DNA of 64,000 bases, from positions 1-64,000 of the forward strand of contig JAIPGO010000006.1 of NCBI GenBank assembly GCA_021736135.1, in the 5' to 3' direction. The stretch comes from Candidatus Cloacimonadota bacterium (GTDB lineage: Bacteria; Cloacimonadota; Cloacimonadia; Cloacimonadales; TCS61). Made by a program: the position numbers and the translations under genes. Positions 1 to 64,000 of this stretch are shown here, piece after piece; within the stretch, counting starts at the first letter, position 1; every line of letters starts with the position of its first letter. The notes beneath the pieces were generated by a model. It saw only the letters and a list, made by a program, of their open reading frames with translations. It did no database searches and was not told where the DNA came from.

Positions 1-359
1 AGTGACATTATAATAGATACTTATAAATGTTCAAACTTGAACTGAAATTGCCAGAAAACAATAATTGTGCATTATTATTGATATTATTCAGCATAAGTTA
101 TTGAAAAGGAGTGCCTGAAAGTGAACAGTCTCTCTGGAGTGAAACCAGAATTATTCAAGTTTAACTTGACAAGGAAATGTTTATCAAAATGATAAGGTCA
201 GTATTTTGATTTTATCATAAATATAACATCAGTACTGCTGTTAACGGTGATGTTTATATACGTAATACTAATGTTTGCAGTATGATAAGTTAAGTTTTTA
301 GAGGCTGGAACATTCATTGCGTTAATAAAAACTAAGAATTTAACTCGGAGGTTATTAAA
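1..359. other. Intergenic leader region, no gene seen
   Basis: I see no coding region or RNA gene here. A TTGACA box lies at 166-171, with GATAAG 19 bases further on, so a weak promoter for the PDZ gene is possible, with a leader of about 160 bases. A short palindrome, GTTCAA-ac-TTGAAC, lies at about 29-42, and a similar TTCAAG...CTTGA arrangement overlaps the TTGACA box. The downstream gene has a clear Shine-Dalgarno sequence (ggaggt) at about 345-352. Confidence 0.4.
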
Positions 360-1712
360 ATGAAAAAGTTAGTAGTTTTGATTGCGGTTTCTGCCTTATT
401 ATTTGGCAGTCTGGTAGCAGATGATTTACAAGATGCTCAGAAAGCGTTTCAGTTCGAACTTCAGGCGATGAAAGATGAAATACGCCTGGAATTTGCGGAC
501 AATGAAGACGTTCAGAAGAAACTGGAAGAAGTAGAGAAGAAACTGGAAGCAAAGGGTGTGATGGATTACACAGTTGACGTGAATTATGATGATGATACAT
601 CCACTATAACCATCAATACCGGTAATACTTCGGTGGAGAAACCATTTATTGGAGTTACCTATTCAGATCTTCTTTTATCTGATGCAGCTCAGATAGACTA
701 CAAATATTTTTACGGGATCCGCCTTGATACAATAGTACCCGGCAGTCCCGCACATTATTTTAGATTACGTACCGGTGACATCCTTATGCAGATCAATGAA
801 AACAAGATCAACCAGCAGAAAGAATTAGGAAAAGTACTTTCCTATTATCGTGTAGGCGACAAAGTTACTCTGACTATCTTCAGAGACGGTAAAGTAATGG
901 AAATACCATTTGTACTGGGAACTCGCGAAAAAGTATTTGACCTGGACGGAAACCTTACTGAGGAATCAAAAAAGGAAGTCTCTACTGAAATATTAATTAA
1001 AAAACAGAAAAAAGATTATGGTGATGGAACCATTGCCTGGATACCCAGCTGGTATATGCCAGATGTAGAAGATATTAATGCAAAAATGCAGGATCTGGGA
1101 TTCGAAGAGGAAACACTCTCAGAAGATGGTTATCTGCTTAATGGTATTGGTTTTAAAGGTAATATTGGCAAAGGCTGGTTCATTGGTGGCCAGTTTTCTC
1201 AACATTTTGAAAGAAACAGCATTCAGCATCTTTGGGAACATTATGACAAATATGGAGTGTTAGTTACAACTCAGGTTGACCGTAAAGTAAAATACTGGTC
1301 TCAATTTGGTGGTCCTACACTAGATAAGCGCTTTGTCTTTGGAAAGTATATTTATAGTGAACTTGGTATGATGATTGCCTGGGGTCAGAATAAACTGACG
1401 GTTGACCAGAAGATAGAAGATCCCACCAATATTGACTTCGAGGATGATATTTCTAATAATATTGATGATTATTATAATTATACCAGTAATCTGGAAATGA
1501 AGAATAATTTCATAATGGTTGAACCAAGAGCCTCAATTGGCTGGCGGATAACTGACTGGTTAAGCTTAAAAGCAGAAGCAGCATACTTATACAGCTATTC
1601 AACAACCGGCTGGAAGGCAACGCGTAATGGCAGCGATGTGAACGTTGACAATGAACCTGACACATCAATGGACGGTCTGCGTATTTCCTTCGGTCCCTGG
1701 TTCGGCTTCTAA
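360..1712 (+). CDS. Secreted PDZ-domain protein with beta-barrel-like C-terminus
   Basis: The 450-residue protein begins with a signal peptide (MKKLVVLIAVSALLFGSLVA) and a charged helical stretch at about residues 23-66 that looks like a coiled coil. A PDZ domain follows at about 94-190, with the carboxylate-binding-loop-like FIGV, a GSPAHYFRLRTGD core and the ILMQINENKI strand. Residues from about 255 to the end alternate polar and aromatic residues in beta-strand fashion and finish GPWFGF with a terminal Phe, as outer-membrane barrel proteins do. The predicted place is therefore the periplasm and outer membrane, but there is no protease domain, so this is not a DegP-type enzyme. The start has a good ribosome site (cggaggtt). 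Function is unknown; a scaffold or sensor at the outer membrane is only an inference. Confidence 0.75.
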   Translation: MKKLVVLIAVSALLFGSLVADDLQDAQKAFQFELQAMKDEIRLEFADNEDVQKKLEEVEKKLEAKGVMDYTVDVNYDDDTSTITINTGNTSVEKPFIGVTYSDLLLSDAAQIDYKYFYGIRLDTIVPGSPAHYFRLRTGDILMQINENKINQQKELGKVLSYYRVGDKVTLTIFRDGKVMEIPFVLGTREKVFDLDGNLTEESKKEVSTEILIKKQKKDYGDGTIAWIPSWYMPDVEDINAKMQDLGFEEETLSEDGYLLNGIGFKGNIGKGWFIGGQFSQHFERNSIQHLWEHYDKYGVLVTTQVDRKVKYWSQFGGPTLDKRFVFGKYIYSELGMMIAWGQNKLTVDQKIEDPTNIDFEDDISNNIDDYYNYTSNLEMKNNFIMVEPRASIGWRITDWLSLKAEAAYLYSYSTTGWKATRNGSDVNVDNEPDTSMDGLRISFGPWFGF

Positions 1713-1757
1713 GATAGCGGACCAAACTGAATAGCTGCTTTCTGTTTCGGGGGGAAA

Positions 1758-2285
1758 ATGTTAAGTGGATTTTTTGAGAAAGCAGTAACTGCAACAATAT
1801 CCCTTGGTATGATGGTATTCTCATCATACCAGGGGAATACTCCTTTATTTATCGATTCAGGAGCAACGCATCGCGGTAACCGAATAACTGTTCAGGCAAC
1901 ACTGGATAATGCTTTTAATGATGATTTCCGGCAAATCCTGCAAGCAGGCCAGGAAGTGGCGATATGTTTTCATCTGGAATTAAGAAGTGCAACAACCACG
2001 GAAATCATTGATTTTGATCATATTGCTAAATTTGATCCTCTTCTGGAAACCTGGACATTGACATGTGAAGAAAGAGACCGTGAATATACTATTGAGTCCT
2101 GGAATGAGTTTACACGGGCGGCCTCTGATTTTAATTACGTAGGCAACCATTATCTGGAGCCACCAATAGAAGTGCATCTGGAGGCAAGTTTGCCTAAAAT
2201 AAATTTAGGGCAGAACAATCGGGAATTTAATCTTATGCTTTTCTGGAATTATCATAAACCTTCCTGTCAAGCAAATCTCAGGTAG
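1758..2285 (+). CDS. DUF4390-like protein upstream of NtrY-type kinase
   Basis: This 175-residue protein has a hydrophobic N-terminus (about residues 5-24), probably a signal or anchor sequence. Then comes a single beta-rich domain: NRITVQATLDNAFNDDF, a GQEVAICFHLELR strand and a tail with PKINLG. The pattern (short polar opening, LxxGxE/P, then hhFhhEL) and its place directly before an NtrY-like kinase resemble DUF4390, whose genes sit before ntrY/ntrX in several proteobacteria. The family call is by eye and tentative. It has a strong ribosome site (ggggggaaa), and its stop is only 2 bases before the kinase ATG, so the two are almost certainly co-translated. A role in sensing or in assembling the kinase at the membrane is inferred from position only. 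Confidence 0.55.
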   Translation: MLSGFFEKAVTATISLGMMVFSSYQGNTPLFIDSGATHRGNRITVQATLDNAFNDDFRQILQAGQEVAICFHLELRSATTTEIIDFDHIAKFDPLLETWTLTCEERDREYTIESWNEFTRAASDFNYVGNHYLEPPIEVHLEASLPKINLGQNNREFNLMLFWNYHKPSCQANLR

Positions 2286-2287
2286 AT

Positions 2288-3427
2288 ATGAGATTCAGAT
2301 TAGGCTTTAAAACTCTGGTTATTCTCACTTATATAGCCCTGTTTACAGCGGGGCTGGTACTTTTATATCAATATCAGGAATCCAGACGACAGAATCTGGA
2401 AGATGAAATATCTTCCCTGCATTTACAGGAGTTTATGAGTAGTCTGGTTTCCAGCCATGAGGAATATACGAAAGATGCCAGGGAACTTCTTCAATCGCTG
2501 AATGAGATCAAGGCAACGATTGAGATTGGAAACCGTCAGACGGCAGTTTATTCAGGTTTTTATCTCGTATTAATGCTCGTTGTATCTCTAACTCTGTTTC
2601 TCTGGGCAATATATTCATTAACGAGTCCTTTAAAAAAGATGAGCCGTGCTGCCCGAGAAATTGGTAAGGGTAATTTTGAGATAAACCTGAAGGAATCGGG
2701 CACCTGGGAACTGCGCGAAGCATTGCATTCTTTTAACCTGATGTCAAAACAGCTTCAGGCTACCCAGAAAAAGCTGCTGGAGGCAGAAAAACTCTCCATC
2801 TGGAAACAGTTTTCACGTATGCTTGCTCATGAGATAAAAAATCCGCTTACTCCTATGCGTTTATCTCTGGAGCGTCTGCATGAAAAAGAAGGCAGTCCTG
2901 ATTTCGAGAGGATATATACTAAATGTATGCGTATTATTAATGAAGAAGTTGATAATCTGCAAAACCTGGCAACTAATTTTTCCCGCTTTGCCAAAGAAGA
3001 ACCGGTATCCCAGAAGAGCTTTATGATCAAGACGAAATTAGCCCAGATATTATATTCATATGAGGATAGAGTAAGAATAAATTATCAGGGTGACGATTTT
3101 GAGATTAAATTTGATGAACTTCATTTTTACCAGATCATTACCAACATAATCCAGAATGCCCTTGATGCTGCCGGAAGCGAAAAGCCGCTTCAGTTAATAC
3201 TTACTAAAAGCAACAACAGTTTATGCATCCGAGATGAAGGCATTGGCATTGAGCCAGAAGACCTGGAAAAAATATTTGAGCCGTATTTTACTAAGAAAAA
3301 GAAAGGCATTGGACTAGGACTGGCACTCGTTAAAAAGCTGGTTACAGTTAATGATGCTGAAATAAGGGTGGAATCTAAGGAAAACAAAGGTACGGATTTC
3401 ATTATAAAATTTGCAGCTGTAAACTGA
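2288..3427 (+). CDS. NtrY-like membrane sensor histidine kinase
   Basis: The 379-residue protein has two membrane helices (about 9-28 and 83-107) around a short periplasmic segment of about 55 residues, then a HAMP domain (about 108-160). The dimerisation/phosphoacceptor helix has the NtrY-type H-box LAHEIKNPLTP, with the phosphorylated His at position 181. The ATP-binding domain shows the N-box (NIIQNALDAA), G1 (DEGIGI), F (FEPYFTKK) and G2 (GIGLGLA) boxes. It should autophosphorylate and pass the phosphate to the response regulator encoded 12 bases downstream. The small periplasmic loop suggests it senses a membrane or protein signal rather than a ligand with a large binding domain. The signal is unknown; pairing with the DUF4390-like protein is inferred from context. 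Confidence 0.9.
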   Translation: MRFRLGFKTLVILTYIALFTAGLVLLYQYQESRRQNLEDEISSLHLQEFMSSLVSSHEEYTKDARELLQSLNEIKATIEIGNRQTAVYSGFYLVLMLVVSLTLFLWAIYSLTSPLKKMSRAAREIGKGNFEINLKESGTWELREALHSFNLMSKQLQATQKKLLEAEKLSIWKQFSRMLAHEIKNPLTPMRLSLERLHEKEGSPDFERIYTKCMRIINEEVDNLQNLATNFSRFAKEEPVSQKSFMIKTKLAQILYSYEDRVRINYQGDDFEIKFDELHFYQIITNIIQNALDAAGSEKPLQLILTKSNNSLCIRDEGIGIEPEDLEKIFEPYFTKKKKGIGLGLALVKKLVTVNDAEIRVESKENKGTDFIIKFAAVN

Positions 3428-3439
3428 TCGGGAGAGCTT

Positions 3440-4777
3440 ATGCGTATTATAGTAATTGATGATGAATATAATATCTGTTCCAGCTTGAAGGATATTCTGG
3501 AAGACGAAGGTTATCAGGTGGAAACCTGTATGGAATCACGAAAAGCTTTGGAAGAGGTTCGCAGATTTCAGCCAGCTATCATACTTCTTGACGTGCGTCT
3601 GGATTATTTTAACGGTATCGATCTACTGGAGCAGTTCAAAAAGGAATTTCCACAGATCCAGGTGATTATGATATCAGGGCACAGCGGCATTAAGGAAGCA
3701 GTGAAAGCAATACAACTGGGTGCTCTTGATTTTCTGGAAAAACCGCTTTCTTTACATAAGGTGCGCATTGCTGTGCAGAATGCTATTAAGCTGGCAAAGA
3801 TGAGCAACAGTTATCACCGCCTGAAAGAACAGGTTGACCGTAAATATGAGATCATCGGCAACAGCATGGCTATTAACCAGATACGTAAACTTATCGATCG
3901 CGTAGCTCCTACGGAAGCCAAGGTACTCATTCGCGGGGAAAGCGGTACCGGTAAAGAACTCATCGCTTATGGTATTCATAACCAGAGCAGCCGCGCCAAT
4001 GGAACTTTTGTAAAATTCAATTCTGCTGCTATTCCCAATGAATTGATCGAATCTGAACTCTTTGGGTATGAAAAGGGCGCTTTCACGGGAGCAAATAAAT
4101 CCAAACCAGGTAAAGTGGAAGAAGCAGACGGCGGTACATTATTCTTTGATGAAATAGGTGATATGACTTTAAATGCCCAGGCAAAGATCCTGCGGCTGAT
4201 CCAGGAAGGTGAATTTGAAAGACTGGGAGATAATAAAACCCGTAAAATAGATATCCGCATCCTTGCTGCCACGCATCAGGATCTGGAAAAAATGGCAGCA
4301 AACGGCTCCTTCCGCGAAGATCTGTATTACCGGCTCAATGTTTTACCCATTACCTCTCCTGCTCTACGTGACAGACCTGAAGATATTCCGCTGCTTCTGG
4401 ATCATTTCGCAGCTCAGATTGCCGAGGAGCAAGGCATTTCACAGAAAACTTTTCAGCCACAGGCAAAAGTGAAATTATCCGGTCAGTCTTTCCCTGGCAA
4501 CGTGCGTCAACTTCGCAATCTGGTGGAAAGGTTATATATCCTCACCGATGGACAGGAAATAACTGTTGCCGACCTGGAACTGGTTCTGCTTGATCAGAAA
4601 GATAAAGATTTCTGGAATGAAACTGTAGATTTTAAAATTAAAAAAAGAGATTTTGAAAAAAAGTATTTGACGAATCAACTGCGTTTGCATGATAATAATT
4701 TATCACAAACGGCAAGAGCACTGAACCTGCAGGTAAGTAATCTTTCCCGTAAACTGAAAGACCTGGAACTGGAATAA
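3440..4777 (+). CDS. NtrC-family sigma-54-dependent response regulator
   Basis: The 445-residue protein has a receiver domain (1-120) with the acidic pair D7-D8, phospho-acceptor D51 and a Lys in SLEKP position (EKPLS). A sigma-54-interacting AAA+ domain follows, with Walker A GESGTGKE at 166-173 and an intact GAFTGA loop at 213-218. The C-terminus (about 405-445) is a Fis-type helix-turn-helix (LSQTARALNLQVSNLSRKLK). The protein should oligomerise on phosphorylation, bind upstream sites and use ATP to open sigma-54 promoters. It is the obvious partner of the kinase just upstream. I found no convincing -24/-12 promoter in the window, so its targets are probably elsewhere or I missed them. sppA follows 19 bases later and may be in the same transcript. 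Confidence 0.92.
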   Translation: MRIIVIDDEYNICSSLKDILEDEGYQVETCMESRKALEEVRRFQPAIILLDVRLDYFNGIDLLEQFKKEFPQIQVIMISGHSGIKEAVKAIQLGALDFLEKPLSLHKVRIAVQNAIKLAKMSNSYHRLKEQVDRKYEIIGNSMAINQIRKLIDRVAPTEAKVLIRGESGTGKELIAYGIHNQSSRANGTFVKFNSAAIPNELIESELFGYEKGAFTGANKSKPGKVEEADGGTLFFDEIGDMTLNAQAKILRLIQEGEFERLGDNKTRKIDIRILAATHQDLEKMAANGSFREDLYYRLNVLPITSPALRDRPEDIPLLLDHFAAQIAEEQGISQKTFQPQAKVKLSGQSFPGNVRQLRNLVERLYILTDGQEITVADLELVLLDQKDKDFWNETVDFKIKKRDFEKKYLTNQLRLHDNNLSQTARALNLQVSNLSRKLKDLELE

Positions 4778-4796
4778 ATTTTTCAAGGGAGTATCT

Positions 4797-6533
4797 ATGA
4801 GAGGTAAATGGTTTGCTTTTGGATGTTTAACGTCCATAATTATCCTGATCGCTACGCTGGTATTAGTATTTCACAGCGCCAGTAATTATATGAATCGCCA
4901 TTCTACAGAAAAGAAGAAACTGGTTTCTGATACCTGGCTTGTTCTAAAACTCGAAAATGAGATCAAGGAGTTCAATGAACTTTCTGATGATTTCTGGGGT
5001 AAGAAACAGAGCTCTGCCCATAACTATATTCAAAAGATCAACCAGGCTGCTCATGATAAAAATATCACCGGCATTATTTTGCAGCCGGAATATTTTTCCT
5101 GCGGTTATGCCACACTGGACGGTATAATGGCTGCTCTGCAGAATTTCCGCGACCAGGGTAAGAGTGTTTTTGCTTATGTTAATTCCACTACTAACCGCGG
5201 TTATTATCTTACTACCGTGGCAAACAGGATTTATCTTAATCCTTCTGCTTCAGCGGGAATTTTACTTACCGGAGTGGGTGGTCATATACTGTATTACGAG
5301 CAGTTGCTAAATAAACTGGGCATCGATATGCAGGTGATCCATGCCGGTAAATATAAAGCTGCCGGCGAGCAGTTCAACCGTTCAGATATGTCACCCGAAT
5401 TCCGTGAAAATCTTTCTTCGCTCTATAGTGATATCTATTCTCAAATGATCTCCACCATTGCTGCCAACCGAAACCTGACAGAAGCAGAAGTGAAAGCTGT
5501 TTATGAAGATCGCAACGACATCTGGCTGAATGGAGAAGCTGCTTTAAAAGCAGGACTGGTCGATGAACTCGTTATCTACAAGAATTTTCTGGAAAGGCTT
5601 AAACCCGGCTTTACAGAGCAGGATGAAGTGACCCGTCTTTCCATTAATAGTTATGAGCTTAATACGTTGCCTATTGCTTTAAATAAAATTGCCGTTCTTT
5701 ACGCGGAAGGCTCGATCATGGCACAAGCAGAACCGGCATTAAACGTGATTACCGCTCAAAAGACCAGTAAACTTCTGCAAAAGATCAAAGATAATCCCAA
5801 GATCAAAGCCGTGGTCATCAGAGTTAACAGCCCTGGTGGCAGCGCTCTGGAATCGGAACTTATTCTTAACGCCGTACGTGATCTGCAACTCACAAAACCA
5901 GTGGTGGTTTCTATGGGCGATGTTGCCGCTTCCGGCGGATATTATATTGCCTGTTCTGCTGATCAGATTTTTGCAGATCCTATGACGATCACCGGCTCTA
6001 TTGGCGTGGTTGCTATGTTCCCTAATCTCACCAGTATGGGAGAAAAGATCGGGGTTAATGCCAATACAGTCAAATTTGGCCGCTATTCCGATTTTCTCAA
6101 TCCCTGGGAAAAACCCGATCCAAATGAATTAGCTGCCATGCAACGCTCTATTATGCAGGTTTATGATGAATTTAAGTCACATGTTGCCAACGGTAGAGAC
6201 CTGACTTTAAATGAGGTAGAAGATATTGCCCAGGGTCGCGTCTGGAGCAGTAAACAGGCTTTGCAGAACGGACTCATCGATGCCGTCGGCTCTCTTGACG
6301 ATGCCGTGAAAAAAGCTGCTGAACTCGCCTCTGTTACTGGTTACCAGGTGGAATACTATCCTGAACCCTCCAGTCTTATGGATTATTTCTTAAAAGAATA
6401 TTTCGATATTGAAATGGCTGCCTCTATAATTTCCGGTAAAGTGGAACAACTGGATATCCTCAACGAACTGCAACGCCTGAAAGCAATTCAGCAGCAGCCT
6501 CGGCAGGCATACTGTCCCGTAGAGTTAAATTAA
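4797..6533 (+). CDS. sppA: Signal peptide peptidase SppA, long (67K) type
   Basis: The 578-residue protein is anchored by one N-terminal helix (about 7-28) and has the two tandem Clp/crotonase-like halves of the long SppA type. The N-terminal half carries the catalytic Lys at 187 in GKYKAAGEQF...DMSP, matching the E. coli K209 context. The C-terminal half carries the nucleophile Ser at 379 in GDVAASGGYY, followed by ADPMTITGSIGV. SppA degrades signal peptides left in the inner membrane after secretion, which suits a genome with so many exported proteins. The start has an aaggga ribosome site 6-7 bases upstream. It closes the run of genes begun by the DUF4390/kinase/regulator set; co-regulation is likely but not shown. 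Confidence 0.93.
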   Translation: MRGKWFAFGCLTSIIILIATLVLVFHSASNYMNRHSTEKKKLVSDTWLVLKLENEIKEFNELSDDFWGKKQSSAHNYIQKINQAAHDKNITGIILQPEYFSCGYATLDGIMAALQNFRDQGKSVFAYVNSTTNRGYYLTTVANRIYLNPSASAGILLTGVGGHILYYEQLLNKLGIDMQVIHAGKYKAAGEQFNRSDMSPEFRENLSSLYSDIYSQMISTIAANRNLTEAEVKAVYEDRNDIWLNGEAALKAGLVDELVIYKNFLERLKPGFTEQDEVTRLSINSYELNTLPIALNKIAVLYAEGSIMAQAEPALNVITAQKTSKLLQKIKDNPKIKAVVIRVNSPGGSALESELILNAVRDLQLTKPVVVSMGDVAASGGYYIACSADQIFADPMTITGSIGVVAMFPNLTSMGEKIGVNANTVKFGRYSDFLNPWEKPDPNELAAMQRSIMQVYDEFKSHVANGRDLTLNEVEDIAQGRVWSSKQALQNGLIDAVGSLDDAVKKAAELASVTGYQVEYYPEPSSLMDYFLKEYFDIEMAASIISGKVEQLDILNELQRLKAIQQQPRQAYCPVELN

Positions 6534-6634
6534 TGAACCGGGAGTAAATTATTAATTAGTAATCATTAATTATTAATCAAATACACGGTACGCTGTTATT
6601 TCGGGGGGAATAGCTGATTCCGAAAGGAGTTTAT

Positions 6635-8944
6635 ATGAGAGTTACAGCTATTTTTCTCATTCTAATGCTGCTTGGCAGCATTCTTAATGCAATGGAAAAT
6701 GAATTTCTGATGCATGAGATCACCGGAGAATATGCGGAAGGAACAGAAATTTCTTCCCTCGATTTTGATGGTGATGGTGATTTTGACCTTTTATCAGCCG
6801 GTACTGATTGCACACTCTGGCTGAATGACGGTAATGGGGATTTTTCCGCCAGCGTTGTTTATGAAAATGGAAATCTCCCGCGTTCCATCCGCGCAGCCAA
6901 TCTGGATAATGATGATGACATTGATATCGTTCTGGCAGAGCTTTACAGTAATCGCGTTGTGATCCTGGAAAACCAGGGCAACTATTATGATCAGATTTTT
7001 CTCACGAACATCGCGTCCCCACACACAATTGACCTGAAAGACCTTGATCAGGACGGTCTGGTGGACATTCTCTGCTGCGAATTCGATTTTACTACTGCTC
7101 CCAGCGCTGTTGTCTGGTGGCAGAACCTCGGCAACATGCAGTTTTCCAGTGCTATTATCATTTCCGAGATGTTCCAGCAATCCACTTACGTTTTTGCAGA
7201 TTATATTAACTCCGATGACTACCTTGACGTAGTCGCCAGCGGCGAACTAAATAGTGACGTAGTCTGGTGGGCAAATGACGGTGCTCAGAATTTTGGTGAC
7301 CCTTTTTTCATTGATGAATTTTTCAACCGTTCACATACTCTTATCGGCAATGATCTAGATCAGGATGACGATATAGACGTTCTTGGCGCTGCCTGTCTGG
7401 GAGGACTGCTCGCCTGGTGGGAAAATAACGGTGAAGGTGATTTTACCAGGCATGATCTCGATACTTTTGGCGGCGCACTCTGGCTGGATGCTGCTGATTT
7501 CGATAATGACGGCGATAAAGACCTTTATGCTGTGGGACAAGGGGCTAGTTACGCTGAAATATATGAAAATACCGGAGAAGAGATTTTTACGGAATACCCT
7601 TTGCCCGGAATTTTCAATGATGGCTATAGTGCGACTGCTAACGATTTCGATAATGACGGGGATATAGACCTGGCTGCTATCGGTCGAAGCTCTCACCAGA
7701 TCTGCTGGTGGGAAAATATGCTTTATGCCATCCAATTCAGTGGTTACCCCCAAACGGGACATTTTCCTCTACTGGTACAATTCAGTGATGATACAAATCT
7801 TCTTGATCCCGTAACAAGCCGGGCCTGGGATTTCGATAGTGATGGTATAATCGATTCTACTGACCAGAATCCGGTGTTTACCTATCCTGAAGCAGGCATT
7901 TTTACTGTCAGTCTCACAGTAACTACAGCTTCAATGGTCAAAACGGTTACTTATGAAGATTATATCCAGATTTTTAATGGAGAAAGCGCTCTCGCCTTTA
8001 CTGGTGACAGCTTTCTGGAATGTCCACCTGCTCCGGCTCTAAATATTACCGGAACGTTCACATTTGAAACCTGGATAAATCCTGAATCTTATGGCTCAGT
8101 AACTAATATAGGCTTGGGCAGAATATTTGATAAAAGCGCATTTTCATTATATCTGCTCGATGCCAGCCCGGTTTATAATGACCACAGTCTTATCTTTGAA
8201 TTTCAGAATGCTTCCGGCACTCTCATCCGCTGTAATACTCCCGAAAATTCAGTGAATATTGGTTACTGGCAGCATATCGCGGTCAGTTATGATGGTTTCA
8301 GCGACGTGCAAATCTATATCGACGGTATGCAAACAACTCTCACGAATTCTGAACCACCCACAGGCAATATAGCAGATAATGCCTACTCTCCCCTATTCAT
8401 GGGCATTTCATACAATCTAAGCTGGGGATTCTGCGGTCTGCTCGATGAACTCAGACTCTGGAATGACGTCCGTACAAGCGTAGAAATTCAGAATAAGATG
8501 TTCTATCATCTCACTGGAAATGAAGCCGGTCTTGCAGCCTGCTGGCAATTAAATGAAGGCAATGGAGAAATCGCACCCGATATAACCTTGAATGGCAATG
8601 ATGCCGCCATCAACAGCGCTACCTGGATCGAAGGCATAGAACTCGTCCCAGCCGCCGGAGAAGAAACATCTATTCCACAAAATGAAAATATCATCTCCTT
8701 CGCGTATCCCAATCCCTTCAATCCCGTCACAACAATCACGTTCCAGCTTCCCGCAACTGCAAAGATCACCCTGAAAATCTACAACCTCAAAGGACAGAAA
8801 GTTACAACGCTGCTCAACGATACTCTTTCAGCAGGAATTCATCACATCACCTGGAACAGCAAAGATACCCCCACAGGCATCTACCTCTACCAGCTAAACA
8901 TCAACGAAAAAACCATAAGCGGGAAATTAAGTTTGATAAAATAG
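6635..8944 (+). CDS. Secreted FG-GAP/PKD/LamG protein with type IX sorting tail
   Basis: This 769-residue protein has a signal peptide (about 1-20), then at least six FG-GAP/VCBS-type calcium-binding blades up to about residue 360, each with a DxDxDGxxD loop (for example DFDGDGDFDLL, DFDNDGDIDLA). A PKD-like domain follows (WDFDSDGIIDSTDQNP, about 388-445), then a LamG/concanavalin-like jelly roll (about 455-665). The end is a FlgD-like type A sorting tail starting AYPNPFNPVTTITF and ending KLSLIK. It should be exported and processed by a type IX system, and may bind glycans or other surfaces through the LamG domain. No catalytic residues are seen. A close paralogue with the same domain order lies at 53.3-55.6 kb on the minus strand. 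The ribosome site is aaaggag. Confidence 0.88.
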   Translation: MRVTAIFLILMLLGSILNAMENEFLMHEITGEYAEGTEISSLDFDGDGDFDLLSAGTDCTLWLNDGNGDFSASVVYENGNLPRSIRAANLDNDDDIDIVLAELYSNRVVILENQGNYYDQIFLTNIASPHTIDLKDLDQDGLVDILCCEFDFTTAPSAVVWWQNLGNMQFSSAIIISEMFQQSTYVFADYINSDDYLDVVASGELNSDVVWWANDGAQNFGDPFFIDEFFNRSHTLIGNDLDQDDDIDVLGAACLGGLLAWWENNGEGDFTRHDLDTFGGALWLDAADFDNDGDKDLYAVGQGASYAEIYENTGEEIFTEYPLPGIFNDGYSATANDFDNDGDIDLAAIGRSSHQICWWENMLYAIQFSGYPQTGHFPLLVQFSDDTNLLDPVTSRAWDFDSDGIIDSTDQNPVFTYPEAGIFTVSLTVTTASMVKTVTYEDYIQIFNGESALAFTGDSFLECPPAPALNITGTFTFETWINPESYGSVTNIGLGRIFDKSAFSLYLLDASPVYNDHSLIFEFQNASGTLIRCNTPENSVNIGYWQHIAVSYDGFSDVQIYIDGMQTTLTNSEPPTGNIADNAYSPLFMGISYNLSWGFCGLLDELRLWNDVRTSVEIQNKMFYHLTGNEAGLAACWQLNEGNGEIAPDITLNGNDAAINSATWIEGIELVPAAGEETSIPQNENIISFAYPNPFNPVTTITFQLPATAKITLKIYNLKGQKVTTLLNDTLSAGIHHITWNSKDTPTGIYLYQLNINEKTISGKLSLIK

Positions 8945-9189
8945 TGAAGAACAGCAAAGAAGAACAAGAAATATGAGCGACATTAAGACACATTATTATA
9001 ACTGAATATAAGTGGAAAATCAAAGCCCTACTGCACAAAATGGGTATAATTCCAATGGAATTTTTGAGTTTCCGTAAGTCCACCATTCCGCTTATTAGAC
9101 GATGGGGATTAATACAAATGCGTGAAAAAAATCATCATTTCAGTTATAACTTACTGTAATGGTTAATGATACTGTTACAATAGAGTACA

Positions 9190-9281
9190 AAAGCACATAT
9201 CAGAGACAGCCACAACATAGCACAATCTAACAGAATAATGTTAGATTGTGCTATGTTGTGTCTGTCTCTGATATGTGCTTT
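9190..9281. repeat. 41-bp near-perfect inverted repeat (hairpin H1)
   Basis: Arms 9190-9230 and 9241-9281 are complementary except for one position (9210 against 9261), around a 10-base loop. It lies about 245 bases after the stop of the FG-GAP gene. It shares the ACAGCCACAACA...CACAAT arm sequence with the hairpin at 40.8 kb. It has no T-tract directly after it, so it is not a standard intrinsic terminator. Confidence 0.9.
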
Positions 9282-9315
9282 ACCTCTTCTATGGCTGTAA
9301 AGGGATATTTTGATA

Positions 9316-9340
9316 GCATTAGCAGGAGCTGATGCACTCC
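9316..9340 (-). repeat. Palindromic GGAGTGCATTAGC-type repeat, diverged copy
   Basis: Read on the minus strand this is GGAGTGCATCAGCTCCTGCT followed by AATGC, two changes from the commonest unit elsewhere in the window (for example 63966-63990). It is itself an imperfect palindrome. Confidence 0.75.
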
Positions 9341-9731
9341 ATAATAAATCGAAAATCAGAAAATGCGAGGAGATGAGTAGATTAAAGATGAAAAATGAAA
9401 GATGAACTTCACTACGTACAGCGTGATCGGTGATCGGTAATCAGTGAAAGTAACTCAAGACAGGAATTATATTTAATGTTTAATAATTTATAATTTACAT
9501 TTTACATTTACTCTGTGTTCTCTGTGGTGAAAATCTTCTCTTTATTCTATTTGTATTAAGTTCTCACTCTCATTTTCTCATCTTCACAGGCTCGCTTCTT
9601 CCCTCTTCAATCCGTGCTATCCGTGTTATCCGCGGTTGGAAGGTTGTTCTTTTTTTTCGTATATTTTTCGCGGCTTTCGCGGTGGTTTTGATATCTTTAT
9701 AATATTTCTCAATTCTGCGGCTGATGCCTCA

Positions 9732-9760
9732 TGCATTAATATGCTTAATGCACTCCAAAA
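9732..9760 (-). repeat. Palindromic repeat abutting a stop codon
   Basis: On the minus strand the unit starts directly after the TAA of the DUF2851 gene (TTTTGGAGTGCATTAAGC, then ATATTAATGCA). It resembles the right end of the 150-bp element at 34712-34861. It could serve as the hairpin at the 3' end of the DUF2851 transcript. Confidence 0.75.
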
Positions 9761-11098
9761 TTATCCCCCGCATTCCCCACAACTGTAATACTGACAGTAA
9801 TTATGATAAATATGTAAAATCCCCTGCTGGTAGATCGCTTTTTTTTGGGCAGTGCGTATCTGCATTTTATCCATATACCTTTCCATACCGCGGGTTAGAT
9901 GATTGGAAGGCAAAGCGCGATATTGAGCATAAACTTCCCAGGCTGCTTCACTTAATTCTTTATAATTATTTCGTTGTGCATATAACCTTACCAGCGGCAG
10001 AATAATATTGATGAACACCGTATCCAGGCGCGTTTTGCCCAGCCACCATTCTTTGGGCAGATAATAGCTTTCCCCGATGAACAGAGTCTCTAAGCGTTGA
10101 TAAAATTCTTTCATTTTCAATTTACCCTGCGGATAGGAAAAGAGTTTTATCAGGTCATTAAATAGTGAACCTGAAAGTGACCTGTAGATGAGTGGTGCAA
10201 TCTGCAGCAGCCGTATTCCCGGATGGTTAACGGGGCGAATGCGGAAAAGATGCCAGTTCACTTCTACCGTTTCCTGGTGATAATTCTGGTTGGCATACAG
10301 TTCTTTCCATTTCAACACGAATTCCCTCGGAAAAGAAGGCGGCAGACTATCCAGAAGTCCCGTGCTACCCAGCCAGATAGCTATCATTTCCTCATCCTGC
10401 ATACCGTCCTGAAAATTTTTCCTTAAAACCTCATAAGTCAGTGTATTCGCCATTTGCAGCATCTGAAACTTGTTGCTGGCATAGCCCAAAGCTTCCAAAA
10501 GCCCCTGGTAAGCCAGTTGATTGAATCCTGTAAAATAAAGCTCTGCTGCAAAACGCTTTTCCTTTTCCAGCAGCCGCAATTTACCATAACGGCTCAAAGC
10601 CACGCTCAAAGTCTCTGCCGGCTGTTCCGCAAAGAAACGGCAGAATTTCTCCTCGGGTATTAGCGGATTTTCCTCAAAGTCATTCAAAATCCTCTTGATG
10701 TCGTCATCCAGATTTGTCTTCAGTTCCAGGATTTCGACGGCTTGACCCTGTTTATCAATCGTATATTCCTGCCAGGTGTTATGCTGAAAAACCACGTGCA
10801 GTTTCACATTACAATAATTCGGGTCTTCCCCATGCCCATGAATTATCCAGTCATAAGTTGTTTTATGAATTTCCACATCTCCCCTCTGCAGGTCACCGCC
10901 AAGGGAGACAACTGCCTCCCTGAAATCGGGTCCCGCCGCATTACTCAATCTCCCGGGAGAAATGATCTTCAATTTTTTCCCGGAAACCGTCTCCAGTTCA
11001 GTTGCCAGATGCTGAGCATCCCAGATATGATATAGAAACCGCTCCGTGAAATCAGTTGTATCTCTGATAGTCTTATTTAAATCACTCTTAGCACCCAT
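9761..11098 (-). CDS. DUF2851 family protein
   Basis: The 445-residue protein matches what I know of DUF2851, a family of unknown function common in Bacteroidota and relatives. It has an opening FLYHIWDAQ motif, then ISPGRLSNAAGPDF, GDVEIHKTTYDWIIHGHGED and NVKLHVVFQHN (about residues 20-110), and a C-terminal half rich in aromatic and basic residues. It ends in a CQYYSCGECGG tail with two CxxC-like pairs, perhaps a small metal site. The conserved acidic and His residues in DVEIH and HGHGxD might form a nuclease-like or hydrolase-like site, but that is only a guess. It has no signal peptide and so is cytoplasmic. It stands alone, convergent to the FG-GAP gene, and its stop codon touches a palindromic repeat. 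Confidence 0.82.
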   Translation of the reverse strand: MGAKSDLNKTIRDTTDFTERFLYHIWDAQHLATELETVSGKKLKIISPGRLSNAAGPDFREAVVSLGGDLQRGDVEIHKTTYDWIIHGHGEDPNYCNVKLHVVFQHNTWQEYTIDKQGQAVEILELKTNLDDDIKRILNDFEENPLIPEEKFCRFFAEQPAETLSVALSRYGKLRLLEKEKRFAAELYFTGFNQLAYQGLLEALGYASNKFQMLQMANTLTYEVLRKNFQDGMQDEEMIAIWLGSTGLLDSLPPSFPREFVLKWKELYANQNYHQETVEVNWHLFRIRPVNHPGIRLLQIAPLIYRSLSGSLFNDLIKLFSYPQGKLKMKEFYQRLETLFIGESYYLPKEWWLGKTRLDTVFINIILPLVRLYAQRNNYKELSEAAWEVYAQYRALPSNHLTRGMERYMDKMQIRTAQKKAIYQQGILHIYHNYCQYYSCGECGG

Positions 11099-11472
11099 AA
11101 GTCACTCCCTGTTCATAGTATGATATGCCACATAACCCTCAAACCCGTCCAGAATGTCAACCAAAAACTGTTTGAGCTGATCAGAGACCAGGACCGGGAA
11201 GATTATCTAAAATTCAGCGGATTTTAATCAGACCTGACGTGACTACTCAGGGTCGGTAACCATAGCTTCCAGCTCTGATTTTTTAAATCAGACCGGGATG
11301 GTCTGGGTACGCAATCTGGGATGATGCTTTAAGCTCCTCTGGTGAAAAAGAATTATACCGGCTGTGAAATATATTTTAGTTGACTATTTTTTTCAATTTG
11401 AATAATAGTATTAAAGTTATATGGAACATTAAGCACGTTGAGCAGCCAAAAATTATATTAACTGGAGGATAG
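11099..11472. other. Intergenic region with degenerate repeat pieces
   Basis: No gene is supported. A stretch at about 11286-11312 (AATCAGACCGGGATGGTCTG) belongs to the CAGACCAGGGATGGTCTG repeat also seen at 40.6 and 62.4 kb, and related pieces lie at about 11180-11240. A possible promoter for the next gene is TTGACT at 11380-11385 with an A/T-rich -10 region near 11401-11408. Confidence 0.5.
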
Positions 11473-13053
11473 ATGAAAAATTTTATGATATTAGTTAGAG
11501 TATTAATGATTTGGGGAATACTTTCAGTAATATCCTGTGATGATAAGTCTTCTGAACCAGACCTGACTACACCTGCAGTTGAGATCACGAGTCCCTGTCA
11601 GGGAGCAATTGTTTCCGGTATAGTCACTATCACCGCGTCTGTAACCAGCAGGCTTGCTGTTCAAAATGTAGTATTTCTTGTAGATAATGACACACTGGCA
11701 GTTATAACGGAAGCGCCTTATATTGCCACCTGGAATACTGAAACCGGGCAAAATTACTTTCATGAACTGCAATGCCGGGCAAAATTTGAAAGTGGAGATG
11801 ATATCGCTTCCGAAATAATCTTTGTGGAAGTTAAAAATCTACTTTTCAAGGCTCATTTCAATTATGATTGGATGATGCCCTATGAAGGGACCGGAATAAT
11901 ATTTATCTCAGATCCGGCCGGCAACCTGCTGGCAGAGTCAGAATGTGCCGGTAATGCCAACATCGAATTCGAGCAATCACCTCAAATGCCTGTAATCCCG
12001 GAAACAATTTCCGTTACAACGATTCGCAACAAAGATGGTAACTTGTCACTAATCACGTATCTTGAAGTCCCGAAAGGTTCTGAATGGACTTTCAAGAGAG
12101 AATCTGATATTCAAGATAACAATTATCAGGTTACCTTTAATTTTAATAATATCCCGGAAAATGACGGATACATTATCTCCAGCCAGTGGAATTATCATTC
12201 ATTCCACACGTTAAGCCTGCATTCTCCTTATAATTTCAATTTTGCAGAAACACCCATGGATTTCTTCCTGCAGCTCAATACTCTGGAATCGGGAAAAAAA
12301 TACTTATGGATAGAAAATGTAACCCCGGGAAATAGCGAAGTTGATCTTTCTTCCCTCATCCCGATGACTGAACAGCTGATCTTCCTGGGTGACCTTCCTG
12401 ATTGGGCTATTGTGAATTTATGTGGTTTTCCTGAAAATGGCAGTCATTATTCAGGGAAATACAAGATTGACTGGGAAAGCTTTGAAGAAGGCACAGACGT
12501 TCAGGCAACAATTCATATACCTGCTGCTGATTTCAGCGACTACAAGACCGAAATTAAGGTAATGGTACAAGCAAGTATATGGTTAGAATACCTGACCCAA
12601 ACAGTCTATGGAGATATTCCTTCTTCATTTAGCAGAATAGATGCCGAATTTGATATAGTCAATGTAGCACCAGATAATTTTGAGATCCAGACTACTGGAA
12701 TTTATGATGAAATTTTTGTCAAATGGCAGGGCTGGGACGCCATCTCAAGTTGGCAGGCATATAGTCCTTCATATCTTACAGCTTTTTCTCTTCCGAAGCT
12801 GCCGGAGCTTATCTACCAGGATTTCCCGGATATTGATGAAGCATATCTGGAATGGTTTGATATTTCGCTGATAGAATACCCCCAGTTAAACTCCTACGAA
12901 GAAATATTAGACGCCCGGTTTAAATCTCCGGAACTTTTTTTCAATACTATTAACGAATTTCGAACGCGGACCAAAGATACCAGTATTAACATCCAGGATA
13001 GGCAGAATGCGCAATTTGATCCTGTCGTGAAAGCTCTACTAATTGATAACTGA
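11473..13053 (+). CDS. Lipoprotein with N-terminal Ig-like domain, function unknown
   Basis: The 526-residue protein has a lipoprotein signal ending LSVISC with Cys22, followed by Asp-Asp. Residues about 35-120 resemble a bacterial Ig-like domain (VEITSPCQGAIVSGIVTI...ASV, FLVDNDTL, PYIATWNT). The rest is beta-rich with no motif I recognise, and it has no type IX sorting tail. The Cys-Asp-Asp start followed by acidic/Ser residues might serve as a lipoprotein export or retention signal, but that is not established for this phylum. The ATG has a good ribosome site (tggaggat). The nearest neighbours are also exported proteins. Confidence 0.78.
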   Translation: MKNFMILVRVLMIWGILSVISCDDKSSEPDLTTPAVEITSPCQGAIVSGIVTITASVTSRLAVQNVVFLVDNDTLAVITEAPYIATWNTETGQNYFHELQCRAKFESGDDIASEIIFVEVKNLLFKAHFNYDWMMPYEGTGIIFISDPAGNLLAESECAGNANIEFEQSPQMPVIPETISVTTIRNKDGNLSLITYLEVPKGSEWTFKRESDIQDNNYQVTFNFNNIPENDGYIISSQWNYHSFHTLSLHSPYNFNFAETPMDFFLQLNTLESGKKYLWIENVTPGNSEVDLSSLIPMTEQLIFLGDLPDWAIVNLCGFPENGSHYSGKYKIDWESFEEGTDVQATIHIPAADFSDYKTEIKVMVQASIWLEYLTQTVYGDIPSSFSRIDAEFDIVNVAPDNFEIQTTGIYDEIFVKWQGWDAISSWQAYSPSYLTAFSLPKLPELIYQDFPDIDEAYLEWFDISLIEYPQLNSYEEILDARFKSPELFFNTINEFRTRTKDTSINIQDRQNAQFDPVVKALLIDN

Positions 13054-13172
13054 GGAATTACGATTCTGAATTGAGATCTTACCACGGTCATTGGGCCATC
13101 CTTAAGGAGGTGGGATTATATGAAACATTAATGCTTTCACCTTGCTTATTTTTAACATTATGGAAATAATAC

Positions 13173-13208
13173 TTGACATAGAAAAGTGGGGTGACCATTT
13201 TTAGACAG
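13173..13208 (+). promoter_or_regulatory. Possible promoter for the tandem 930-residue genes
   Basis: TTGACA at 13173-13178 is followed after 17 bases by CATTTT (13196-13201), a poor -10 match. The placement, about 20 bases before a strong ribosome site (ttggaggtgg) and the ATG at 13226, supports it more than the -10 does. Confidence 0.4.
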
Positions 13209-13225
13209 CAAATTTGGAGGTGGAT

Positions 13226-16021
13226 ATGAAAGGGTTAGTATTTTCTTTGATATTTATAATGCTGGCTACTACATTGTTAGCTTTTGACGAACCGGTTGCG
13301 ATTGAGAATTATACTCATAACGCATTTTTGATCAACTATGAGAAAAATACGCTAGTCGTAAATGATCAAGTGTGGCTTTTATACTATTTGAAAGCGAATT
13401 CAAATGAGCAGGCATATCTGAAAATGGCTAAGGAAAGAACAGACGGGGGCTTTGATGTGCTGCTGCTGGACAGTTTTGTAATCTCTGATTATGAGATAGA
13501 AAAACTTGACTGCACTTTTACGGTGCAAAACGATAATGTGACGATTTTTTATAAGAAGACCACGACAAATCTGACCGATCTGAGCATATTCAAGATACAT
13601 TCTGAAAACCTGATGGAAAACTGGACTTATGAAGGTGAGCAGGCTTTTCAAGATATTCAGATAGTGAGATTGCTGAGTAATGATGATGAGCAGGTGCTAA
13701 TGCTGCTGCAGGATGAATATCTGCCAGAGGCAGGTATTTGCGAACTCTATTACGAATACCGCTGTGGTGGTGAGTTCAAGGGGGCCGACGTTTTATGGGG
13801 ACCCGTGCACAGTAAGGACGACATCTATATCCATCAGCAGGGAAGTGGCACAAATAACGGCTGGCCTACGTTTCATGATATGGTTAGCACGGAAGGGCTG
13901 ATAATTGATGCGGCTACCGGTCAATCGGCAATATTAACTGCCCCGATAGATGAGATTTTTCTGGGGGGTTACCGGGAAAATGCACCGGATCATTTTACAC
14001 TTCCCGAATCATCAGGATATGTTTATGAGAATGGTTTTGATCTATCCACAAGCAGGGACCGTGATCTTATATACGTTAAACTGGAGGGAACAACAGCCAC
14101 CTGCCGTTATGCAAATATTAGTTATACTTTAGATACATTAACAGTATATAACAGTTTTCCTGATGAACTTCATAACGATATTGAGGTCGGTGATTCGCTC
14201 TGGACGAATATTGTTGAAATCCCTGTTATAGAGTGGGACGAGATGACTTTTATTATTACAGTGTTAAATTGCGAAGTGATTGTACACTGTGATATGTGGA
14301 TCGAGGGTTCGGTCAGCGGTTTTCAAGGCTGGTATGGTACAGAGAATATTTATATAACAGATGATCTGCTTTATGGTAGTACTGAACCAGGAGAAGAACC
14401 GGATTTACTGGATCCGGACAGATTATGGCTGTGTTCGGAAAAAAACTTATTTATCAAGTATAAGAATTATGATCCGGATTCAGGAACTATTAAAACTGAT
14501 AATTGCGATGGATTATATATATATGGTATATTAACTGCGCTGGGCATGCCTGAGCAGGAAGAATATGAATGGAGCAGCGGTGGTTTGCGAACAGAATACC
14601 TGCATCCGCATGGCAGTACTCCGGAATTTACTTATACATATCCGGGAGGTGAAGAATGGGAAATACAATATCCTGATCTGTATAAATATGTGTATCCAGA
14701 CGGGGAGAATTTTACAGGTGATACGGGATTTATAATGCATAGTAACAGCCAGCCGGCCGGATATGCAACCTGCGGTTATCCTTACGAAGATCCGGCTTAT
14801 GGAAACGGAATGACCACACCTTACGGGACAGATTTCCCCTGGTATAATCCCGTATATCCGGAAAGCTCTGAAGATATGGTTTTTGATCGTGGAACGATAG
14901 AGCTTTACGGATCACTATATGAGCGCCGTTTTCAAGAGATCAAGTGTAACGGACAGGAAGGAGAACATCACCAGGATAATATCTGGGAGCCGGAGAACGG
15001 GCTTTTCGGAGGGACACATCTTGCCAGCGGTTATGAGATAAATTATCATTATGATCATAGAGCGGCTTTTCAACCTTTTTTACGCGGAATCGCTGAAACG
15101 CTGGTGGATAGTAATTATACGCTGACAATATTGACTTCGACAGATGGAGGAACTACATTTGAAGCACAAGTGGAGCAGGAATACAGCAACCGGGGATTAA
15201 CGAACTGGCAACCGCTGCAGGCTGATCTTGATGGCAATACACTGGCTTTGATATATTCCACAACTTCCGGGTACAGGTATAATATTCTTGATCTGGAAAC
15301 GAGTGAACTGGAAACCTGCGATCCTGATATATTTTATCTTTTCGGTAAGGCAGGATCAATTAAGATCATCGATAATATGTTTTATTTCGATGACGGCAGG
15401 TATGTTTATAGCAGCGAAAACCTGACGGAACCTCTGGTAGAACTCTTTTATTCTGACTATTACGGATTCAGGTTTTTAAATGATATGCCGATCAACTGGA
15501 ATATTGATAGAGTACTTGATGAATTTACCCTGACATTATACCAGGCAATAAACTGGATATTTTATGAGATAGACGAGATTGAGCTGGAAAGTACCGATGA
15601 ACTGGATTTCAGCCGTCTGCGCAATGCTTATCTTACCTTCGACAGTCATTTGAATGGTAAACTATTTCTCAATATAGAAGCTATAGGTAACAAATGCCTA
15701 TATTTATTAAGTGGTCCTATTGATGATCTTTCTCCAGCTGTTGAAGAAGATATCCCTGCGTTATTGAATTTAATTGTTTACCCTAATCCGTTTTACTTAA
15801 ATAAAGAAAGAAGCAGCCTGAATATCGCCTATACATTACCACAAAACGAAACCGGCAGTCTGGCATTATTTAATCTGAAAGGACAGGAACTGGAGAAGTG
15901 GCAGATCAATGGCTCCGGAAGCATTTCTTTCGAACCGTCAGCATTGAGTTCGGGATTATATTTTGTAAAAATTGAAGGACAAAATAACAGCAGATATCAG
16001 AAATTCCTGATTATTAGATAG
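13226..16021 (+). CDS. Large secreted protein with sorting tail, tandem paralogue 1
   Basis: I place the start at the ATG of MKGLVFSLIF, which has ggaggtgg at the right distance; an in-frame TTG 12 bases upstream lies inside that ribosome site. This gives 931 residues with a signal peptide. The body is beta-rich. It contains a block seen also in the next gene, with YEYRCGGEFKG, VLWGPVHSKDDIYI, GTNNGWPTFHD and DAATGQ (about 180-240), and later PYGTDFPWYNPVYPESSE (about 535) and YERRFQ. The C-terminal 90 residues are a type A sorting tail (LIVYPNPFYLN...LALFNLKGQELEKW...GLYFVKIEG). I know no function; the GPVHSKDDIYI block looks like a conserved extracellular domain of this bacterial group. The gene is 12 bases from its paralogue, so the two form an operon. 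Confidence 0.82.
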   Translation: MKGLVFSLIFIMLATTLLAFDEPVAIENYTHNAFLINYEKNTLVVNDQVWLLYYLKANSNEQAYLKMAKERTDGGFDVLLLDSFVISDYEIEKLDCTFTVQNDNVTIFYKKTTTNLTDLSIFKIHSENLMENWTYEGEQAFQDIQIVRLLSNDDEQVLMLLQDEYLPEAGICELYYEYRCGGEFKGADVLWGPVHSKDDIYIHQQGSGTNNGWPTFHDMVSTEGLIIDAATGQSAILTAPIDEIFLGGYRENAPDHFTLPESSGYVYENGFDLSTSRDRDLIYVKLEGTTATCRYANISYTLDTLTVYNSFPDELHNDIEVGDSLWTNIVEIPVIEWDEMTFIITVLNCEVIVHCDMWIEGSVSGFQGWYGTENIYITDDLLYGSTEPGEEPDLLDPDRLWLCSEKNLFIKYKNYDPDSGTIKTDNCDGLYIYGILTALGMPEQEEYEWSSGGLRTEYLHPHGSTPEFTYTYPGGEEWEIQYPDLYKYVYPDGENFTGDTGFIMHSNSQPAGYATCGYPYEDPAYGNGMTTPYGTDFPWYNPVYPESSEDMVFDRGTIELYGSLYERRFQEIKCNGQEGEHHQDNIWEPENGLFGGTHLASGYEINYHYDHRAAFQPFLRGIAETLVDSNYTLTILTSTDGGTTFEAQVEQEYSNRGLTNWQPLQADLDGNTLALIYSTTSGYRYNILDLETSELETCDPDIFYLFGKAGSIKIIDNMFYFDDGRYVYSSENLTEPLVELFYSDYYGFRFLNDMPINWNIDRVLDEFTLTLYQAINWIFYEIDEIELESTDELDFSRLRNAYLTFDSHLNGKLFLNIEAIGNKCLYLLSGPIDDLSPAVEEDIPALLNLIVYPNPFYLNKERSSLNIAYTLPQNETGSLALFNLKGQELEKWQINGSGSISFEPSALSSGLYFVKIEGQNNSRYQKFLIIR

Positions 16022-16033
16022 GGAGGAGATATT

Positions 16034-18841
16034 ATGAGAACTATATTTTTTGCAATTGTTATATTATTCAGTTTATCACTGCTTTGGGGATTCAGTGTCC
16101 CGGTGGAGATTGATGGTGATCTGGACGGTTCGTTAAAGCTTAATTACGAGAAAAACGTGCAACTGATCAATGGCAAGATCTGGGTGCTTTATTATGATGT
16201 AGCTTCATATCCGCAATATACACGGCTAAAACTTGCCCGGGAAACAGAAAACGGCAGTTTTGAGATCTATGAACTGGAAAGCATGTCCATTTCCAGCAGT
16301 GCTGCCACAAACCTGGACTGCACTTTTGCCATAGAAGACGATAATGTGACCATCTTTTATAAAAAAACAATCAATGATGACTCCATTCTCTACCTTTACA
16401 AGATACAATCCGACGATCTGATGGATGACTGGAACTATTGCGGACAGCAGAATCAGTATGCAAACGTGCAGGATATGGAACTGAAAGTTACTGAGGACGG
16501 TTTAACGCTGGTGTTGCTGCAGAATGAGTTTTCCGGCACTTACGGGATCTGCGGAATGTACTATGAATACCGCTGCGGGGGCGAATTTAATGGTACAGAT
16601 GTATTATGGGGACCCGTACACAGCAAGGATGATATATACATCCGGCATCAAGGCGGCGGAACTAATAATAACTGGCCAACTTTTCACGACTTTGTAACTA
16701 CTGAAGGCAGAATAATGGATGCTGCTACGGGACAGCCGGCAATTTATTCCGCGCCAATGGACAATATATTTCTGGGCGGTTATGCGGAAGAAGTTGTGAA
16801 TAATTTCAGTATGCCGTCAACCAGTCTCTATATCCGAACGTACGGATTTGATCTTAACAGCAGCCAGAATCGGGACGTACTTTATGTGAAAATTGATGGC
16901 ACGACCTCGATATGTAGATTTGGTGATTATATAGACGAACCTGATACAATGGTTGTGTATAACAGTTTTCCTGATGAAGAGCATCCTCTTGTTATTGGAG
17001 ATTCCATCTGGGCTAATGAGATGGAAATACCTGTTATAGACTGGGACGATATGAGTTTTGCACTAACTGTGCTTAACAGCTCAGTTTTTGTGCATTGCGA
17101 CTTATGGATCGAAGGCTCAGTCAGCGGCAGACAGGCCTGGGGATGTGCGGAGAATATTTATATTACTAGCGATCTTCTCTATAATGACACGACTCCGGGA
17201 ACCGAGCCGTCATTGACGTGTCCCAATTCGTTGATGCTATGTTCAGAAGAGAATATTTACATAAAGTATAAGAACTATGATCCGGATACCGAGACAATTC
17301 AGAATGATAATTGTGATGGAGTATATATATATGCCATGCTGATGGCGCTGGGTATGCCAGAAGGAAATGGATATCAGTCCGAATACACAGCTGGCGGCTT
17401 ACGGGCAGAATATCTACATCCGCATGGCAGTACGCCGGGATTTATGACCACTTTGCCCAATGGTATCGAATGGGACATTCCGTATCCTGATCTTCATAAA
17501 TATGTGTACAGTGATATGGCATACTGGAGTGGTGATCCTGGATTTCTGATGCACAGCAACACACGCCCGACGGGATATCCGGCATGTGGATTTCCTTATG
17601 AAGATCCCGCTTACGGTGATGGCAGCACTCCACCTTATGGAACAGATTTTCCCTGGTATAATCCAGTCTATCCGGAAAGCAGCGAAGAAATTGTATTTGA
17701 CCGGGGTACCATAGAGATCTGGGGCGGACTATATGAACGCCGCTTTCAGCATATCTACTGCAATGGCATTGATGGGATGTATCATTTCAACAATATCTGG
17801 GATCCGGAAAACCACTATTTCGGGGGAACTCATGCACCTTGCGGCTATGAAGTGGAACTTAATTTTGATTTCCGTGCCCAATATTCCAATGGTATATATA
17901 TCGGTCTGGGTGAAACTGTACTGGATACTGATTACGAAGTAACGATCCTGACTTCCGGCAATAATGGGAACAGTTTCGTGCAGCAGGCGCATCAGCAATG
18001 GACGTCGGAAGGCTCTACTGGTTTACAGCGGATGTTGACAGATATAGATGGAGACCGGCTGGGCATTATATATTCCACAAATTCAGGAATCCGCAGCCAT
18101 CTTTTTAACCTTGATAATCATTATCTGGAAACTTTCGATCTCGGCAATAACTTTGACGGCAGATTGAGCTCCCTGCGTCTGATTGACGAAACCTTTTATT
18201 TCCGTGATGACCAGAATGTTTATGAATGGGATTACGGAGCACCGGAAACGTTATCAGCTCTGCAGACCGGTGAATTTTATGATTTTAAATATCTACCGGG
18301 ATTTGCCATAAACTGGGATGCGGAATGGCAAAGCGATGAACTGGAATTCGAGTTTTACCTGGCAGATGAAGACTGGGATTTTGAGCAGACAGGAGAAGCA
18401 ACTCTGGAGGAAACTTATGACGTTGATGAAGCCAGCCTGAAAGACGGATATCTAACCTGGACAGCAGTTCGGGAAGGATTACTGCTTTTGCATACTCAGG
18501 AGAACTGGGGAGAAGGACTCTATTTTTCCAGGGGAGAAATTGATAATATTACGCCTGTGGATGAGAATGAAGCTCCTGAAATAATGAAGCTGTTAGTTTA
18601 TCCGAATCCTTTTTATAATAATGAGAACAGAAATATGATCAGTCTTGATTTCTCTCTGCCGGAAAATGAAAGTGGTAGTCTGGTTTTATATAATCTGAGA
18701 GGACAGGAACTGGAAAAGTGGCAGATCAATGGTTCAGGTTATTTATCTTATGAACCTGCAGGATTAAGTTCAGGATTATATCTGGTAAAACTAATAAGTA
18801 GTAAGGGTGGAATCAACAGGAAATTAATAGTGATTAAGTAA
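16034..18841 (+). CDS. Large secreted protein with sorting tail, tandem paralogue 2
   Basis: This 935-residue protein is homologous over its full length to the preceding one, with the same signal peptide, the same VLWGPVHSKDDIYI and PPYGTDFPWYNPVYPESSE blocks, and a near-identical tail (LRGQELEKWQINGSG). The duplicated genes keep almost the same length but differ at many positions, so the duplication is old. Blocks most conserved between the two (central region and tail) probably mark the functional surface and the export signal; the more variable C-terminal third may bind different partners. The ribosome site gggaggag lies 6 bases before ATG. The role is unknown. Confidence 0.82.
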   Translation: MRTIFFAIVILFSLSLLWGFSVPVEIDGDLDGSLKLNYEKNVQLINGKIWVLYYDVASYPQYTRLKLARETENGSFEIYELESMSISSSAATNLDCTFAIEDDNVTIFYKKTINDDSILYLYKIQSDDLMDDWNYCGQQNQYANVQDMELKVTEDGLTLVLLQNEFSGTYGICGMYYEYRCGGEFNGTDVLWGPVHSKDDIYIRHQGGGTNNNWPTFHDFVTTEGRIMDAATGQPAIYSAPMDNIFLGGYAEEVVNNFSMPSTSLYIRTYGFDLNSSQNRDVLYVKIDGTTSICRFGDYIDEPDTMVVYNSFPDEEHPLVIGDSIWANEMEIPVIDWDDMSFALTVLNSSVFVHCDLWIEGSVSGRQAWGCAENIYITSDLLYNDTTPGTEPSLTCPNSLMLCSEENIYIKYKNYDPDTETIQNDNCDGVYIYAMLMALGMPEGNGYQSEYTAGGLRAEYLHPHGSTPGFMTTLPNGIEWDIPYPDLHKYVYSDMAYWSGDPGFLMHSNTRPTGYPACGFPYEDPAYGDGSTPPYGTDFPWYNPVYPESSEEIVFDRGTIEIWGGLYERRFQHIYCNGIDGMYHFNNIWDPENHYFGGTHAPCGYEVELNFDFRAQYSNGIYIGLGETVLDTDYEVTILTSGNNGNSFVQQAHQQWTSEGSTGLQRMLTDIDGDRLGIIYSTNSGIRSHLFNLDNHYLETFDLGNNFDGRLSSLRLIDETFYFRDDQNVYEWDYGAPETLSALQTGEFYDFKYLPGFAINWDAEWQSDELEFEFYLADEDWDFEQTGEATLEETYDVDEASLKDGYLTWTAVREGLLLLHTQENWGEGLYFSRGEIDNITPVDENEAPEIMKLLVYPNPFYNNENRNMISLDFSLPENESGSLVLYNLRGQELEKWQINGSGYLSYEPAGLSSGLYLVKLISSKGGINRKLIVIK

Positions 18842-19282
18842 CTGACCTTAGGTGATTGGTGATTGGTGATCGGGTGGCAAACACACAGGTTCGCCTGTAC
18901 ATAGTTAATCTGATAATATCCGGTAGGGACAGACTAACGTGTTTGCCACTTCTGCTGAGAATCGCCACCTGAACTTTGGGAGAATAATAGCAGGAAAATC
19001 TGTAAAATCGATGCAATTTTATTAAAACAATAGTTCTAATTTAGGGAGATAATTGACATATTTAATTTATTATAAATCTGAAGCCATAGCATCCCCATAG
19101 CATCCTTACTCAAAGGACACAATAACGAGATATAATGTTATGATATATATAGATAAGATGTAAAATTACAGGATGTTGCCTGAATAATCACGAGAAATGG
19201 ATACGTAAATTAAATTGATAGAAAAATGAAAGAACGTTATAATTAAGATTCGAAACCCGGAAGCCACGGTTTCAGGAAAGCT
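18842..19282. other. Intergenic region with inverted repeat and degenerate units
   Basis: No gene is seen. The region opens with GGTGATTGGTGATTGG units, followed by an 11-bp inverted repeat (18874-18884 GTGGCAAACAC and 18939-18949) enclosing a small ACAGG-TTCG-CCTGT hairpin at 18885-18898. A direct repeat CCATAGCATCC occurs twice at about 19084-19106. Downstream of this the sequence is A/T-rich with no clear signal. Confidence 0.5.
18874..18949. repeat. 11-bp inverted repeat enclosing a TTCG hairpin
   Basis: GTGGCAAACAC (18874-18884) pairs with GTGTTTGCCAC (18939-18949), and the ACAGG-TTCG-CCTGT hairpin lies just inside the left arm. It is about 30 bases after the stop of the second 930-residue gene and may act at the 3' end of that transcript. 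There is no T-tract. Confidence 0.6.
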
Positions 19283-19591
19283 TCATTGGTTTATTTCGTA
19301 GTCAATAACGCGGCGTTCATAGCGGACTTTGCCGAGGAACTCCTTAACTTCCTGATGTGCGGGATGGTTTTGATAGGCTTTCAGGGCTGTTTCATCGGTG
19401 AAAGTGATACTAAGGACAAGATCGGAATAACCGTCCTCGATCTGCATATTGATGCCGGCTTTCAGCTCTGCTATGCCTTCGATTTTATCTTTCATTGCCA
19501 GCAGGAGGCTTTCGGCGTGTTTCAGGTTTTCTTTCTTTGTTCCTTCCTCAGTAATATCGAGAAATTTCCACAGTACGATATGTTTTATCAT
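19283..19591 (-). CDS. Dabb (stress-responsive A/B barrel) domain protein
   Basis: The 102-residue protein starts MIKHIVLWKF, the usual Dabb opening. I prefer this ATG to a GTG two codons upstream because gagg lies 6 bases before it. A single ferredoxin-like alpha/beta barrel fits the length. The motifs DLVLSITFTD and YQNHPAHQEVKEFL match the family, where the His in the latter lies near the dimer cleft. Dabb proteins dimerise; their roles vary (stress response, some cyclases) and no activity can be assigned here. It lies 7 bases after a second Dabb gene in the same direction, so the two are likely co-transcribed and may form a heterodimer. Confidence 0.85.
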   Translation of the reverse strand: MIKHIVLWKFLDITEEGTKKENLKHAESLLLAMKDKIEGIAELKAGINMQIEDGYSDLVLSITFTDETALKAYQNHPAHQEVKEFLGKVRYERRVIDYEINQ

Positions 19592-19598
19592 TTTCACC

Positions 19599-19901
19599 TC
19601 AAAAGAAGAAGTCTAACTGGCGTTTTTCATAGCTTACTTTCTCAGCAAAATCGAAGGCTTCTTTTACCTGGGGCTGCTGCAACAGCGTTTCAATTGCTGC
19701 CCAGGAAGTAAGTTCAAAAGTAACTGAAAAATCACACGCCCAGTCCAGTTTATTAAAATTAATGCCTGTTTCCACAAGTGTCAGTTGCGGGATCAGGTCT
19801 TTTAGTTTAGCAAATGCTTCCGCTGCCCATTCCTGGTTGGTTGCCAGGTAGTTTCCGCAGGCTTCGGACCGAAAACGATAGAGAACAATTTTTGAGACCA
19901 T
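19599..19901 (-). CDS. Dabb domain protein, upstream partner
   Basis: The 100-residue protein starts MVSKIVLYRF and has the Dabb fold pattern (DFSVTFELTSWAAIETLLQQP, then VKEAFDFAEKVSYEKRQLDFFF). It has diverged: the HPAH motif of its neighbour is replaced by QQPQ. A strong ribosome site (aaaaggagaa) precedes the ATG. Expression of two unequal Dabb proteins together suggests a heterodimer, which is an inference. The C-terminal FFF and the neighbour's EINQ differ, so they are not simple duplicates. Confidence 0.83.
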   Translation of the reverse strand: MVSKIVLYRFRSEACGNYLATNQEWAAEAFAKLKDLIPQLTLVETGINFNKLDWACDFSVTFELTSWAAIETLLQQPQVKEAFDFAEKVSYEKRQLDFFF

Positions 19902-19993
19902 TGCTTCTCCTTTTTCTGAGGAAAAGACGATAACCTTTGATTTTTCGTCAACAACTTTCCAGAGTCTGAACCAGGGATCGACTTCTTTGATTC

Positions 19994-20425
19994 AACCACG
20001 GACGGCATGGACGAAGAAAAATGTGCTATTAATTACTTTTTTATGCTTCTGTCCGTGTGGTCAGTGTAGTCCGTGGTTAAATACTTTTTTCAACCGCGGA
20101 TAAAACGGATTTAACGGATGAAGAACTGCTGGATATTTTATAATGCAACTTGTTTAGTCTTTTCTGTCTTGTGGTCTGAGATTAAATTCTTTTGTTAAAC
20201 CACGGACGGCATGGACGAAGAAAAATGTGCTATTAATTACTTTTTTTATGTTTCTGTCCGTGTGGTCAGTGTAGTCCGTGGTTAAATACTTTTTTCAACC
20301 GCGGATAAAACGGATTTAACGGATGAAGAACTGTTGGATATTTTATAATGCAACGTGTTTAGTCTTTTCTGTCTTGTGGTCTGAGATTAAATTCTTTTGT
20401 TAAACCACGGACGGCATGGACGAGG
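19994..20425. repeat. 204-205-bp tandem duplication plus partial third copy
   Basis: Copy 1 spans 19994-20197, copy 2 spans 20198-20402, and a third copy starts at 20403 and stops after about 22 bases. The two full copies differ by a few bases and one T in a T-run. Each unit contains the inverted pair AACCACGGAC / GTCCGTGGTT and the stretch CAACCGCGGATAAAACGG, which recurs in the opposite orientation near 9.6 and 27.25 kb. Confidence 0.92.
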
Positions 20426-20533
20426 ATAATGCTGTCTAATGATTAGGAAATTTGATGAATAAACACAGTAATATAGCTAATTACACGGTTAACAGAGTCT
20501 TAGCCGCCAGGAAGGTTGAGCTGTATTTTTTAA

Positions 20534-20561
20534 TTGACATAAATTAAGTTAAAGATAGAGT
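20534..20561 (+). promoter_or_regulatory. Likely promoter of the tilS-hslV operon
   Basis: TTGACA at 20534-20539, a 16-base spacer and TAGAGT at 20556-20561 (4 of 6 consensus bases) place transcription start about 25 bases before the tilS ATG. Confidence 0.5.
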
Positions 20562-20591
20562 TACAATTAAGAAAATTTTCAAGGCTGGCAG

Positions 20592-22034
20592 ATGAAGAGA
20601 CGGGAAGGTTTTTTAGAACGGGTGGAAGATTATATAATAGAGCATAAGCTGCTGGAAAAGAAGAACCGGGTATTAGTAGGATTTTCCGGTGGCGCTGATT
20701 CCACATCTTTACTGCTGGCATTATGGCATTTACGGAGCCGTCTGGGCATAAATCTGCTGGCAGCACATATTAATTATAATCTGCGAGCAGAGGAAAATAT
20801 CGTAGAAGAGCAATTCATTAAGGATTTCTGTTTTTCCCGCAATATAGCCTTGCTGGTAAATGAATATAAACCTGGAAAGGAAAATCTTAATGAAAACAAT
20901 TTGCGAGAATATCGTCAACGCTGGTTTCTTTCACTGGTAGATTTATATAATATAGATAAAATAGCATTAGGGCATAATCGTGGGGATCAGGCAGAAACAA
21001 TGCTTTTCCGTCTGGTAAGGGGCAGCATGTTAACGGGACTGGGTGGCATAAAGCCACGTTCGGGACGCATAATACACCCTCTGCTGCCTCTATCACGGAC
21101 AGAGATCTGCGATTATCTAACTCAGGAAGGCATAACCTGGTGTGAAGACAGCAGCAACCAGGAAAGCCATTTCGTCCGTAATAAGATACGAAATATAGGA
21201 TTACGCTGGATCAAAGAAAACTTGAATCCCCGGGTGGAAGAGAGGCTTTCGGAAACCAGTGAGTTTTTACGTGAGGCTGATGAAATTCTGCGCAGCCATG
21301 CCCTGTTACGTTTACATACCAAGATAATCAAGCATAAAGATGAAGACGAATACCGTCTGGATATCAAAGAGCTGCTCAAGCTTAAGCGTGTATCCCGATT
21401 TTATATTTACCGCTATTTATATGGTAAGATCAATGGCTATGTACAGGATTTTTATCAGAGCAATTTTCAGGAAATTGAAGACTCCCTGCAAAGACCAGGC
21501 AACCGAACAATTCAGTTACCGCACCAGATAGAACTATTAAAGGAATATGACGATCTGGTATTTTACCGGGCAGGAAAAGCACCCAAAGACTACCAGCCGG
21601 ACCCGGCACGAGAAATTGCCAGTTTACGTAACCGATTCAGTTACAGTGAATGGCGCATATCCATGAAGCGGTTGAAACTGCTTCCCCATAAACGAGATCC
21701 TTACTGGGATAAGAAAACCATTTATCTGGATTACGATCAGGTAATCTGGCCGCTTACTATACGTCATCGTCTTGCCGGAGACAGGTTTATTCCCTTTGGC
21801 ATGAATAATTTTAAAAAACTGAAAGATTATTTTATAGACTGTAAAGTGCCTCCCAGAGATAGAGAACAGGCGCTGGTATTTACAGATGCGGAGAAAATCA
21901 TCTGGATTGGGGGACTTCGTCTGGATCAGCGGGTTGCTATTAATGAAAATACCAGTAATATATTAATGATAAAAATAGAAAAAATCAGACGTCGCAAGGC
22001 AAGGCCGGCAGAAAGACGTCAGAAGAGGGACTAG
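20592..22034 (+). CDS. tilS: tRNA(Ile)-lysidine synthase
   Basis: The 480-residue protein carries the PP-loop VLVGFSGGADSTSLL (about residues 23-37) that adenylates the wobble cytidine of tRNA-Ile(CAU), followed by the family motifs AAHINYNLR, LGHNRGDQAETMLFRLVRG and RPLLP-like HPLLPLSRTEI, with WCEDSSN. The C-terminal part (about 395-460) has the TilS substrate-recognition domain with RLAGDRFIPFGMNNFKKLKDYFID. The enzyme makes lysidine and is normally essential. It opens a six-gene block: its TAG is followed directly by the ATG of hpt. The tilS-hpt-ftsH order is a widely conserved bacterial arrangement, which supports all three calls. Confidence 0.95.
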   Translation: MKRREGFLERVEDYIIEHKLLEKKNRVLVGFSGGADSTSLLLALWHLRSRLGINLLAAHINYNLRAEENIVEEQFIKDFCFSRNIALLVNEYKPGKENLNENNLREYRQRWFLSLVDLYNIDKIALGHNRGDQAETMLFRLVRGSMLTGLGGIKPRSGRIIHPLLPLSRTEICDYLTQEGITWCEDSSNQESHFVRNKIRNIGLRWIKENLNPRVEERLSETSEFLREADEILRSHALLRLHTKIIKHKDEDEYRLDIKELLKLKRVSRFYIYRYLYGKINGYVQDFYQSNFQEIEDSLQRPGNRTIQLPHQIELLKEYDDLVFYRAGKAPKDYQPDPAREIASLRNRFSYSEWRISMKRLKLLPHKRDPYWDKKTIYLDYDQVIWPLTIRHRLAGDRFIPFGMNNFKKLKDYFIDCKVPPRDREQALVFTDAEKIIWIGGLRLDQRVAINENTSNILMIKIEKIRRRKARPAERRQKRD

Positions 22035-22571
22035 ATGCGTCAGGATATAGAAAGAATTATACTGGAACCGGAACGGATCGCACAAAGAGTAATGGCATTA
22101 GGGAAAGAGATAAGTGAAGATTATAAAAATAAAGCCCCATTATTGATCTGCATTTTACGAGGAGCAGTGATCTTTTATTCAGATCTCTGCCGGGCAATTA
22201 ACATTCCTGTGAAAATGGGATTCGTCTCACTTTCCAGTTATGGAGAAAATTCAGAAAGCAGTGGTTTGATCAAAATTCGTCAGCCTCTTGGCTGGGATCC
22301 CATCAACGAAGATATCATTATCATAGAAGACATAATTGACACGGGATTGACGATGAATATGTATCGTCAGTTATTACTGGAACAGGGGGCAAGATCCGTG
22401 AAAATCTGCACTCTGCTGAAGAAACCGAGTCAGAAACAGGAAATTGCGTTGACATATAAGGGTTTCGATATAGAGAATGAATTTGTGGTCGGTTATGGAC
22501 TTGATTTTGCGGAGAGATACCGTAACCTGCCCTATATAGGTGTTTTAAAAAAGGAGATTTACGCTAAATGA
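22035..22571 (+). CDS. hpt: Hypoxanthine phosphoribosyltransferase
   Basis: The 178-residue protein has the usual length and the PRPP-binding loop IIIEDIIDTGLTM (about residues 96-108). The early ICILRGAVIFYSDL segment and the flexible-loop region SLSSYG are also present. The C-terminal VVGYGLDFAERYRNLPYIG is the purine-binding signature. It salvages hypoxanthine (and probably guanine) to the nucleotide using PRPP in the cytoplasm. Its TGA overlaps the ATG of ftsH (ATGA), indicating translational coupling. Confidence 0.95.
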   Translation: MRQDIERIILEPERIAQRVMALGKEISEDYKNKAPLLICILRGAVIFYSDLCRAINIPVKMGFVSLSSYGENSESSGLIKIRQPLGWDPINEDIIIIEDIIDTGLTMNMYRQLLLEQGARSVKICTLLKKPSQKQEIALTYKGFDIENEFVVGYGLDFAERYRNLPYIGVLKKEIYAK

Positions 22572-24598
22572 ACGAAGATATGAAGCAACCAAAGGATAAT
22601 GGCAACAATGAGAATAAAGAACCGGGGAAATTTTCAAAATACCAAACACCCCGTAACTATACATTTATTATAGTATTAGTTTTATTCATTTTTGTAATGT
22701 ATCAGATGTATAAGCTTGGGGGACCCAAGGTCGAAAATATTACTTTTTCCGATTTCTGGGAAAAAGTGCAGGCTCATGAAATCAGTCAGGTATCACTATC
22801 TGATCGAAATGTGAATATAGTGAGCATTGACGGTAGAGCATATACAACTTATTTACCGGATGACACGAATGATCTGATTTGGCGTTTAACCGATGCCGGA
22901 GTGAAGATCAATGCCGAGAAACCATCGCGCTGGATTGAAATTATTGGCGCCTGGCTGCCGTTTTTAATATTCATTGGCTTGTGGTTCTTTATGATGCGCG
23001 GGATGCGTGGCGGAGCAGGTCAGGCTTTCAGCTTCGGTAAAAGCCGGGCCAAACTGGCAGATGGTGCAAAATCCAAGATCACTTTTCAGGATGTAGCCGG
23101 AGTTGATGAGGCGAAAGAAGAACTCGAAGAAATCGTGGAATACCTGAAAGATCCCGATAAATTCCAGAAACTGGGAGGCAGAATCCCTCGAGGAGTTCTG
23201 CTCGTTGGTCGTCCTGGTACCGGTAAAACATTATTGGCAAAAGCAGTAGCCGGCGAAGCGAAAGTGCCGTTTTACAGTATTTCAGGTTCCGATTTCGTGG
23301 AAATGTTCGTAGGCGTAGGTGCCTCCAGAGTACGTGATATGTTCGTTGAAGCCAAAAAGAATGCTCCCTGTATTGCTTTCATAGATGAAATCGATGCTGT
23401 GGGCCGCAGCCGTGGTGCCGGACTCGGTGGCGGGCATGATGAACGAGAACAGACCTTGAATCAGTTGCTGGTGGAAATGGATGGTTTTGATCAGAATGAT
23501 TCCGTGATCATTATTGCCGCCACGAATCGACCTGACGTGCTGGATATGGCGCTACTACGTCCGGGCAGATTTGACCGTCAGGTAATGGTTGACCTGCCGG
23601 ATATCAAGGGACGTGAAGAAATTTTAAAGGTTCACACGCGCAAATTGCCGATTGCCGCTAATACAAGTCTGGCAATCATCGCCCGTGGCACACCTGGTTT
23701 CAGTGGTGCAGACCTGGCCAACCTGGTAAATGAAGCAGCATTACTGGCAGCCCGTAAAAATAAGAAAGAAGTCGAGATGGTTGATATTGAAGAAGCCAAA
23801 GATAAAGTAACGATGGGTAAAGCCCGTAAAAGCAGGGTAATTACCGAAGAAGATAAACTCAATACTGCTTATCATGAAGTAGGGCACGTATTATGCTCGA
23901 TTTTTCAGGAAAAGGCGGAGCCGGTTCATAAAGTAACAATTATACCGCGTGGTTTTAGTGGTGGAGCCACTCATTTTTTGCAAACGGAAAAAACCACCTA
24001 TGCGCGTGATTATCTTCTCCATTCTCTGGTTGGCTTATATGGCGGCAGATGTGCCGAAGAGATAATTTTCGGACAGGAAAGCGTAACAACAGGAGCTTCC
24101 AATGATATTGAAAGAGCTACAGACATAGCCCGGCAAATGGTCTGCAACTGGGGAATGAGCACCCGCATTGGACCTATTGTCGTTTCCAAGAAAGAAAGCC
24201 AGGTATTTTTAGGCAAAGACCTGGGTAGTATGGAACATGTGAGCGAAGAAACCGCCCGTATCATAGATGAGGAAATCCATAAGATCCTCGACGAAGCCTA
24301 CAGCATTGGTATGGAAATTCTTGCCAAGCGTAAGGATCTGTTGATCAAAATGTCTCTGGAACTGGTGGAACGTGAAACCCTTACTTCGGAGGAAATCTAC
24401 GAAATTACGCTGGCAAATATTGAAGATGACGAGAAAATCTTCGTTATGAAGAAATATGATAAAGTAAAAGAAATGAGCCTGGATACCTCCAAGGATTTCA
24501 TGGTAGCGGATGAAGTGCCAGAAACTGAAGAACCATCTGAAGAAGAACAGGAAATTTCTGAAAAGGAAGCAAATGAGGATAAAACCACTCTGGAATAA
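22568..24598 (+). CDS. ftsH: ATP-dependent zinc metalloprotease FtsH
   Basis: The 676-residue protein has two membrane helices (about 29-46 and 121-140) around a periplasmic FtsH domain, then the AAA+ module with Walker A at 214-221 reading GRPGTGKT, Walker [12 protein letters not shown], the pore motif [11 protein letters not shown] and the second region of homology ([18 protein letters not shown]). The zinc site is HEVGH at 436-440. Two small departures from the usual sequence are visible: the common GPPGTGKT is GRPGTGKT, and HEAGH is HEVGH; neither removes a known essential residue. The last 35 or so residues are a strongly acidic tail. The enzyme removes misfolded membrane proteins and regulators at the inner membrane. 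Confidence 0.95.
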
Positions 24599-25019
24599 GT
24601 ATTTCGTAGAAGAATCTAACGATACTTTCATCCAGTTTTTCCGCTATCTTTTTGTGGGTGGATTAGCTGCTGTAGTTGATCTGGCAGCTTCCAGCGTTGC
24701 AGTACGAGTTTTCGGCATTTATCCAGTATATGCCATCGTAATCTCATTTATATTGGGGATTTCCGTAAACTATATCCTAAGTTCACTTTGGATATTCAGA
24801 CATCGCAAAATTAAGAAGCAAAGCTACGACTTCCTCGCATTCGCCATTATTGGAATAATTGGTCTTTTACTGAAAGCAGGGATTGTCTGGTTTCTTACGG
24901 AAGTGCAGCCTTTAATAATCGAGTTCTCTAATTCAGTAGCAATTATAATCGTCTTCATCTGGAATTTTCTGGCAAGGAAATACCTGCTATATAATAAAAC
25001 CCCAAATCAGGAGGGATAA
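24573..25019 (+). CDS. GtrA-like small membrane protein
   Basis: I place the start at the ATG of [11 protein letters not shown], which has aggaagc just upstream and overlaps the ftsH end by 26 bases; longer in-frame starts run deep into ftsH. The 148-residue protein has four predicted membrane helices, and FFRYLFVGGLAAVVDL is the typical GtrA opening. GtrA proteins are thought to move polyprenyl-linked sugars across the inner membrane. The next gene starts directly after the stop and encodes a mutase-like FAD enzyme, so a joint role in making or moving a glycan precursor is plausible. Confidence 0.85.
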   Translation: MRIKPLWNKYFVEESNDTFIQFFRYLFVGGLAAVVDLAASSVAVRVFGIYPVYAIVISFILGISVNYILSSLWIFRHRKIKKQSYDFLAFAIIGIIGLLLKAGIVWFLTEVQPLIIEFSNSVAIIIVFIWNFLARKYLLYNKTPNQEG

Positions 25020-26627
25020 ATGGATAAGAAAAGAAAGGCAATTATTATTGGTGCCGGGCCAGCCGGATTGACAGCGGCTTATGAAATGCTGCTGAGAACT
25101 GATATTCAACCTGTTATTTACGAAATGAGCGATGAAATTGGCGGTATTTCACGAACTGTGAAATATAAAGGCAACCGCATCGATATAGGCGGTCATCGTT
25201 TCTTCTCTAAATCTGACCGCGTTATGGAATGGTGGCAGAATATTTTACCACTGCAGGGCGCTCCCAGTCAGGATGACATCAAACTGAATCGTGATATTCC
25301 TTTATCAAAAAAACCAGGAGCCCCGGATCCTCAAAAAGAAAATAAAGTACTGCTGATCAGAAATAGAATTTCACGCATATTCTTTCTGCGCCGGTTTTTC
25401 TCATATCCCATATCATTAAATATGGAAACCATACTCAATCTCGGAATCTGGCGCTGTATCAAGATCGGGATCAGTTATTTCTGGATCCGCATCTTCCCCA
25501 TCCGCCCGGAAAAATCACTGGCAGATTTCTATATAAACAGGTTTGGCTCAGAGCTCTATAAAACTTTCTTCCGTGATTACACTACTAAGGTCTGGGGTAT
25601 CACACCAGATCATATAAGTCCGGAATGGGGTGCCCAGCGCGTAAAAGGGCTATCCATTTCCAGGGCAATTATCCACGCAGTAAAATCTCTCTTTAAAAGG
25701 GATACTTCCATTGGTCAAAAGGGTACTGAAACCTCGCTGATTGAGCAATTCACTTACCCCAAGCATGGTCCCGGACAAATGTGGGAAACCGTGGCGGAAT
25801 TGGTGCAAAAAGACGGCGCAGAGCTCTATATGAAAAAGAAATGCACGGCATTTATCTATGAAGCAGGTAAGATCAATGGTGCAGAAATCACTGATATAGA
25901 AACCGGCGAGAAGGAAATTGTGACAGGTGATTTCTATTTCTCCACGATGCCGGTGAAAGACCTGATCCTCGGCATGGGCAATAATGTTCCTAAAAAAGTG
26001 AAAGATGTGGCTAAAGGTCTGCTTTATCGTGATTTCATTACGGTAGGACTTCTCCTGAAAAAGCTGAAAGTAAAAAACAAGAGCCCGCATAAAACCGTGA
26101 ATGACATTGTTCCTGATAACTGGATATATATTCAGGAACGTGATGTGATCGTGGGGCGCGTACAGGTTTTCAATAACTGGAGTCCGTACCTGGTAGCAGA
26201 TGCAAATAATGTCTGGCTCGGACTGGAATATTTCCTCAATGACACTGACGATATGTGGAAATGGGAAGATCAGAAGATGGCCCAACTCGGCATTGACGAG
26301 ATGGTGAAGATTGACATCATCGACCGGGAAGACGTGCTGGATAGCGTGGTTATTCGCACAGCCAAGACATATCCCGCCTATTTCGGCAGCTATAATAATT
26401 TCGATACCATCCGCGATTTCGTTGATACGGTCGAAAACCTTTTTATGGTTGGACGCAACGGACTGCACCGTTATAATAATCAGGATCATTCCATGCTTAC
26501 TGCCATGACTGCCGTTGATAATCTGGAAAAAGGGATATTGGATAAAACCAATATCTGGGAAGTGAATACGGAAACCGAATATCACGAAGCGAAAAAGGGT
26601 ATGAGTGAAAAGCTGAAAAAGAGTTAA
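25020..26627 (+). CDS. FAD-dependent oxidoreductase related to UDP-galactopyranose mutase/amine oxidases
   Basis: The 535-residue protein opens with a dinucleotide-binding motif [15 protein letters not shown] (GxGxxG at 11-16), an acidic strand end ([11 protein letters not shown]), and [12 protein letters not shown] at about 55-66, the flavin-contact segment seen in UDP-galactopyranose-mutase-like and protoporphyrinogen-oxidase-like enzymes. The C-terminal FAD segment includes [20 protein letters not shown]. It is longer than ordinary UDP-galactopyranose mutase (about 370-400), so I do not assign that name. A sugar or lipid-linked-sugar redox role fits the GtrA-like neighbour. Its ribosome site lies inside the preceding gene (aggaggg). 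Confidence 0.75.
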
Positions 26628-26630
26628 AAT

Positions 26631-27161
26631 ATGGAAATGCATGGAACAACAATTATCGGTATAAAACATAATGGAACTATCGCTATTGGTGGTGACGGAC
26701 AGGTTACTCTGGGCAATTCCATAATGAAGGCTACAGCTAGAAAAATCCGCAGACTATATGACAACAAAGTGCTCATCGGCTTTGCCGGCGCGACTGCAGA
26801 TGCTTTCACTTTATCGGATAAATTTGAAGATAAACTAAAGGAATATAAAGGCAATCTGAAACGTGCAGCCGTGGAATTAGCCAAAGAATGGCGCTCCGAT
26901 AAAATTCTACGTCGACTGGAAGCAATGATGATCGTGGCAGATAAAGAAAACCTTTTAGTACTCACAGGCATTGGTGATGTTTTAGAGCCCGATGAAGGAA
27001 TTGTTGCCATCGGCTCCGGCGGTAATTATGCCTTGGCTGCCGCCCGTGCCCTGGCAAAATTCAGTGATCTTTCTGCCAGTGAAATTGCCCGGGAAGCTCT
27101 CACTATTGCCTCCGAGATCTGCATCTACACAAATAACAATCTCCTGGTGGAAGAAGTGTGA
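26631..27161 (+). CDS. hslV: HslV peptidase subunit of the HslUV protease
   Basis: The 176-residue protein has the HslV sequence [12 protein letters not shown] then [12 protein letters not shown]; the first Thr of TT is the N-terminal nucleophile after processing. [12 protein letters not shown] and the C-terminal [15 protein letters not shown] also fit. The start is either 26631 or the ATG two codons on; the ribosome site is poor for both. HslV is a proteasome-like barrel that needs the ATPase HslU. No hslU is in the window, so it must be encoded elsewhere. It is the last gene of the tilS operon, only 3 bases after the oxidoreductase. Confidence 0.93.
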
Positions 27162-27162
27162 C

Positions 27163-27237
27163 TCGAAAATCGTGAGTCGTGAGTCGTGAAACGTGATTCG
27201 AGACCGAAAAATCGTTACTCGTGATTCGTTACTCGTA
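27163..27237. repeat. Degenerate GTGACTCGTGATTCG array
   Basis: Units of the form CGTGAGTCGTGA / CGTGATTCG / CGTTACTCG follow one another directly after the hslV stop. The same vocabulary occurs at 34.64, 43.61, 48.6 and 62.33 kb, always directly downstream of a gene. Confidence 0.7.
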
Positions 27238-27379
27238 AAGGAATTTAATCCGTGTAATCCGTTTTATCCGCGGTTGAGTTTCTTCTCTTTTCTTATAAAT
27301 TTCATTTTTCAATTATTCCCGTTTCACTTCTCACTTACTCTCACTTATTTCGTCAACTCCCCTGAATAGATTTTATGTA

Positions 27380-27490
27380 TAAAAATACCCATGCGTCTTA
27401 TTAACCAGTCACAACAAAGAGCATACCGGCAAAAAATGCGGATAAGTTCTTTGTAGTGACTGGTTCAAAGTTATAGTTCCGGTATTTTTA
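27380..27490. repeat. Structured hairpin H3 with outer closing stem
   Basis: Four nested helices are visible: outer 27380-27389/27481-27490, then AACCAGTCAC 27403-27412/27456-27465, ACAAAGA 27414-27420/27448-27454 and GCAT 27421-27424/27436-27439. Its arms resemble hairpin H2 at 40.8 kb, including CAGxCACAACA and GGCAAAAAATGC. The pair C-G in H2 (CAGCCAC/GTGGCTG) is T-A here (CAGTCAC/GTGACTG). It lies upstream of the hppA promoter. Confidence 0.8.
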
Positions 27491-27539
27491 ATATAAGATG
27501 TTATAATAAAATGAATTAGAGTTGATTAAAGTTTGCTGC

Positions 27540-27568
27540 TTGACAGATAGAGGAGCATTCTCTAAAAA
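27540..27568 (+). promoter_or_regulatory. Likely hppA promoter
   Basis: TTGACA (27540-27545), a 17-base spacer, and TAAAAA (27563-27568, 4 of 6 bases) give a start near 27575 and a leader of about 50 bases before hppA. Confidence 0.5.
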
Positions 27569-27625
27569 GCGTACAAAGTTATAAGATATATAAGTAAGAA
27601 TTAGAAATAGTTATTAGGAGGCTCT

Positions 27626-29884
27626 ATGAATAGTATACCATGGATGTGGTATATCGCTCCCTTCGGAGCAGTATTGGCTTTATTTTTTGCCAGGTATTTT
27701 TTCCTGAGTGTGAGGAAACAGGATCCAGGGACCGCGAGGATGCAGGAAATTGCCGGATATGTGCGAGAAGGCGCATTTGCTTACCTGAAGCAGCAATATA
27801 AAGCAGTAAGTCTGTTTTTCGTGATAGCTTTCATTGTATTTAATATTATGGCTCATCTGCTGCACGTATTGCACTGGTTGGTTCCCCTGGCATTTTTAAC
27901 GGGTGGTTTTTTTAGTGGTCTGGCTGGCTATATTGGCATGAATACAGCCACAATGGCATCAAACCGGACAACAGAAGCCTGTCGCACCAGTCTTAACAAG
28001 GGATTGCAGATCGCTTTCCGCGCTGGTGCTGTGATGGGGCTGGTTGTAGTGGGATTGGCTTTAATTGATATTTCGGCCTGGTTTTTTATCCTTAATAAGG
28101 CAGGTTATAGTTTGCACCTGATCACCGTAATTATGCTGTCCTTCGGAATGGGCGCATCCACTCAAGCGCTTTTTGCACGTCTTGGTGGCGGTATTTTCAC
28201 GAAAGCAGCCGATGTGGGAGCTGACCTTGTGGGAAAAGTGGAAGCAGGAATTCCTGAAGATGATCCGCGTAATCCCGCGACTATTGCCGATAACGTTGGT
28301 GATAACGTAGGTGACGTAGCCGGAATGGGTGCTGATCTTTATGAATCATATTGCGGTTCCATACTGGCAACGGCAGCTTTGGGAATGGCTGCTGCTTCGC
28401 AGGCCGGATTTGGTGTAGAAACTGAAGTTGCTATGAAAATGGTGACTGCGCCGATGATTTTAGCAGGTATTGGAATACTGCTTTCTATTATAGGTATTTT
28501 TCTGGTGCGTTCGAAAGAAAATGCAGGACCAAAAGAATTGATGGCAGCTTTAAATAAGAGTGTTTATGGCAGCTCCATTCTTATCGTGATTGCTGCCTTC
28601 TTCGTCACTAAATTTATATTACCTGATGTTATCAGCTCTACAGGAGTGTTTTTCTCTGTTGTGATCGGACTGGCAGCCGGTATCTTGATCGGTTATTTCA
28701 CTGAACGTTCAACTTCTGATCATTATAAACCCACAAAACAGATAGTGGAACAATCAGCTTATGGTCCGGCAACTGTGATCATTGAAGGGATCGCAGTAGG
28801 TCTGGAAAGTGCTGCAATGCCGCTGATAATTATCGGTATCGCCATTATTTCCGCCTTTACGATTTGTGGCGGATTTTCAGAGGGTATCGAATTTGGACTT
28901 TATGGCATTGGTTTTGGCGCTGTGGGCATGCTGGCAACATTGGGCGTTACACTGGCTACTGATGCTTTTGGACCGATTGCTGATAATGCCGGTGGAAATG
29001 CAGAAATGGCAGGACTTCCCGCTGATGTACGTAAGAAAACAGATTCACTTGATTCGGTGGGAAATACAACAGCCGCAACAGGAAAAGGGTTTGCAATTGG
29101 CAGTGCTGCGCTTACAGCAATGGCACTTTTGGCTGCCTACCTGGAAGAAATCAGAAATGGTTTGCTTATGCTGAATGACAAATTACACCCAGGTGAGTTG
29201 GCAGAAATGGTAATTCAATATAGTGATAAGCTTAGCGATACAGTATCAGTGGAAACAGCATCTATTGCGAACTTTATTGCATATTATGACATAAACCTGA
29301 TGAATCCGCGTTTTCTGGTTGGGATATTCTTAGGCACAATGGCTGTATTCCTCTTTTCATCAATGACAATGCGCAGTGTGGGAAGAGCTGCCGGAGTTAT
29401 GGTGGCAGAAGTGAGAAGACAATTTAAAGAAATACCCGGTATCCTGGAAGGGAAAGCTACGCCGGATTATAAAACCTGCGTAATGATCTCAACTGCTGGA
29501 GCCCAGAAAGAAATGGTTGCCCCGGCTATGGTGGGAATTTTTACTCCCGTTGTTGTAGGTGTGATCATGGGTGTTGCCGGAGTGCTTGGCGTGCTCACGG
29601 GCGGACTCGTAGCTGGTTTCGCTTTAGCCTGTATGATGAATAATGCGGGTGGCGCTTGGGATAATGCCAAAAAATACATTGAAACCGGGCAGAAAGGCGG
29701 AAAAGGCTCAGAAGCCCATAAAGCCTGCGTAGTTGGTGATACGGTAGGGGATCCGTTTAAAGATACTACCGGACCTTCCATCAATATCCTGATCAAGCTG
29801 ATGAGCATGGTTTCCATCGTTTTTGCCGGATTGATCGTAGCCGTAAGCCCGGTGATCCAGAGTTGGCTGGGAATTATTAAGTAA
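27626..29884 (+). CDS. hppA: Membrane-bound ion-pumping pyrophosphatase, K+-dependent type
   Basis: The 752-residue protein has about 16 hydrophobic segments and the pyrophosphate-binding signatures DVGADLVGKVEAGIPEDDPRNP and ADNVGDNVGDVAGMGADLYES. The site that separates the two classes reads GNTTAATGKG: Ala483 and Gly486 sit where K+-independent enzymes have Lys and Thr, so this is a K+-dependent enzyme. That class includes Na+ pumps as well as H+ pumps; I cannot tell which from sight. It hydrolyses the PPi released by biosynthesis to build an ion gradient across the inner membrane, a common energy-saving device in anaerobes. It stands alone, with its own promoter and terminator. The ribosome site is taggaggc. 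Confidence 0.95.
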   Translation: MNSIPWMWYIAPFGAVLALFFARYFFLSVRKQDPGTARMQEIAGYVREGAFAYLKQQYKAVSLFFVIAFIVFNIMAHLLHVLHWLVPLAFLTGGFFSGLAGYIGMNTATMASNRTTEACRTSLNKGLQIAFRAGAVMGLVVVGLALIDISAWFFILNKAGYSLHLITVIMLSFGMGASTQALFARLGGGIFTKAADVGADLVGKVEAGIPEDDPRNPATIADNVGDNVGDVAGMGADLYESYCGSILATAALGMAAASQAGFGVETEVAMKMVTAPMILAGIGILLSIIGIFLVRSKENAGPKELMAALNKSVYGSSILIVIAAFFVTKFILPDVISSTGVFFSVVIGLAAGILIGYFTERSTSDHYKPTKQIVEQSAYGPATVIIEGIAVGLESAAMPLIIIGIAIISAFTICGGFSEGIEFGLYGIGFGAVGMLATLGVTLATDAFGPIADNAGGNAEMAGLPADVRKKTDSLDSVGNTTAATGKGFAIGSAALTAMALLAAYLEEIRNGLLMLNDKLHPGELAEMVIQYSDKLSDTVSVETASIANFIAYYDINLMNPRFLVGIFLGTMAVFLFSSMTMRSVGRAAGVMVAEVRRQFKEIPGILEGKATPDYKTCVMISTAGAQKEMVAPAMVGIFTPVVVGVIMGVAGVLGVLTGGLVAGFALACMMNNAGGAWDNAKKYIETGQKGGKGSEAHKACVVGDTVGDPFKDTTGPSINILIKLMSMVSIVFAGLIVAVSPVIQSWLGIIK

Positions 29885-29947
29885 TTATGAATTTTGAATG
29901 TTGATTTTTGAATGGAAGAGGGCACGTTTCACGTGCTGAAGATAATA

Positions 29948-29980
29948 AAAGCCCGGACTTTTTGTCCGGGCTTTCTTTTT
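29948..29980 (+). terminator. Intrinsic terminator of hppA
   Basis: An 11-bp perfect stem (AAAGCCCGGAC, 29948-29958, with 29964-29974), a 5-T loop and a T-rich tail make this the clearest terminator in the window. The T-tail runs straight into a palindromic repeat. Confidence 0.93.
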
Positions 29981-30028
29981 GGAGTGCATTAGCTCCCGCT
30001 AATGCAACGAGCCGCAGGCGAGTGTCTT
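29979..30028 (+). repeat. Left half of the 150-bp palindrome-ended element
   Basis: This stretch starts TTGGAGTGCATTAGCTCCC and continues with GAGCCGCAGGCGAGTGTCTT, as in the full copies at 34712 and 38472. The remainder of the element is missing; unrelated sequence follows and then an IS630-like element 78 bases later. Confidence 0.85.
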
Positions 30029-30105
30029 TTCTATACGATTACCAGATTAATCACCTTCAATCGGAATTAGCAAAATGTATTCTGTCATCTTTATTATTTT
30101 ATTCA

Positions 30106-31252
30106 TACCAAACCGCTATCGATTATATGTAAATAGTTGACATATTTTTACGCGATATATAGTTGTCCTCGAGGTGAATATGAAAAGATTTAAAGTAAAT
30201 AGTTATCTGACAAATGAAGATCTACAAAAAAGGATCAAGAAAGAAAAGGCAGCTGATCAACTAAAAGTATGGCAATGTATATACTACATTCAAAACCATG
30301 ATGGTGTTTCAGCAGCGGATGTATCGGATACTTTTGGTTTATCGATACATTCCGTCTACAAATACGTTCAATCATATAATTTAAATGGAGTTGATGGTGT
30401 CCTTCTTAAGCAACGCGGTGGAAGAAGAAGGTTTTATCTGTCGCTGGAACAGGAAAGAGAATTATTGGACTCTCTTTCCCAAAAAGCATCAGAAGGATTG
30501 GTTTTGACCATGAATGATATACGAGATGAAATTGAATCTGCTATTGGCCATTCTATTTCTGATGACTATATATGGGATTTGCTCAATCGGCACAACTGGA
30601 AGAAAAAAGCGCTACGTCCAAAACATCCTGATCAAGATATGGAAAAACAAGAAGACTTTAAAAAAAAATTAAAGAAAACCTGGCAGCCGTCGAACTAACT
30701 TTCGATAACTCTTTCTCTGATAAGCCAATACTACTTTTTTTCAAGATGAAGGACGGTTTGGACGAATAAATACACTTCACCGAAGCTGGGTGCCAGCAGG
30801 AACTCGAGCTGTTGTTGGGAAACAGTTAATACGCCAATACACATATGCTACACAGCAGTTTGCCCTGAAACAGGAGAGACTTACTCCCTTATTTTACCTT
30901 ATGCTAACTCTGATTCGATGTCAATTTTCCTGGAAGAACTGAGTGAACACTATAGTCAAAATAGAATTATAATGGTAATGGATAACGCTAGTTGGCACTC
31001 AGCCAAATCAATGCCTGGTATACAAAACATCCGACCACTGTTTTTACCACCCAGGGCACCGGAACTAAATCCTGTAGAGTGCATCTGGCATCATATCAAA
31101 GAAAGGCATTTCAGTAACAGAGTTTTAAAAAGTATAAATGACGTAGAGCAAAGGCTTGTAACTGCATTAGCCGAATTGAATCAGGAAAAACCAAAAATAA
31201 GAAAGATGACTTATTTCAATTGTTTATGAATATAATTGATAGCGGTTTGGTA
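30106..31252 (+). mobile_element. IS630-family insertion sequence, decayed
   Basis: The element is bounded by inverted ends CCAAACCGCTATC-gATTATA (from 30108) and its complement ending at 31250, with one mismatch in about 20 bases. A TA dinucleotide sits directly outside each end, as expected from IS630 target duplication. Its size of about 1.14 kb suits the family. The single transposase gene inside is interrupted by frameshifts. It lies between hppA and the beta-helix gene and disrupts no visible gene. Confidence 0.92.
30180..31229 (+). pseudogene. IS630-family transposase with three frameshifts
   Basis: The N-terminal part, from the ATG at 30180 (gagg upstream), encodes the paired helix-turn-helix region (VSAADVSDTFGLSIHSVYKY, then DDYIWDLLNRHNWKKK). 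The reading frame must then change in a run of nine A at 30660-30668 to give KENLAAVELTFDNSF, again in a T-run at about 30734-30741 to give the first catalytic motif FQDEGRFG, and a third time near 30846-30850 to give AVCPETGETYSLILPYANSD. The last part holds MVMDNASWH and LNPVECIWHHIKER, the remaining DDE residues. All three changes are -1-like. A natural programmed shift could explain one, not three, so the gene is most likely dead, unless the homopolymer lengths are assembly errors. Confidence 0.88.
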
Positions 31253-31387
31253 TCATAATAATTTTTTCTATGTTTTTTCTTGACAGGGATCAGAAGCAAT
31301 ATGCAATAGGGCAAGTTAATGACCTATTGGCAATTATGTTATAATTAAGCAGTAGTCAGGGGCATTAGAAATGAATTTGGAGGAAGT

Positions 31388-34300
31388 ATGAAAAAGACGA
31401 TTCTGGCAATTTTTGTGTTGTGGGTACTGGCATATCCGGGTATCGGGAACGCTGAGGTAAAAATGAACATCACGGTATTAAATGATGAAATTACCCTGAA
31501 CAGAGACGTCATCTATGTTCCGGAAGATTACACAACCATCCAGGCAGCGATCAATATTGCTCAGAGCGGGGACGAAATCATCGTCTCACCGGGAATTTAT
31601 CAGGAGAATATCAATTTTAACGGTAAATCAATAATTGTAGGATCTTTGTTTTATGCGACAGGTGATCCCTACTACCTATCGCAGACAATCATTGATGGCA
31701 ATCAAAATGGAAATGTGGTCAGATTTGAAAATGGGGAAACTGCCACTGCTTTACTCACCGGATTTACCATTACTAACGGTTATGCCGATAGAGGAGGCGG
31801 GATATATTGTTATGCTGCGAGTCCGACTCTAAGTGATCTTATCATAGAAAACAATACTGCTTATCAATGGGATGGCGGAGGTATTTATATTCAGTATAAT
31901 GCTAATCCGCACCTTGTAAATGTAACAATACAAAACAATTCTGCAGAGCATGACGGAGGCGGTATTTTGTGCCGGGATTCCAATACGGTTCCGGTTTTAG
32001 AAAATGTAATGATCATTAATAATACTGCGAATAGAGAGGGTGGCGGCATATCTTGTCACACCGGATTGAACTTGAATAATGTGACAATTGCGTTTAATTC
32101 GGCTGATAATGCTGGAGGTGGCATCTATTGCAACGAGAATTCGTCAGTTGAATTCAACAATGAAAATCGCTGCAATATATATCTTAATAACACGATAATG
32201 CGCAGCAGCGGGAGTGATATATATTCAGAAGAAACAATCAGCGTCATTGTGGATACATTTACCGTGCTTAATCCTACTTCATTTCATGCCGCACCAAGAG
32301 AGAATTTTACTTTTGATATCCAACAGGGATTACTGGAGCAGGTAAATGCTGATCTTTACGTGTCACCGGATGGAAATAACGCCTCCAGCGGCTTAAGTCC
32401 AACCGAGCCACTGCAGACGATTCAATATGCCTGTTCCATTATAACAGCAGACAGTCTGAACCAGCGAACGATTCACCTGGCAGAAGGGATTTACAGTGCT
32501 TCGAACAATGGTGAGTTTTTTCCGGTAAGTTTACCTGATAATGTAATCCTGACAGGAGAAAATGAAAACACCGTAATACTGGATGCGGAAGGGCTTGCCG
32601 GCGTGATCAGAATGGATAATGCAGAAAATGTGACAATATCCGACCTGACAATTGAGAATGGGTATGCTGAACATGGCAGCGGGATATATTGCATTGGTTC
32701 TGATCCCATAATGGAAAATCTGATCATTAGAAATAATACTGGCTCTTATTATCTTTCCCGTGGTGGCGGAATATATATTGAATATGATTCTGCTCCTCTT
32801 CTGGAGAACCTGGTTATTGAAAATAATACCGCCTGCTTTGGTGGAGGTATATATATCGGATATAATATTAATGCCTCTCTGCACAATTTAATTATCCAGG
32901 GAAATTCAGTTACTTCTTCTGGTGGAGGAATATTATTACGCAGCTTTGTGGAAATGAATGAGATTGTGATCACAAATAATTATAGTGATAATAATGGTGG
33001 TGGAATAGCAATAGATAATACCAGTGCCAACCTGGATAATGTGAGAGTGGAAAACAATATTGCTGATTATGATGGAGGCGGGATATATATGTTTGATTCT
33101 ACTCCGAATATGGCAAATGTATCAATTACACACAATCAGGCAACTCAGGGAGGAGGAATTAGATTCCATGACTCCAGCCCGGTTTTCAGCAGCGTTAACC
33201 GCTGCAGTATTTACGATAACAATGCTTATGAACGTGGGAGTGGCAGCGACCTTTATTCGGAAAGCTATATTAGCGTTATTGTAGATACTTTTACGGTCAT
33301 TAATCCTACAGATTATCATGCCTGGCATATAGAGGATTTTGAGTTTGATATTCTACAAGGACTTTATGATCAGACATTCTCAGATATTTATGTTTCGCCG
33401 GATGGTGATAACAATAACAGCGGTTTAAGCGCAACAGAACCATTTCGGACGATTCAGCATGCCTGTTCAGTGATCTTGACGAATGAACATGAGCCGCAGA
33501 CAATATACCTGGCAGAGGGAATTTACAGTCCTTCAACAAATGGTGAGTGTTTTCCCTTATGCTTACCTGATTTTGTAAATCTGCAGGGATCCGGAGAGGA
33601 ACAGGTAATTCTGGAGGCAGAGGGTTTATCCCGGTTGATGTTCTTTAATGCTCATCAGAATAATACAATTTCTGATCTGACTCTCAGCGGGGGTAGAGCA
33701 CTTTTTGGCGGGGGCATTAACAGTTGGAGGTCAAGCCCGGTGTTTAAGAATGTGACTTTCCGGGATAATTCGGCAGAACTCGCTGGTGGCGGGATGTTCC
33801 TTAATGCGGAATCAAGTCCCCAACTGATCAACGTAACTTTTTATAATAATTCCAGCCTGGAGCAAGGCAGTGCTATCTCGTGCTCCTGTGGTTCAAATCC
33901 ATATTTAATTAACGTGACAATTGCTGATAATAATTGCGAAACCTCAGGCGCAGGTATCTATTGTGCCAATTCTCATCCAGTAATGGTAAACAGTATATTA
34001 TGGAATAACGATCCTTCAGAAGTCATGTTTGCAAATGGTTCAAATGATGAACCTAGTTCCTTCTCTCTGGGCTATTCGACCATCCTGGGAGGAGAGGTAT
34101 CAATAATTACTCAATCAAACGGAACAGTCAATTGGCTGGAAGGTAATATTGACTATGATCCTCTCTTTACGGATGCGGGAAATGGAGATTACAGCTTACA
34201 GAATGGATCACCTTGTATTGATGCCGGTACGGCTTATTTTGAATTTGATGGTGAGATACTGGTAAACCTGGAAGACGATGAATACTGGGGAACATCACCT

Positions 34301-34633
34301 GATATGGGAGCTTATGAATATTACCCCTCAGGAAATGAAGATGAAGAGCTTCCTGGCAGTAATATAAGCTTAAGTAATTATCCCAATCCCTTTAATCCGC
34401 GAACAACAATTCAGTTAAATCTTCCAGTCAGCACAAAGGCAGTTCTGGCAGTTTATAATACTAAGGGACAGCTGGTTAGGGAAATATATAAAGGCTACCT
34501 ATCTGCCGGCCAACATACATATGACTGGAATGGGGCTAACTCTTCAGGTTCAAGCCTGCCTTCGGGAATATACCTGATCAATTTCTCATCTCAAACGTCC
34601 CATACCAGTAAAAAAGTTCTTTTGTTGAAGTAG
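31388..34633 (+). CDS. Secreted right-handed parallel beta-helix protein with sorting tail
   Basis: The 1081-residue protein has a signal peptide and three internally related sections, each opening with a DUF1565-like strand pair: VPEDYTTIQAAINIAQSGDE at about 40, then YVSPDGNNASSG at about 320 and YVSPDGDNNNSG at about 665. Each is followed by many GGGIYC / ENNTA / NVTIQNNSA turns typical of beta-helix rungs, as in pectate-lyase-like folds and polymorphic outer membrane proteins. No catalytic cluster is evident, so adhesion or glycan binding is as likely as lyase activity. The end is a type A sorting tail (NYPNPFNPRTTIQLNL... GIYLINFSSQ). A promoter-like TTGACA lies at 31280-31285. The ribosome site is ggaggaag. 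Confidence 0.87.
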   Translation: MKKTILAIFVLWVLAYPGIGNAEVKMNITVLNDEITLNRDVIYVPEDYTTIQAAINIAQSGDEIIVSPGIYQENINFNGKSIIVGSLFYATGDPYYLSQTIIDGNQNGNVVRFENGETATALLTGFTITNGYADRGGGIYCYAASPTLSDLIIENNTAYQWDGGGIYIQYNANPHLVNVTIQNNSAEHDGGGILCRDSNTVPVLENVMIINNTANREGGGISCHTGLNLNNVTIAFNSADNAGGGIYCNENSSVEFNNENRCNIYLNNTIMRSSGSDIYSEETISVIVDTFTVLNPTSFHAAPRENFTFDIQQGLLEQVNADLYVSPDGNNASSGLSPTEPLQTIQYACSIITADSLNQRTIHLAEGIYSASNNGEFFPVSLPDNVILTGENENTVILDAEGLAGVIRMDNAENVTISDLTIENGYAEHGSGIYCIGSDPIMENLIIRNNTGSYYLSRGGGIYIEYDSAPLLENLVIENNTACFGGGIYIGYNINASLHNLIIQGNSVTSSGGGILLRSFVEMNEIVITNNYSDNNGGGIAIDNTSANLDNVRVENNIADYDGGGIYMFDSTPNMANVSITHNQATQGGGIRFHDSSPVFSSVNRCSIYDNNAYERGSGSDLYSESYISVIVDTFTVINPTDYHAWHIEDFEFDILQGLYDQTFSDIYVSPDGDNNNSGLSATEPFRTIQHACSVILTNEHEPQTIYLAEGIYSPSTNGECFPLCLPDFVNLQGSGEEQVILEAEGLSRLMFFNAHQNNTISDLTLSGGRALFGGGINSWRSSPVFKNVTFRDNSAELAGGGMFLNAESSPQLINVTFYNNSSLEQGSAISCSCGSNPYLINVTIADNNCETSGAGIYCANSHPVMVNSILWNNDPSEVMFANGSNDEPSSFSLGYSTILGGEVSIITQSNGTVNWLEGNIDYDPLFTDAGNGDYSLQNGSPCIDAGTAYFEFDGEILVNLEDDEYWGTSPDMGAYEYYPSGNEDEELPGSNISLSNYPNPFNPRTTIQLNLPVSTKAVLAVYNTKGQLVREIYKGYLSAGQHTYDWNGANSSGSSLPSGIYLINFSSQTSHTSKKVLLLK

Positions 34634-34684
34634 TGAAGACGGGAGTCGTGAGTAGTTTCTCGTAATTCGTAATTAGTAATTCGT
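34634..34684. repeat. Degenerate GTGAGTCGTAATTCG array
   Basis: Short units CGTGAGTAG, CGTAATTCG, TAGTAATTCG follow the stop codon directly. They are related to the arrays at 27.17, 43.61, 48.6 and 62.33 kb. Confidence 0.6.
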
Positions 34685-34713
34685 AGGGGCGAATAATTAT
34701 TCGCCTCTTTTTT
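34685..34713 (+). terminator. Likely intrinsic terminator of the beta-helix gene
   Basis: The 10-bp stem (AGGGGCGAAT with ATTCGCCTCT, one G-U pair), AATT loop and a six-T tail at 34708-34713 fit an intrinsic terminator about 50 bases after the stop. The T-tail merges with the left end of the 150-bp element. Confidence 0.8.
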
Positions 34714-34861
34714 GGGAGTGCATTAGCTCCTGCTAATGTAACGAGCCGCAGGCGAGTGTCTTCGTTTTACGGTGTCAGATAATCTCGCGACTTCTTAGTA
34801 CTAATCAGAGCTTTGGCATCGGCTTTCGCCAATGCATTAAGTATTCTTAATGCACTCCAAA
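34712..34861 (+). repeat. 150-bp palindrome-ended element, copy A
   Basis: The element starts TTGGGAGTGCATTAGCTCC and ends CTTAATGCACTCCAA. Inside it shares GAGCCGCAGGCGAGTGTCTT, CAGATAATCTCG, GACTTCT and TGGCATCGGCT with copy B at 38472-38621, in the same order and orientation and with the same total length. Its outer ends are inverted repeats. An extra fragment of the internal part (GGCAGGCGAGTGTCTT) follows at 34864-34879, directly before the end of the ATPase gene. It encodes nothing and has the form of a MITE. Confidence 0.88.
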
Positions 34862-34882
34862 ACGGCAGGCGAGTGTCTTAAA

Positions 34883-37201
34883 TCACGACTTATATTTCAC
34901 CGCCATCTCGTTGATTTTATCAATAATCTCTTCTACAGTTTGTTTAAGTTCGCCACCCATTTTGATATATTCATTGGGATATTCTTTTTGCAGGAAAAAC
35001 ATCAAAGCGTAATATAAAGGTTTGAACCTGTCTTTCAACTGAAACGGATTTTCGTTAAATATCTTTAAAGCTGAGTTATATTGCTTTTTTGCAATCAGAA
35101 GCATCAGAAATTGACTGATGTCTTCAGGAAATTTATCATAAGCTTCCTGTGAAACCAAAAATTCCTTTGAAATTGCTAAAGATTCTTCTATTTCATTATT
35201 CCAGAGAAGTATGGAGGCATAAGTATAGGCAATTTGGCAATCTTTATCTAAATTCCATAGTTTTTCTGCATACTTAAGAGCTTTCTTTTTATTTAAAATA
35301 TTTTCATATAACATTCGCGATAGTGTATTTAATGCCCCATCTGCACCATTTTCATCTGCCATAAGATAATATTTCTCAGCTTTATTGAACTCTTGGAATT
35401 CTATTTGATATAGAATAGCTAAACTAAACATTCCTTCCGGGATATTATGGTCAATAGCCTTTAAGTAATGCTTTATAGCTTTCTCAAAGTCTTTAAACTC
35501 AGAATGATACAAATAACCCAGATAAAAAATTGAAGTTGTACATCCTTTTTTGATAGCTAATTTATAATATCTTTCTGCTTTTTCTTTGTCCTTGAATTCT
35601 CGGTGATACAATAAACCTAAAGATTCTATTACTTCTACATCACCCATTTCTTCAGCTTCTTTGTAATAAGCTTCGGCCCTAATAGGAGCATGGTGTTTAA
35701 ATCCATAGAATGCTCCAAGTGCTTTCAGTTCATCTATTGTCTTCTTTCTAATTTTCTCAATATAAGAGAATGAATCTTCAATTTTGTTTTGCATATAAAG
35801 ATTTGTAGCAATTTCTTTTAACTCACTATCGGAATATTCAAGGTTCTTTTCATAGTCTGATTCTCTCAGACTTGAATATGATCTCTTTGCTTTGAACATC
35901 TGATCTTGCAGTTCTCTATTTATTGGAGTTCGAGCCAAAGCCTCTGTCATATAGTAGGCACGTTTTTCACAAACCAATCCACTTTGGAAATCATCGATAA
36001 GTTTCCTTGCCTTGTACTCAAGAGTTCCTTTATCACACCAAACCTGTAAAAATTCGACCAGCCATTTAACTTTGTTCTCTTCTTTTTTACCACCATGACG
36101 CATAAGGTACCAGATATTAAAAAATCTTTCTGACAAACGGTAATAGTTATTCTTGGTATTTGTATCCTGTACTTCGATTAAGTTGTTTTTTACCAGTAGC
36201 TTGAGTTGAGCAGAAACAGCTTTACTTTGTTCCTTTGTTTTTTGGGAGATTTCTTTCGTACTGACAGCATCCCAGCTTAAGGCGATGAAATCAACAATTT
36301 CCTGCTGTTGAGCCGAAAGGCTATCCATGCGATGTTTGTATAAAGGAGTAACTTTATCTAAAACATTTTCCAGGTCGTTGAAAGCATTCCCATCTTCTTC
36401 ATCCACGAAAATATTGAAAAGCAGGATGAGTGTTCTAATAACTCCACCGGTTAACCGTCTTAGTGCTTCTATGCGTCCAGGTTGTTCAGTAACTATTTCC
36501 TTTACTTTATTACTTTTATAGAGTTCACCTAATTTCAGAAGCAAGTTATTAGTTTCCTGAATTGACAAACCTTTAAGCTGGGGCATGCGGAAAAATTGAT
36601 AGAAAGGTTTGTCATATTCATGATGAAATTCCAGCATGAGAGAAGAAGCCCCAATAAACCTGATTTCCGCTGTTTGAATGAGAACTTCCCGCAACCGCTG
36701 ACATTCTTTTTTCGTAAATTTATCGAGCATATCATTGATATTGTCAATGAAGAGTACTAATTTCTTTTTTTCCTTTTTCAACCTGTTTTCCAGTAAAAGA
36801 AAACAATTCTGTTCATAATCATCATCAACAGTCAGGTTTTGCATCTTTTCATATAAATCACCAAAACCAGGCTGTTCATGCAAATATTCAGCGGTTAATT
36901 CCCAGAGCTTGAATAATTTGCGGACACTGTACTGTTCCTCGCTAAAAACCACAGGAAGCAACCATTTATTCAAGTCCTGGTCAATCTGAATTTCGTAAGC
37001 AAGACGCCACAGAAAAGTTGTTTTACCTTGTCCCCGAATTCCCTGAATTATGTAGTGCTGAACCTGATGTTTCATATCAGAAGATTGAATTTCCTGAAAA
37101 ATTTCGTGAAACAATTCCAGCCTGACCACAAAGCTGTCTATGAGTTCCTGCCTTGTCTGACTTGCAGGATTGTATATTGCCGGTAGATCAATTCGCGACA
37201 T
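34883..37201 (-). CDS. STAND-like ATPase with winged helix and Sel1/TPR-like repeats
   Basis: I use the ATG of MSRIDLPAIYNPASQ, which has ggtgga upstream and overlaps the previous gene by 14 bases; longer versions read through that gene's end. The 772-residue protein has a P-loop GIRGQGKTT (54-62), a Walker B-like LVLFIDNINDML (about 160), a sensor-like RFIGASSLML, and then a winged helix (VSTKEISQKTKEQSKAVSAQLKLL, about 310-335). The C-terminal half is a row of helical pairs with Sel1-like spacing (AEAYYKEAEEMGD, AERYYKLAIKKGC, AIKHYLKAIDHN, AEKYYLMADENGA). This is the layout of signal-transduction ATPases that sense something through repeats. No effector domain (nuclease, TIR, protease) is visible. 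The pair of ATPases looks AT-richer than its surroundings. Function unknown; regulation, transport quality control or anti-phage defence are all possible. Confidence 0.75.
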   Translation of the reverse strand: MSRIDLPAIYNPASQTRQELIDSFVVRLELFHEIFQEIQSSDMKHQVQHYIIQGIRGQGKTTFLWRLAYEIQIDQDLNKWLLPVVFSEEQYSVRKLFKLWELTAEYLHEQPGFGDLYEKMQNLTVDDDYEQNCFLLLENRLKKEKKKLVLFIDNINDMLDKFTKKECQRLREVLIQTAEIRFIGASSLMLEFHHEYDKPFYQFFRMPQLKGLSIQETNNLLLKLGELYKSNKVKEIVTEQPGRIEALRRLTGGVIRTLILLFNIFVDEEDGNAFNDLENVLDKVTPLYKHRMDSLSAQQQEIVDFIALSWDAVSTKEISQKTKEQSKAVSAQLKLLVKNNLIEVQDTNTKNNYYRLSERFFNIWYLMRHGGKKEENKVKWLVEFLQVWCDKGTLEYKARKLIDDFQSGLVCEKRAYYMTEALARTPINRELQDQMFKAKRSYSSLRESDYEKNLEYSDSELKEIATNLYMQNKIEDSFSYIEKIRKKTIDELKALGAFYGFKHHAPIRAEAYYKEAEEMGDVEVIESLGLLYHREFKDKEKAERYYKLAIKKGCTTSIFYLGYLYHSEFKDFEKAIKHYLKAIDHNIPEGMFSLAILYQIEFQEFNKAEKYYLMADENGADGALNTLSRMLYENILNKKKALKYAEKLWNLDKDCQIAYTYASILLWNNEIEESLAISKEFLVSQEAYDKFPEDISQFLMLLIAKKQYNSALKIFNENPFQLKDRFKPLYYALMFFLQKEYPNEYIKMGGELKQTVEEIIDKINEMAVKYKS

Positions 37202-38342
37202 ATTTCCACCACCACATCTTGAGTATTGGAGAATTAAACCTGTATGTCTTAAGGTTATCATCATTATTGATGTAGCCATCATACACTAAAGTGCCGAGAA
37301 TATTTTTATATTCATTTTCAATATTATATTTAACCGCCAGATTATAAACTTCATTACTTTCAATATATCCGAATTCAGAGATAATATTGAGCAGCTCTTT
37401 TGCATAATTATATAACTCAGGATTCTTCGGATTTTTCAAGCGGGTATGCCAATGCTCAAAGTAGTGCTTTTGCTCGATCATTTCCTGAAAAGCCTTATCA
37501 ATAATCGATTCTGAAATCACAGTCAATCCTTCTTCCCTTTTTATCTCCTTGAGAGCGAACATAGTCAATTGAATATAAAAGGGAATTAGCCACTCAATCT
37601 CATTAAGCATATAATCAATTATATTGTCTTCTATCGTGAATTCCAATTTTTCCAGAAGAAGTGTAATCATTTTTTTTGCATCAATACTGCTGAATGGTTT
37701 GATTTTTATGGGAGTGATATCATTTATAGTTGCAATAGCATTCAAACTTTCGACTATACATTCCAAGCCGATAGATCCGGAATATACAAAGAGAATTTTA
37801 TCTGACAAAGTTTGCCTCAAACCTCTGTTCGTCTGCAAAAAGTGTATTGCATTCTTTTCTCCTTCGCACTCTCTGATATTTTCTACAGTTTGAGAAAACT
37901 CATCTAAAAGAAAAATCAGCTTATTTTCTCCTAAATCAATAAGGTTAATTACTCTTGTAAATTCAGATAAATAATCTACTTTATTTGTTAAATCAAATTC
38001 AACACCGTCTGTTCCAACTTTTTTTATTGCTGGAATGCTGTTTTTGATCTGAGTTAAAATTTTATCTTTCGTTTTAAGATAATCAGACGAAAGCAATTTT
38101 GATAATAATCTCCGGTAATACTCATTTTCGTTATTGACTGATTCATTTTCTAAAAAAAGAAAATAGAAATTATCTCGCGGATTATCCTTTAGATAATACA
38201 TCAAAGAAGATTTTCCAACTCTTCTGGGTGCTACCAATAAAATGTGATTTCCTGATGCTAATACTTCCCAGACTTTATCAATTAAATTCTGCCTGGCAAA
38301 ATAATTCTCACCTCTAACAATGCTTCCAGTATTAATAATCAT
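37188..38342 (-). CDS. AAA/STAND-like ATPase, upstream partner
   Basis: The start is taken at the ATG of MIINTGSIVRG, with aaagagg 6 bases upstream; 12 further in-frame codons upstream lack a ribosome site. The 384-residue protein opens with VRGENYFARQNLIDKVW, then Walker A APRRVGKSS (38-46), Walker B LIFLLDEFSQ (about 160) and a sensor segment ILFVYSGSIGLE. A winged-helix-like C-terminal region follows (about 300-384). The family (ATP-binding proteins with the APRRVGKSSL P-loop) is widespread in bacteria and archaea, often in variable genome regions, and is poorly understood. Its 3' end overlaps the second ATPase gene, so the two are translationally coupled and may act together. A perfect 19-bp palindrome lies about 40 bases upstream of the start. 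Confidence 0.8.
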   Translation of the reverse strand: MIINTGSIVRGENYFARQNLIDKVWEVLASGNHILLVAPRRVGKSSLMYYLKDNPRDNFYFLFLENESVNNENEYYRRLLSKLLSSDYLKTKDKILTQIKNSIPAIKKVGTDGVEFDLTNKVDYLSEFTRVINLIDLGENKLIFLLDEFSQTVENIRECEGEKNAIHFLQTNRGLRQTLSDKILFVYSGSIGLECIVESLNAIATINDITPIKIKPFSSIDAKKMITLLLEKLEFTIEDNIIDYMLNEIEWLIPFYIQLTMFALKEIKREEGLTVISESIIDKAFQEMIEQKHYFEHWHTRLKNPKNPELYNYAKELLNIISEFGYIESNEVYNLAVKYNIENEYKNILGTLVYDGYINNDDNLKTYRFNSPILKMWWWKYVAN

Positions 38343-38382
38343 AATTTCCTCTTTATGAAAACTTACTGCGCCAATCATTTTG

Positions 38383-38425
38383 GCAAAAGATATTTTGTCA
38401 ACTTATTTGACAAAATATCTTTTGC
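38383..38425. promoter_or_regulatory. Perfect 19-bp inverted repeat before the ATPase operon
   Basis: GCAAAAGATATTTTGTCAA (38383-38401) and its exact complement (38407-38425) are separated by 5 bases. It lies 40-80 bases upstream of the first ATPase ATG on the minus strand and contains TTGACA boxes on both strands (TTGTCAA and TTGACAA), so it overlaps any promoter there. An operator for a dimeric regulator, perhaps one of the winged-helix ATPases itself, or a transcript hairpin, are the two readings. Confidence 0.85.
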
Positions 38426-38471
38426 TATCTTAGATATCATGTTCGTAATGGCTGGTGACGGCTTAAATATT

Positions 38472-38621
38472 TTGGAGTGCATTAGCTCCCGCTAATGCAA
38501 CGAGCCGCAGGCGAGTGTCTTTGTTTTAACTTGGCAGATAATCTCGAGACTTCTGAGTGGAAATCCAGGCTGTGGCATCGGCTGACGCCGATTGCATTAG
38601 CGGGAGCTAATGCACTCCAAA
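38472..38621 (+). repeat. 150-bp palindrome-ended element, copy B
   Basis: The terminal inverted repeats are perfect over 29 bases (TTGGAGTGCATTAGCTCCCG at the left end, with its complement at the right end). The interior matches copy A at 34712 in order, orientation and length. The two copies lie on either side of the ATPase pair as direct repeats. Confidence 0.92.
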
Positions 38622-38688
38622 TGCCCAAAACTTGACAATCAGGTAACCTGGTTATTTTTAGCTGTAAAAGTTTAAGGATTGTAAGGTA

Positions 38689-40566
38689 TTGGCTAAAAAT
38701 ATAATATCTATAGAAAAACTGGTTAAGGCTTATTCAGAGAAGAAAATCTGTGTGGAAGCTTCTTTCGGGATTCATGAGAATGAAAAGATCGGTTTGATCG
38801 GGATCAATGGGTGCGGAAAATCCACTTTTCTCAAAATGCTGGTCGGCAGAGAAGCACCTGATTCCGGGGCAATAGTTTTTCGTAAAGGTATTAAAATCGG
38901 TTATCTGACGCAAATCCCGGAGCTTGATCCTGAACTTAATATTTATGAACAGATATATTACAGTGATAATCCCAAATATCGGCTATTGCGTAAATATCAT
39001 GAATTCAGTTTAAAGTTGCAATCTGCAGAAGTGCGCACGCAGCAGATGCTGGAACAGCAGCAGCAGCTTATTCTGGAGATAGATGCTGTGCAGGGCTGGG
39101 ATATTGAGAACCGGGCGCGCAAGTTTTTAAGTATTTTCGGATTTACTGACCTGACGTTGAATACAGGCATACTTTCCGGTGGTCAGAAACGGCGGATCGA
39201 TCTGGCTCGCGTTTTGATGGATGAACCGGATCTTATTATCCTTGATGAGCCGACCAATCATCTGGATGTGGACATCATTGAATGGCTGCAGCAGTATATG
39301 GTTGATTTTAAAGGCACAATCATCTTCGTAACGCATGACCGCTATTTTCTGGATTCCGTAGCTAACCGCATCATGGATATTGATAATGGTATAATCCGTT
39401 TTTATGATGGCAATTACAGCTTTTACCTGCAGAAGAAGGAAATCGAGAATAGTGAAATGGTGAACATGGAAAACCGCAAGCAGGCACAGTTAAAAAAAGA
39501 AATACGCTGGCTGCAGCGGAGAGCCAGGGCACGCAGTACAAAACCGAAAAGCCATCTTGACCGCGTGAAAGAACTGATCGATAAATCTTACCTGGTCTCT
39601 AATGCGGAACTGGATATTTCCTTTCAAACACAGAGACTGGGAAAAACGATATTGAATGTGAAGAATGTGGGAAAAAGTTACGGTGAAAACCGGTTATTTG
39701 AGAAGTTTTCGCATAATTTTCAGAAGATGGAGCGGATAGGTATAATAGGTGCCAACGGATGCGGAAAGACAACGCTGCTGCGTTTGATAGCAGGTGAAGA
39801 AATGCCTGACGAAGGTTCGATCAAGGCAGGATTAAATACGAAATTCGCTTATTTCCATCAGGAAGAACAGAACTTTGACCCGGAACAGAAGGTAATAGAC
39901 TATATCCGTGATTTTGCGGAACATATACGCACCAAAGATGGCGCTCTGCATTCCGCTTCCGAAATGCTGGAAAAATTCCTGTTTGACGGCAAACTGCAGC
40001 AATCAAAACTGAAATCACTTTCCGGAGGGGAAAAAAAGAGACTTTTTCTGCTTTCCTCTCTGATGTTCGGCGCTAATTTCATTATCCTGGATGAGCCGAC
40101 CAATGACCTGGACATCCGCACTCTGGAAATTCTGGAAGATTACTTGGATGCCTTTAAAGGCTGCATACTCACCGTTTCGCATGACCGCTATCTGCTGGAC
40201 CGCGTGGTGGATTATCTGATCATTTTCACTCCAAAAGGCATTATCAAATTTCCTGGTAATTATTCCGATTACCTACTGGTGAAAAGATTCCGCGAAGAAG
40301 AAGAAGCCGAAAAAAGAGAACAGCCGGCGGCTAAAACAGATAACAAACCACGTAAAATGGGATATATGCAGAAGCGTAAACTGGAACAGATCGAAATGGA
40401 GATTGATAATTTGGAAAAAGAATCTGTAGAACTGGAAAAACAGATCAACGAAAATGCAGCAAACATGAATGCTTCTGATTTTCAGAATAATACTGACAGA
40501 CAGGAAGAAATAAATAAGCTTTTGGATGAACTTGAGGAGAGGTGGCTTTTTTTAATTGATAATTGA
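38689..40566 (+). CDS. ABC-F family ATPase (Uup/translation factor type)
   Basis: The 625-residue protein starts at a TTG with taaggt just upstream. It has two ATP-binding cassettes and no membrane segments. Cassette 1 has GINGCGKS, LSGGQKRR and LDEPTNHLD; cassette 2 has GANGCGKT, LSGGEKKR and LDEPTNDLD. The linker between them holds a basic coiled segment (RWLQRRARARSTKPKS, about 262-277), and a charged C-terminal coiled coil (about 565-615) resembles Uup. Such proteins act on the ribosome in the cytoplasm, rescuing stalled elongation or conferring resistance to ribosome-targeting antibiotics, or in the case of Uup bind branched DNA. The last residues (FLIDN) are encoded by an AATTGAT repeat tract, which also supplies the TGA stop. 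Confidence 0.92.
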   Translation: MAKNIISIEKLVKAYSEKKICVEASFGIHENEKIGLIGINGCGKSTFLKMLVGREAPDSGAIVFRKGIKIGYLTQIPELDPELNIYEQIYYSDNPKYRLLRKYHEFSLKLQSAEVRTQQMLEQQQQLILEIDAVQGWDIENRARKFLSIFGFTDLTLNTGILSGGQKRRIDLARVLMDEPDLIILDEPTNHLDVDIIEWLQQYMVDFKGTIIFVTHDRYFLDSVANRIMDIDNGIIRFYDGNYSFYLQKKEIENSEMVNMENRKQAQLKKEIRWLQRRARARSTKPKSHLDRVKELIDKSYLVSNAELDISFQTQRLGKTILNVKNVGKSYGENRLFEKFSHNFQKMERIGIIGANGCGKTTLLRLIAGEEMPDEGSIKAGLNTKFAYFHQEEQNFDPEQKVIDYIRDFAEHIRTKDGALHSASEMLEKFLFDGKLQQSKLKSLSGGEKKRLFLLSSLMFGANFIILDEPTNDLDIRTLEILEDYLDAFKGCILTVSHDRYLLDRVVDYLIIFTPKGIIKFPGNYSDYLLVKRFREEEEAEKREQPAAKTDNKPRKMGYMQKRKLEQIEMEIDNLEKESVELEKQINENAANMNASDFQNNTDRQEEINKLLDELEERWLFLIDN

Positions 40567-40583
40567 TAATTGATAATTGAAAA
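40554..40583. repeat. AATTGAT tandem repeat overlapping a gene end
   Basis: AATTGAT units repeat about four times, with 9-bp spacing. The stop codon of the ABC-F gene lies inside the tract. Confidence 0.8.
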
Positions 40584-40587
40584 TTAT

Positions 40588-40636
40588 TCAGGGCAGGATG
40601 CCCTGGATACGTTTACAGACCATCCCTGGTCTGATT
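40588..40636 (-). repeat. Dispersed CAGACCAGGGATGGTCTG repeat
   Basis: The stretch CAGGGCAGGATGCCCTGGAT then ACGTTTACAGACCATCCCTG is the inverse orientation of 62361-62406, which reads CAGACCAGGGATGGTCTGGG, ACGTTTTCAGGGCATCCCTG. It contains two small palindromes, one at each end. A weaker relative is at about 11286. Confidence 0.85.
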
Positions 40637-40780
40637 TTCATAAGGTTCATAAATATTTAACATTTGCAACTATTTGTGATGATGATTCAGAGACTTCAAT
40701 AAATCTTTACAGTAAAACTCTTTTTCAGGGAATCTGGATTTCACTTTATCATTTTCTGTATTCAATAAGAACCATTAAAG

Positions 40781-40880
40781 AGCCTATAAGGTTGGTCTTT
40801 ACAGCCACAACAAGACACAATATGGCAAAAAAATGCTATATTGTGTTTTGTTGTGGCTGTTCATACTAACCTTATAGACT
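40781..40880. repeat. 47-bp imperfect inverted repeat (hairpin H2)
   Basis: Arms 40781-40827 and 40834-40880 match except for about eight positions, around a 6-A loop; pairing can be extended a further 15 bases or so on both sides. It shares ACAGCCACAACA...CACAAT with H1, and CAGxCACAACA plus GGCAAAAAA(A)TGC with H3. It lies about 215 bases after the ABC-F stop and 200 bases before the next promoter. Confidence 0.85.
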
Positions 40881-41082
40881 CCTTAAAGTCTCTTTATTCC
40901 CCCTGATAGATATTTCCCAAAGGTATTTTGAAAACCTTTCCATGTTTTTACGGGACATTTTCTAAAATATATTAAAGCAAAAAATCTGAAACAGAGTAGT
41001 GGTATTTAACCAAAAATTTACCGAACAGCATATTAGTAGAAATTCACCGATAAGGGTGTACTATTCATTTTGTAAATAAAAC

Positions 41083-41112
41083 TTGACAGGATATTAATGA
41101 TTGGTTTTTATA
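41083..41112 (+). promoter_or_regulatory. Likely promoter of the Ig lipoprotein cluster
   Basis: TTGACA at 41083-41088 with TTTATA 18 bases on (41107-41112) gives a short leader before the ttaggagg ribosome site. Confidence 0.5.
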
Positions 41113-41138
41113 CGAATTGGAAATTTTAGGAGGATACA

Positions 41139-43604
41139 ATGGAAAAAGTAAGAGTAATTTCAATTATTTTTTTTATGATTCTTATGGCAGGTCTGGTGAT
41201 GACAGGTTGTGATGAACGGAATCGGGGTACTTTTCAGATCATATCAGTTACTATTGATCCGGCAATTATTTATGCAGACAGCATAGAGACCACTTATGCC
41301 AATGTAACCGTAAGGGTCGGAGATGAAGATGGGAATCCTGGGCAAAACATGACGGTTAATTTTGAAACCGATATCGGTTACATCTGGGCAAAAGAAGAAA
41401 CTAACGAGTCCGGGATGGTGACAACGAGGTTTTATGATACTGGTATAACAGGCGTGGCACACCTTTTTGTTTATTTGAATGGCGAATATGATAATGGTAT
41501 GCATAAAACAATTGATATATATCCCTATCCGCATTACACGATCAGGAATATAATAGCCGATCCGGCAGAGATATATGCAGATGAAGGTGCCACGCGCAGC
41601 GAGATAAGGGTTCTGGTCAAAGATCAGGATAATATCGCAGCCAGAGGGCAGGAAGTGGAATTCAGCAGTGATATCGGATATATCAATTCCCCGGCAGTAA
41701 CGGATTCGCTGGGGTATGCCAGAACCGAATTCTGGGATGACGGCACAATAGGTACAGCCTCCATCATCGCGTCGATAGGAATATCAGATTCCACAATTTC
41801 AGTGCTGATATTGCCCACATTACCTGTGATGAATCTTATCCTCGATCTTCCGGTTGGGGAAGTAACGGTCAATGAAGTAATAACAATTTCAGCTCGCGCT
41901 TATAATGCGGAAGGACTGGTTCCTGATGGCAGCATAGTCAATTTTACGACAATAATGGGGAATTTTCAGATAAGTGCTAATAATGCAAATGATTTAGGAC
42001 AGACGGTCAGTATAATGACAATAAATGGTATTGCAGAAGCCTATCTCAATACAGGGATAATTCCGGGAAATAATCCGCTAACTGCTGAATCAGATGGCAT
42101 ATCAGACACGGAAGTTTTATATATAGAAGCAGGTGACCCCTCAGAAATGACAGTCACCATAATTAATTCTGCCGGGATAGAACAGGATGTGATAGAAGCG
42201 GGAAGCCCTGAAATTCTGCAGGTGAGGGCTGAGATCATAGATGATTTTGGCAATCCGGTAAGTGCCGGGAATCAGGTGTTTTTTACGGGCAGCCTGGGAA
42301 TCATGGATAGCCTTGTTATAACGGGGAATGATGGGATTGCCATCTCGCATTTTTCAGCGGGACCTGTTGCCGGAACAGCATTGATTGCTGTCAGAACAGG
42401 AAATATAGTAGAGAGCAGGCAAATAACAATAACCGCTGACGGACTGGATAATATAGTTTTTGAAAATCAGCAGCTTCTGCTGACCGTGGGGACTAATATC
42501 CCGGTGGCATCAGCCATCAGCCTGCATGATCAATTTGGCAATCTGATCACAACTCCTGTGGAAGTGTGGTTCAAATTTTTCGACAGACCGGAGGGTGACA
42601 GTCCCCAGGGCAGCAATATCAATCAGGAAGTATATAATTTAACGGATGCCGTAAATATAATATCGGAAGATGGTTATGCATCAATATGGATATATCCGGG
42701 CACAACTGCGGGATTCATAGGAATCGAAGCCTGGTGCACAGCACAGCCGGGAGAAATGATTTCAGCGATTTTCCATAACATAATTGTTGAAGCCGGACAG
42801 CCGGAAGAAATATTTTTATGTCTGGGAGAGATCGACAGCGGGGACAATCTGGGTGACGGAACCTGGGAAATACAATTATCAGCTTTGGTGATGGATACCT
42901 GGGGAAATCCGGTGGAAGATGGCATTGAAGCATATTTTTCTATCGATCCGACACTTGATTATGTGGCGATCAATAGTCCTAATGCCTACGTGGGCAATCT
43001 TAATATGGATGGCAATCAGACAGCCGGTACAGCTTTCAGCACCATAGTTTTTGATGGAAGTTACACAAACGAGTCGTTCTCGGTAAATGTAGATGCAGGG
43101 AACGTTTATAAGCAGGAAGATTTAATTTTACCTTTGCAGCAGGGTTCAATCACAATGCTCTTAGTACCTTCTCATCTTGACTGGCATGAAGGAAATGCAG
43201 AAGAGGAAGTTTTATATACTCAATGCCGGATAAATGTGAAAGACGGACAAAATAATCCGGTTAATAATCAGCGGGTAGTATTTACTACAACTCTTGGATT
43301 TCCCACTGATGAGGGGGAACATGGCATTCACCCTTTGGAAGATGAAATTGACCCATATTATCTGCAGTTATTCGATTTCACATATATAAATGCAGAAGAC
43401 CCACCAGACGACAGTGATGGTTATACCGGACCATACGATGGTGCACTGGGCAGGCTCTATAAAGATGTCGGATTTTATAAATATGAATGTCCACCTCCAA
43501 TAGGAGCAGGATCCGGTATGACTTCGGGAACAATAAATGCAACGATATTCGGGACAACTACATCGGCGAATCAGACTATCCATCTTTTCAGATATTTTGA
43601 TTAA
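41139..43604 (+). CDS. Ig-domain lipoprotein, tandem paralogue 1 of 3
   Basis: The 821-residue protein has a lipoprotein signal ending VMTGC with Cys24 followed by Asp. Five or six invasin-like bacterial Ig domains follow, each opening with a strand such as PAIIYADSIETTYANVTV and containing a DxxGxPGQNMTVNFET...G pattern and a TRFYDTG / ISHFSAGPV turn (about 35-115, 130-215, 225-335, 345-430). The C-terminal 150 residues are the part most conserved among the three paralogues (CRINVKDGQNNPVNNQRVVFTT, GPYDGALGRLYKDVG, ending TIHLFRYFD). It is anchored in the outer membrane and probably forms a long rod for adhesion or structure. It lacks a type IX sorting tail, unlike other large proteins here. 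The three genes form one transcription unit. Confidence 0.85.
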   Translation: MEKVRVISIIFFMILMAGLVMTGCDERNRGTFQIISVTIDPAIIYADSIETTYANVTVRVGDEDGNPGQNMTVNFETDIGYIWAKEETNESGMVTTRFYDTGITGVAHLFVYLNGEYDNGMHKTIDIYPYPHYTIRNIIADPAEIYADEGATRSEIRVLVKDQDNIAARGQEVEFSSDIGYINSPAVTDSLGYARTEFWDDGTIGTASIIASIGISDSTISVLILPTLPVMNLILDLPVGEVTVNEVITISARAYNAEGLVPDGSIVNFTTIMGNFQISANNANDLGQTVSIMTINGIAEAYLNTGIIPGNNPLTAESDGISDTEVLYIEAGDPSEMTVTIINSAGIEQDVIEAGSPEILQVRAEIIDDFGNPVSAGNQVFFTGSLGIMDSLVITGNDGIAISHFSAGPVAGTALIAVRTGNIVESRQITITADGLDNIVFENQQLLLTVGTNIPVASAISLHDQFGNLITTPVEVWFKFFDRPEGDSPQGSNINQEVYNLTDAVNIISEDGYASIWIYPGTTAGFIGIEAWCTAQPGEMISAIFHNIIVEAGQPEEIFLCLGEIDSGDNLGDGTWEIQLSALVMDTWGNPVEDGIEAYFSIDPTLDYVAINSPNAYVGNLNMDGNQTAGTAFSTIVFDGSYTNESFSVNVDAGNVYKQEDLILPLQQGSITMLLVPSHLDWHEGNAEEEVLYTQCRINVKDGQNNPVNNQRVVFTTTLGFPTDEGEHGIHPLEDEIDPYYLQLFDFTYINAEDPPDDSDGYTGPYDGALGRLYKDVGFYKYECPPPIGAGSGMTSGTINATIFGTTTSANQTIHLFRYFD

Positions 43605-43640
43605 ATCGTGAATCGTTAGTCGTTAAAAGAGGAGTATAAT
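43605..43640. repeat. Short degenerate CGTGAATCGTTAGTCGTTAA tract
   Basis: Two to three units of the CGTGAATCG vocabulary lie in the spacer between the first two Ig lipoprotein genes, followed by the ribosome site of the second gene (gaggag). Confidence 0.55.
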
Positions 43641-46109
43641 ATGAAAACTGAGATGACAAGGTTTATTTTCGGAGTGACAGTTTTACTAGCCGTCCTGTTT
43701 AGCGGATGTGATCATCGTGATGAGAGTAATTTTCAGATCACCTCCCTATCCGTAAATCCCGGGATCATCTATGCAGACAGTCTGGATATCACATATGCGG
43801 AAGTAACTGTGACGGTGGAAGATAAAGATGGATATCCTGCCGCAGGCATAGCTGTTTTCTTTGAGACAGATATTGGATATATCTGGAATAAGGAATATAC
43901 GAATGCGGAAGGAAAGATCATAACTGAATTCTTTGACCGGGGTCAATCCGGTGTGGCACATATCTTTGCATATATAGAAAACTGCTATGATGAAGGCAGA
44001 CATGAGAATTTAATCATTTACCCATATCCATATTATCAGATGACCAGCATCGCCGCTATACCAGAAACAATTCATGCTGATAACGGCATTACCCAGAGTG
44101 AAATTACGGTACAGGTGAAAGATCAGGATGGTTTTGCAGCAACAGGTGTGAGTGTGAATTTTGGTTCTGACCTCGGTTTGATCGATTCTCCTATTTTAAC
44201 AGATTCGCTGGGGTTTGCCAGCTCGATGTTCCGTGATACAGGCATAGTGGGATCAGCGGAAATCCACGCAGCTATCGGGATTTCCGATACAACCATATTT
44301 GTGAATATTATACCTGTGCTGCCCGTGCTGGAGCTTAATCTTGATCTGCCAGCCTCAAGTGTGGGAGTAGATAATGTGCTCATGATTCTTGCCTTTGCCG
44401 AAAACATTAACGGTGCAGTGCCGGATGGAACACCAGTAATCTTTTCTACAGAGCTGGGGTATTTTCAGGAGAGTATGACTGATGAAACCTTCTGGGGAAA
44501 GACAGTTACTTTAACAACTATAAATGGGATCGCAAGAGCCTTCTTTAATTCCGGAACACTGGCTGGGGAAAATACAATTACTGCGCAGATTGATGCGGAT
44601 GGAGCAGGCACGCTGCTGACGGATTCAGAAGATATAACAATTCTACCGGGAAACCCGTCGCAAATTAATTTGATACCCAGGAATAGTGATGGTGAATTTC
44701 AGAATGAAATCCCGGCAAGCGGCACGGAGATACTCTTGATCTGGGCTTATTTATCGGATAATTTTGGAAATGCTGCCGGAAGCGGTTACACAGTGACTTT
44801 TGCAACTACTCTGGGTAATATTATGAACCAGGTTCTTACCGCTGATGATGGCATAGCAATTGCAACCTTTACGGGAGGTATTTATCCCGGAATTGCTGAG
44901 ATCACGGCAACTTTGGGATCAATTATTGATACTACTTATGTTACCATTACCTCTGATCAGGTAGATCATATGATGTTTGCAGATCCGGAGCCGATTTTCT
45001 TATATGCCGGAGAGACTCAAGCTACAGAAATAACAGTTAATCTTTTTGATATGTATGGAAATTTTATTGATTATCCGATGGAAGTCTGGTTCAGATTCCT
45101 GGAACGCCCGGAAGGCTGCAATATAAATCAGGAAGTTTACAGCCTGTTGGATTCCACCAGCACTTTTTCAGAAAACGGAACGGCAATCGTATCACTTTAT
45201 AGTGGAACTACAACCGGGGAAATTGGTATCGAAGCGTGGTGCAGACCTCAACCGGGACAAATGATCTCTGCTGTAAATTATAATATAGCTGTTTTGCCGG
45301 GAGTTCCGGCAAACATTGATCTCGATATCGGAGGAATGGATAGTGGAGAAGATTTAGGAGGTGGAGTTTGGAGAGTTGATGTTAGTGCTTATATAACTGA
45401 TGCCTGGAATAATCCTATAGTTGACAATTTGGCAGTTTTCTGTTCACTTTCAGATAATCCCGAATATGCTTCTATCTCAGGTTTGGGTTATGTCGGTAAT
45501 GAGAACAGTAATGGTGAAATAGTTCCGGGAACGGCGTTCTGTGGTTTAGTTTACGATGGGGCATTCACGAATGAGACAATTACTCTACATGCAGATATTG
45601 TAGGACCACTTGAAGCAGAGGAAGAATTGACCTTACCTTTGCAATATGGAGAGATAACGATGACCTGCGTCCCGGCACATCTTGACTGGTTAGAAGAAAA
45701 CTCTAATATAGAAATACTATTTACACAGTGCCGCGTAAATGTACGTGATGGTCAGAATGCTCCTGTTAATAAACAGCGGATAATCTTCACAACTTCTCTG
45801 GGTTTTCCCACAGATGACGGCACTCATGGCATTCATCCTGTGGAAGATGATATTGAACCTTACCTTCTGGAGCTTTACGATTTCACAGGTTTAAATGCTG
45901 AAATCCCGACTGATCATACTGATGGTTACACGGGACCTTATGATGGAGATATGGGACGGCTCTATAAAGATGCCGGTTATCACAAAGATGAATGCCCGCC
46001 ACCAGTACCGGCACCACCGGGGATGACGACGGGGACCATAACTGCCACAATATCCGGAACGACGACATCGTCAATCCAGACGATGACGCTGTTCAGATAC
46101 TATGATTAA
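43641..46109 (+). CDS. Ig-domain lipoprotein, tandem paralogue 2 of 3
   Basis: This 822-residue protein is homologous over its length to its neighbours, with Cys23-Asp24 at the lipobox (LFSGC) and the same domain chain (PGIIYADSLDITYAEVTV, ATGVSVNFGSD, MEVWFRFLERPEG). The C-terminal block CRVNVRDGQNAPVNKQRIIF and GPYDGDMGRLYKDAGYH and the ending MTLFRYYD are closely conserved. Its middle domains differ most, for example in the LDLPASSVGVDNVLM segment. Such copies may carry different binding specificities on a common stalk; that is an inference. The ribosome site is aagaggag, and it lies 36 bases after the first paralogue. Confidence 0.85.
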   Translation: MKTEMTRFIFGVTVLLAVLFSGCDHRDESNFQITSLSVNPGIIYADSLDITYAEVTVTVEDKDGYPAAGIAVFFETDIGYIWNKEYTNAEGKIITEFFDRGQSGVAHIFAYIENCYDEGRHENLIIYPYPYYQMTSIAAIPETIHADNGITQSEITVQVKDQDGFAATGVSVNFGSDLGLIDSPILTDSLGFASSMFRDTGIVGSAEIHAAIGISDTTIFVNIIPVLPVLELNLDLPASSVGVDNVLMILAFAENINGAVPDGTPVIFSTELGYFQESMTDETFWGKTVTLTTINGIARAFFNSGTLAGENTITAQIDADGAGTLLTDSEDITILPGNPSQINLIPRNSDGEFQNEIPASGTEILLIWAYLSDNFGNAAGSGYTVTFATTLGNIMNQVLTADDGIAIATFTGGIYPGIAEITATLGSIIDTTYVTITSDQVDHMMFADPEPIFLYAGETQATEITVNLFDMYGNFIDYPMEVWFRFLERPEGCNINQEVYSLLDSTSTFSENGTAIVSLYSGTTTGEIGIEAWCRPQPGQMISAVNYNIAVLPGVPANIDLDIGGMDSGEDLGGGVWRVDVSAYITDAWNNPIVDNLAVFCSLSDNPEYASISGLGYVGNENSNGEIVPGTAFCGLVYDGAFTNETITLHADIVGPLEAEEELTLPLQYGEITMTCVPAHLDWLEENSNIEILFTQCRVNVRDGQNAPVNKQRIIFTTSLGFPTDDGTHGIHPVEDDIEPYLLELYDFTGLNAEIPTDHTDGYTGPYDGDMGRLYKDAGYHKDECPPPVPAPPGMTTGTITATISGTTTSSIQTMTLFRYYD

Positions 46110-46132
46110 TAATGGACGATGGAGGATGGACG

Positions 46133-48595
46133 ATGAATAAAAAAATAGGTTTTTTCTCAATTTATTTAGTTATTCTTATAACTATTATGATTACCGGGTG
46201 TGATCATAGAAGTGATGATGGTTTCAGGATAACCTCACTGGTCGTGGAACCGGGTGCTATTTATGCGGACAGTATAGAGACCACGCGCGCAATTGTTACA
46301 GCAACAGTGATGGACGAAGGTGGTATTCCGGGACAGTATATAGCCGTTCATTTCGTTACAACAAAAGGATATATCTGGGAAAAGGAATATACTGATGAAA
46401 ACGGGATCGCCCAGACCGGATTTTATGACACGGGAGAAACAGGTGTAGCTCACATTTCTGCCTACCTGGAAGGTGCCTATGATGAAGGGCTGCATACAAC
46501 CGTGGAAATATTTCCTTATCCGAATTATGAAATTCAATATATGGAAGCATCACCGCCCTTGATCTATGCAGATGAAGGGCTGACATCAAGTGAGATCATT
46601 GCCCGAATTATCAATCAGAACGGTTATGCTGCAGTAGGTCAAAGTGTTCAGTTCAGCAGCGATCTGGGATTAGTAAATTCACCGGCTGTTACTGATTCGC
46701 TGGGTTTTGCCCGAACAATTTTCCGGGATACGGGAGAAACGGGTCTGGCAACAATTCATGCCGGTATCGGAATGTCTGATTCCACCGTAACCGTGACCAT
46801 AGCACCATCATTGCCATTCACAGATCTATCTATTGATATAGCCGTTCAGGAAGAGGAAGTCAACAGCGTGGTTACGATATTTGCTTATGCTGGTGATGAA
46901 AATGGAGCAGTCCCGGACGGAACATATTTAAGCTTTACAACGGAAAAGGGATTTTTTCAGCAAAGCCTGCAAGATGCCACAAGTCTTGGTTCATCAATGA
47001 TAAAAGAAACAATGAATGGCTCAACACAAGTCTATCTGAATACCGGTGAAATTTTGGGAACAAATGTTGTTACTGTTAGCGGCGGAGGAATGACGGCAAC
47101 TGACGAAATATTGATCATGCCGGGAAATCCTGCTGAAATGAACGTATTGATAGTTAATCAGGAAGGCGCGGAACAATATTCTATAACGGCTGGTAATCCC
47201 GATGATCTACTGATCATAGCAGAGATTTTCGATTGTTATGGCAATCCTGCCGATTCGGATAATATTGTTTATTTCGAAAGCAGCCTGGGTGAAACAGTCA
47301 GCCCTGTTTCTCCGGACAGCACCGGAAGAGCAATGTCCGCTTTTTCACCTGGAATGACTGCTGGAATAGCAGATATAACCATTATTGTAGAAAATGTTAT
47401 TAGTCATGCACAGATCATAATAGAACCTGACATTCTGCACAATCTGATCCTTGAAGATTATGAACTGGTGCCTGACTGGACAGGTTCTTATCATTACGAA
47501 TTAACTGCTAATCTGTATGACAGATTTGGAAATAGAATAAACACAGAGGAAGAAGTATGGTTCAGATTTCTGGAACGTCCGGAAGGAAATGATCCGCAAG
47601 GCACAAATATTAATAACGTTGTATATAATCTCACGGATTCCACCAGCGTGACGGCAGAAAACGGTTCTGCCACTGTAAATATAAATACGGGAATAATTCC
47701 CGGAGCAGTCCGGATTGAAGCCTGGAGCAGACTCGATGACGGACAGATATTTTCTGACGATGTTTATGATTATCTTTTAGTGGCAGGTCCTCCGGCAAAC
47801 GTAATCCTTAGTATAGGCGGCACAAATACCGGCATAGATATGGGAGACGGCACCTGGATGATTCAGTTATCTGCTTTAATTACTGATAGTTATGGAAATC
47901 CTGTCCTTAATGGATTTGCGGTATTTTTTTCACTCGATCAGGAATATGATTACGTGACCATAAACGGTCAGAATGCTTATGTGGGAAATTCTAATCAGCA
48001 GGGAGATCAGGTTGCAGGAACTGCTTTCACCACGATAATATATGACGGCAGCTTCACCAATGAAACAATTACGGTTAACTTAGATATGGGCATAATAGAT
48101 TTTGAAGAAGAATTGACCCTCCCACTGCAATTCGGAGAACTCACCATGATCTGCGTCCCTGCACATCTTGACTGGACTGAGAATAATTATTCCGAAGAAA
48201 TACTTTATACGCAGTGCCGGCTTCGTGTGCGTGACGGACAGAATAATCCTGTTAATAAACAGCGAATAATCTTTACCACTTCACTTGGATTTCCCACCGA
48301 TGAAGGTGAGAATGGCATACATCCCATCCTGGATGACATTGATCCATATTATCTGGAACTATATGATTTTACTGGTATAAATGCGGAAATACCAACAGAC
48401 CATAACGATGGCTATACCGGACCTTATGACGGAGATTTGGGCAGATTATATAAAGACGTGGGATATTTCAAATATGAGTGCCCTGCTCCGATACCTGCAC
48501 CACCGGGAATATCTATCGGAAGTATTAATGCCATAATAAACGGTACAAATATCTCAGCATCACAGATAATCACTTTGTTCAGGTATTATGATTAG
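46133..48595 (+). CDS. Ig-domain lipoprotein, tandem paralogue 3 of 3
   Basis: I start at MNKKIGFFS, which has ggagg 8 bases upstream; an in-frame ATG 21 bases earlier is only 2 bases after the preceding stop and would add a polar DDGGW stretch before the signal peptide. The 820-residue protein has lipobox IMITGC with Cys23-Asp24. The domain series matches its neighbours (PGAIYADSIETTRAIVTA, AVGQSVQFSSDLGLVNSP, EEVWFRFLERPEGND), with the same conserved end block (CRLRVRDGQNNPVNKQRIIF, GPYDGDLGRLYKDVGYFK, TLFRYYD). Copies 2 and 3 look closer to each other in the end block than either is to copy 1, suggesting stepwise duplication. Confidence 0.85.
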   Translation: MNKKIGFFSIYLVILITIMITGCDHRSDDGFRITSLVVEPGAIYADSIETTRAIVTATVMDEGGIPGQYIAVHFVTTKGYIWEKEYTDENGIAQTGFYDTGETGVAHISAYLEGAYDEGLHTTVEIFPYPNYEIQYMEASPPLIYADEGLTSSEIIARIINQNGYAAVGQSVQFSSDLGLVNSPAVTDSLGFARTIFRDTGETGLATIHAGIGMSDSTVTVTIAPSLPFTDLSIDIAVQEEEVNSVVTIFAYAGDENGAVPDGTYLSFTTEKGFFQQSLQDATSLGSSMIKETMNGSTQVYLNTGEILGTNVVTVSGGGMTATDEILIMPGNPAEMNVLIVNQEGAEQYSITAGNPDDLLIIAEIFDCYGNPADSDNIVYFESSLGETVSPVSPDSTGRAMSAFSPGMTAGIADITIIVENVISHAQIIIEPDILHNLILEDYELVPDWTGSYHYELTANLYDRFGNRINTEEEVWFRFLERPEGNDPQGTNINNVVYNLTDSTSVTAENGSATVNINTGIIPGAVRIEAWSRLDDGQIFSDDVYDYLLVAGPPANVILSIGGTNTGIDMGDGTWMIQLSALITDSYGNPVLNGFAVFFSLDQEYDYVTINGQNAYVGNSNQQGDQVAGTAFTTIIYDGSFTNETITVNLDMGIIDFEEELTLPLQFGELTMICVPAHLDWTENNYSEEILYTQCRLRVRDGQNNPVNKQRIIFTTSLGFPTDEGENGIHPILDDIDPYYLELYDFTGINAEIPTDHNDGYTGPYDGDLGRLYKDVGYFKYECPAPIPAPPGISIGSINAIINGTNISASQIITLFRYYD

Positions 48596-48780
48596 TAATT
48601 CGTGACTCGAGACTCGGGACTTGGAACTTGGGACTAGGGACTTGGGACTAGGGACTTGGGACTAGGGACTAGGGACTAGGGACTTGGGACTTGGGACTTG
48701 GGACTTGGGACTCGAAACTCGGGACTCGGGACTAGGGACTCGAAACTCGAGACTCGAAACTCGAGACTGGTGACTCGTGA
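48596..48780. repeat. Array of degenerate GGGACTNG 8-bp units
   Basis: More than 20 units of the form GGGACTTG / GGGACTAG / CGAGACTCG follow one another with 7-8-bp spacing. It starts just after the last Ig lipoprotein gene. The vocabulary overlaps the GACTCG arrays at 27.17, 34.64 and 62.33 kb, but here it is much longer and more regular. Confidence 0.9.
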
Positions 48781-48791
48781 TTAGAAATAAG

Positions 48792-48822
48792 TCTGTTCAC
48801 TGTTCACTGTTCACTGTTCACT
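48792..48822. repeat. CTGTTCA tandem repeat, four copies, overlapping a stop codon
   Basis: Four 7-bp units CTGTTCA lie at 48793-48821. The TGA stop of the minus-strand gene (48818-48820) is the complement of TCA in the last unit, so the tract ends inside the coding region. Confidence 0.85.
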
Positions 48823-50581
48823 TAATTATGGTCAGTTTCCCGGTTTCGCTTTCCAGTCCTTTATTAGTGAGTTTATACAGGTAAACACCATTGGAAACGA
48901 ATTTTCCCCGGGCATCTTTGCCGTCCCAGTTCCAGCTGTTAATACCTGCCTGCAATGTGTCGGCGAATTCCTTGTGCAATACTTTCTGTCCCCGCTGATT
49001 AAAGATATCGAGTGACAGGTTATTACTGTTGCCGGACAGGTAAAAGCATATTTCGGTATAATAATGTCTTTGATTTCCAGGACGGAAGGGATTAGGAAAA
49101 TTACCCAGGATGAGAGGTGCAGTGGCCAGCGAAGTATTATCTGAAGCCGTTTGATTAACCTGAACAATATCCTCTAACAGGATTTCATCAACGCTTACAC
49201 TGTTAGTAACTAACAGCTTCACCGAATATATTCCGGGGTCTTCATAAACCCAGACAAGAGAGGAAGTTCCAGTCACTTCATAAATCCCGTCATTCGTGAA
49301 ATCCCACAAAATCGAGGTGGGATAATGCAGGCTTCTATCCTCAAAATATACTGATAAGGGATAGCCGCCGTAATTATTGGACACACTGAATTCCGCGAGG
49401 ACCTGTTGCGACGTGTAACCAGCCAGACTATCAAGAAGTGTTTTTCCCAGATATGCCCATTCTTCACTTAATAACTCAGCATTATCTGCCGTGAGATTGC
49501 CATTACGCCATTCCGGTAAAAATTCTGCAACTGCCACTCTCATTTCATTTTCAAAAGGCAGAAGCAGATCCCAGAGACGGGTATGTCCCGGTTCAATAAG
49601 ATCATAACTATCAAGATAATATGAATTTTCAGAATAATTAAAAACGAGGTTTTTTAGAAAATTAGCAGACTCGGTAATTTCAGAAGTCGTTTCTCCTGTA
49701 ACCTGTTGTGGCAATGATCCTGTAGCCCATAACGGCAGAAAAACAGATACAGCCGGATTCCCCAGAAGTGTGTACATAGTTGTAGTTTCAGCTTTTTCAC
49801 TCGGCAAAACACCTTCCATAATAATGCTTGAGGCGGCAATACCACGGGCAATGCTCACGTTGCTTTTAATGTAACCCCAGGGTCGATCAGCCAGCCACCT
49901 GCCCTCATAAGGCACGGAAACGCCGACACTCAAATCATCAGAAAAATCACGAAAATGCTCCTGCATCAGGTGTTCCGCATCCAGGATATTTTCCTCAACA
50001 AGCCCGGAAATTATATCCAGAGACCTCTGATAGCGCTCAATCCCGTCGCTGCCTCCACTGAGCAAAGAGAAATTCGTTCGGATCAGAAAACCGTTACCGG
50101 AGTCTGCTACATCATATTTATCAACTTCCGTCCAGGAAATCTCATATAAGGCAGCAGCACCGGTACTGTCAATCACTGCAAAATTACCGGAAAGCACCTG
50201 TTCTGATATATTGAGAGTATCCAGTAAAGTATCCATTTCCTCAATCGTGGCACAATGCCCCAGCAGATGAAACATCAAGGCACCATTATTAAAAATTGGG
50301 CGTTCAATTTCTCTCTCCACGTAAGAATTAACGATGCAGAAACCCTTTTCATTCATACCCATCCAGGCTAAACTGTCACGGAAATCACGCACATAAAGAA
50401 AACCGATGTCAGCCTCATTATCCCAGGCAAGAAAGTTATCCGGGAAAGCTGCTATATCGCGGGTTTTCCAGATAAGCGGTCTTCCATTAGAGGTCACATC
50501 ACCGCTGGCTACACCAATGGTACAGGCTATTACGGCATTAAAAGAGATGACGATTATAAAAATAACGGTAAAATATTTCAT
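48818..50581 (-). CDS. Ntn-hydrolase-like protein with PKD domain and sorting tail
   Basis: I start at MKYFTVIFIIV (ATG 50581), one base after the preceding stop. The 587-residue protein has a hydrophobic leader ending NAVIA-C20, and the sequence from that Cys, CTIGVASGDVTSNGRPLIWK followed by TRD, matches the N-terminal nucleophile pattern of choloylglycine/penicillin-V acylase or C45-type acyl hydrolases: Cys1, then a small-residue turn, then a basic/acidic pair. VIAC also fits a lipobox, so either leader processing exposes a catalytic Cys or the Cys is lipidated; it cannot serve both. A PKD domain follows at about 415-485, and a type A sorting tail (NFPNPFRPGN...GVYLYKL) ends the protein. 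The likely job is hydrolysis of an amide bond outside the cell, with substrate unknown. Confidence 0.72.
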   Translation of the reverse strand: MKYFTVIFIIVISFNAVIACTIGVASGDVTSNGRPLIWKTRDIAAFPDNFLAWDNEADIGFLYVRDFRDSLAWMGMNEKGFCIVNSYVEREIERPIFNNGALMFHLLGHCATIEEMDTLLDTLNISEQVLSGNFAVIDSTGAAALYEISWTEVDKYDVADSGNGFLIRTNFSLLSGGSDGIERYQRSLDIISGLVEENILDAEHLMQEHFRDFSDDLSVGVSVPYEGRWLADRPWGYIKSNVSIARGIAASSIIMEGVLPSEKAETTTMYTLLGNPAVSVFLPLWATGSLPQQVTGETTSEITESANFLKNLVFNYSENSYYLDSYDLIEPGHTRLWDLLLPFENEMRVAVAEFLPEWRNGNLTADNAELLSEEWAYLGKTLLDSLAGYTSQQVLAEFSVSNNYGGYPLSVYFEDRSLHYPTSILWDFTNDGIYEVTGTSSLVWVYEDPGIYSVKLLVTNSVSVDEILLEDIVQVNQTASDNTSLATAPLILGNFPNPFRPGNQRHYYTEICFYLSGNSNNLSLDIFNQRGQKVLHKEFADTLQAGINSWNWDGKDARGKFVSNGVYLYKLTNKGLESETGKLTIIK

Positions 50582-50582
50582 A

Positions 50583-51005
50583 TTAATCCAGTTTCCAGAA
50601 ATTGAGTCCACTTGATTCATCACGAAATCTCTCCAGCTCACCTTCGAAAATAGTTATAATCAATTCACAGGTGGCACTCACGGTCGCTGCATTCAGGTGT
50701 CCGCCGCGACAGCGAAGTTCCTCATCACCCAGAGTTACATGAACGTGCAGATATGGTTCACCAGCCATTTCGCTGATATTGCCGGCAAGATTCGTGATCT
50801 CAAAGCTGCCATAAAGAGTTGCTTTATTATACTTCTTCTCATTGACATCGAAATTACCCAGCGTCACTTGTGAGCAGGCACCAATTCCACTCACTTTTCC
50901 CAGCTTGATCCCGTATTTCGGGATTATTGCCAGAAGCTGCCCGATTATTTCCTCGCCGCGCTCCAGACGAATAAATATCTGTTCCCCTATTTTCTTATCT
51001 TTCAT
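50583..51005 (-). CDS. PPC/DUF296 (PD1-like) domain protein
   Basis: The ATG of MKDKKIGEQIF has aggag 6 bases upstream and is preferred over a start 13 codons earlier. The 140-residue single-domain protein has the PPC pattern: FIRLERGEEII, a core strand pair VSGIGACSQVTLGNF, and the metal-binding-like HVHVTLGDEE...CRGGHL. Members form trimers; plant versions carry AT-hooks, whereas free-standing bacterial ones have unclear roles, often tied to metal or DNA binding. There is no AT-hook here. The downstream Ntn-hydrolase-like gene begins 1 base after its stop (TAA-T-ATG), which implies coupled translation but does not reveal a shared pathway. Confidence 0.88.
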   Translation of the reverse strand: MKDKKIGEQIFIRLERGEEIIGQLLAIIPKYGIKLGKVSGIGACSQVTLGNFDVNEKKYNKATLYGSFEITNLAGNISEMAGEPYLHVHVTLGDEELRCRGGHLNAATVSATCELIITIFEGELERFRDESSGLNFWKLD

Positions 51006-51274
51006 TCTAACTCCTGTGGCAACATAGCTGCCAATCAGTATCACTTTGTCAAATAATTTAAGGCTTTTTCGTTTTTTTGGCAGTTATTTTACTCTTTATC
51101 ACCATTTCCTGATGCTGAATATTTGTTGCCCGTTTATAATAATTATTCCGAAAGTATTACGTGTTTATTTTTTTTCATGTATTCTCAGTAACATATTGGT
51201 GACCTAATTCCTGAATTTTGAATTGATTATTCATTTTTTTTTGTTATGACTAATAAAGCTGGCGAAAAATGAAT

Positions 51275-51303
51275 TTGACTACATTTTGCCATCTGTTTAA
51301 TGT
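51275..51303 (+). promoter_or_regulatory. Promoter of the candidate small RNA
   Basis: TTGACT at 51275-51280, a 17-base spacer and TAATGT at 51298-51303 predict a start near 51310, six bases before the outer helix of the candidate RNA. Confidence 0.5.
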
Positions 51304-51309
51304 TGATTC

Positions 51310-51462
51310 GTAGAGTAATTTCAGAGAGGAATTTCAGAAGAGGATTCAATGTTTAAGCTCCGGCTTAGCTTAAGTTCTTCTGAAAGTCTGAAATTATTTC
51401 TTATACTTTCTTTTATTGGAACTGGAAAAGGCTCTTACCGGCAGAGTCTTTTCCTTTTTTGT
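51310..51462 (+). ncRNA. Candidate small RNA with rod-like hairpin and terminator
   Basis: Three successive helices form one rod: 51316-51325 with 51387-51396 (10 bp), 51332-51341 with 51376-51385 (10 bp), and an apical TAAGC-TCCG-GCTTA stem at 51354-51358/51363-51367 with a stable UCCG (UNCG-class) tetraloop. Bulges are one-sided (6 to 1 and about 12 to 8 bases). A linker of 27 bases leads to an intrinsic terminator (51424-51460). The predicted length is about 150 bases. A 6S-like regulator, a leader of mscS, or a new sRNA are open options; the separate mscS promoter after the terminator favours an independent RNA. Confidence 0.55.
51424..51460 (+). terminator. Intrinsic terminator of the candidate RNA
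   Basis: GGAAAAGGCTCT at 51424-51435 pairs with AGAGTCTTTTCC at 51443-51454 (one G-T opposition) around TACCGGC, followed by TTTTTT at 51455-51460. It is upstream of mscS on the same strand, so it cannot end any annotated protein gene. Confidence 0.85.
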
Positions 51463-51521
51463 TTGACTAATCGTTATTTTTCATTACTATTTGGTTAAAA
51501 ATAAATATATGGAGGTACTTC

Positions 51522-52346
51522 ATGAATCTGGATAATTTCAATTTCCAGTTATATTGGGAAAAATTTATTGATCTGATGATCAGATACGGCGGTAAATTTG
51601 TGCTTGCTGTAATTATCTGGGTCGTAGGGCTATATATTATTAAGCTCGCTAACAAGGTCATTGGCAAGGGTATGGAACGATCCAATGTGGAAATAACTCT
51701 TAGGAAATTTATCATTTCACTTCTCAGCTTTGCCCTTAAATTCCTGCTTTTTATCACCTGTGCTTCCATAGTAGGCATCAAAATGACGGCTTTTGTTACT
51801 ATCCTTGGCGCAATGGGACTGGCGGTAGGTCTTTCATTGCAGGGTAGTCTCGCCAATTTTGCCGGGGGTGTGCTTATCAATTTCCTCAAACCCTATAAAA
51901 TTGGTGATTTCATTGAAACCGGGGGCATTATGGGTACTGTTAAAGAGATCAGCATCTTCAATACTATCCTGAATACACCGGATAATAAACGAATCATTCT
52001 GCCAAACAGCAATGTTTCCAATAATAATATCACAAATTATTCAGCAGAAAAACTGCGTCGTGTTGATTTTGTGTTCGGTGTTGATTATAATACTGATATC
52101 GAGAAAGCAAAGGGAATTATTGCTGCCGTAGCTGCCGAACACCCCAAAGCACTTGCTGATCCGGCGCCGTTTATCCGCACGGGCAAATTCGCTGCCAGTT
52201 CAATTGATATCACTGTGCGCATCTGGGCAGAAGCTGTAAATTACTGGGATTTGTATTTCGATATCATGGAACAGGTAAAGGCTGCCTTCGATAAGGCAGA
52301 AATCGTGATACCCTTTCAGCAGATGGACGTTAATCTTAAAAAATGA
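51522..52346 (+). CDS. mscS: MscS-type mechanosensitive channel
   Basis: The 274-residue protein has three membrane helices, with the pore-lining TM3 sequence ILGAMGLAVGLSLQGSLANF (about 91-110), rich in Gly/Ala as required for gating, then GGVLINFLKPYKIGDFIET and the beta-domain motif ILPNSNVSNNNITNYS. The C-terminal alpha/beta domain follows. It releases solutes on hypo-osmotic shock in the inner membrane. Its ribosome site is atggaggtac. It is followed 14 bases later by a DUF3078-like gene, so the two may share a transcript. Confidence 0.93.
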   Translation: MNLDNFNFQLYWEKFIDLMIRYGGKFVLAVIIWVVGLYIIKLANKVIGKGMERSNVEITLRKFIISLLSFALKFLLFITCASIVGIKMTAFVTILGAMGLAVGLSLQGSLANFAGGVLINFLKPYKIGDFIETGGIMGTVKEISIFNTILNTPDNKRIILPNSNVSNNNITNYSAEKLRRVDFVFGVDYNTDIEKAKGIIAAVAAEHPKALADPAPFIRTGKFAASSIDITVRIWAEAVNYWDLYFDIMEQVKAAFDKAEIVIPFQQMDVNLKK

Positions 52347-52360
52347 TCTAAGGAGTTTTT

Positions 52361-53200
52361 ATGAGAAAGACAGTAATTATTCTTTGCCTGCTGCTTACAC
52401 TCACTTTATTTGCAGAGGGCTGGGAAAAAACAGGAGATTTTAATCTTCTCCTCAGCCAGACTTATTATTCCGATAACTGGGATGGCACAGAAATGGGCAA
52501 TGTTAATTGGACAGCCAGCTTCAACTTCATTATGGAGAAGCAGCTTAACAAAACCCTATATGATAAAAATTCTCTCCAGCTGGCCTTCGGGCAAACTCAC
52601 TCACAGGTGCGAGATGCGATGAATGAACTATACTGGCAGAAACCTCTGATATCAACCGACTTGATCGATTATGAAAATATGCTCACCTTCACCCTTCAGA
52701 AATTCGTTGATCCTTTTGCTGCTTTCCGCTGGGAAAGCCGTTTCTATGACAATACTGTTCCGGATGATGATTTTTATCTTAATCCTAACATCCTCACGTT
52801 CAGTCTGGGTGCCAGGAAAATCCTGATAAATCAGGAAATACAGAATCTGGAAACTCGCCTGGGTGCCGCTTATAAGCAATTCCTTGATCAGCATGCCGAT
52901 ATTGATGACAATTATAATGCCGGTGCTGAAATGGTGCTTTCCTACTGGTACACATTCCCTTCAAAACTGGGTAAATTTGACAGTAAACTCCGCTTATACC
53001 AGGCTCTATTGACTTCCGAAGATAATGGCAGTGACTATTGGAAAGCAATGGATGTGGAATTTGTAAATAATCTCACTTTTAAACTCAGCTCTTATATTGG
53101 CATAAAATTCTATTTCGAAATGCTCTATGATAAAGAAATTGATGAAGATTTCCGCATTAAGGAAAACCTGGGAATTAATCTTTCCTATACTCTGTTTTAA
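52361..53200 (+). CDS. DUF3078-like outer-membrane protein
   Basis: The 279-residue protein has a signal peptide (about 1-18). The mature start GWEKTGDFNLLLSQTYYSDNW resembles DUF3078 members of the Bacteroidota, with the W..GG.F.L..SQ...SNW pattern and an extended beta-strand region throughout. It ends LGINLSYTLF with a terminal Phe, as expected for a beta-barrel. It probably sits in the outer membrane with an unknown function. It follows mscS by 14 bases and is convergent to a FG-GAP gene with a shared terminator between them. Confidence 0.75.
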   Translation: MRKTVIILCLLLTLTLFAEGWEKTGDFNLLLSQTYYSDNWDGTEMGNVNWTASFNFIMEKQLNKTLYDKNSLQLAFGQTHSQVRDAMNELYWQKPLISTDLIDYENMLTFTLQKFVDPFAAFRWESRFYDNTVPDDDFYLNPNILTFSLGARKILINQEIQNLETRLGAAYKQFLDQHADIDDNYNAGAEMVLSYWYTFPSKLGKFDSKLRLYQALLTSEDNGSDYWKAMDVEFVNNLTFKLSSYIGIKFYFEMLYDKEIDEDFRIKENLGINLSYTLF

Positions 53201-53208
53201 CTAAATTT

Positions 53209-53256
53209 TTCCCCCCGCATCCTGCCTTAAAAATAACAGGACGCAGGGGGGAAGTT
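53209..53256. terminator. Bidirectional terminator between convergent genes
   Basis: TTCCCCCCGCATCCTG (53209-53224) pairs with CAGGACGCAGGGGGGAA (53237-53253) with one bulge. T-runs lie on both sides (TTTTT before it for the minus strand, TTTTATTT after it for the plus strand), so it can stop both the DUF3078-like and the FG-GAP transcripts. Confidence 0.85.
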
Positions 53257-55632
53257 TTATTTGATCAGCATAATTTTCTTCAGAAACTGTTGCCTGCCTT
53301 TTTGCAGACGCAGGTAATAAATTCCGGAACTCACTGCTTTACCTGAAAAATCTCTGCCATTCCAGATGACGCTGTGCTCTCCGCTGTCTAAAAATTCTGC
53401 CAGCAGCATTCTCACCAGTTGACCACGCATATTATAAATCCCCGCTTGCACCTCTTCCCCATCTGCCAGAGAAAATGTTATTCGGGTTTCCGGATTAAAA
53501 GGATTGGGAAATACTCTTATTTCCGGCTCGTGATCCCAGATATAATTTTCCTCAGTATCTGTTCCCAGATCAAAGGGCGTGCCCTGTTCCCAGATACAAT
53601 TTATCATTTCGCCAGTATTTTGATTAACTGAAAAATCATAAACCTGTTCACCGCAACCTTCGTTGAAACTCCAGTAACCAGCCAGCCCGGCTTCCGTTCC
53701 TGTGACATAATGTGTCATATTTTCCAGAATTTCCTGTTGACTACGCACTACATTCCACAATCTTACTTCATCAATGATCCCGGTAAATGCCGCATTCAGT
53801 GAAAGGTGATTACCAATTAAACAATCAATATCTGCATTATCTTCCAAAACACCTGCGGGAGCGGATTGCACCGTTAACTGCTGCTCAATGCCGTTCAGAT
53901 AGATTTTCAGCTCTCCCTCACCGTCATAAGTAACGGCTATATGCCTGCCTTCAGTCAGATTTATGGAATTTTCCGGCGTGGTAACTGCACTGATACTCCC
54001 ACCTGCATGAACCATCTTCACTACCAGACTATGAGAATTGTATAAGGGATAATTATTACATAAAAAAATTGAAATTTTGTCCTTATCAAGAATTCTACCC
54101 ATTCCTGTCGTAGGATTATAACCATAATCATCAGGACAAATCCAGGCTTCGATGGAGAATGTGTTCACAAAATTTATCTCAGGAATTGCCGGAATCTGCA
54201 CATGATTATTTCCCGCCGTAAACCGCAAAGCGCTTTCTCCATCAAATACGCGTATATATTCTTCTTTAGTAACGCTTTCCAGAGTATAGCCGTTTGTCAC
54301 GCTCAGGTTTACATCATAATAATCCGATTGCAGATATTGAAATACCGGAGCCGGATCACTGCTGTCAATAACACCATCATTGTTAAAATCCCAGCTATAG
54401 GAAAACACTTCCGGTTTGCTGTAAACTGCCGGTATGAATTCCACATTCAATGGTGCATGACCATTTGTTACTGAAGCAGAAAAATCGCAGAGCAGAAAAT
54501 TATCGAGGCTTTCAAACCAGCGCAGATCAGGGTTGCCGGCGACTGCCGCACAGGCAGCAATATCCAAGTCATTATCCCCGTCCAGATCCGTTATAAATAG
54601 TTTCAGCAAGTCATAAGCACTGGTGCTGATTACTTGCTCAGTAAAATTCTCCTCCCCGTCGTTTTCAAAAAAAGAAACCTCAGCCCCCTGCCAGGCTATT
54701 GAAAAAATATCCATATCACCATCTTCATCAATATCACTCAAAACGGGGCACCGCGCTCCATTATAATTATCTTTTAATAGATGCAACGTAAATTCCTGGC
54801 TGCCATTATTTTCAAACCAGCCCACGGCATCGCTGTTGCCGCAGGAAGTTGCCACAAAATCAATATACTGATCAGAATTGATGTTACCTGCCATTATCCA
54901 GTTCGGTTTATCCCATTCTGTAAAAAGCACATGTTCCGGAAAATTTTCGGGATCTCCCGTATTTTCCAGCCAGCAGATACCTCCTGCCTGCGCTGCGGCC
55001 ATAATGTCCATATCTCCGTCACCATCAATATCTATCGCTGAAACTCCACTTACGCGCGTCCAGCCGTCTCTGATGATATGTTCCGTAAAATTCTCAGCAC
55101 CATCATTTTCAAACCAGCCCAGCCGACCCGAAAGACACGCAGTTGCCAGAATATCTACTTCCCCATCAGAATTCATATCCACTAAAATATCATTCAAATG
55201 GTCTTTCACCTGCACATAACCAGGATTCACCCAATCACCCGCTAAATCATATCTAGTAAAATTACCATTCTGGTCATTGTGAAACCAGGCAATGATTCCC
55301 GCTCCATATGCTGTGGCAACAAAATCAGGATAACCATCCTGATCGATGTCACCTACGTCTATCGCCTTGGCATTCGTGAAACCTTCTGTTATCATGTGTG
55401 ATGTGAAATTCAACTCACCGTCATTTTCCAACCATTGAATATGATGACTCTGATAACAGGTATAAACGATATCCTGAGTCCCATCAAGATTAAAATCTGC
55501 TACTGCCAAAGCACAGGCACCATTTGTATTAGCCAGCAAAGTCTGCTCCTCAAACATCGCGACACTCCTTAATATTGCCGGAAAACCGCATATAATGCAG
55601 CAAAAGATACTTATCATTACCTTCCTTACCAT
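53257..55632 (-). CDS. Secreted FG-GAP/PKD/LamG protein with sorting tail, paralogue of 6.6 kb gene
   Basis: I choose the ATG of MVRKVMISIFCC at 55632, which has aaggag 7 bases upstream; the 15 codons before it would put a polar stretch ahead of the signal peptide. The 791-residue protein has the same order as the 6635-8944 protein: signal peptide, FG-GAP/VCBS blades with DxDxDGxxD loops (DFNLDGTQDI, DIDQDGYPDF, DIDGDGDMDI, DLDGDNDLDI), a PKD domain (WDFNNDGVIDSSDPAP), a LamG-like domain and a type A sorting tail (VFPNPFNPETRITFS). A divergent TrmB-like regulator gene lies 148 bases away with shared operator-like repeats, so expression is probably controlled by it. The product is a likely surface protein whose ligand is unknown. 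Confidence 0.86.
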   Translation of the reverse strand: MVRKVMISIFCCIICGFPAILRSVAMFEEQTLLANTNGACALAVADFNLDGTQDIVYTCYQSHHIQWLENDGELNFTSHMITEGFTNAKAIDVGDIDQDGYPDFVATAYGAGIIAWFHNDQNGNFTRYDLAGDWVNPGYVQVKDHLNDILVDMNSDGEVDILATACLSGRLGWFENDGAENFTEHIIRDGWTRVSGVSAIDIDGDGDMDIMAAAQAGGICWLENTGDPENFPEHVLFTEWDKPNWIMAGNINSDQYIDFVATSCGNSDAVGWFENNGSQEFTLHLLKDNYNGARCPVLSDIDEDGDMDIFSIAWQGAEVSFFENDGEENFTEQVISTSAYDLLKLFITDLDGDNDLDIAACAAVAGNPDLRWFESLDNFLLCDFSASVTNGHAPLNVEFIPAVYSKPEVFSYSWDFNNDGVIDSSDPAPVFQYLQSDYYDVNLSVTNGYTLESVTKEEYIRVFDGESALRFTAGNNHVQIPAIPEINFVNTFSIEAWICPDDYGYNPTTGMGRILDKDKISIFLCNNYPLYNSHSLVVKMVHAGGSISAVTTPENSINLTEGRHIAVTYDGEGELKIYLNGIEQQLTVQSAPAGVLEDNADIDCLIGNHLSLNAAFTGIIDEVRLWNVVRSQQEILENMTHYVTGTEAGLAGYWSFNEGCGEQVYDFSVNQNTGEMINCIWEQGTPFDLGTDTEENYIWDHEPEIRVFPNPFNPETRITFSLADGEEVQAGIYNMRGQLVRMLLAEFLDSGEHSVIWNGRDFSGKAVSSGIYYLRLQKGRQQFLKKIMLIK

Positions 55633-55653
55633 CTTTAAACTCCTTAGGACTTC

Positions 55654-55681
55654 ATTAGTGTTACCTATAAGGAACACTAAT
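55654..55681. promoter_or_regulatory. Operator-like palindrome ATTAGTGTT-N10-AACACTAAT
   Basis: A perfect 9-bp inverted repeat (55654-55662 and 55673-55681) overlaps the predicted -10 and start of the minus-strand FG-GAP gene. A half-site AACACTAA occurs again at 55756-55763, just before the regulator gene. This placement fits repression of the secreted-protein gene and autoregulation by the TrmB-like protein. Confidence 0.65.
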
Positions 55682-55697
55682 TAAACTGCCACACTTC

Positions 55698-55742
55698 TGT
55701 CAAGCGAAAATTGCTTGACGTATCCGTCTTTACTAAAATAGT
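55698..55742. promoter_or_regulatory. Divergent overlapping promoters
   Basis: GTCAAGC-GAAAATT-GCTTGAC (55699-55719) presents a TTGACA box on the minus strand (55698-55703) and TTGACG on the plus strand (55715-55720). Plus -10 is AATAGT (55737-55742) after 16 bases. Minus -10 lies around 55676-55681, within the operator-like palindrome. Confidence 0.5.
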
Positions 55743-55780
55743 ATTCCTCTCAGGAAACACTAAGAGAGGGAAGTAGATAA

Positions 55781-56662
55781 ATGAATAAGGAAAAATTACA
55801 GAATCTGCTGCTTGATATCGGGTTTAACCAGGTGGAAGCAGCCGTCTATTTAACCCTGCTGCAAAACCCATCGATCACGGGCTACAAGATCTCCAGTCTG
55901 CTGGGAAAATCACGTTCCAACGTATATCAGGCATTAAAAACGCTGGAACAGAAGGGTGTGATCCTGCAATTGCAGGGTGATGGCACCAACCGTCAATTCC
56001 GGGCTGTTCCTATTGAACAGGTGCTTGATCAGAAGGAACGTGAATTTCTCACCCGCAAGGATATGATCAGCAAAGCGTTTAAAGACCTGGGTCAGGATGA
56101 GGAAGATGACCAGATATACAAGTTGAATACCTTAAGTCAGGTTTATACAGAAGCCATAAAAATGATCGAACAGGCAGAAGAGATAATTTTCCTGGATGCC
56201 TGCCTTTTGCAGCTCAGGCAGATTGAAACTGCTTTAATCCAGGCTGTTGCCCGTGGAATAAAAATCGTGCTTCTCGGAACCGGTAATAATAATTCTGAAA
56301 ACTGGCAAGAAAGAGGATTTAACGTTATTGTTTTTCAATCTTATGCCCCGCCTGACAGAACTTATGAATCCTGGAATTTCGACTGGTTTTGTCTGGCAGT
56401 TGATGGCAGTGCTTTTTTGATCGCGAATTTTAAGTCTGATTCGGAAGAACTGATTTCTGCTCTTTGCAGCAGGAATATTTACATCAGTGGTTGGATATAT
56501 AGCGATATGCTTTATGAAATTGCATTTAATCACATTGTTAGTTTATTTAATAAAGGTCTTTCGCGTGAAGATATCTGGGCTGGCATAAATGATTATACCA
56601 GTCGATATTTCAATAGAGCACCGGGAATCAAACGTCTGCAGGCAAAACTTGCCGAAAAATAA
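55781..56662 (+). CDS. TrmB-family transcriptional regulator
   Basis: The 293-residue protein opens with a TrmB-type winged helix (LLDIGFNQVEAAVYLTLLQN, then SITGYKISSLLGKSRSNVYQALKTLEQKGVI; about 5-62) and a short basic wing with NRQFRAVPIEQVL. A coiled linker follows, and the C-terminal half (about 115-255) resembles the sugar/effector-sensing or PLD-like domain of the family (EQAEEIIFLDACLLQLRQIE; IKIVLLGTG). Archaeal TrmB members control sugar transporters; bacterial ones vary. Its likely targets are the divergent FG-GAP gene and itself, through the ATTAGTGTT sites. Its stop is 2 bases from the stop of the convergent next gene, with no terminator between. Confidence 0.88.
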   Translation: MNKEKLQNLLLDIGFNQVEAAVYLTLLQNPSITGYKISSLLGKSRSNVYQALKTLEQKGVILQLQGDGTNRQFRAVPIEQVLDQKEREFLTRKDMISKAFKDLGQDEEDDQIYKLNTLSQVYTEAIKMIEQAEEIIFLDACLLQLRQIETALIQAVARGIKIVLLGTGNNNSENWQERGFNVIVFQSYAPPDRTYESWNFDWFCLAVDGSAFLIANFKSDSEELISALCSRNIYISGWIYSDMLYEIAFNHIVSLFNKGLSREDIWAGINDYTSRYFNRAPGIKRLQAKLAEK

Positions 56663-56664
56663 GT

Positions 56665-57324
56665 CTATGGCGTCACTATGATCGCAGTTGTCCCGTAATT
56701 AAGCACTTCTCCTTTGTCATTCAGAAGTTCCACTTCAATTTCTTCAGTCCCGGTCCAGTCACTTATGGCAGCTATATTCAAAAGTAATCCGTCAGGCGTC
56801 ACATCGAGATTTTCGTTACCAAATACTCTCAAATCCTGAACACCATTTACTGTATTGCAATAGAAGCCAACGTCAAGCTGCCGTATTTCATAGGGATGCA
56901 TTTCCAGTTCTTCCGGTGGAAAATAGAATATTATGGGTTCTTTAACACCATTAATGGGCAGCAAATCGGGAGGATACCCGATATCCTGGTTTGGTTTTGT
57001 AAAAGTAGTATAATTTACTTCAAAAACGGAATCGGCACTGGCATCCCAGATTTTGAAATAAACCGGTTCATGGTCATCCAGACCCTGTATGTTCATTGTC
57101 ATAATTGCCTTATCTTCCGCTACTTTAACCGGTTGTTTTCCACGGCATTCCCGATGGACAAAGGCATAAACTATATCTCCAGCTTCAGCCGGTTCACCGG
57201 CTATTGTCACCATACCATAGGCTACCGTACTGGTTGGATATACTGTGATATCCCAGATCGGCATCGCCGGTAATATGGTGCATACTGCCAGGAAAAATAA
57301 TATAATGACTGCTCTATTCGACAT
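56665..57324 (-). CDS. Small secreted protein of unknown function
   Basis: The 219-residue protein has a signal peptide (about 1-20, AVCTILPA) and a beta-rich body with the YPTSTVAYGMVTIAGEPAEA segment and GDIVYAFVHRECRGKQPV at about 46-63. Residues 78-125 hold VYFKIWDASADSVFEV and DIGYPPDLLPING. I recognise this GEPAEAGDIVxAFVxxECRG form as a recurring extracellular domain in FCB bacteria but cannot name a function. There is no sorting tail. Its ATG overlaps the stop of the upstream 130-residue gene (TAATG), so they are coupled and may form a two-protein unit. Confidence 0.7.
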   Translation of the reverse strand: MSNRAVIILFFLAVCTILPAMPIWDITVYPTSTVAYGMVTIAGEPAEAGDIVYAFVHRECRGKQPVKVAEDKAIMTMNIQGLDDHEPVYFKIWDASADSVFEVNYTTFTKPNQDIGYPPDLLPINGVKEPIIFYFPPEELEMHPYEIRQLDVGFYCNTVNGVQDLRVFGNENLDVTPDGLLLNIAAISDWTGTEEIEVELLNDKGEVLNYGTTAIIVTP

Positions 57325-57716
57325 TATTCCTTGCTCTCCGGTTTCTGTAGATGGTTACCTGGGAATAATTGGTAATTATCAAAATTCAATTCCAGTTCGA
57401 GTTTTATAAATTCCTGCGTCAGTTTATCAGTAACTTCCACATGCAGCGTGTCACCAGCGTCCCAGCTGTTGAAACCAGAACATTGTATCTGTAAAAAAAC
57501 GTCTTTAATGGGATAAAGTATATTACTATCTTCCATAGTAAGGATCTGTTCCGGTTTATGATTCAGCCAGCAATTTACTTCCAGACTATCGGCATTCGGC
57601 AAATTACCTTCCGAATCATGCAACTCAATATAAACAGGATGCGGTGTTGCCGAACGTCCCGCAAAAAGTGACCCGACCAGGGCAACCAGTATTACCACAA
57701 AAATTATTCTTTTCAT
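57324..57716 (-). CDS. Small secreted protein, coupled to the next gene
   Basis: The 130-residue protein has a signal peptide (about 1-19, ending VGSLFAG). Its body is beta-rich, with PVYIELHDSEGNLPNADSLE and a closing ELELNFDNYQLFPG. The fold could be Ig-like. The strand DTLHVEVTDK and absence of membrane segments fit a periplasmic or released protein. It is transcribed with the 219-residue secreted gene that follows it; both start with strong ribosome sites. I do not recognise a family. Confidence 0.65.
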   Translation of the reverse strand: MKRIIFVVILVALVGSLFAGRSATPHPVYIELHDSEGNLPNADSLEVNCWLNHKPEQILTMEDSNILYPIKDVFLQIQCSGFNSWDAGDTLHVEVTDKLTQEFIKLELELNFDNYQLFPGNHLQKPESKE

Positions 57717-58119
57717 TCTATTCCTCCGATTATTTTCTTTATTAATCTAATTTCGCTAACATTTCACCTTCTTTCCAGTCAAGAAAAAAAACAGGCCACC
57801 TCCGATTTTACCGCTTCGAAAGTCTTGTATCGAGTATTTGTAATCTCTGATTTTCTCAAGTTATCAAACATCTTGTAGCATAGACGTCTCGTCTGTGGCT
57901 TTTTTGGAGACTGGAGGATTTTACTTTGATTTTCTGGAATATACCAGAGTGGTTCACAGACGGGACGTCTGTGCTACAGGTGAATAATAGTCTTATTATT
58001 TTTGCTCTTTTTAGTTGTAATCAAGGTTACTGACTACTTTCAAGTGAGGAAGATATTGACAGTAATGGTCGAGTGCAGAAATTAAATATTTCAGGATAAT
58101 TGAACCTAAAAGAGGATAA
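57717..58119. other. Intergenic region with a separated inverted repeat
   Basis: No gene is seen. The main structure is a 24-bp inverted repeat spaced by about 55 bases (57874-57978). A possible promoter for the exporter operon has TTGACA at 58056-58061 with an indistinct -10 near 58079-58087, and the ribosome site of the next gene is aagagga. Confidence 0.6.
57874..57978. repeat. 24-bp inverted repeat around a 55-base spacer
   Basis: TGTAGCATAGACGTCTCGTC (starting 57874, extending to 57897) pairs with GACGGGACGTCTGTGCTACA (57959-57978) and a few bases before it. The two mismatches are transitions that G-U pairing would tolerate. The GACGTCT core is itself palindromic. Confidence 0.85.
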
Positions 58120-60012
58120 ATGAAGAACTTAGGTAAGATATACAGGATAACGCTGGCCCGTTGGGGCAATATTTTGCTGGGATTACTCTGTTCACTTGGA
58201 TTCGCAGTATTCAGCGGTGTGAGCATTTTAATGGTCATACCCTTGCTGGATAATGTTTTCAGCGGTAATAAAACAGCGATCCAATATCATAATTTTACCG
58301 AATTCCGCTTAGCCGCAGGTGAAGTGATCAGCGGCTTTATATCCGGTGCATCCGGTTTTAAGGAACTCTTTAATGCCGAATATTACCAGCCCTGGCTTGA
58401 TAAATTAAATCTGAGTATGCAGCAGGCTGATCCCGTAATGCTTTTATGGATGGTTTCCATCGCTTTTATAGTTTTGACAATAATCAAAAATATCTTTTTT
58501 TATGGGCAGAATTCCTCATTTGCCTATCTGCAGGGTTACACCGTGCGTGAGATGCGAAATCAGCTATATCATAAATATATCTATCAGAGTCTGGCATTTT
58601 TCAATAAAAACCGGGTAGGCGATTCCATCGTGCGTATGATGAATGACATTGAAATTGTGGGCACGATGTTCATAGACGCCTTTTTCAAGTCATTGCAGAA
58701 TATACTTCTGATCGTGGTTTATATGATTACCGCTATGAGCATCAATATGCGGCTTTTTTTAATATCCATTATAATATTACCGCTGTTTTCCTGGCTTATA
58801 TCTCTATTAGGCAACAAGATCAAGAAATATGCCAAACGAATCCAGGCAAAGATATCCCAGATGTTCAGTTATGTGGAAGAAATGTTGAGCAGCATCCGTA
58901 TAGTGAAGGCATTTGCGCGTGAAAAGAGAGAATTTGAGCGTTTTTCGGAGATAAATGACCAGCATTTTCATTTCTGGTTCCGTTCCCGGTTATATGGCTT
59001 GATCAATGTACCGTTAGCGGAATTGAACAGCACCCTGATAGGTGGTTTAGTTTTAATTATAGGCGGCAGACTGGTTTTAACTCCCGATAGCGGTTTTTCT
59101 TTCGGCAGTTTCATGGCATTTCTATTTGCTATTTTTTCCATGCTGCATCCCGTCAAACAGTTAACAACAACTTATGCCAGTTTACGCAAAGCACTGGTTT
59201 CAGCTGATCGAATATATGAGATAATGGATGAACACACGGACATCACTGATACTCCTGGAGCCATAGAAAAGAAAACCTTTGAGAGCCAGATCGAGTTTAC
59301 GGGAGTTTCGTTCTCCTATAACAGCAATAAAACCGTTTTGAATGACATAAATCTGAAGATAACCAGGGGTGAAAAAGTTGCTTTAGTCGGCAGCAGCGGT
59401 TCCGGGAAAACGACTATTACCAATCTTATGACGCGGATGTATGATACGAGTGAAGGTGAGATCAGGATCGATGGAATACCCTTACAAAACATTAAGCTCA
59501 GTGATCTGAGACTTCTTTTCGGAACTGTCACGCAGGAATCAATATTATTCAGCGATACAGTTTATAACAACATTGCTTATGGTTCCCTGCAGAAGATAGA
59601 TATGGCAAGAGCCCAGGAAGCGGCACGAATAGCAAATGCCGATGAATTTATAAGTCCTTTGCCGGATGGTTATAATACAAGGCTGGATACAAAGGCAGCA
59701 AATCTATCCGGTGGTCAGAAGCAAAGATTATGCATCGCCAGAGCAATTGCCGGAGATCCGCCCATCTTGATTTTTGATGAAGCAACCAGCGCTCTGGATA
59801 CGGAAGCGGAATTGAAAGTGCAGCAGGCAATTGAGCAGGCAACGCAGGCTCGGACTGTTGTTATGATAGCCCATCGGCTTTCCACAATTTTAAATAGCGA
59901 CAGAATTGTGGTTCTGGATGCTGGTAAAATCGTGGGAATTGGCACTCACCAGGAATTGCTGAATTCTAATGAGCGTTATCAGACGCTTTACAGATTGCAG
60001 TTTGAACTGTAG
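58120..60012 (+). CDS. MsbA-like ABC exporter (lipid or glycolipid flippase)
   Basis: The 630-residue half-transporter has six membrane helices (about 1-345) followed by an ATP-binding domain with Walker A GSSGSGKT, signature NLSGGQKQRL, Walker B ILIFDEATSALD and the switch His in MIAHRLSTI. The extracellular loop after helix 1 is long (about residues 48-105), unlike short-loop MsbA, so substrate may differ. It works as a homodimer in the inner membrane. The two nucleotide-sugar genes directly downstream suggest it exports a lipid-linked glycan or lipopolysaccharide precursor; this is inferred. The spacing to the epimerase is 14 bases. Confidence 0.88.
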   Translation: MKNLGKIYRITLARWGNILLGLLCSLGFAVFSGVSILMVIPLLDNVFSGNKTAIQYHNFTEFRLAAGEVISGFISGASGFKELFNAEYYQPWLDKLNLSMQQADPVMLLWMVSIAFIVLTIIKNIFFYGQNSSFAYLQGYTVREMRNQLYHKYIYQSLAFFNKNRVGDSIVRMMNDIEIVGTMFIDAFFKSLQNILLIVVYMITAMSINMRLFLISIIILPLFSWLISLLGNKIKKYAKRIQAKISQMFSYVEEMLSSIRIVKAFAREKREFERFSEINDQHFHFWFRSRLYGLINVPLAELNSTLIGGLVLIIGGRLVLTPDSGFSFGSFMAFLFAIFSMLHPVKQLTTTYASLRKALVSADRIYEIMDEHTDITDTPGAIEKKTFESQIEFTGVSFSYNSNKTVLNDINLKITRGEKVALVGSSGSGKTTITNLMTRMYDTSEGEIRIDGIPLQNIKLSDLRLLFGTVTQESILFSDTVYNNIAYGSLQKIDMARAQEAARIANADEFISPLPDGYNTRLDTKAANLSGGQKQRLCIARAIAGDPPILIFDEATSALDTEAELKVQQAIEQATQARTVVMIAHRLSTILNSDRIVVLDAGKIVGIGTHQELLNSNERYQTLYRLQFEL

Positions 60013-60026
60013 ATTAAGGAAATAAA

Positions 60027-61004
60027 ATGAAAATCCTGGTTACAGGCGGTTCCGGTTTCATTGGCTCACATCTTTGCGAACGATTGCTTGCGGAAGGGCA
60101 TGTTGTGATCAATCTGGATAATTTTAATGATTTTTATGCTCCTGAGATTAAATGGAAAAACATAGCAAACTGCCTGAAAAATGATAGTTTCCATCTCGTG
60201 GAAGGTGATATTCGCGATATTGAGCTGACTGACGGTATTTTTCAAAAGGAAAAAATTGAGTTGGTCATTCATCTGGCAGCGATGGCTGGAGTGCGTCCAT
60301 CATTGGATAATCCGGTTTATTACAGCAGCGTAAACATCAACGGGACACAGAATATTCTGGAAAACTGCCGCAATTACGGTGTGAAGAGATTAATTTTTGC
60401 CTCCTCATCTTCCGTATATGGCAATAATGACAAAGTTCCTTTTTCAGAAGCAGATAGTGTTGATCATCCCATTTCACCATATGCAGCGACTAAAAAAGCA
60501 GGGGAGCTGCTGTGTCATACATATCATCATAATTTTGAGATGAGCATCATCTGCTTGCGGTTTTTTACCGTTTATGGAGCACGACAGCGACCGGATCTGG
60601 CAATTCATAAATTTACCAGATTATTGAGTGAGGGCAAAGAATTGCCGCTTTTTGGAAATGGCAGCACTTCCCGCGATTATACATATATAGAAGATATTAT
60701 CAAGGGTATTACTGGCGCGATTGATTTTGTTAAGAATAATAACATTTATGAGGTCATCAATCTGGGAGAATCACAGACAATAACTTTGCTGGAAATGGTT
60801 AAAACACTGGAAAATGAGATGCGAATCAAGGGTCATTATAAATGGCTACCAGCTCAGCCGGGAGATATGGAAAAAACTTTTGCCGATATTAGCAAAGCAA
60901 AAAAAATGCTGGGATATGTTCCCAAAACTGAATTTTCTGCCGGAATCAGAGAATTCCTGAAATGGTTTAATAATAATAAAATGTATAATTCGGAGGAATT
61001 ATGA
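60027..61004 (+). CDS. NAD-dependent epimerase, UDP-glucuronate 4-epimerase-like
   Basis: The 325-residue extended short-chain dehydrogenase has a Rossmann motif [11 protein letters not shown] (G7, G10, G13), an N-terminal [19 protein letters not shown] segment typical of UDP-glucuronate 4-epimerases, the [10 protein letters not shown] Ser cluster and the catalytic pair Tyr152-Lys156 (YAATK). [17 protein letters not shown] is the C-terminal sugar-binding region. Paired with the downstream UDP-glucose dehydrogenase, it would convert UDP-glucuronate to UDP-galacturonate. A dTDP-glucose dehydratase is less likely, as the YxxxK context and Ser cluster are epimerase-like. Its stop overlaps the ugd ATG by 4 bases. 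Confidence 0.85.
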
Positions 61005-62323
61005 AATTGACCGTCATTGGAACAGGTTACGTGGGTCTGGTGACTGGAACCTGTTTTGCGGAAATGGGTAACAGTGTGATCTGCATGGATAAAGATACCC
61101 GTAAGATCGAGATGTTGAAAAATGGTAAAATTCCCATCTGGGAGCCAGGTCTGGGAGATATGGTTAATAGTAATACGGCACAAAAGCGCCTGGTTTTTAC
61201 AACTGATATCGCTTTTGCCGTGGAAAAATCGGACATCTGTTTTATTGCCGTTGGCACTCCTCCCGGTGAAGATGGTTCAGCTGACCTGCAATACGTGCTG
61301 GCTGTGGCAGGTGATATCGCACGCAATATGAATGGATATAAAATCATCGTCGATAAATCCACTGTTCCCGTAGGAACTGCTGACCTGGTAAAGAAAACAA
61401 TTCAGGAAATTCTTGATGAAAGAGGTGTGGATTATAAGTTCGACGTGGTCTCTAATCCGGAATTTCTTAAGGAAGGTTCGGCAATTGCTGACAGCATGAA
61501 ACCGGATCGCGTGGTCGTGGGCACGGATAGTGAAAAAGTTACTGAAATAATGCATGAACTGTATCAGCCATTCAGCCGCACCCGTGAAAAGACAATTATT
61601 ATGAGCGTTCGTTCCGCTGAAATGACCAAATATGCCGCTAATGCCATGCTGGCGACGAAAATTTCCTTTATGAATGATATTGCCAATTTGTGTGAAAAAC
61701 TGGGAGCAGATGTGGCGGATGTGCGTCAAGGTATAGGCTCCGATAGCCGCATTGGTTATCAGTTCATCTATCCAGGCGTAGGTTTTGGGGGCAGTTGTTT
61801 CCCCAAAGACGTGAAAGCGCTGATCAAAATGGCGGAAAAGGAAGATACGCATGTACGAGTGCTGGAAGCCGTGGATGCAGTTAATAACGATCAGAAACTC
61901 CGCCTCGTGGAAAAAGTTACAGCTTATTTTGGAAAAACCCTTTATGGATTGACTTTTGCAGTCTGGGGATTGGCATTTAAACCGAAAACAGATGATATGC
62001 GGGAAGCACCTTCGATTGAGATCATTAACGGACTCATTAAACTGGGAGCAAAAGTTAAGGCTTATGATCCGGTTGCCAGAGAGACAGCGGAAATTGCTTT
62101 AGGCTACAACCAGAACCTTGTTTATGGTGATGATAATTATGAAGTTTGTGAGGGTGCGGATGCACTTTTACTGGTCACGGAATGGAACCAGTTCCGTAAT
62201 CCCGATTTTGACCGCATTAAAGAACTGCTTAAAAATCCCGTGATCTTTGATGGCAGGAACCTCTATAATCCTCAGGAAGTTAGAGAACTGGGATTTGAAT
62301 ATTTTGGGATCGGGAGAGTGTGA
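61001..62323 (+). CDS. ugd: UDP-glucose 6-dehydrogenase
   Basis: The 440-residue protein has the N-terminal NAD-binding motif VIGTGYVGLVTGTCFAEMG, the VGTPPGEDGSAD loop, and STVPVGT. NPEFLKEGSAI follows. The catalytic Cys is 266 in GVGFGGSCFPKDV. The C-terminal domain starts near WGLAFKPKTDDMREAPS and binds the sugar nucleotide. It oxidises UDP-glucose twice to UDP-glucuronate, using two NAD+, in the cytoplasm. Its ATG overlaps the epimerase stop (ATGA), and a cggagg ribosome site lies within that gene. The pair supplies uronic acids for the cell envelope; the ABC exporter upstream may use the end product. Confidence 0.95.
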   Translation: MKLTVIGTGYVGLVTGTCFAEMGNSVICMDKDTRKIEMLKNGKIPIWEPGLGDMVNSNTAQKRLVFTTDIAFAVEKSDICFIAVGTPPGEDGSADLQYVLAVAGDIARNMNGYKIIVDKSTVPVGTADLVKKTIQEILDERGVDYKFDVVSNPEFLKEGSAIADSMKPDRVVVGTDSEKVTEIMHELYQPFSRTREKTIIMSVRSAEMTKYAANAMLATKISFMNDIANLCEKLGADVADVRQGIGSDSRIGYQFIYPGVGFGGSCFPKDVKALIKMAEKEDTHVRVLEAVDAVNNDQKLRLVEKVTAYFGKTLYGLTFAVWGLAFKPKTDDMREAPSIEIINGLIKLGAKVKAYDPVARETAEIALGYNQNLVYGDDNYEVCEGADALLLVTEWNQFRNPDFDRIKELLKNPVIFDGRNLYNPQEVRELGFEYFGIGRV

Positions 62324-62332
62324 AGAAGACGT

Positions 62333-62352
62333 GAGTCGTGAATCGAAGGAAA
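62333..62352. repeat. Short CGTGAGTCGTGAATCG tract
   Basis: Two units of the degenerate vocabulary also seen at 27.17, 34.64 and 43.61 kb lie just after the ugd stop. Confidence 0.55.
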
Positions 62353-62356
62353 AGTA

Positions 62357-62408
62357 ATCAGACCAGGGATGGTCTGGGAACGTTTTCAGGGCATCCCTGC
62401 CCTGGTTA
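62357..62408 (+). repeat. Dispersed CAGACCAGGGATGGTCTG repeat
   Basis: The forward copy reads AATCAGACCAGGGATGGTCT, then GGGAACGTTTTCAGGGCATC, then CCTGCCCTGG. It is the reverse orientation of the unit at 40588-40636 and contains the same two short palindromes. It lies between ugd and gpmI. Confidence 0.85.
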
Positions 62409-62432
62409 AAATATAAAATAATGAGGAAAATT

Positions 62433-63977
62433 ATGAAATATAAAAAAGCTTTATTGCTGATCCTGGATGGGTTTGGCATTAATACATCGGATTATGGGAA
62501 TGCTATTGCAGCAGCGCATAAACCGAATTATGATAAATATATTAATGAAAATCAGCATAACCAGTTGCTTGCCTGCGGCAGACCGGTGGGTTTACCGGAT
62601 GGGATCATGGGTAATTCGGAAGTAGGACACATGAATATCGGTGCCGGAAGAACCGTGTGGCAGTTAAATACTTTCATTGATAATGAGATTGAACAAGGTA
62701 CTTTTTTTGCCAATAAAGCTTTGAATGACGCGGTTGAGCATTGTCTGAAAAATGACAGCAGTCTGCATCTGTTCGGGCTTTTATCTGATGGTAATGTGCA
62801 TAGTAATAATGTGCATCTCTGGGCAATATTGGAACTTGCCGCCCGGAAAGGCATAAAAAATGTATTTCTGCATGCTTTTATGGATGGAAGGGATACTTTG
62901 CCTCATAGCGGAAAGGAATTTCTGGCAGAAGCGGAAGAGAAAATGCAGAAAATCGGCACAGGAAAAATTGCCTCCGTCAGTGGCAGATATTATGCCATGG
63001 ATCGTGATAACCGCTGGCAAAGAGTGTCTAAAGCCTATAATGCCATCGTGAATGGTGATGGCGAAAAATTCGGGAGTGCTGCCGAAGCAATTGAAGCAAG
63101 TTATGCCAAAGATATAACCGATGAATTCGTTTTACCTTGCCTCATTACCGAAAACGGTGAACCTGTGGCAACTGTCGAAGATAACGACAGCATCATTTTT
63201 TTCAATTTCAGGGCAGACCGGGCAAGAGAACTGACCCGCTGTTTTATAATGCACGATTTCGCTCATTTTCCGGTTAAGAAATTCCAAAACCTGAAATATG
63301 TTACCTTTAGTGAATATGACATAGAATTTAGTGGTCTGGTGGAAGTAGCTTTTCCTCCGCATAAACTCAAGAAAATTCTGGGCGAAGTGGTTTCTGATCT
63401 GGGATTGCAGCAGTTACGCCTGGCAGAAACTGAAAAATATGCCCATGTGACCTTCTTTTTTAATGGCGGAGTGGAAAAACCTTTTGCAGGTGAAGAACGG
63501 ATAATGGTTCCTTCACCCAAAGTGGCAACCTATGATCTGCAGCCGGAAATGAGCGCTTTTGGCGTGAAAGATAAACTCGTGGAAGCACTGACTTCCGGTA
63601 AATATTCTCTGATCATTACCAATTTTGCCAATCCCGATATGGTCGGGCATACAGGCGTTTTCCCGGCAGCGGTAAAAGCAGTGGAAACAGTTGATAAATG
63701 CCTGGGAGAAGTGATCCCGGCTGCAATAGCAAATGATTACAACGTAATACTCATCGCCGATCACGGAAATGCCGATGAAATGCTGGATAAAGACGGCAAT
63801 ATTCTCACCCAGCACAGCACCAATCCCGTGCCGGTGATCATTTCACTGCGGGATATTGAAAATTATCAGGTAAAATCCGGCAAACTGGCAGATGTGGCAC
63901 CAACCATCTTAAAGATAATGGGCATACCAATACCTCAGGAAATGACGGGAGAAGTGCTGATTTATGGAGTGCATTAG
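62433..63977 (+). CDS. gpmI: 2,3-bisphosphoglycerate-independent phosphoglycerate mutase
   Basis: I start at MKYKKALLLILDGFG, with gagg 7-9 bases upstream; an ATG four codons earlier overlaps that ribosome site. The 514-residue enzyme has the metal-binding LILDGFG near the start, the phosphoserine nucleophile Ser62 in MGNSEVGHMNIGAGR, MDGRDTLPHSG and the GRYYAMDRDNRW segment, and the C-terminal metal ligands in FANPDMVGHTG and ADHGNADEM with the following QHSTNPVPV. It interconverts 3- and 2-phosphoglycerate in glycolysis using Mn2+. The final codons GGA-GTG-CAT-TAG are part of a palindromic repeat that continues past the stop, so the true ancestral C-terminus may have been slightly different. 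Confidence 0.95.
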   Translation: MKYKKALLLILDGFGINTSDYGNAIAAAHKPNYDKYINENQHNQLLACGRPVGLPDGIMGNSEVGHMNIGAGRTVWQLNTFIDNEIEQGTFFANKALNDAVEHCLKNDSSLHLFGLLSDGNVHSNNVHLWAILELAARKGIKNVFLHAFMDGRDTLPHSGKEFLAEAEEKMQKIGTGKIASVSGRYYAMDRDNRWQRVSKAYNAIVNGDGEKFGSAAEAIEASYAKDITDEFVLPCLITENGEPVATVEDNDSIIFFNFRADRARELTRCFIMHDFAHFPVKKFQNLKYVTFSEYDIEFSGLVEVAFPPHKLKKILGEVVSDLGLQQLRLAETEKYAHVTFFFNGGVEKPFAGEERIMVPSPKVATYDLQPEMSAFGVKDKLVEALTSGKYSLIITNFANPDMVGHTGVFPAAVKAVETVDKCLGEVIPAAIANDYNVILIADHGNADEMLDKDGNILTQHSTNPVPVIISLRDIENYQVKSGKLADVAPTILKIMGIPIPQEMTGEVLIYGVH

Positions 63978-63991
63978 CTCCCGCTAATGCA
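63966..63991 (+). repeat. Palindromic GGAGTGCATTAGC repeat overlapping the gpmI stop
   Basis: GGAGTGCATTAGCTCCCGCT, followed by AATGCA, is identical to the left end of the 150-bp element copy B. The TAG at 63975-63977 inside it is the stop codon of gpmI. Whether the rest of the element follows is beyond the window. Confidence 0.9.
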
Positions 63992-64000
63992 AGAAAACGC

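What the first reader, a model, noticed from the sequence alone, without database searches (positions are those of the whole stretch)
34712..38621. ATPase gene pair bracketed by two direct 150-bp palindrome-ended elements
Seen: the two coupled ATPase genes lie exactly between two elements of identical length (34712-34861 and 38472-38621) that share interior blocks in the same order and orientation. The element occurs elsewhere in the window only as partial copies. The genes look AT-richer than neighbours and no such genes recur here. Known: STAND-type ATPases with helical repeats often serve in defence or regulation and live in variable loci; paired inverted-end elements can mobilise what lies between them. 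Inference: this could be a mobile two-gene cassette with an undescribed job. No effector domain is visible.
Basis: partly seen in the sequence, partly recalled or inferred. Interest (0 to 1): 0.7.

Follow-up and report, generated by a model that had tools for sequence, protein, structure and literature searches.

The report
Self-regulated pair of STAND ATPases
Two coupled switch-type ATPase genes travel together through very different bacteria with their own evenly spaced DNA sites, apparently a self-controlled sensor whose task is still unknown, while the repeats that drew attention to them look like ordinary local repeats.

Summary
In detail: two 150-bp palindrome-ended elements (81-84% alike) bracket the ATPase pair and are the only full-length copies found in the genome. 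They look like REP/REPIN-type repeats: their ends recur genome-wide, and a sibling repeat surrounds a Y1-transposase gene. Nothing shows that they move the genes.

The genes are the real finding. A (384 aa, ATPase core only) and B (772 aa, ATPase core, winged helix, TPR/Sel1 superhelix) go together: B directly follows A in 47 of 52 loci, the other 5 being cut by contig ends, in about ten phyla by record title. Upstream of A, 50 of 51 loci carry a 22-bp palindrome TTGACAA-N8-TTGTCAA with at most 2 mismatches, mostly in 2-4 copies at an exact 27-bp period (99 sites in 10.2 kb, 6 in 739 kb elsewhere). Distant pairs on Moraxella plasmids keep the 22/27 geometry with another half-site.

Best reading: a horizontally spread, autoregulated two-protein STAND switch without a visible effector domain, possibly anti-invader. 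Autoregulation is supported by comparison only; the defence role is inferred and neighbours mostly do not support it.

The parts
38407..38428 (-). operator palindrome 1 (-86 from the A start; 3 mismatches to TTGACAA-N8-TTGTCAA)
38380..38401 (-). operator palindrome 2 (-59; 1 mismatch), 27 bp from palindrome 1
37188..38342 (-). gene A: 384-aa ATPase made of a STAND/ORC-like core (NBD-HD-WHD) only; the ORF runs to 38378 but homology places the start at 38342
34883..37201 (-). gene B: 772-aa STAND ATPase with winged helix and TPR/Sel1 superhelix; overlaps A by 14 bp
36089..36334 (-). winged-helix region of B (residues 290-371); recognition helix with K327 and Q332 invariant in 43 proteins; candidate operator reader
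34928..36031 (-). TPR/Sel1 superhelix of B (residues 391-758), candidate sensor; 39 complete B proteins range from 507 to 1170 aa
34711..34861 (+). left REPIN-like element (two inverted REP-like units and spacer); host repeat, probably not part of the module
38470..38622 (+). right REPIN-like element; host repeat, probably not part of the module

Best explanation
The locus is one copy of a self-contained, horizontally spread module: a tandem operator, STAND ATPase A and STAND ATPase B. Proposed working: at rest the ADP-bound A/B proteins sit, most likely through the ArsR/MarR-like winged helix of B, as dimers on 22-bp palindromes set 27 bp apart; these overlap the promoter of the operon and keep expression low. 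The TPR/Sel1 superhelix of B senses a ligand, nucleotide exchange opens the cores, the complex leaves or remodels the operator, expression rises and an A/B hub forms. Neither protein has a recognisable effector domain, so the output would come from the ATPase hub itself (on DNA, as ORC- or TnsC-like proteins act) or from a recruited host protein. The most likely job is sensing of invaders. Shown by comparison: pairing, operator geometry, overlap with promoter-like boxes, a different half-site in distant pairs, patchy spread. Inferred: who binds the operator, repression, hub formation, ligand, defence role (about 0.4 by itself).
For: B directly 3' of A in 47 of 52 loci, the other 5 ending at a contig end; overlap 14 bp in 35 and 11 bp in 5 of 47. 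Operator at <=2 mismatches in 50 of 51 loci and <=3 in 51 of 51 (window plus 50 of 52; L086 and L088 have no upstream DNA); 99 sites in 10,191 bp upstream against 6 in 739,101 bp elsewhere; 200 dinucleotide shuffles of the upstream regions give 0.21 sites on average, at most 2. 57 of 59 spacings are 27, 54 or 81 bp. Two loci outside the discovery set each have two sites 27 bp apart with 1 mismatch (L067; L218). A half-site TTGACA with a TATAAT-like box 17 bp on (total <=2 mismatches) in 12 of 13 Campylobacterota and 6 of 6 Clostridium/Tepidibacter loci; in 9 of 15 loci of the KSB1/Calditrichota/Desulfobacteraceae group the -10-like box lies inside the palindrome. Moraxella pairs: three near-palindromes of 22 bp at 27-bp period with half-site TTRACTA. 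Each of 25 carrier genomes has the tandem array at the pair, placed by coordinates. K327 and Q332 in B's recognition helix invariant in 43; mean column entropy 0.86 there, 1.31 over the core. Models: A pLDDT 91.4, B 88.7; cores align with archaeal ATPases, ORC, CED-4 and NLRs, B 391-758 with TPR superhelices. Defence genes beside the pair on three related Moraxella plasmids.
Against: In Moraxella the core of B's recognition helix is unchanged although the half-site differs, so the residue that reads the difference is not identified. Near neighbours of the orthologous pairs are mostly housekeeping genes: of 119 neighbours scanned (of 216 selected) each defence model at 1e-15 matched at most 3 proteins, and the mad2, mad3 and viperin matches looked at are ordinary methyltransferases, ABC ATPases and a radical-SAM protein; one is a clear ATPase-Toprim retron-type gene. 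No match in phage records (one Sulfurimonas A query), no confirmed relative in IMG/VR contigs. Rare: 2 of 298 sampled genomes of the Sulfurimonas query's phylum, one being the query's own. Five Clostridium genomes share neighbours, so it can stay in place for long. The motif was defined on the loci it is counted in; only two loci plus Moraxella are independent. The window's own sites are weaker (3 and 1 mismatches) and its -10-like box is poor. The three Moraxella plasmids are one species with shared flanks, not independent.
Confidence: 0.62

Rival explanations
1. The pair is a mobile cassette moved by the two flanking 150-bp elements, either by a REP-type transposase or by recombination between the direct copies.
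For: The bracket closely delimits the module: 21 bp remain after B and 41 bp beyond the operator. The two copies are the only full-length ones found in the genome. A Y1-transposase gene with a sibling repeat around it exists.
Against: Copies are 81-84% alike, so not recently duplicated ends; the exact palindrome core is absent from ten contigs with related A genes; the intergenic gaps are only about 250 and 346 bp, so any intergenic repeat would lie close to the genes; no other ORF of 90 aa or more, and so no transposase gene, lies between the elements.
Confidence: 0.1
2. A signal-responsive regulator of a housekeeping or stress function, not defence, with the pair itself as main target.
For: Neighbours are mostly metabolic genes; the domain order recalls MalT/PH0952-type regulators; B has a canonical-looking winged helix; five Clostridium genomes keep it beside the same genes.
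Against: Patchy across phyla and rare in the samples taken; no shared partner gene; no second operator-controlled gene was found: in 25 genomes the tandem array is at the pair, further hits have 3 mismatches except two with 2, which look like a remnant and an intragenic site.
Confidence: 0.25
3. An origin- or partition-like element: tandem sites as iterons, A/B as ORC/Cdc6-like initiators of an integrated or lost replicon.
For: Tandem palindromes beside ORC-like ATPases; A and B cores match Orc1/Cdc6 and (A) TnsC structures; plasmid carriage in Moraxella.
Against: Most loci lie among metabolic genes, though chromosome or plasmid was not determined; the sites overlap -35/-10-like boxes of the operon in a group-dependent way; 33 of 51 loci have only two sites.
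Confidence: 0.05

Closest known systems
PH0952 / MalT-type STAND regulators with TPR sensor (PMC6468293, passages read; structure 6mfv)
   Same: B has the same order ATPase core, winged helix, TPR-like superhelix; 6mfv is its best Foldseek hit by E-value (5e-11).
   Different: The whole arrangements do not superpose (TM 0.20) and 6mfv is not among the 50 entries shown. [quoted passage not shown] B has none before its core, and a second ATPase goes with it.
Archaeal ATPase_2-type proteins SSO1545 (2fna) and PABY2304 (2qen)
   Same: A aligns over its whole length, Z 24.3 and 25.2, rmsd 3.8 and 3.5, 336 and 329 residues.
   Different: 17% identity; the window copy matches no Pfam family at E <= 0.001; no TPR-STAND partner or operator array known to me for those (recalled).
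Orc1/Cdc6 initiators and TnsC-like AAA+ proteins
   Same: Core plus winged helix fold; DNA sites next to the genes.
   Different: Sites overlap promoter-like boxes of the operon itself; no origin or transposon genes were recognised beside it.
Plant NLR Rx1 (PMC4599002, passages with part of the abstract read)
   Same: A STAND core related to Cdc6/Orc1 that binds and deforms DNA.
   Different: No sequence-specific operator appears in the passages read; plant immune receptor with other domains.
Avs and bNACHT antiphage STAND proteins
   Same: STAND core with C-terminal repeat sensor.
   Different: Those usually carry N-terminal effector domains (PMC10907252, passages read); here none is seen and two STAND proteins are paired.
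REP/REPIN repeats (PMC3733652, PMC3116915 and PMC2817692, search listing with start of abstract only)
   Same: The 150-bp elements: GGAG tag (as a REP mark, recalled), palindromes, inverted pairs, many genomic copies.
   Different: A transposase gene for exactly this repeat family was not identified.

Membership tests
STAND ATPases | P-loop (Walker A) and Walker B conserved | tested here: met
   A: invariant G43, K44, D147, E148 in 42; B: invariant G57, G59, K60, D153 in 43
STAND ATPases | NBD-HD-WHD core | tested here: met
   B 12-378 and A 8-384 align with CED-4 at Z about 17-20
STAND ATPases | C-terminal repeat sensor | tested here: met
   B only: TPR/Sel1 391-758. The A model is the core alone
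STAND ATPases | effector domain at either end (usual, PMC6468293; not required) | tested here: inconclusive
   None seen: B core begins at about residue 4, repeat fold reaches about 758 of 772, A is core only; no effector family in the lists shown (capped at 25 families). A hidden function is not excluded
STAND ATPases | inducer-driven ADP/ATP switch and multimerisation | not testable with these tools
   needs biochemistry
ATPase_2 (PF01637) | Pfam gathering score | tested here: inconclusive
   23 of 42 A proteins match at E <= 1, best 5.8e-10; PF01637 is not among the six families listed for the window copy
nSTAND_NTPase5 (PF25199) | Pfam gathering score 34 bits | tested here: not met
   window B 28.8 bits, E 1.2e-6; 43 of 43 B proteins match at E <= 0.01
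MADS mad8 (PADLOC) | clear match with the other mad genes alongside | tested here: not met
   best E 2.7e-7 (A, 28 of 42) and 7.2e-7 (B, 40 of 43), partial in the window copies; no conserved third gene; neighbouring mad2/mad3 matches are general methyltransferases and ABC ATPases (one of the three mad3 matches not identified)
REP/REPIN repeats | tagged palindrome, many copies, inverted pairs | tested here: met
   GGAG-TGCATTAGC palindromes, 90 matches in the genome, inverted pair in each element
REP/REPIN repeats | cognate tyrosine transposase flanked by the same repeat | tested here: inconclusive
   one of 9 Y1_Tnp matches is surrounded by 7 GGAGTACATTAAG palindromes of a sibling family, none by this exact repeat within the 1.5-kb flanks
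composite mobile cassette | near-identical flanking copies, transposase inside, empty site in relatives | tested here: inconclusive
   copies only 81-84% alike and no transposase ORF inside; empty site not testable, no genome of the genus among those listed

The most novel reading that the evidence does not exclude
A new class of effector-less immune switch in which two STAND proteins use DNA as their output: A and B assemble on their own phased operator array and, on sensing an invader, move from it onto other DNA as a nucleoprotein filament, so that the module's own sites serve as both off-switch and assembly template, carried intact across about ten phyla.
Probability: 0.15. Interest if true: 0.88.

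Novelty: new variant of a known kind. Interest (0 to 1): 0.68.

Why it matters
Bacterial operators usually diverge quickly (general knowledge), yet here the same 22-bp palindrome at the same 27-bp period accompanies two ATPase genes from Cloacimonadota to Clostridium, Campylobacterota and Bacteroidota. That makes the pair a self-contained transferable switch that can be tested directly: the DNA site, a candidate reader and a candidate sensor are all named. It also gives a handle on how STAND proteins without effector domains act, and on whether the ORC-like core of NLR-type proteins reads DNA.

Tried and rejected
Empty-site test for the cassette: no genome of the same genus among those listed, and the flanking gene order is not kept. 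Linking the 150-bp elements to the pair in other genomes: no exact palindrome core in ten contigs with related A genes. Hidden effector in B: none seen with Pfam, NCBIfam, PADLOC, PDB sequences or fold comparison (several lists capped); weak NCBIfam labels such as AvrBs1 (15.2 bits against a cut-off of 400) were ignored as chance. A conserved third gene: none beyond local Clostridium synteny and common families such as ABC ATPases. A MADS link suggested by mad2/mad3 matches among neighbours: those looked at are general methyltransferases and ABC ATPases in different loci. A wider regulon: single sites at 2 mismatches are above the backward control in some genomes and below it in others (33 against 41 in the own genome, 84 against 43 in G117, 33 against 107 in G124), so uninformative; tandem arrays with up to 2 mismatches are confined to the pair apart from an apparent remnant in G122 and an intragenic site in G129. 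Rfam families at 33500-39500: none at gathering score. Literature: eight searches listed no paper that I recognised as describing this pair or its operator; they cover only the open-access library and mostly titles and abstract starts were seen. Passages only were read of PMC6468293, PMC10907252, PMC12839542, PMC545781, PMC13092281 and PMC4599002.
Full report
What was checked first. The two elements are real and at the stated places (34711-34861, 38470-38622). They are in direct orientation, 84% alike over 123 ungapped nt and 81% over the full length. In the 4.14-Mb genome no other place covers the full element; a 24-nt pattern from the interior occurs only in these two with up to 3 mismatches and 0 backward-control hits. 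The ends belong to a repeat family with 90 matches in the genome (61 candidates, 40 scored): a GGAG-tagged palindrome TGCATTAGC-NNNN-GCTAATGCA followed by a second hairpin whose stem seems to vary with compensating changes in the copies printed (seen by eye, not counted). This is the anatomy of REP/REPIN repeats as I recall it. The genome has 9 Y1_Tnp matches, 8 over the Pfam cut-off, and one of them sits among 7 palindromes of a sibling family, GGAGTACATTAAG. So the bracket is best read as host repeats in two short intergenic gaps. That both copies share an interior found nowhere else suggests that one derives from the other; why they stand either side of this pair is unexplained.

The genes. 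A and B overlap by 14 bp. A model: pLDDT 91.4, whole length aligned to archaeal ATPases 2qen and 2fna (Z 25.2 and 24.3). B model: pLDDT 88.7, pTM 0.57; residues about 4-371 are a STAND/ORC-type core with winged helix, 391-758 a TPR/Sel1 superhelix. I see no room for a separate effector domain at either end of B. B proteins give weak to moderate matches to MarR, LexA, ArsR-like and Csa3/CasR winged-helix models, in the window copy at residues 288-384.

Distribution. Among 117 genomes in the relatives search (own included) 23 have a match to A at E <= 0.001; besides the own copy, six have 43-60% identity over most of A and one a 67-residue fragment at 51%. A scan of public genomes found 52 loci under record titles of Cloacimonadota, Neomarinimicrobiota, KSB1, Calditrichota, Desulfobacteraceae and relatives, Campylobacterota, Clostridium and Tepidibacter, Bacteroidota, Gammaproteobacteria, Chitinispirillaceae and one Actinomycetota bin. 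In a sample of 298 genomes from the phylum of a Sulfurimonas carrier, 2 match at E <= 1e-20, one of them the query's own. The tree of A groups partly by phylum, with a Psychrobium copy inside Campylobacterota, Thermodesulfobacteriota in two places and one Cloacimonadota copy (L111) far from the others; the window copy joins Cloacimonadota L080 (96/89). Bins can be contaminated, so single odd placements prove little.

Pairing. B lies directly 3' of A in 47 of 52 loci and the other 5 are cut by a contig end; overlap is 14 bp in 35, 11 bp in 5, with 7 other values where the longest ORF start is ambiguous or there is a small gap. No third gene is shared beyond local synteny in Clostridium and common families. 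The pair is poorer in GC than its flanks in 38 of 38 loci with enough flank, so AT-richness is a property of the module and not proof of recent arrival here. The 39 complete B proteins span 507-1170 aa; two that are identical at 381 of 455 positions in the first 455 residues are 1156 and 903 aa long, so the repeat array changes fast.

The operator. Searching for inverted repeats upstream of A showed a shared palindrome. With TTGACAA-N8-TTGTCAA, 14 of 51 loci have a perfect site, 42 a site with <=1, 50 with <=2 and 51 with <=3 mismatches; the 51 are the window and 50 of the 52 loci, L086 and L088 having no upstream DNA. Sites with <=2 mismatches: 99 in 10,191 bp upstream, 6 in 739,101 bp elsewhere, none within 300 bp after B where B is known. 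Dinucleotide shuffles give 0.21 on average and at most 2 in 200 rounds. Of 59 site-to-site distances, 48 are 27, eight 54, one 81, two others. Copy number in the 27-bp chains: two in 33 loci, three in 14, four in 2, one in 2 (weaker copies allowed). The motif was defined on these loci; two loci not used to define it have it too (L067; L218). In 12 of 13 Campylobacterota and 6 of 6 Clostridium/Tepidibacter loci a half-site serves as -35 box with a TATAAT-like box 17 bp on; in 9 of 15 loci of the KSB1/Calditrichota/Desulfobacteraceae group a TATATT-like box lies within the palindrome with its own -35 upstream; three of four Bacteroidota loci have TAnnTTTG at the downstream junction. In the window itself the -10-like box is poor. 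The palindrome stays while the promoter around it changes, so it is not merely a promoter.

Co-divergence. The Moraxella osloensis plasmid pairs (28-33% identity) have three near-palindromes of 22 bp starting at -87, -60 and -33, again 27 bp apart, with TTRACTA in place of TTGACAA. More distant Cloacimonadota pairs (L066, L068; about 25%) have, by eye, tandem AACGAATTCGTT-like palindromes at about 16-bp period. This fits a reader encoded by the pair. K327 and Q332 of B do not vary in 43 proteins; but Moraxella keeps the helix SKTVSAQL although its half-site differs, so what reads the difference is open, and A's own winged helix may take part.

Regulon and context. In 25 carrier genomes the tandem pattern is found at the pair in each; the other hits have 3 mismatches, like those of the control, except two. 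One extra array in G122 has the promoter, RBS and, by eye, first codons but no gene, probably a remnant of a lost copy; one in G129 lies within a small gene with a B-like winged helix (E 8.6e-12) near genes that look like ParA and ParB. On the Moraxella plasmids the pair stands among defence genes: PRTase-CE, ORC-CDC6-like, CARF and methylase genes follow it on pNP7-2, and four of these five downstream products (with the dUTPase) recur with the same accession on p4; Qat genes and a kinase precede it on pNP7-2 only; a PD-Lambda-4/Avs4-like ATPase follows it on pSKB0120-2. These plasmids are one species and share flanks. Around the orthologous pairs, by contrast, 119 scanned neighbours (of 216 selected; four of five Clostridium genomes and a number of very short or very long proteins left out) are mostly housekeeping. 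Defence models at 1e-15 matched at most 3 of 119 each, 25 of 33 families shown; of those followed up, mad2 matches are general methyltransferases, two of three mad3 matches are ABC ATPases, the viperin match is a radical-SAM protein, and one is a strong ATPase-Toprim (retron-type) match beside a Sulfurimonas pair. Single Cas6, Csx1, Cas12f-like and type I restriction matches were not placed. No phage record matched and no relative was confirmed in viral contigs. The defence role is therefore plausible, not shown.

Conclusion. The solid result is a module of operator, A and B with fixed geometry across about ten phyla; the mechanism proposed is autoregulation by a two-protein STAND switch, and its output remains open.

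Noticed in passing
window 29977-30029 and 30174-31229: A REP-like half element (identical over 53 nt to the right element) beside what looks like a broken IS630-type transposase gene (ORFs of 174 and 103 aa).
   Followed up: partly
window 63962-63992 and on to G000:C90:64253: Four REP-like palindromes at an 87-bp period at the window's end.
   Followed up: no
window 9200-9271: By eye, an inverted repeat with 32-nt arms and one mismatch, like a small MITE, with REP-like palindromes nearby at about 9312-9339 and 9733-9755.
   Followed up: no
L074 836-2196 (G000:C26): A Y1-transposase gene surrounded by seven GGAGTACATTAAG palindromes, five of them before it at about 141-bp spacing.
   Followed up: partly
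L210 about 4490-4580: An operator array with RBS and start codon but no A gene: a probable scar of a lost second copy in the genome of L101.
   Followed up: partly
L211 4800-5219: A small protein with a B-like winged helix (E 8.6e-12) near genes that look like ParA and ParB; an operator-like tandem lies inside its coding sequence.
   Followed up: no
L066, L068: Distant ATPase pairs in Cloacimonadota with a different tandem palindrome array (about 16-bp period, by eye), suggesting that operator arrays are a wider feature of such pairs.
   Followed up: partly
L124, L127, L129: Gene A is split into two or three ORFs while B is open; decay or sequencing error.
   Followed up: no
L215, L135: B-like STAND proteins on Sphingobium and Agrobacterium plasmids next to nucleotide cyclase genes; in Sphingobium also a Pycsar effector family gene.
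   Followed up: no

Follow-up and report, generated by a model that had tools for sequence, protein, structure and literature searches.

Upstream of an mscS-type mechanosensitive channel gene in a Cloacimonadota genome lies a stretch that we tentatively read, with a probability of roughly 0.4, as a lineage-specific, stand-alone and intrinsically terminated candidate RNA of about 150 nt with a putative function. It occupies part of a 477-nt gap in the window, the whole 64,000-nt stretch of DNA analysed here, which belongs to contig C90 of a 4.1 Mb assembly of 98% completeness. This reading is supported by a strong terminator that is rare in shuffled sequence, a predicted hairpin with a z-score of about -3, a separate promoter-like site for mscS and an overlapping open reading frame (ORF) that does not look coding. 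Counting against it are the lack of relatives and of an Rfam match, an upstream promoter of chance level, the failure to detect Hfq, and the many equally good folds in the window. It is a reasonable small RNA candidate, unproven and ordinary in kind, whose one solid component is the terminator. Were it expressed, it would represent a small RNA gene restricted to a single lineage, and the literature searched contained no small RNA paper on this phylum; as it stands, it is a single unproven candidate with no known target. The features of the locus are the following.

50583..51044, minus strand: PCC-domain gene, divergent upstream neighbour (Pfam PF03479)
51045-51521: gap of 477 nt between the minus-strand PCC-domain gene and plus-strand mscS
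51275..51303, plus strand: weak promoter-like pair TTGACT-17-TAATGT (read from the sequence, 8/12 consensus bases)
51309..51461, plus strand: putative transcript of ~150 nt (ends placed from promoter spacing and the T-run)
51314..51398, plus strand: long hairpin with outer helix, inner helix and small apical hairpin (predicted fold, pair probabilities)
51349..51498, plus strand: 49-aa ORF overlapping hairpin and terminator, judged not coding
51399..51423, plus strand: U-rich linker from hairpin to terminator, predicted mostly single-stranded (centroid fold)
51424..51461, plus strand: intrinsic terminator with 12-bp stem, 7-nt loop and T-run (fold and sequence statistics)
51463..51490, plus strand: promoter-like pair TTGACT-16-TACTAT (promoter scan, 9/12)
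51522..52346, plus strand: mscS-type mechanosensitive channel gene, downstream neighbour (Pfam PF00924, PF21082)

The intrinsic terminator proposed in a first-pass annotation of this DNA is present and goes beyond chance. Its stem (51424-51435/51443-51454) is followed by TTTTTTG, it folds on its own with -16.4 kcal/mol (z -3.8), and it is the strongest plus-strand terminator among the gaps of the window. By criteria set after the site was seen, dinucleotide shuffling of the 477-nt gap produced an equally strong plus-strand terminator in 8 of 1000 cases, and one with a promoter-like site no more than 220 nt upstream in a single case of 1000. Since the PCC gene on its 5' side runs on the minus strand and mscS lies downstream on the plus strand, there is no upstream plus-strand protein gene that the terminator could serve. 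Directly after it, at 51463-51468, comes the second TTGACT box that the annotation had listed, as part of the TTGACT-16-TACTAT pair ahead of mscS, which to judge from its sequence probably serves that gene. A terminator with no plus-strand protein gene before it and a promoter-like site for mscS immediately behind it speaks for a short transcript of its own rather than a leader.

The putative upstream promoter is no better than chance level. Its boxes, TTGACT (51275-51280) and TAATGT (51298-51303) with a 17-nt spacer, are found where they had been annotated, but as a promoter the pair is weak: only 3 of 6 bases of the -10 box agree with the consensus, the pair fell below the threshold of the promoter scan and so went unreported by it, and a site of equal quality occurred in 54% of shuffled gaps. 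The site before mscS scores higher (9/12 versus 8/12).

The hairpin between this site and the terminator is predicted to fold better than chance, and the folded stretch ahead of the terminator spans some 110 bases. The stacked helices and UCCG tetraloop described at first are all there, as an outer helix (51314-51325/51387-51398), an inner helix (51332-51342/51375-51385) and an apical AAGC-UCCG-GCUU (51355-51366). Pair probabilities mostly exceed 0.9 in the two long helices but are about 0.4-0.65 in the apical part, where the UCCG hairpin (~0.65) competes with a UUUAAGC/GCUUAAG pairing. The segment 51309-51402 folds with a z-score of -3.0 and is among the best 0.9% of 94-nt windows of its G+C content (91 of 10652 equal or better); dozens of other spots in the window fold equally well or better. 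For the putative transcript as a whole, 51309..51461, the minimum free energy is -46.1 kcal/mol (z -3.4 versus dinucleotide shuffles).

Long, nearly perfect palindromes form a dispersed family in this genome; the candidate shares no sequence with them, and its membership in that family was rejected. Copies lie in the window at 9190-9281 and 40777-40884 and elsewhere at G000:C4:36362-36411, C4:74452-74501, C69:16551-16600, C98:35504-35553 and C147:36950-36999 (loci L146-L151), with minimum free energies of -71 to -103 kcal/mol including flanks. The core reads CACAACAAGGCACAATCTAAC-loop-GTTAGATTGTGCCTTGTTGTG, and in several copies the arms consist of ~11-base units (TATAAGGAGGG / CCCTCCTTATA). 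The exact pattern occurs at 7 sites in the genome and a reversed control pattern at 0, and from copy to copy the stem shows compensating changes. At 27397-27470 of the window, a shorter and imperfect palindrome (CCAGTCACAACAAAGAG...) may be a distant member, and a long imperfect one (TGTAGCATAGACGTCTCGTCTGTG ... CACAGACGGGACGTCTGTGCTACAGG) lies at 57868-57982, in another divergent gap.

On the stand-alone reading, RNA polymerase would start near 51310, make the long hairpin first and then the U-rich linker, and end transcription at the intrinsic terminator around 51460, so that the RNA would measure roughly 150 nt; the promoter directly behind the terminator would drive mscS independently. Should the RNA act at all, the likeliest way would be base pairing with mRNA through the exposed U/C-rich linker or a hairpin loop, without Hfq. 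A search for Hfq (PF17209) was negative in the 98%-complete genome and positive in 5 of 14 control genomes; an Hfq-type mechanism is therefore unlikely and the candidate RNA probably Hfq-independent. In a literature search of titles and abstracts, no paper reported a small RNA acting on mscS in such an arrangement.

Searches for relatives gave nothing that would place the candidate in a wider family. Rfam searches at gathering and relaxed thresholds yielded nothing credible, and no family, 6S and riboswitches included, was matched, in keeping with the initial impression that no known family could be recognised. A 6S identity was rejected, as the candidate fails the RF00013 model and another 6S RNA of the genome lies at G000:C88:56723-56898 (75.4 bits). 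Only short chance matches came from blastn against the own genome and 58 relatives, from a DNA search of plasmids and phages and from a scan of IMG/VR for exact patterns. A covariance model, derived from the candidate sequence alone and run on the 59 genomes with stricter filters that may lose weak matches, found no relative, the best foreign match scoring 26 bits (E 0.018 as calculated for one of the 59 genomes). The matches inspected were rejected as generic A/U-rich stretches ending in a hairpin or terminator. Also rejected was a weak hit upstream of mscS in G003 (L023:2326-2429), which is on the other strand than mscS and covers mainly the terminator part. In a blastn simulation, with settings similar to but not identical with those of the genome search, a copy at 75% identity was recovered 35 times out of 40 and one at 70% 25 times out of 40. 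As mscS itself shares 73-74% DNA identity with its closest orthologues, an RNA conserved like mscS would probably, not certainly, have shown up. The source genome is the single representative of its genus in the comparison set.

The first-pass annotation had named a lack of conservation in relatives as one of the results that would refute its proposal of a stand-alone unit; the anatomy fits that proposal, but such a lack is what the own genome and 58 related genomes show, and the promoter is of chance level. Young small RNAs can be without conservation, which is thus a supporting rather than a strictly defining property.

Gene order accounts for the missing counterparts and at the same time strengthens a close rival. 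The closest mscS genes (76-78%) belong to three species of one genus, G004, G019 and G026; named records with the closest mscS are Candidatus Stygibacter frigidus and another Cloacimonadota assembly. In all three species sbcD, on the opposite strand, precedes mscS, and the gap between them, of about 155 nt and 77-82% identical from species to species, is about 50% identical to the gap in the window, which amounts to no similarity. In G019 the PCC gene and an AAT-like partner adjoin tsaB, and the source genome carries sbcD and tsaB on contigs other than C90, with different neighbours. The junction of PCC and mscS was found in no relative examined, which explains why orthologous sequence is missing and makes leftover sequence a serious rival. 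On this somewhat less probable reading the gap would be debris of a rearrangement, its junction formed in this lineage, its promoter-like site due to chance, its hairpin a functionless quasi-palindrome, and its terminator either left from a lost plus-strand gene or retained because it shields mscS from stray transcription. The gene orders just described, the chance-level promoter and the lack of conservation all suit such an origin; however, no remnant of a gene could be recognised there, the terminator is undamaged and has its full T-run, and the order of hairpin and then terminator is typical of small RNA genes. A narrower version of the small RNA reading, in which a young gene arose or was captured at the rearrangement junction and, with Hfq undetected, pairs with its targets without a known chaperone, appears improbable.

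Several observations concern the neighbouring genes. In G004 (L132, around 1200-1620) the genes for PCC and the AAT-like partner appear fragmented: the match to PCC is confined to 41 residues, in a reading frame that contains a stop. The sequence AAATTATTTGACA lies 5' of the PCC gene at 51047-51059 of the window (minus strand) and also at the PCC gene of G019 (L108:1959-1971), and is probably a conserved -35 region. This sharing suggests that PCC probably starts at the ATG at 51005 rather than the GTG at 51044; its relatives start at MK(D/S)K. A 279-aa protein without Pfam match, encoded at 52361-53200, follows mscS here and in several relatives, and appears to be a conserved mscS partner of a family unassigned by Pfam.

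Less likely than either the stand-alone RNA or debris, and unlikely in itself, is a 5' leader of mscS in which transcription from the upstream promoter would be attenuated at the terminator until a signal allowed read-through. A structured leader with a terminator shortly before the gene, here 62 nt before the start codon, is the usual layout, and when the nascent RNA ends at 51436-51441, before the 3' arm of the terminator exists, the 5' arm is predicted to pair upstream in an antiterminator-like manner (~0.4-0.5 for most bases). Against a leader, the terminator stem pairs at 0.93-1.0 once the 3' arm is made, a promoter-like site for mscS alone lies behind the terminator, relatives show nothing comparable ahead of the gene and no riboswitch family matches. 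That the 49-aa ORF codes for a leader peptide or some other small protein is very improbable, since its ATG with an AGAGGA ribosome-binding site and its stop 23 nt 5' of the mscS start codon are set against a codon score of -0.25 (below every stretch tested of the neighbouring genes, at 0.40 +/- 0.12 per codon), a length equalled in 31% of shuffled gaps, a course through the terminator, and no convincing relatives, the matches being no better than E 0.02 and mostly broken by internal stops. The earlier statement that the unit lies 'without any protein gene' was nearly right: an ORF is there, but it is not coding-like.

Among known systems, riboswitches and attenuator leaders share with the candidate a structured stretch and a terminator shortly before a gene; the candidate differs in the separate promoter-like site after the terminator, in matching no Rfam family and in having no counterpart before mscS in relatives. 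6S RNA (RF00013) is similar in its stand-alone layout, long hairpin and length, but its model is unmatched and the genome's own 6S lies elsewhere. From intergenic trans-acting bacterial small RNAs the candidate differs in not being conserved in relatives, in a genome where Hfq went undetected and in a promoter of chance level, whereas it resembles them in its promoter-like site, hairpin, U-rich linker and terminator, in containing no coding ORF and in its place in a gap between protein genes.
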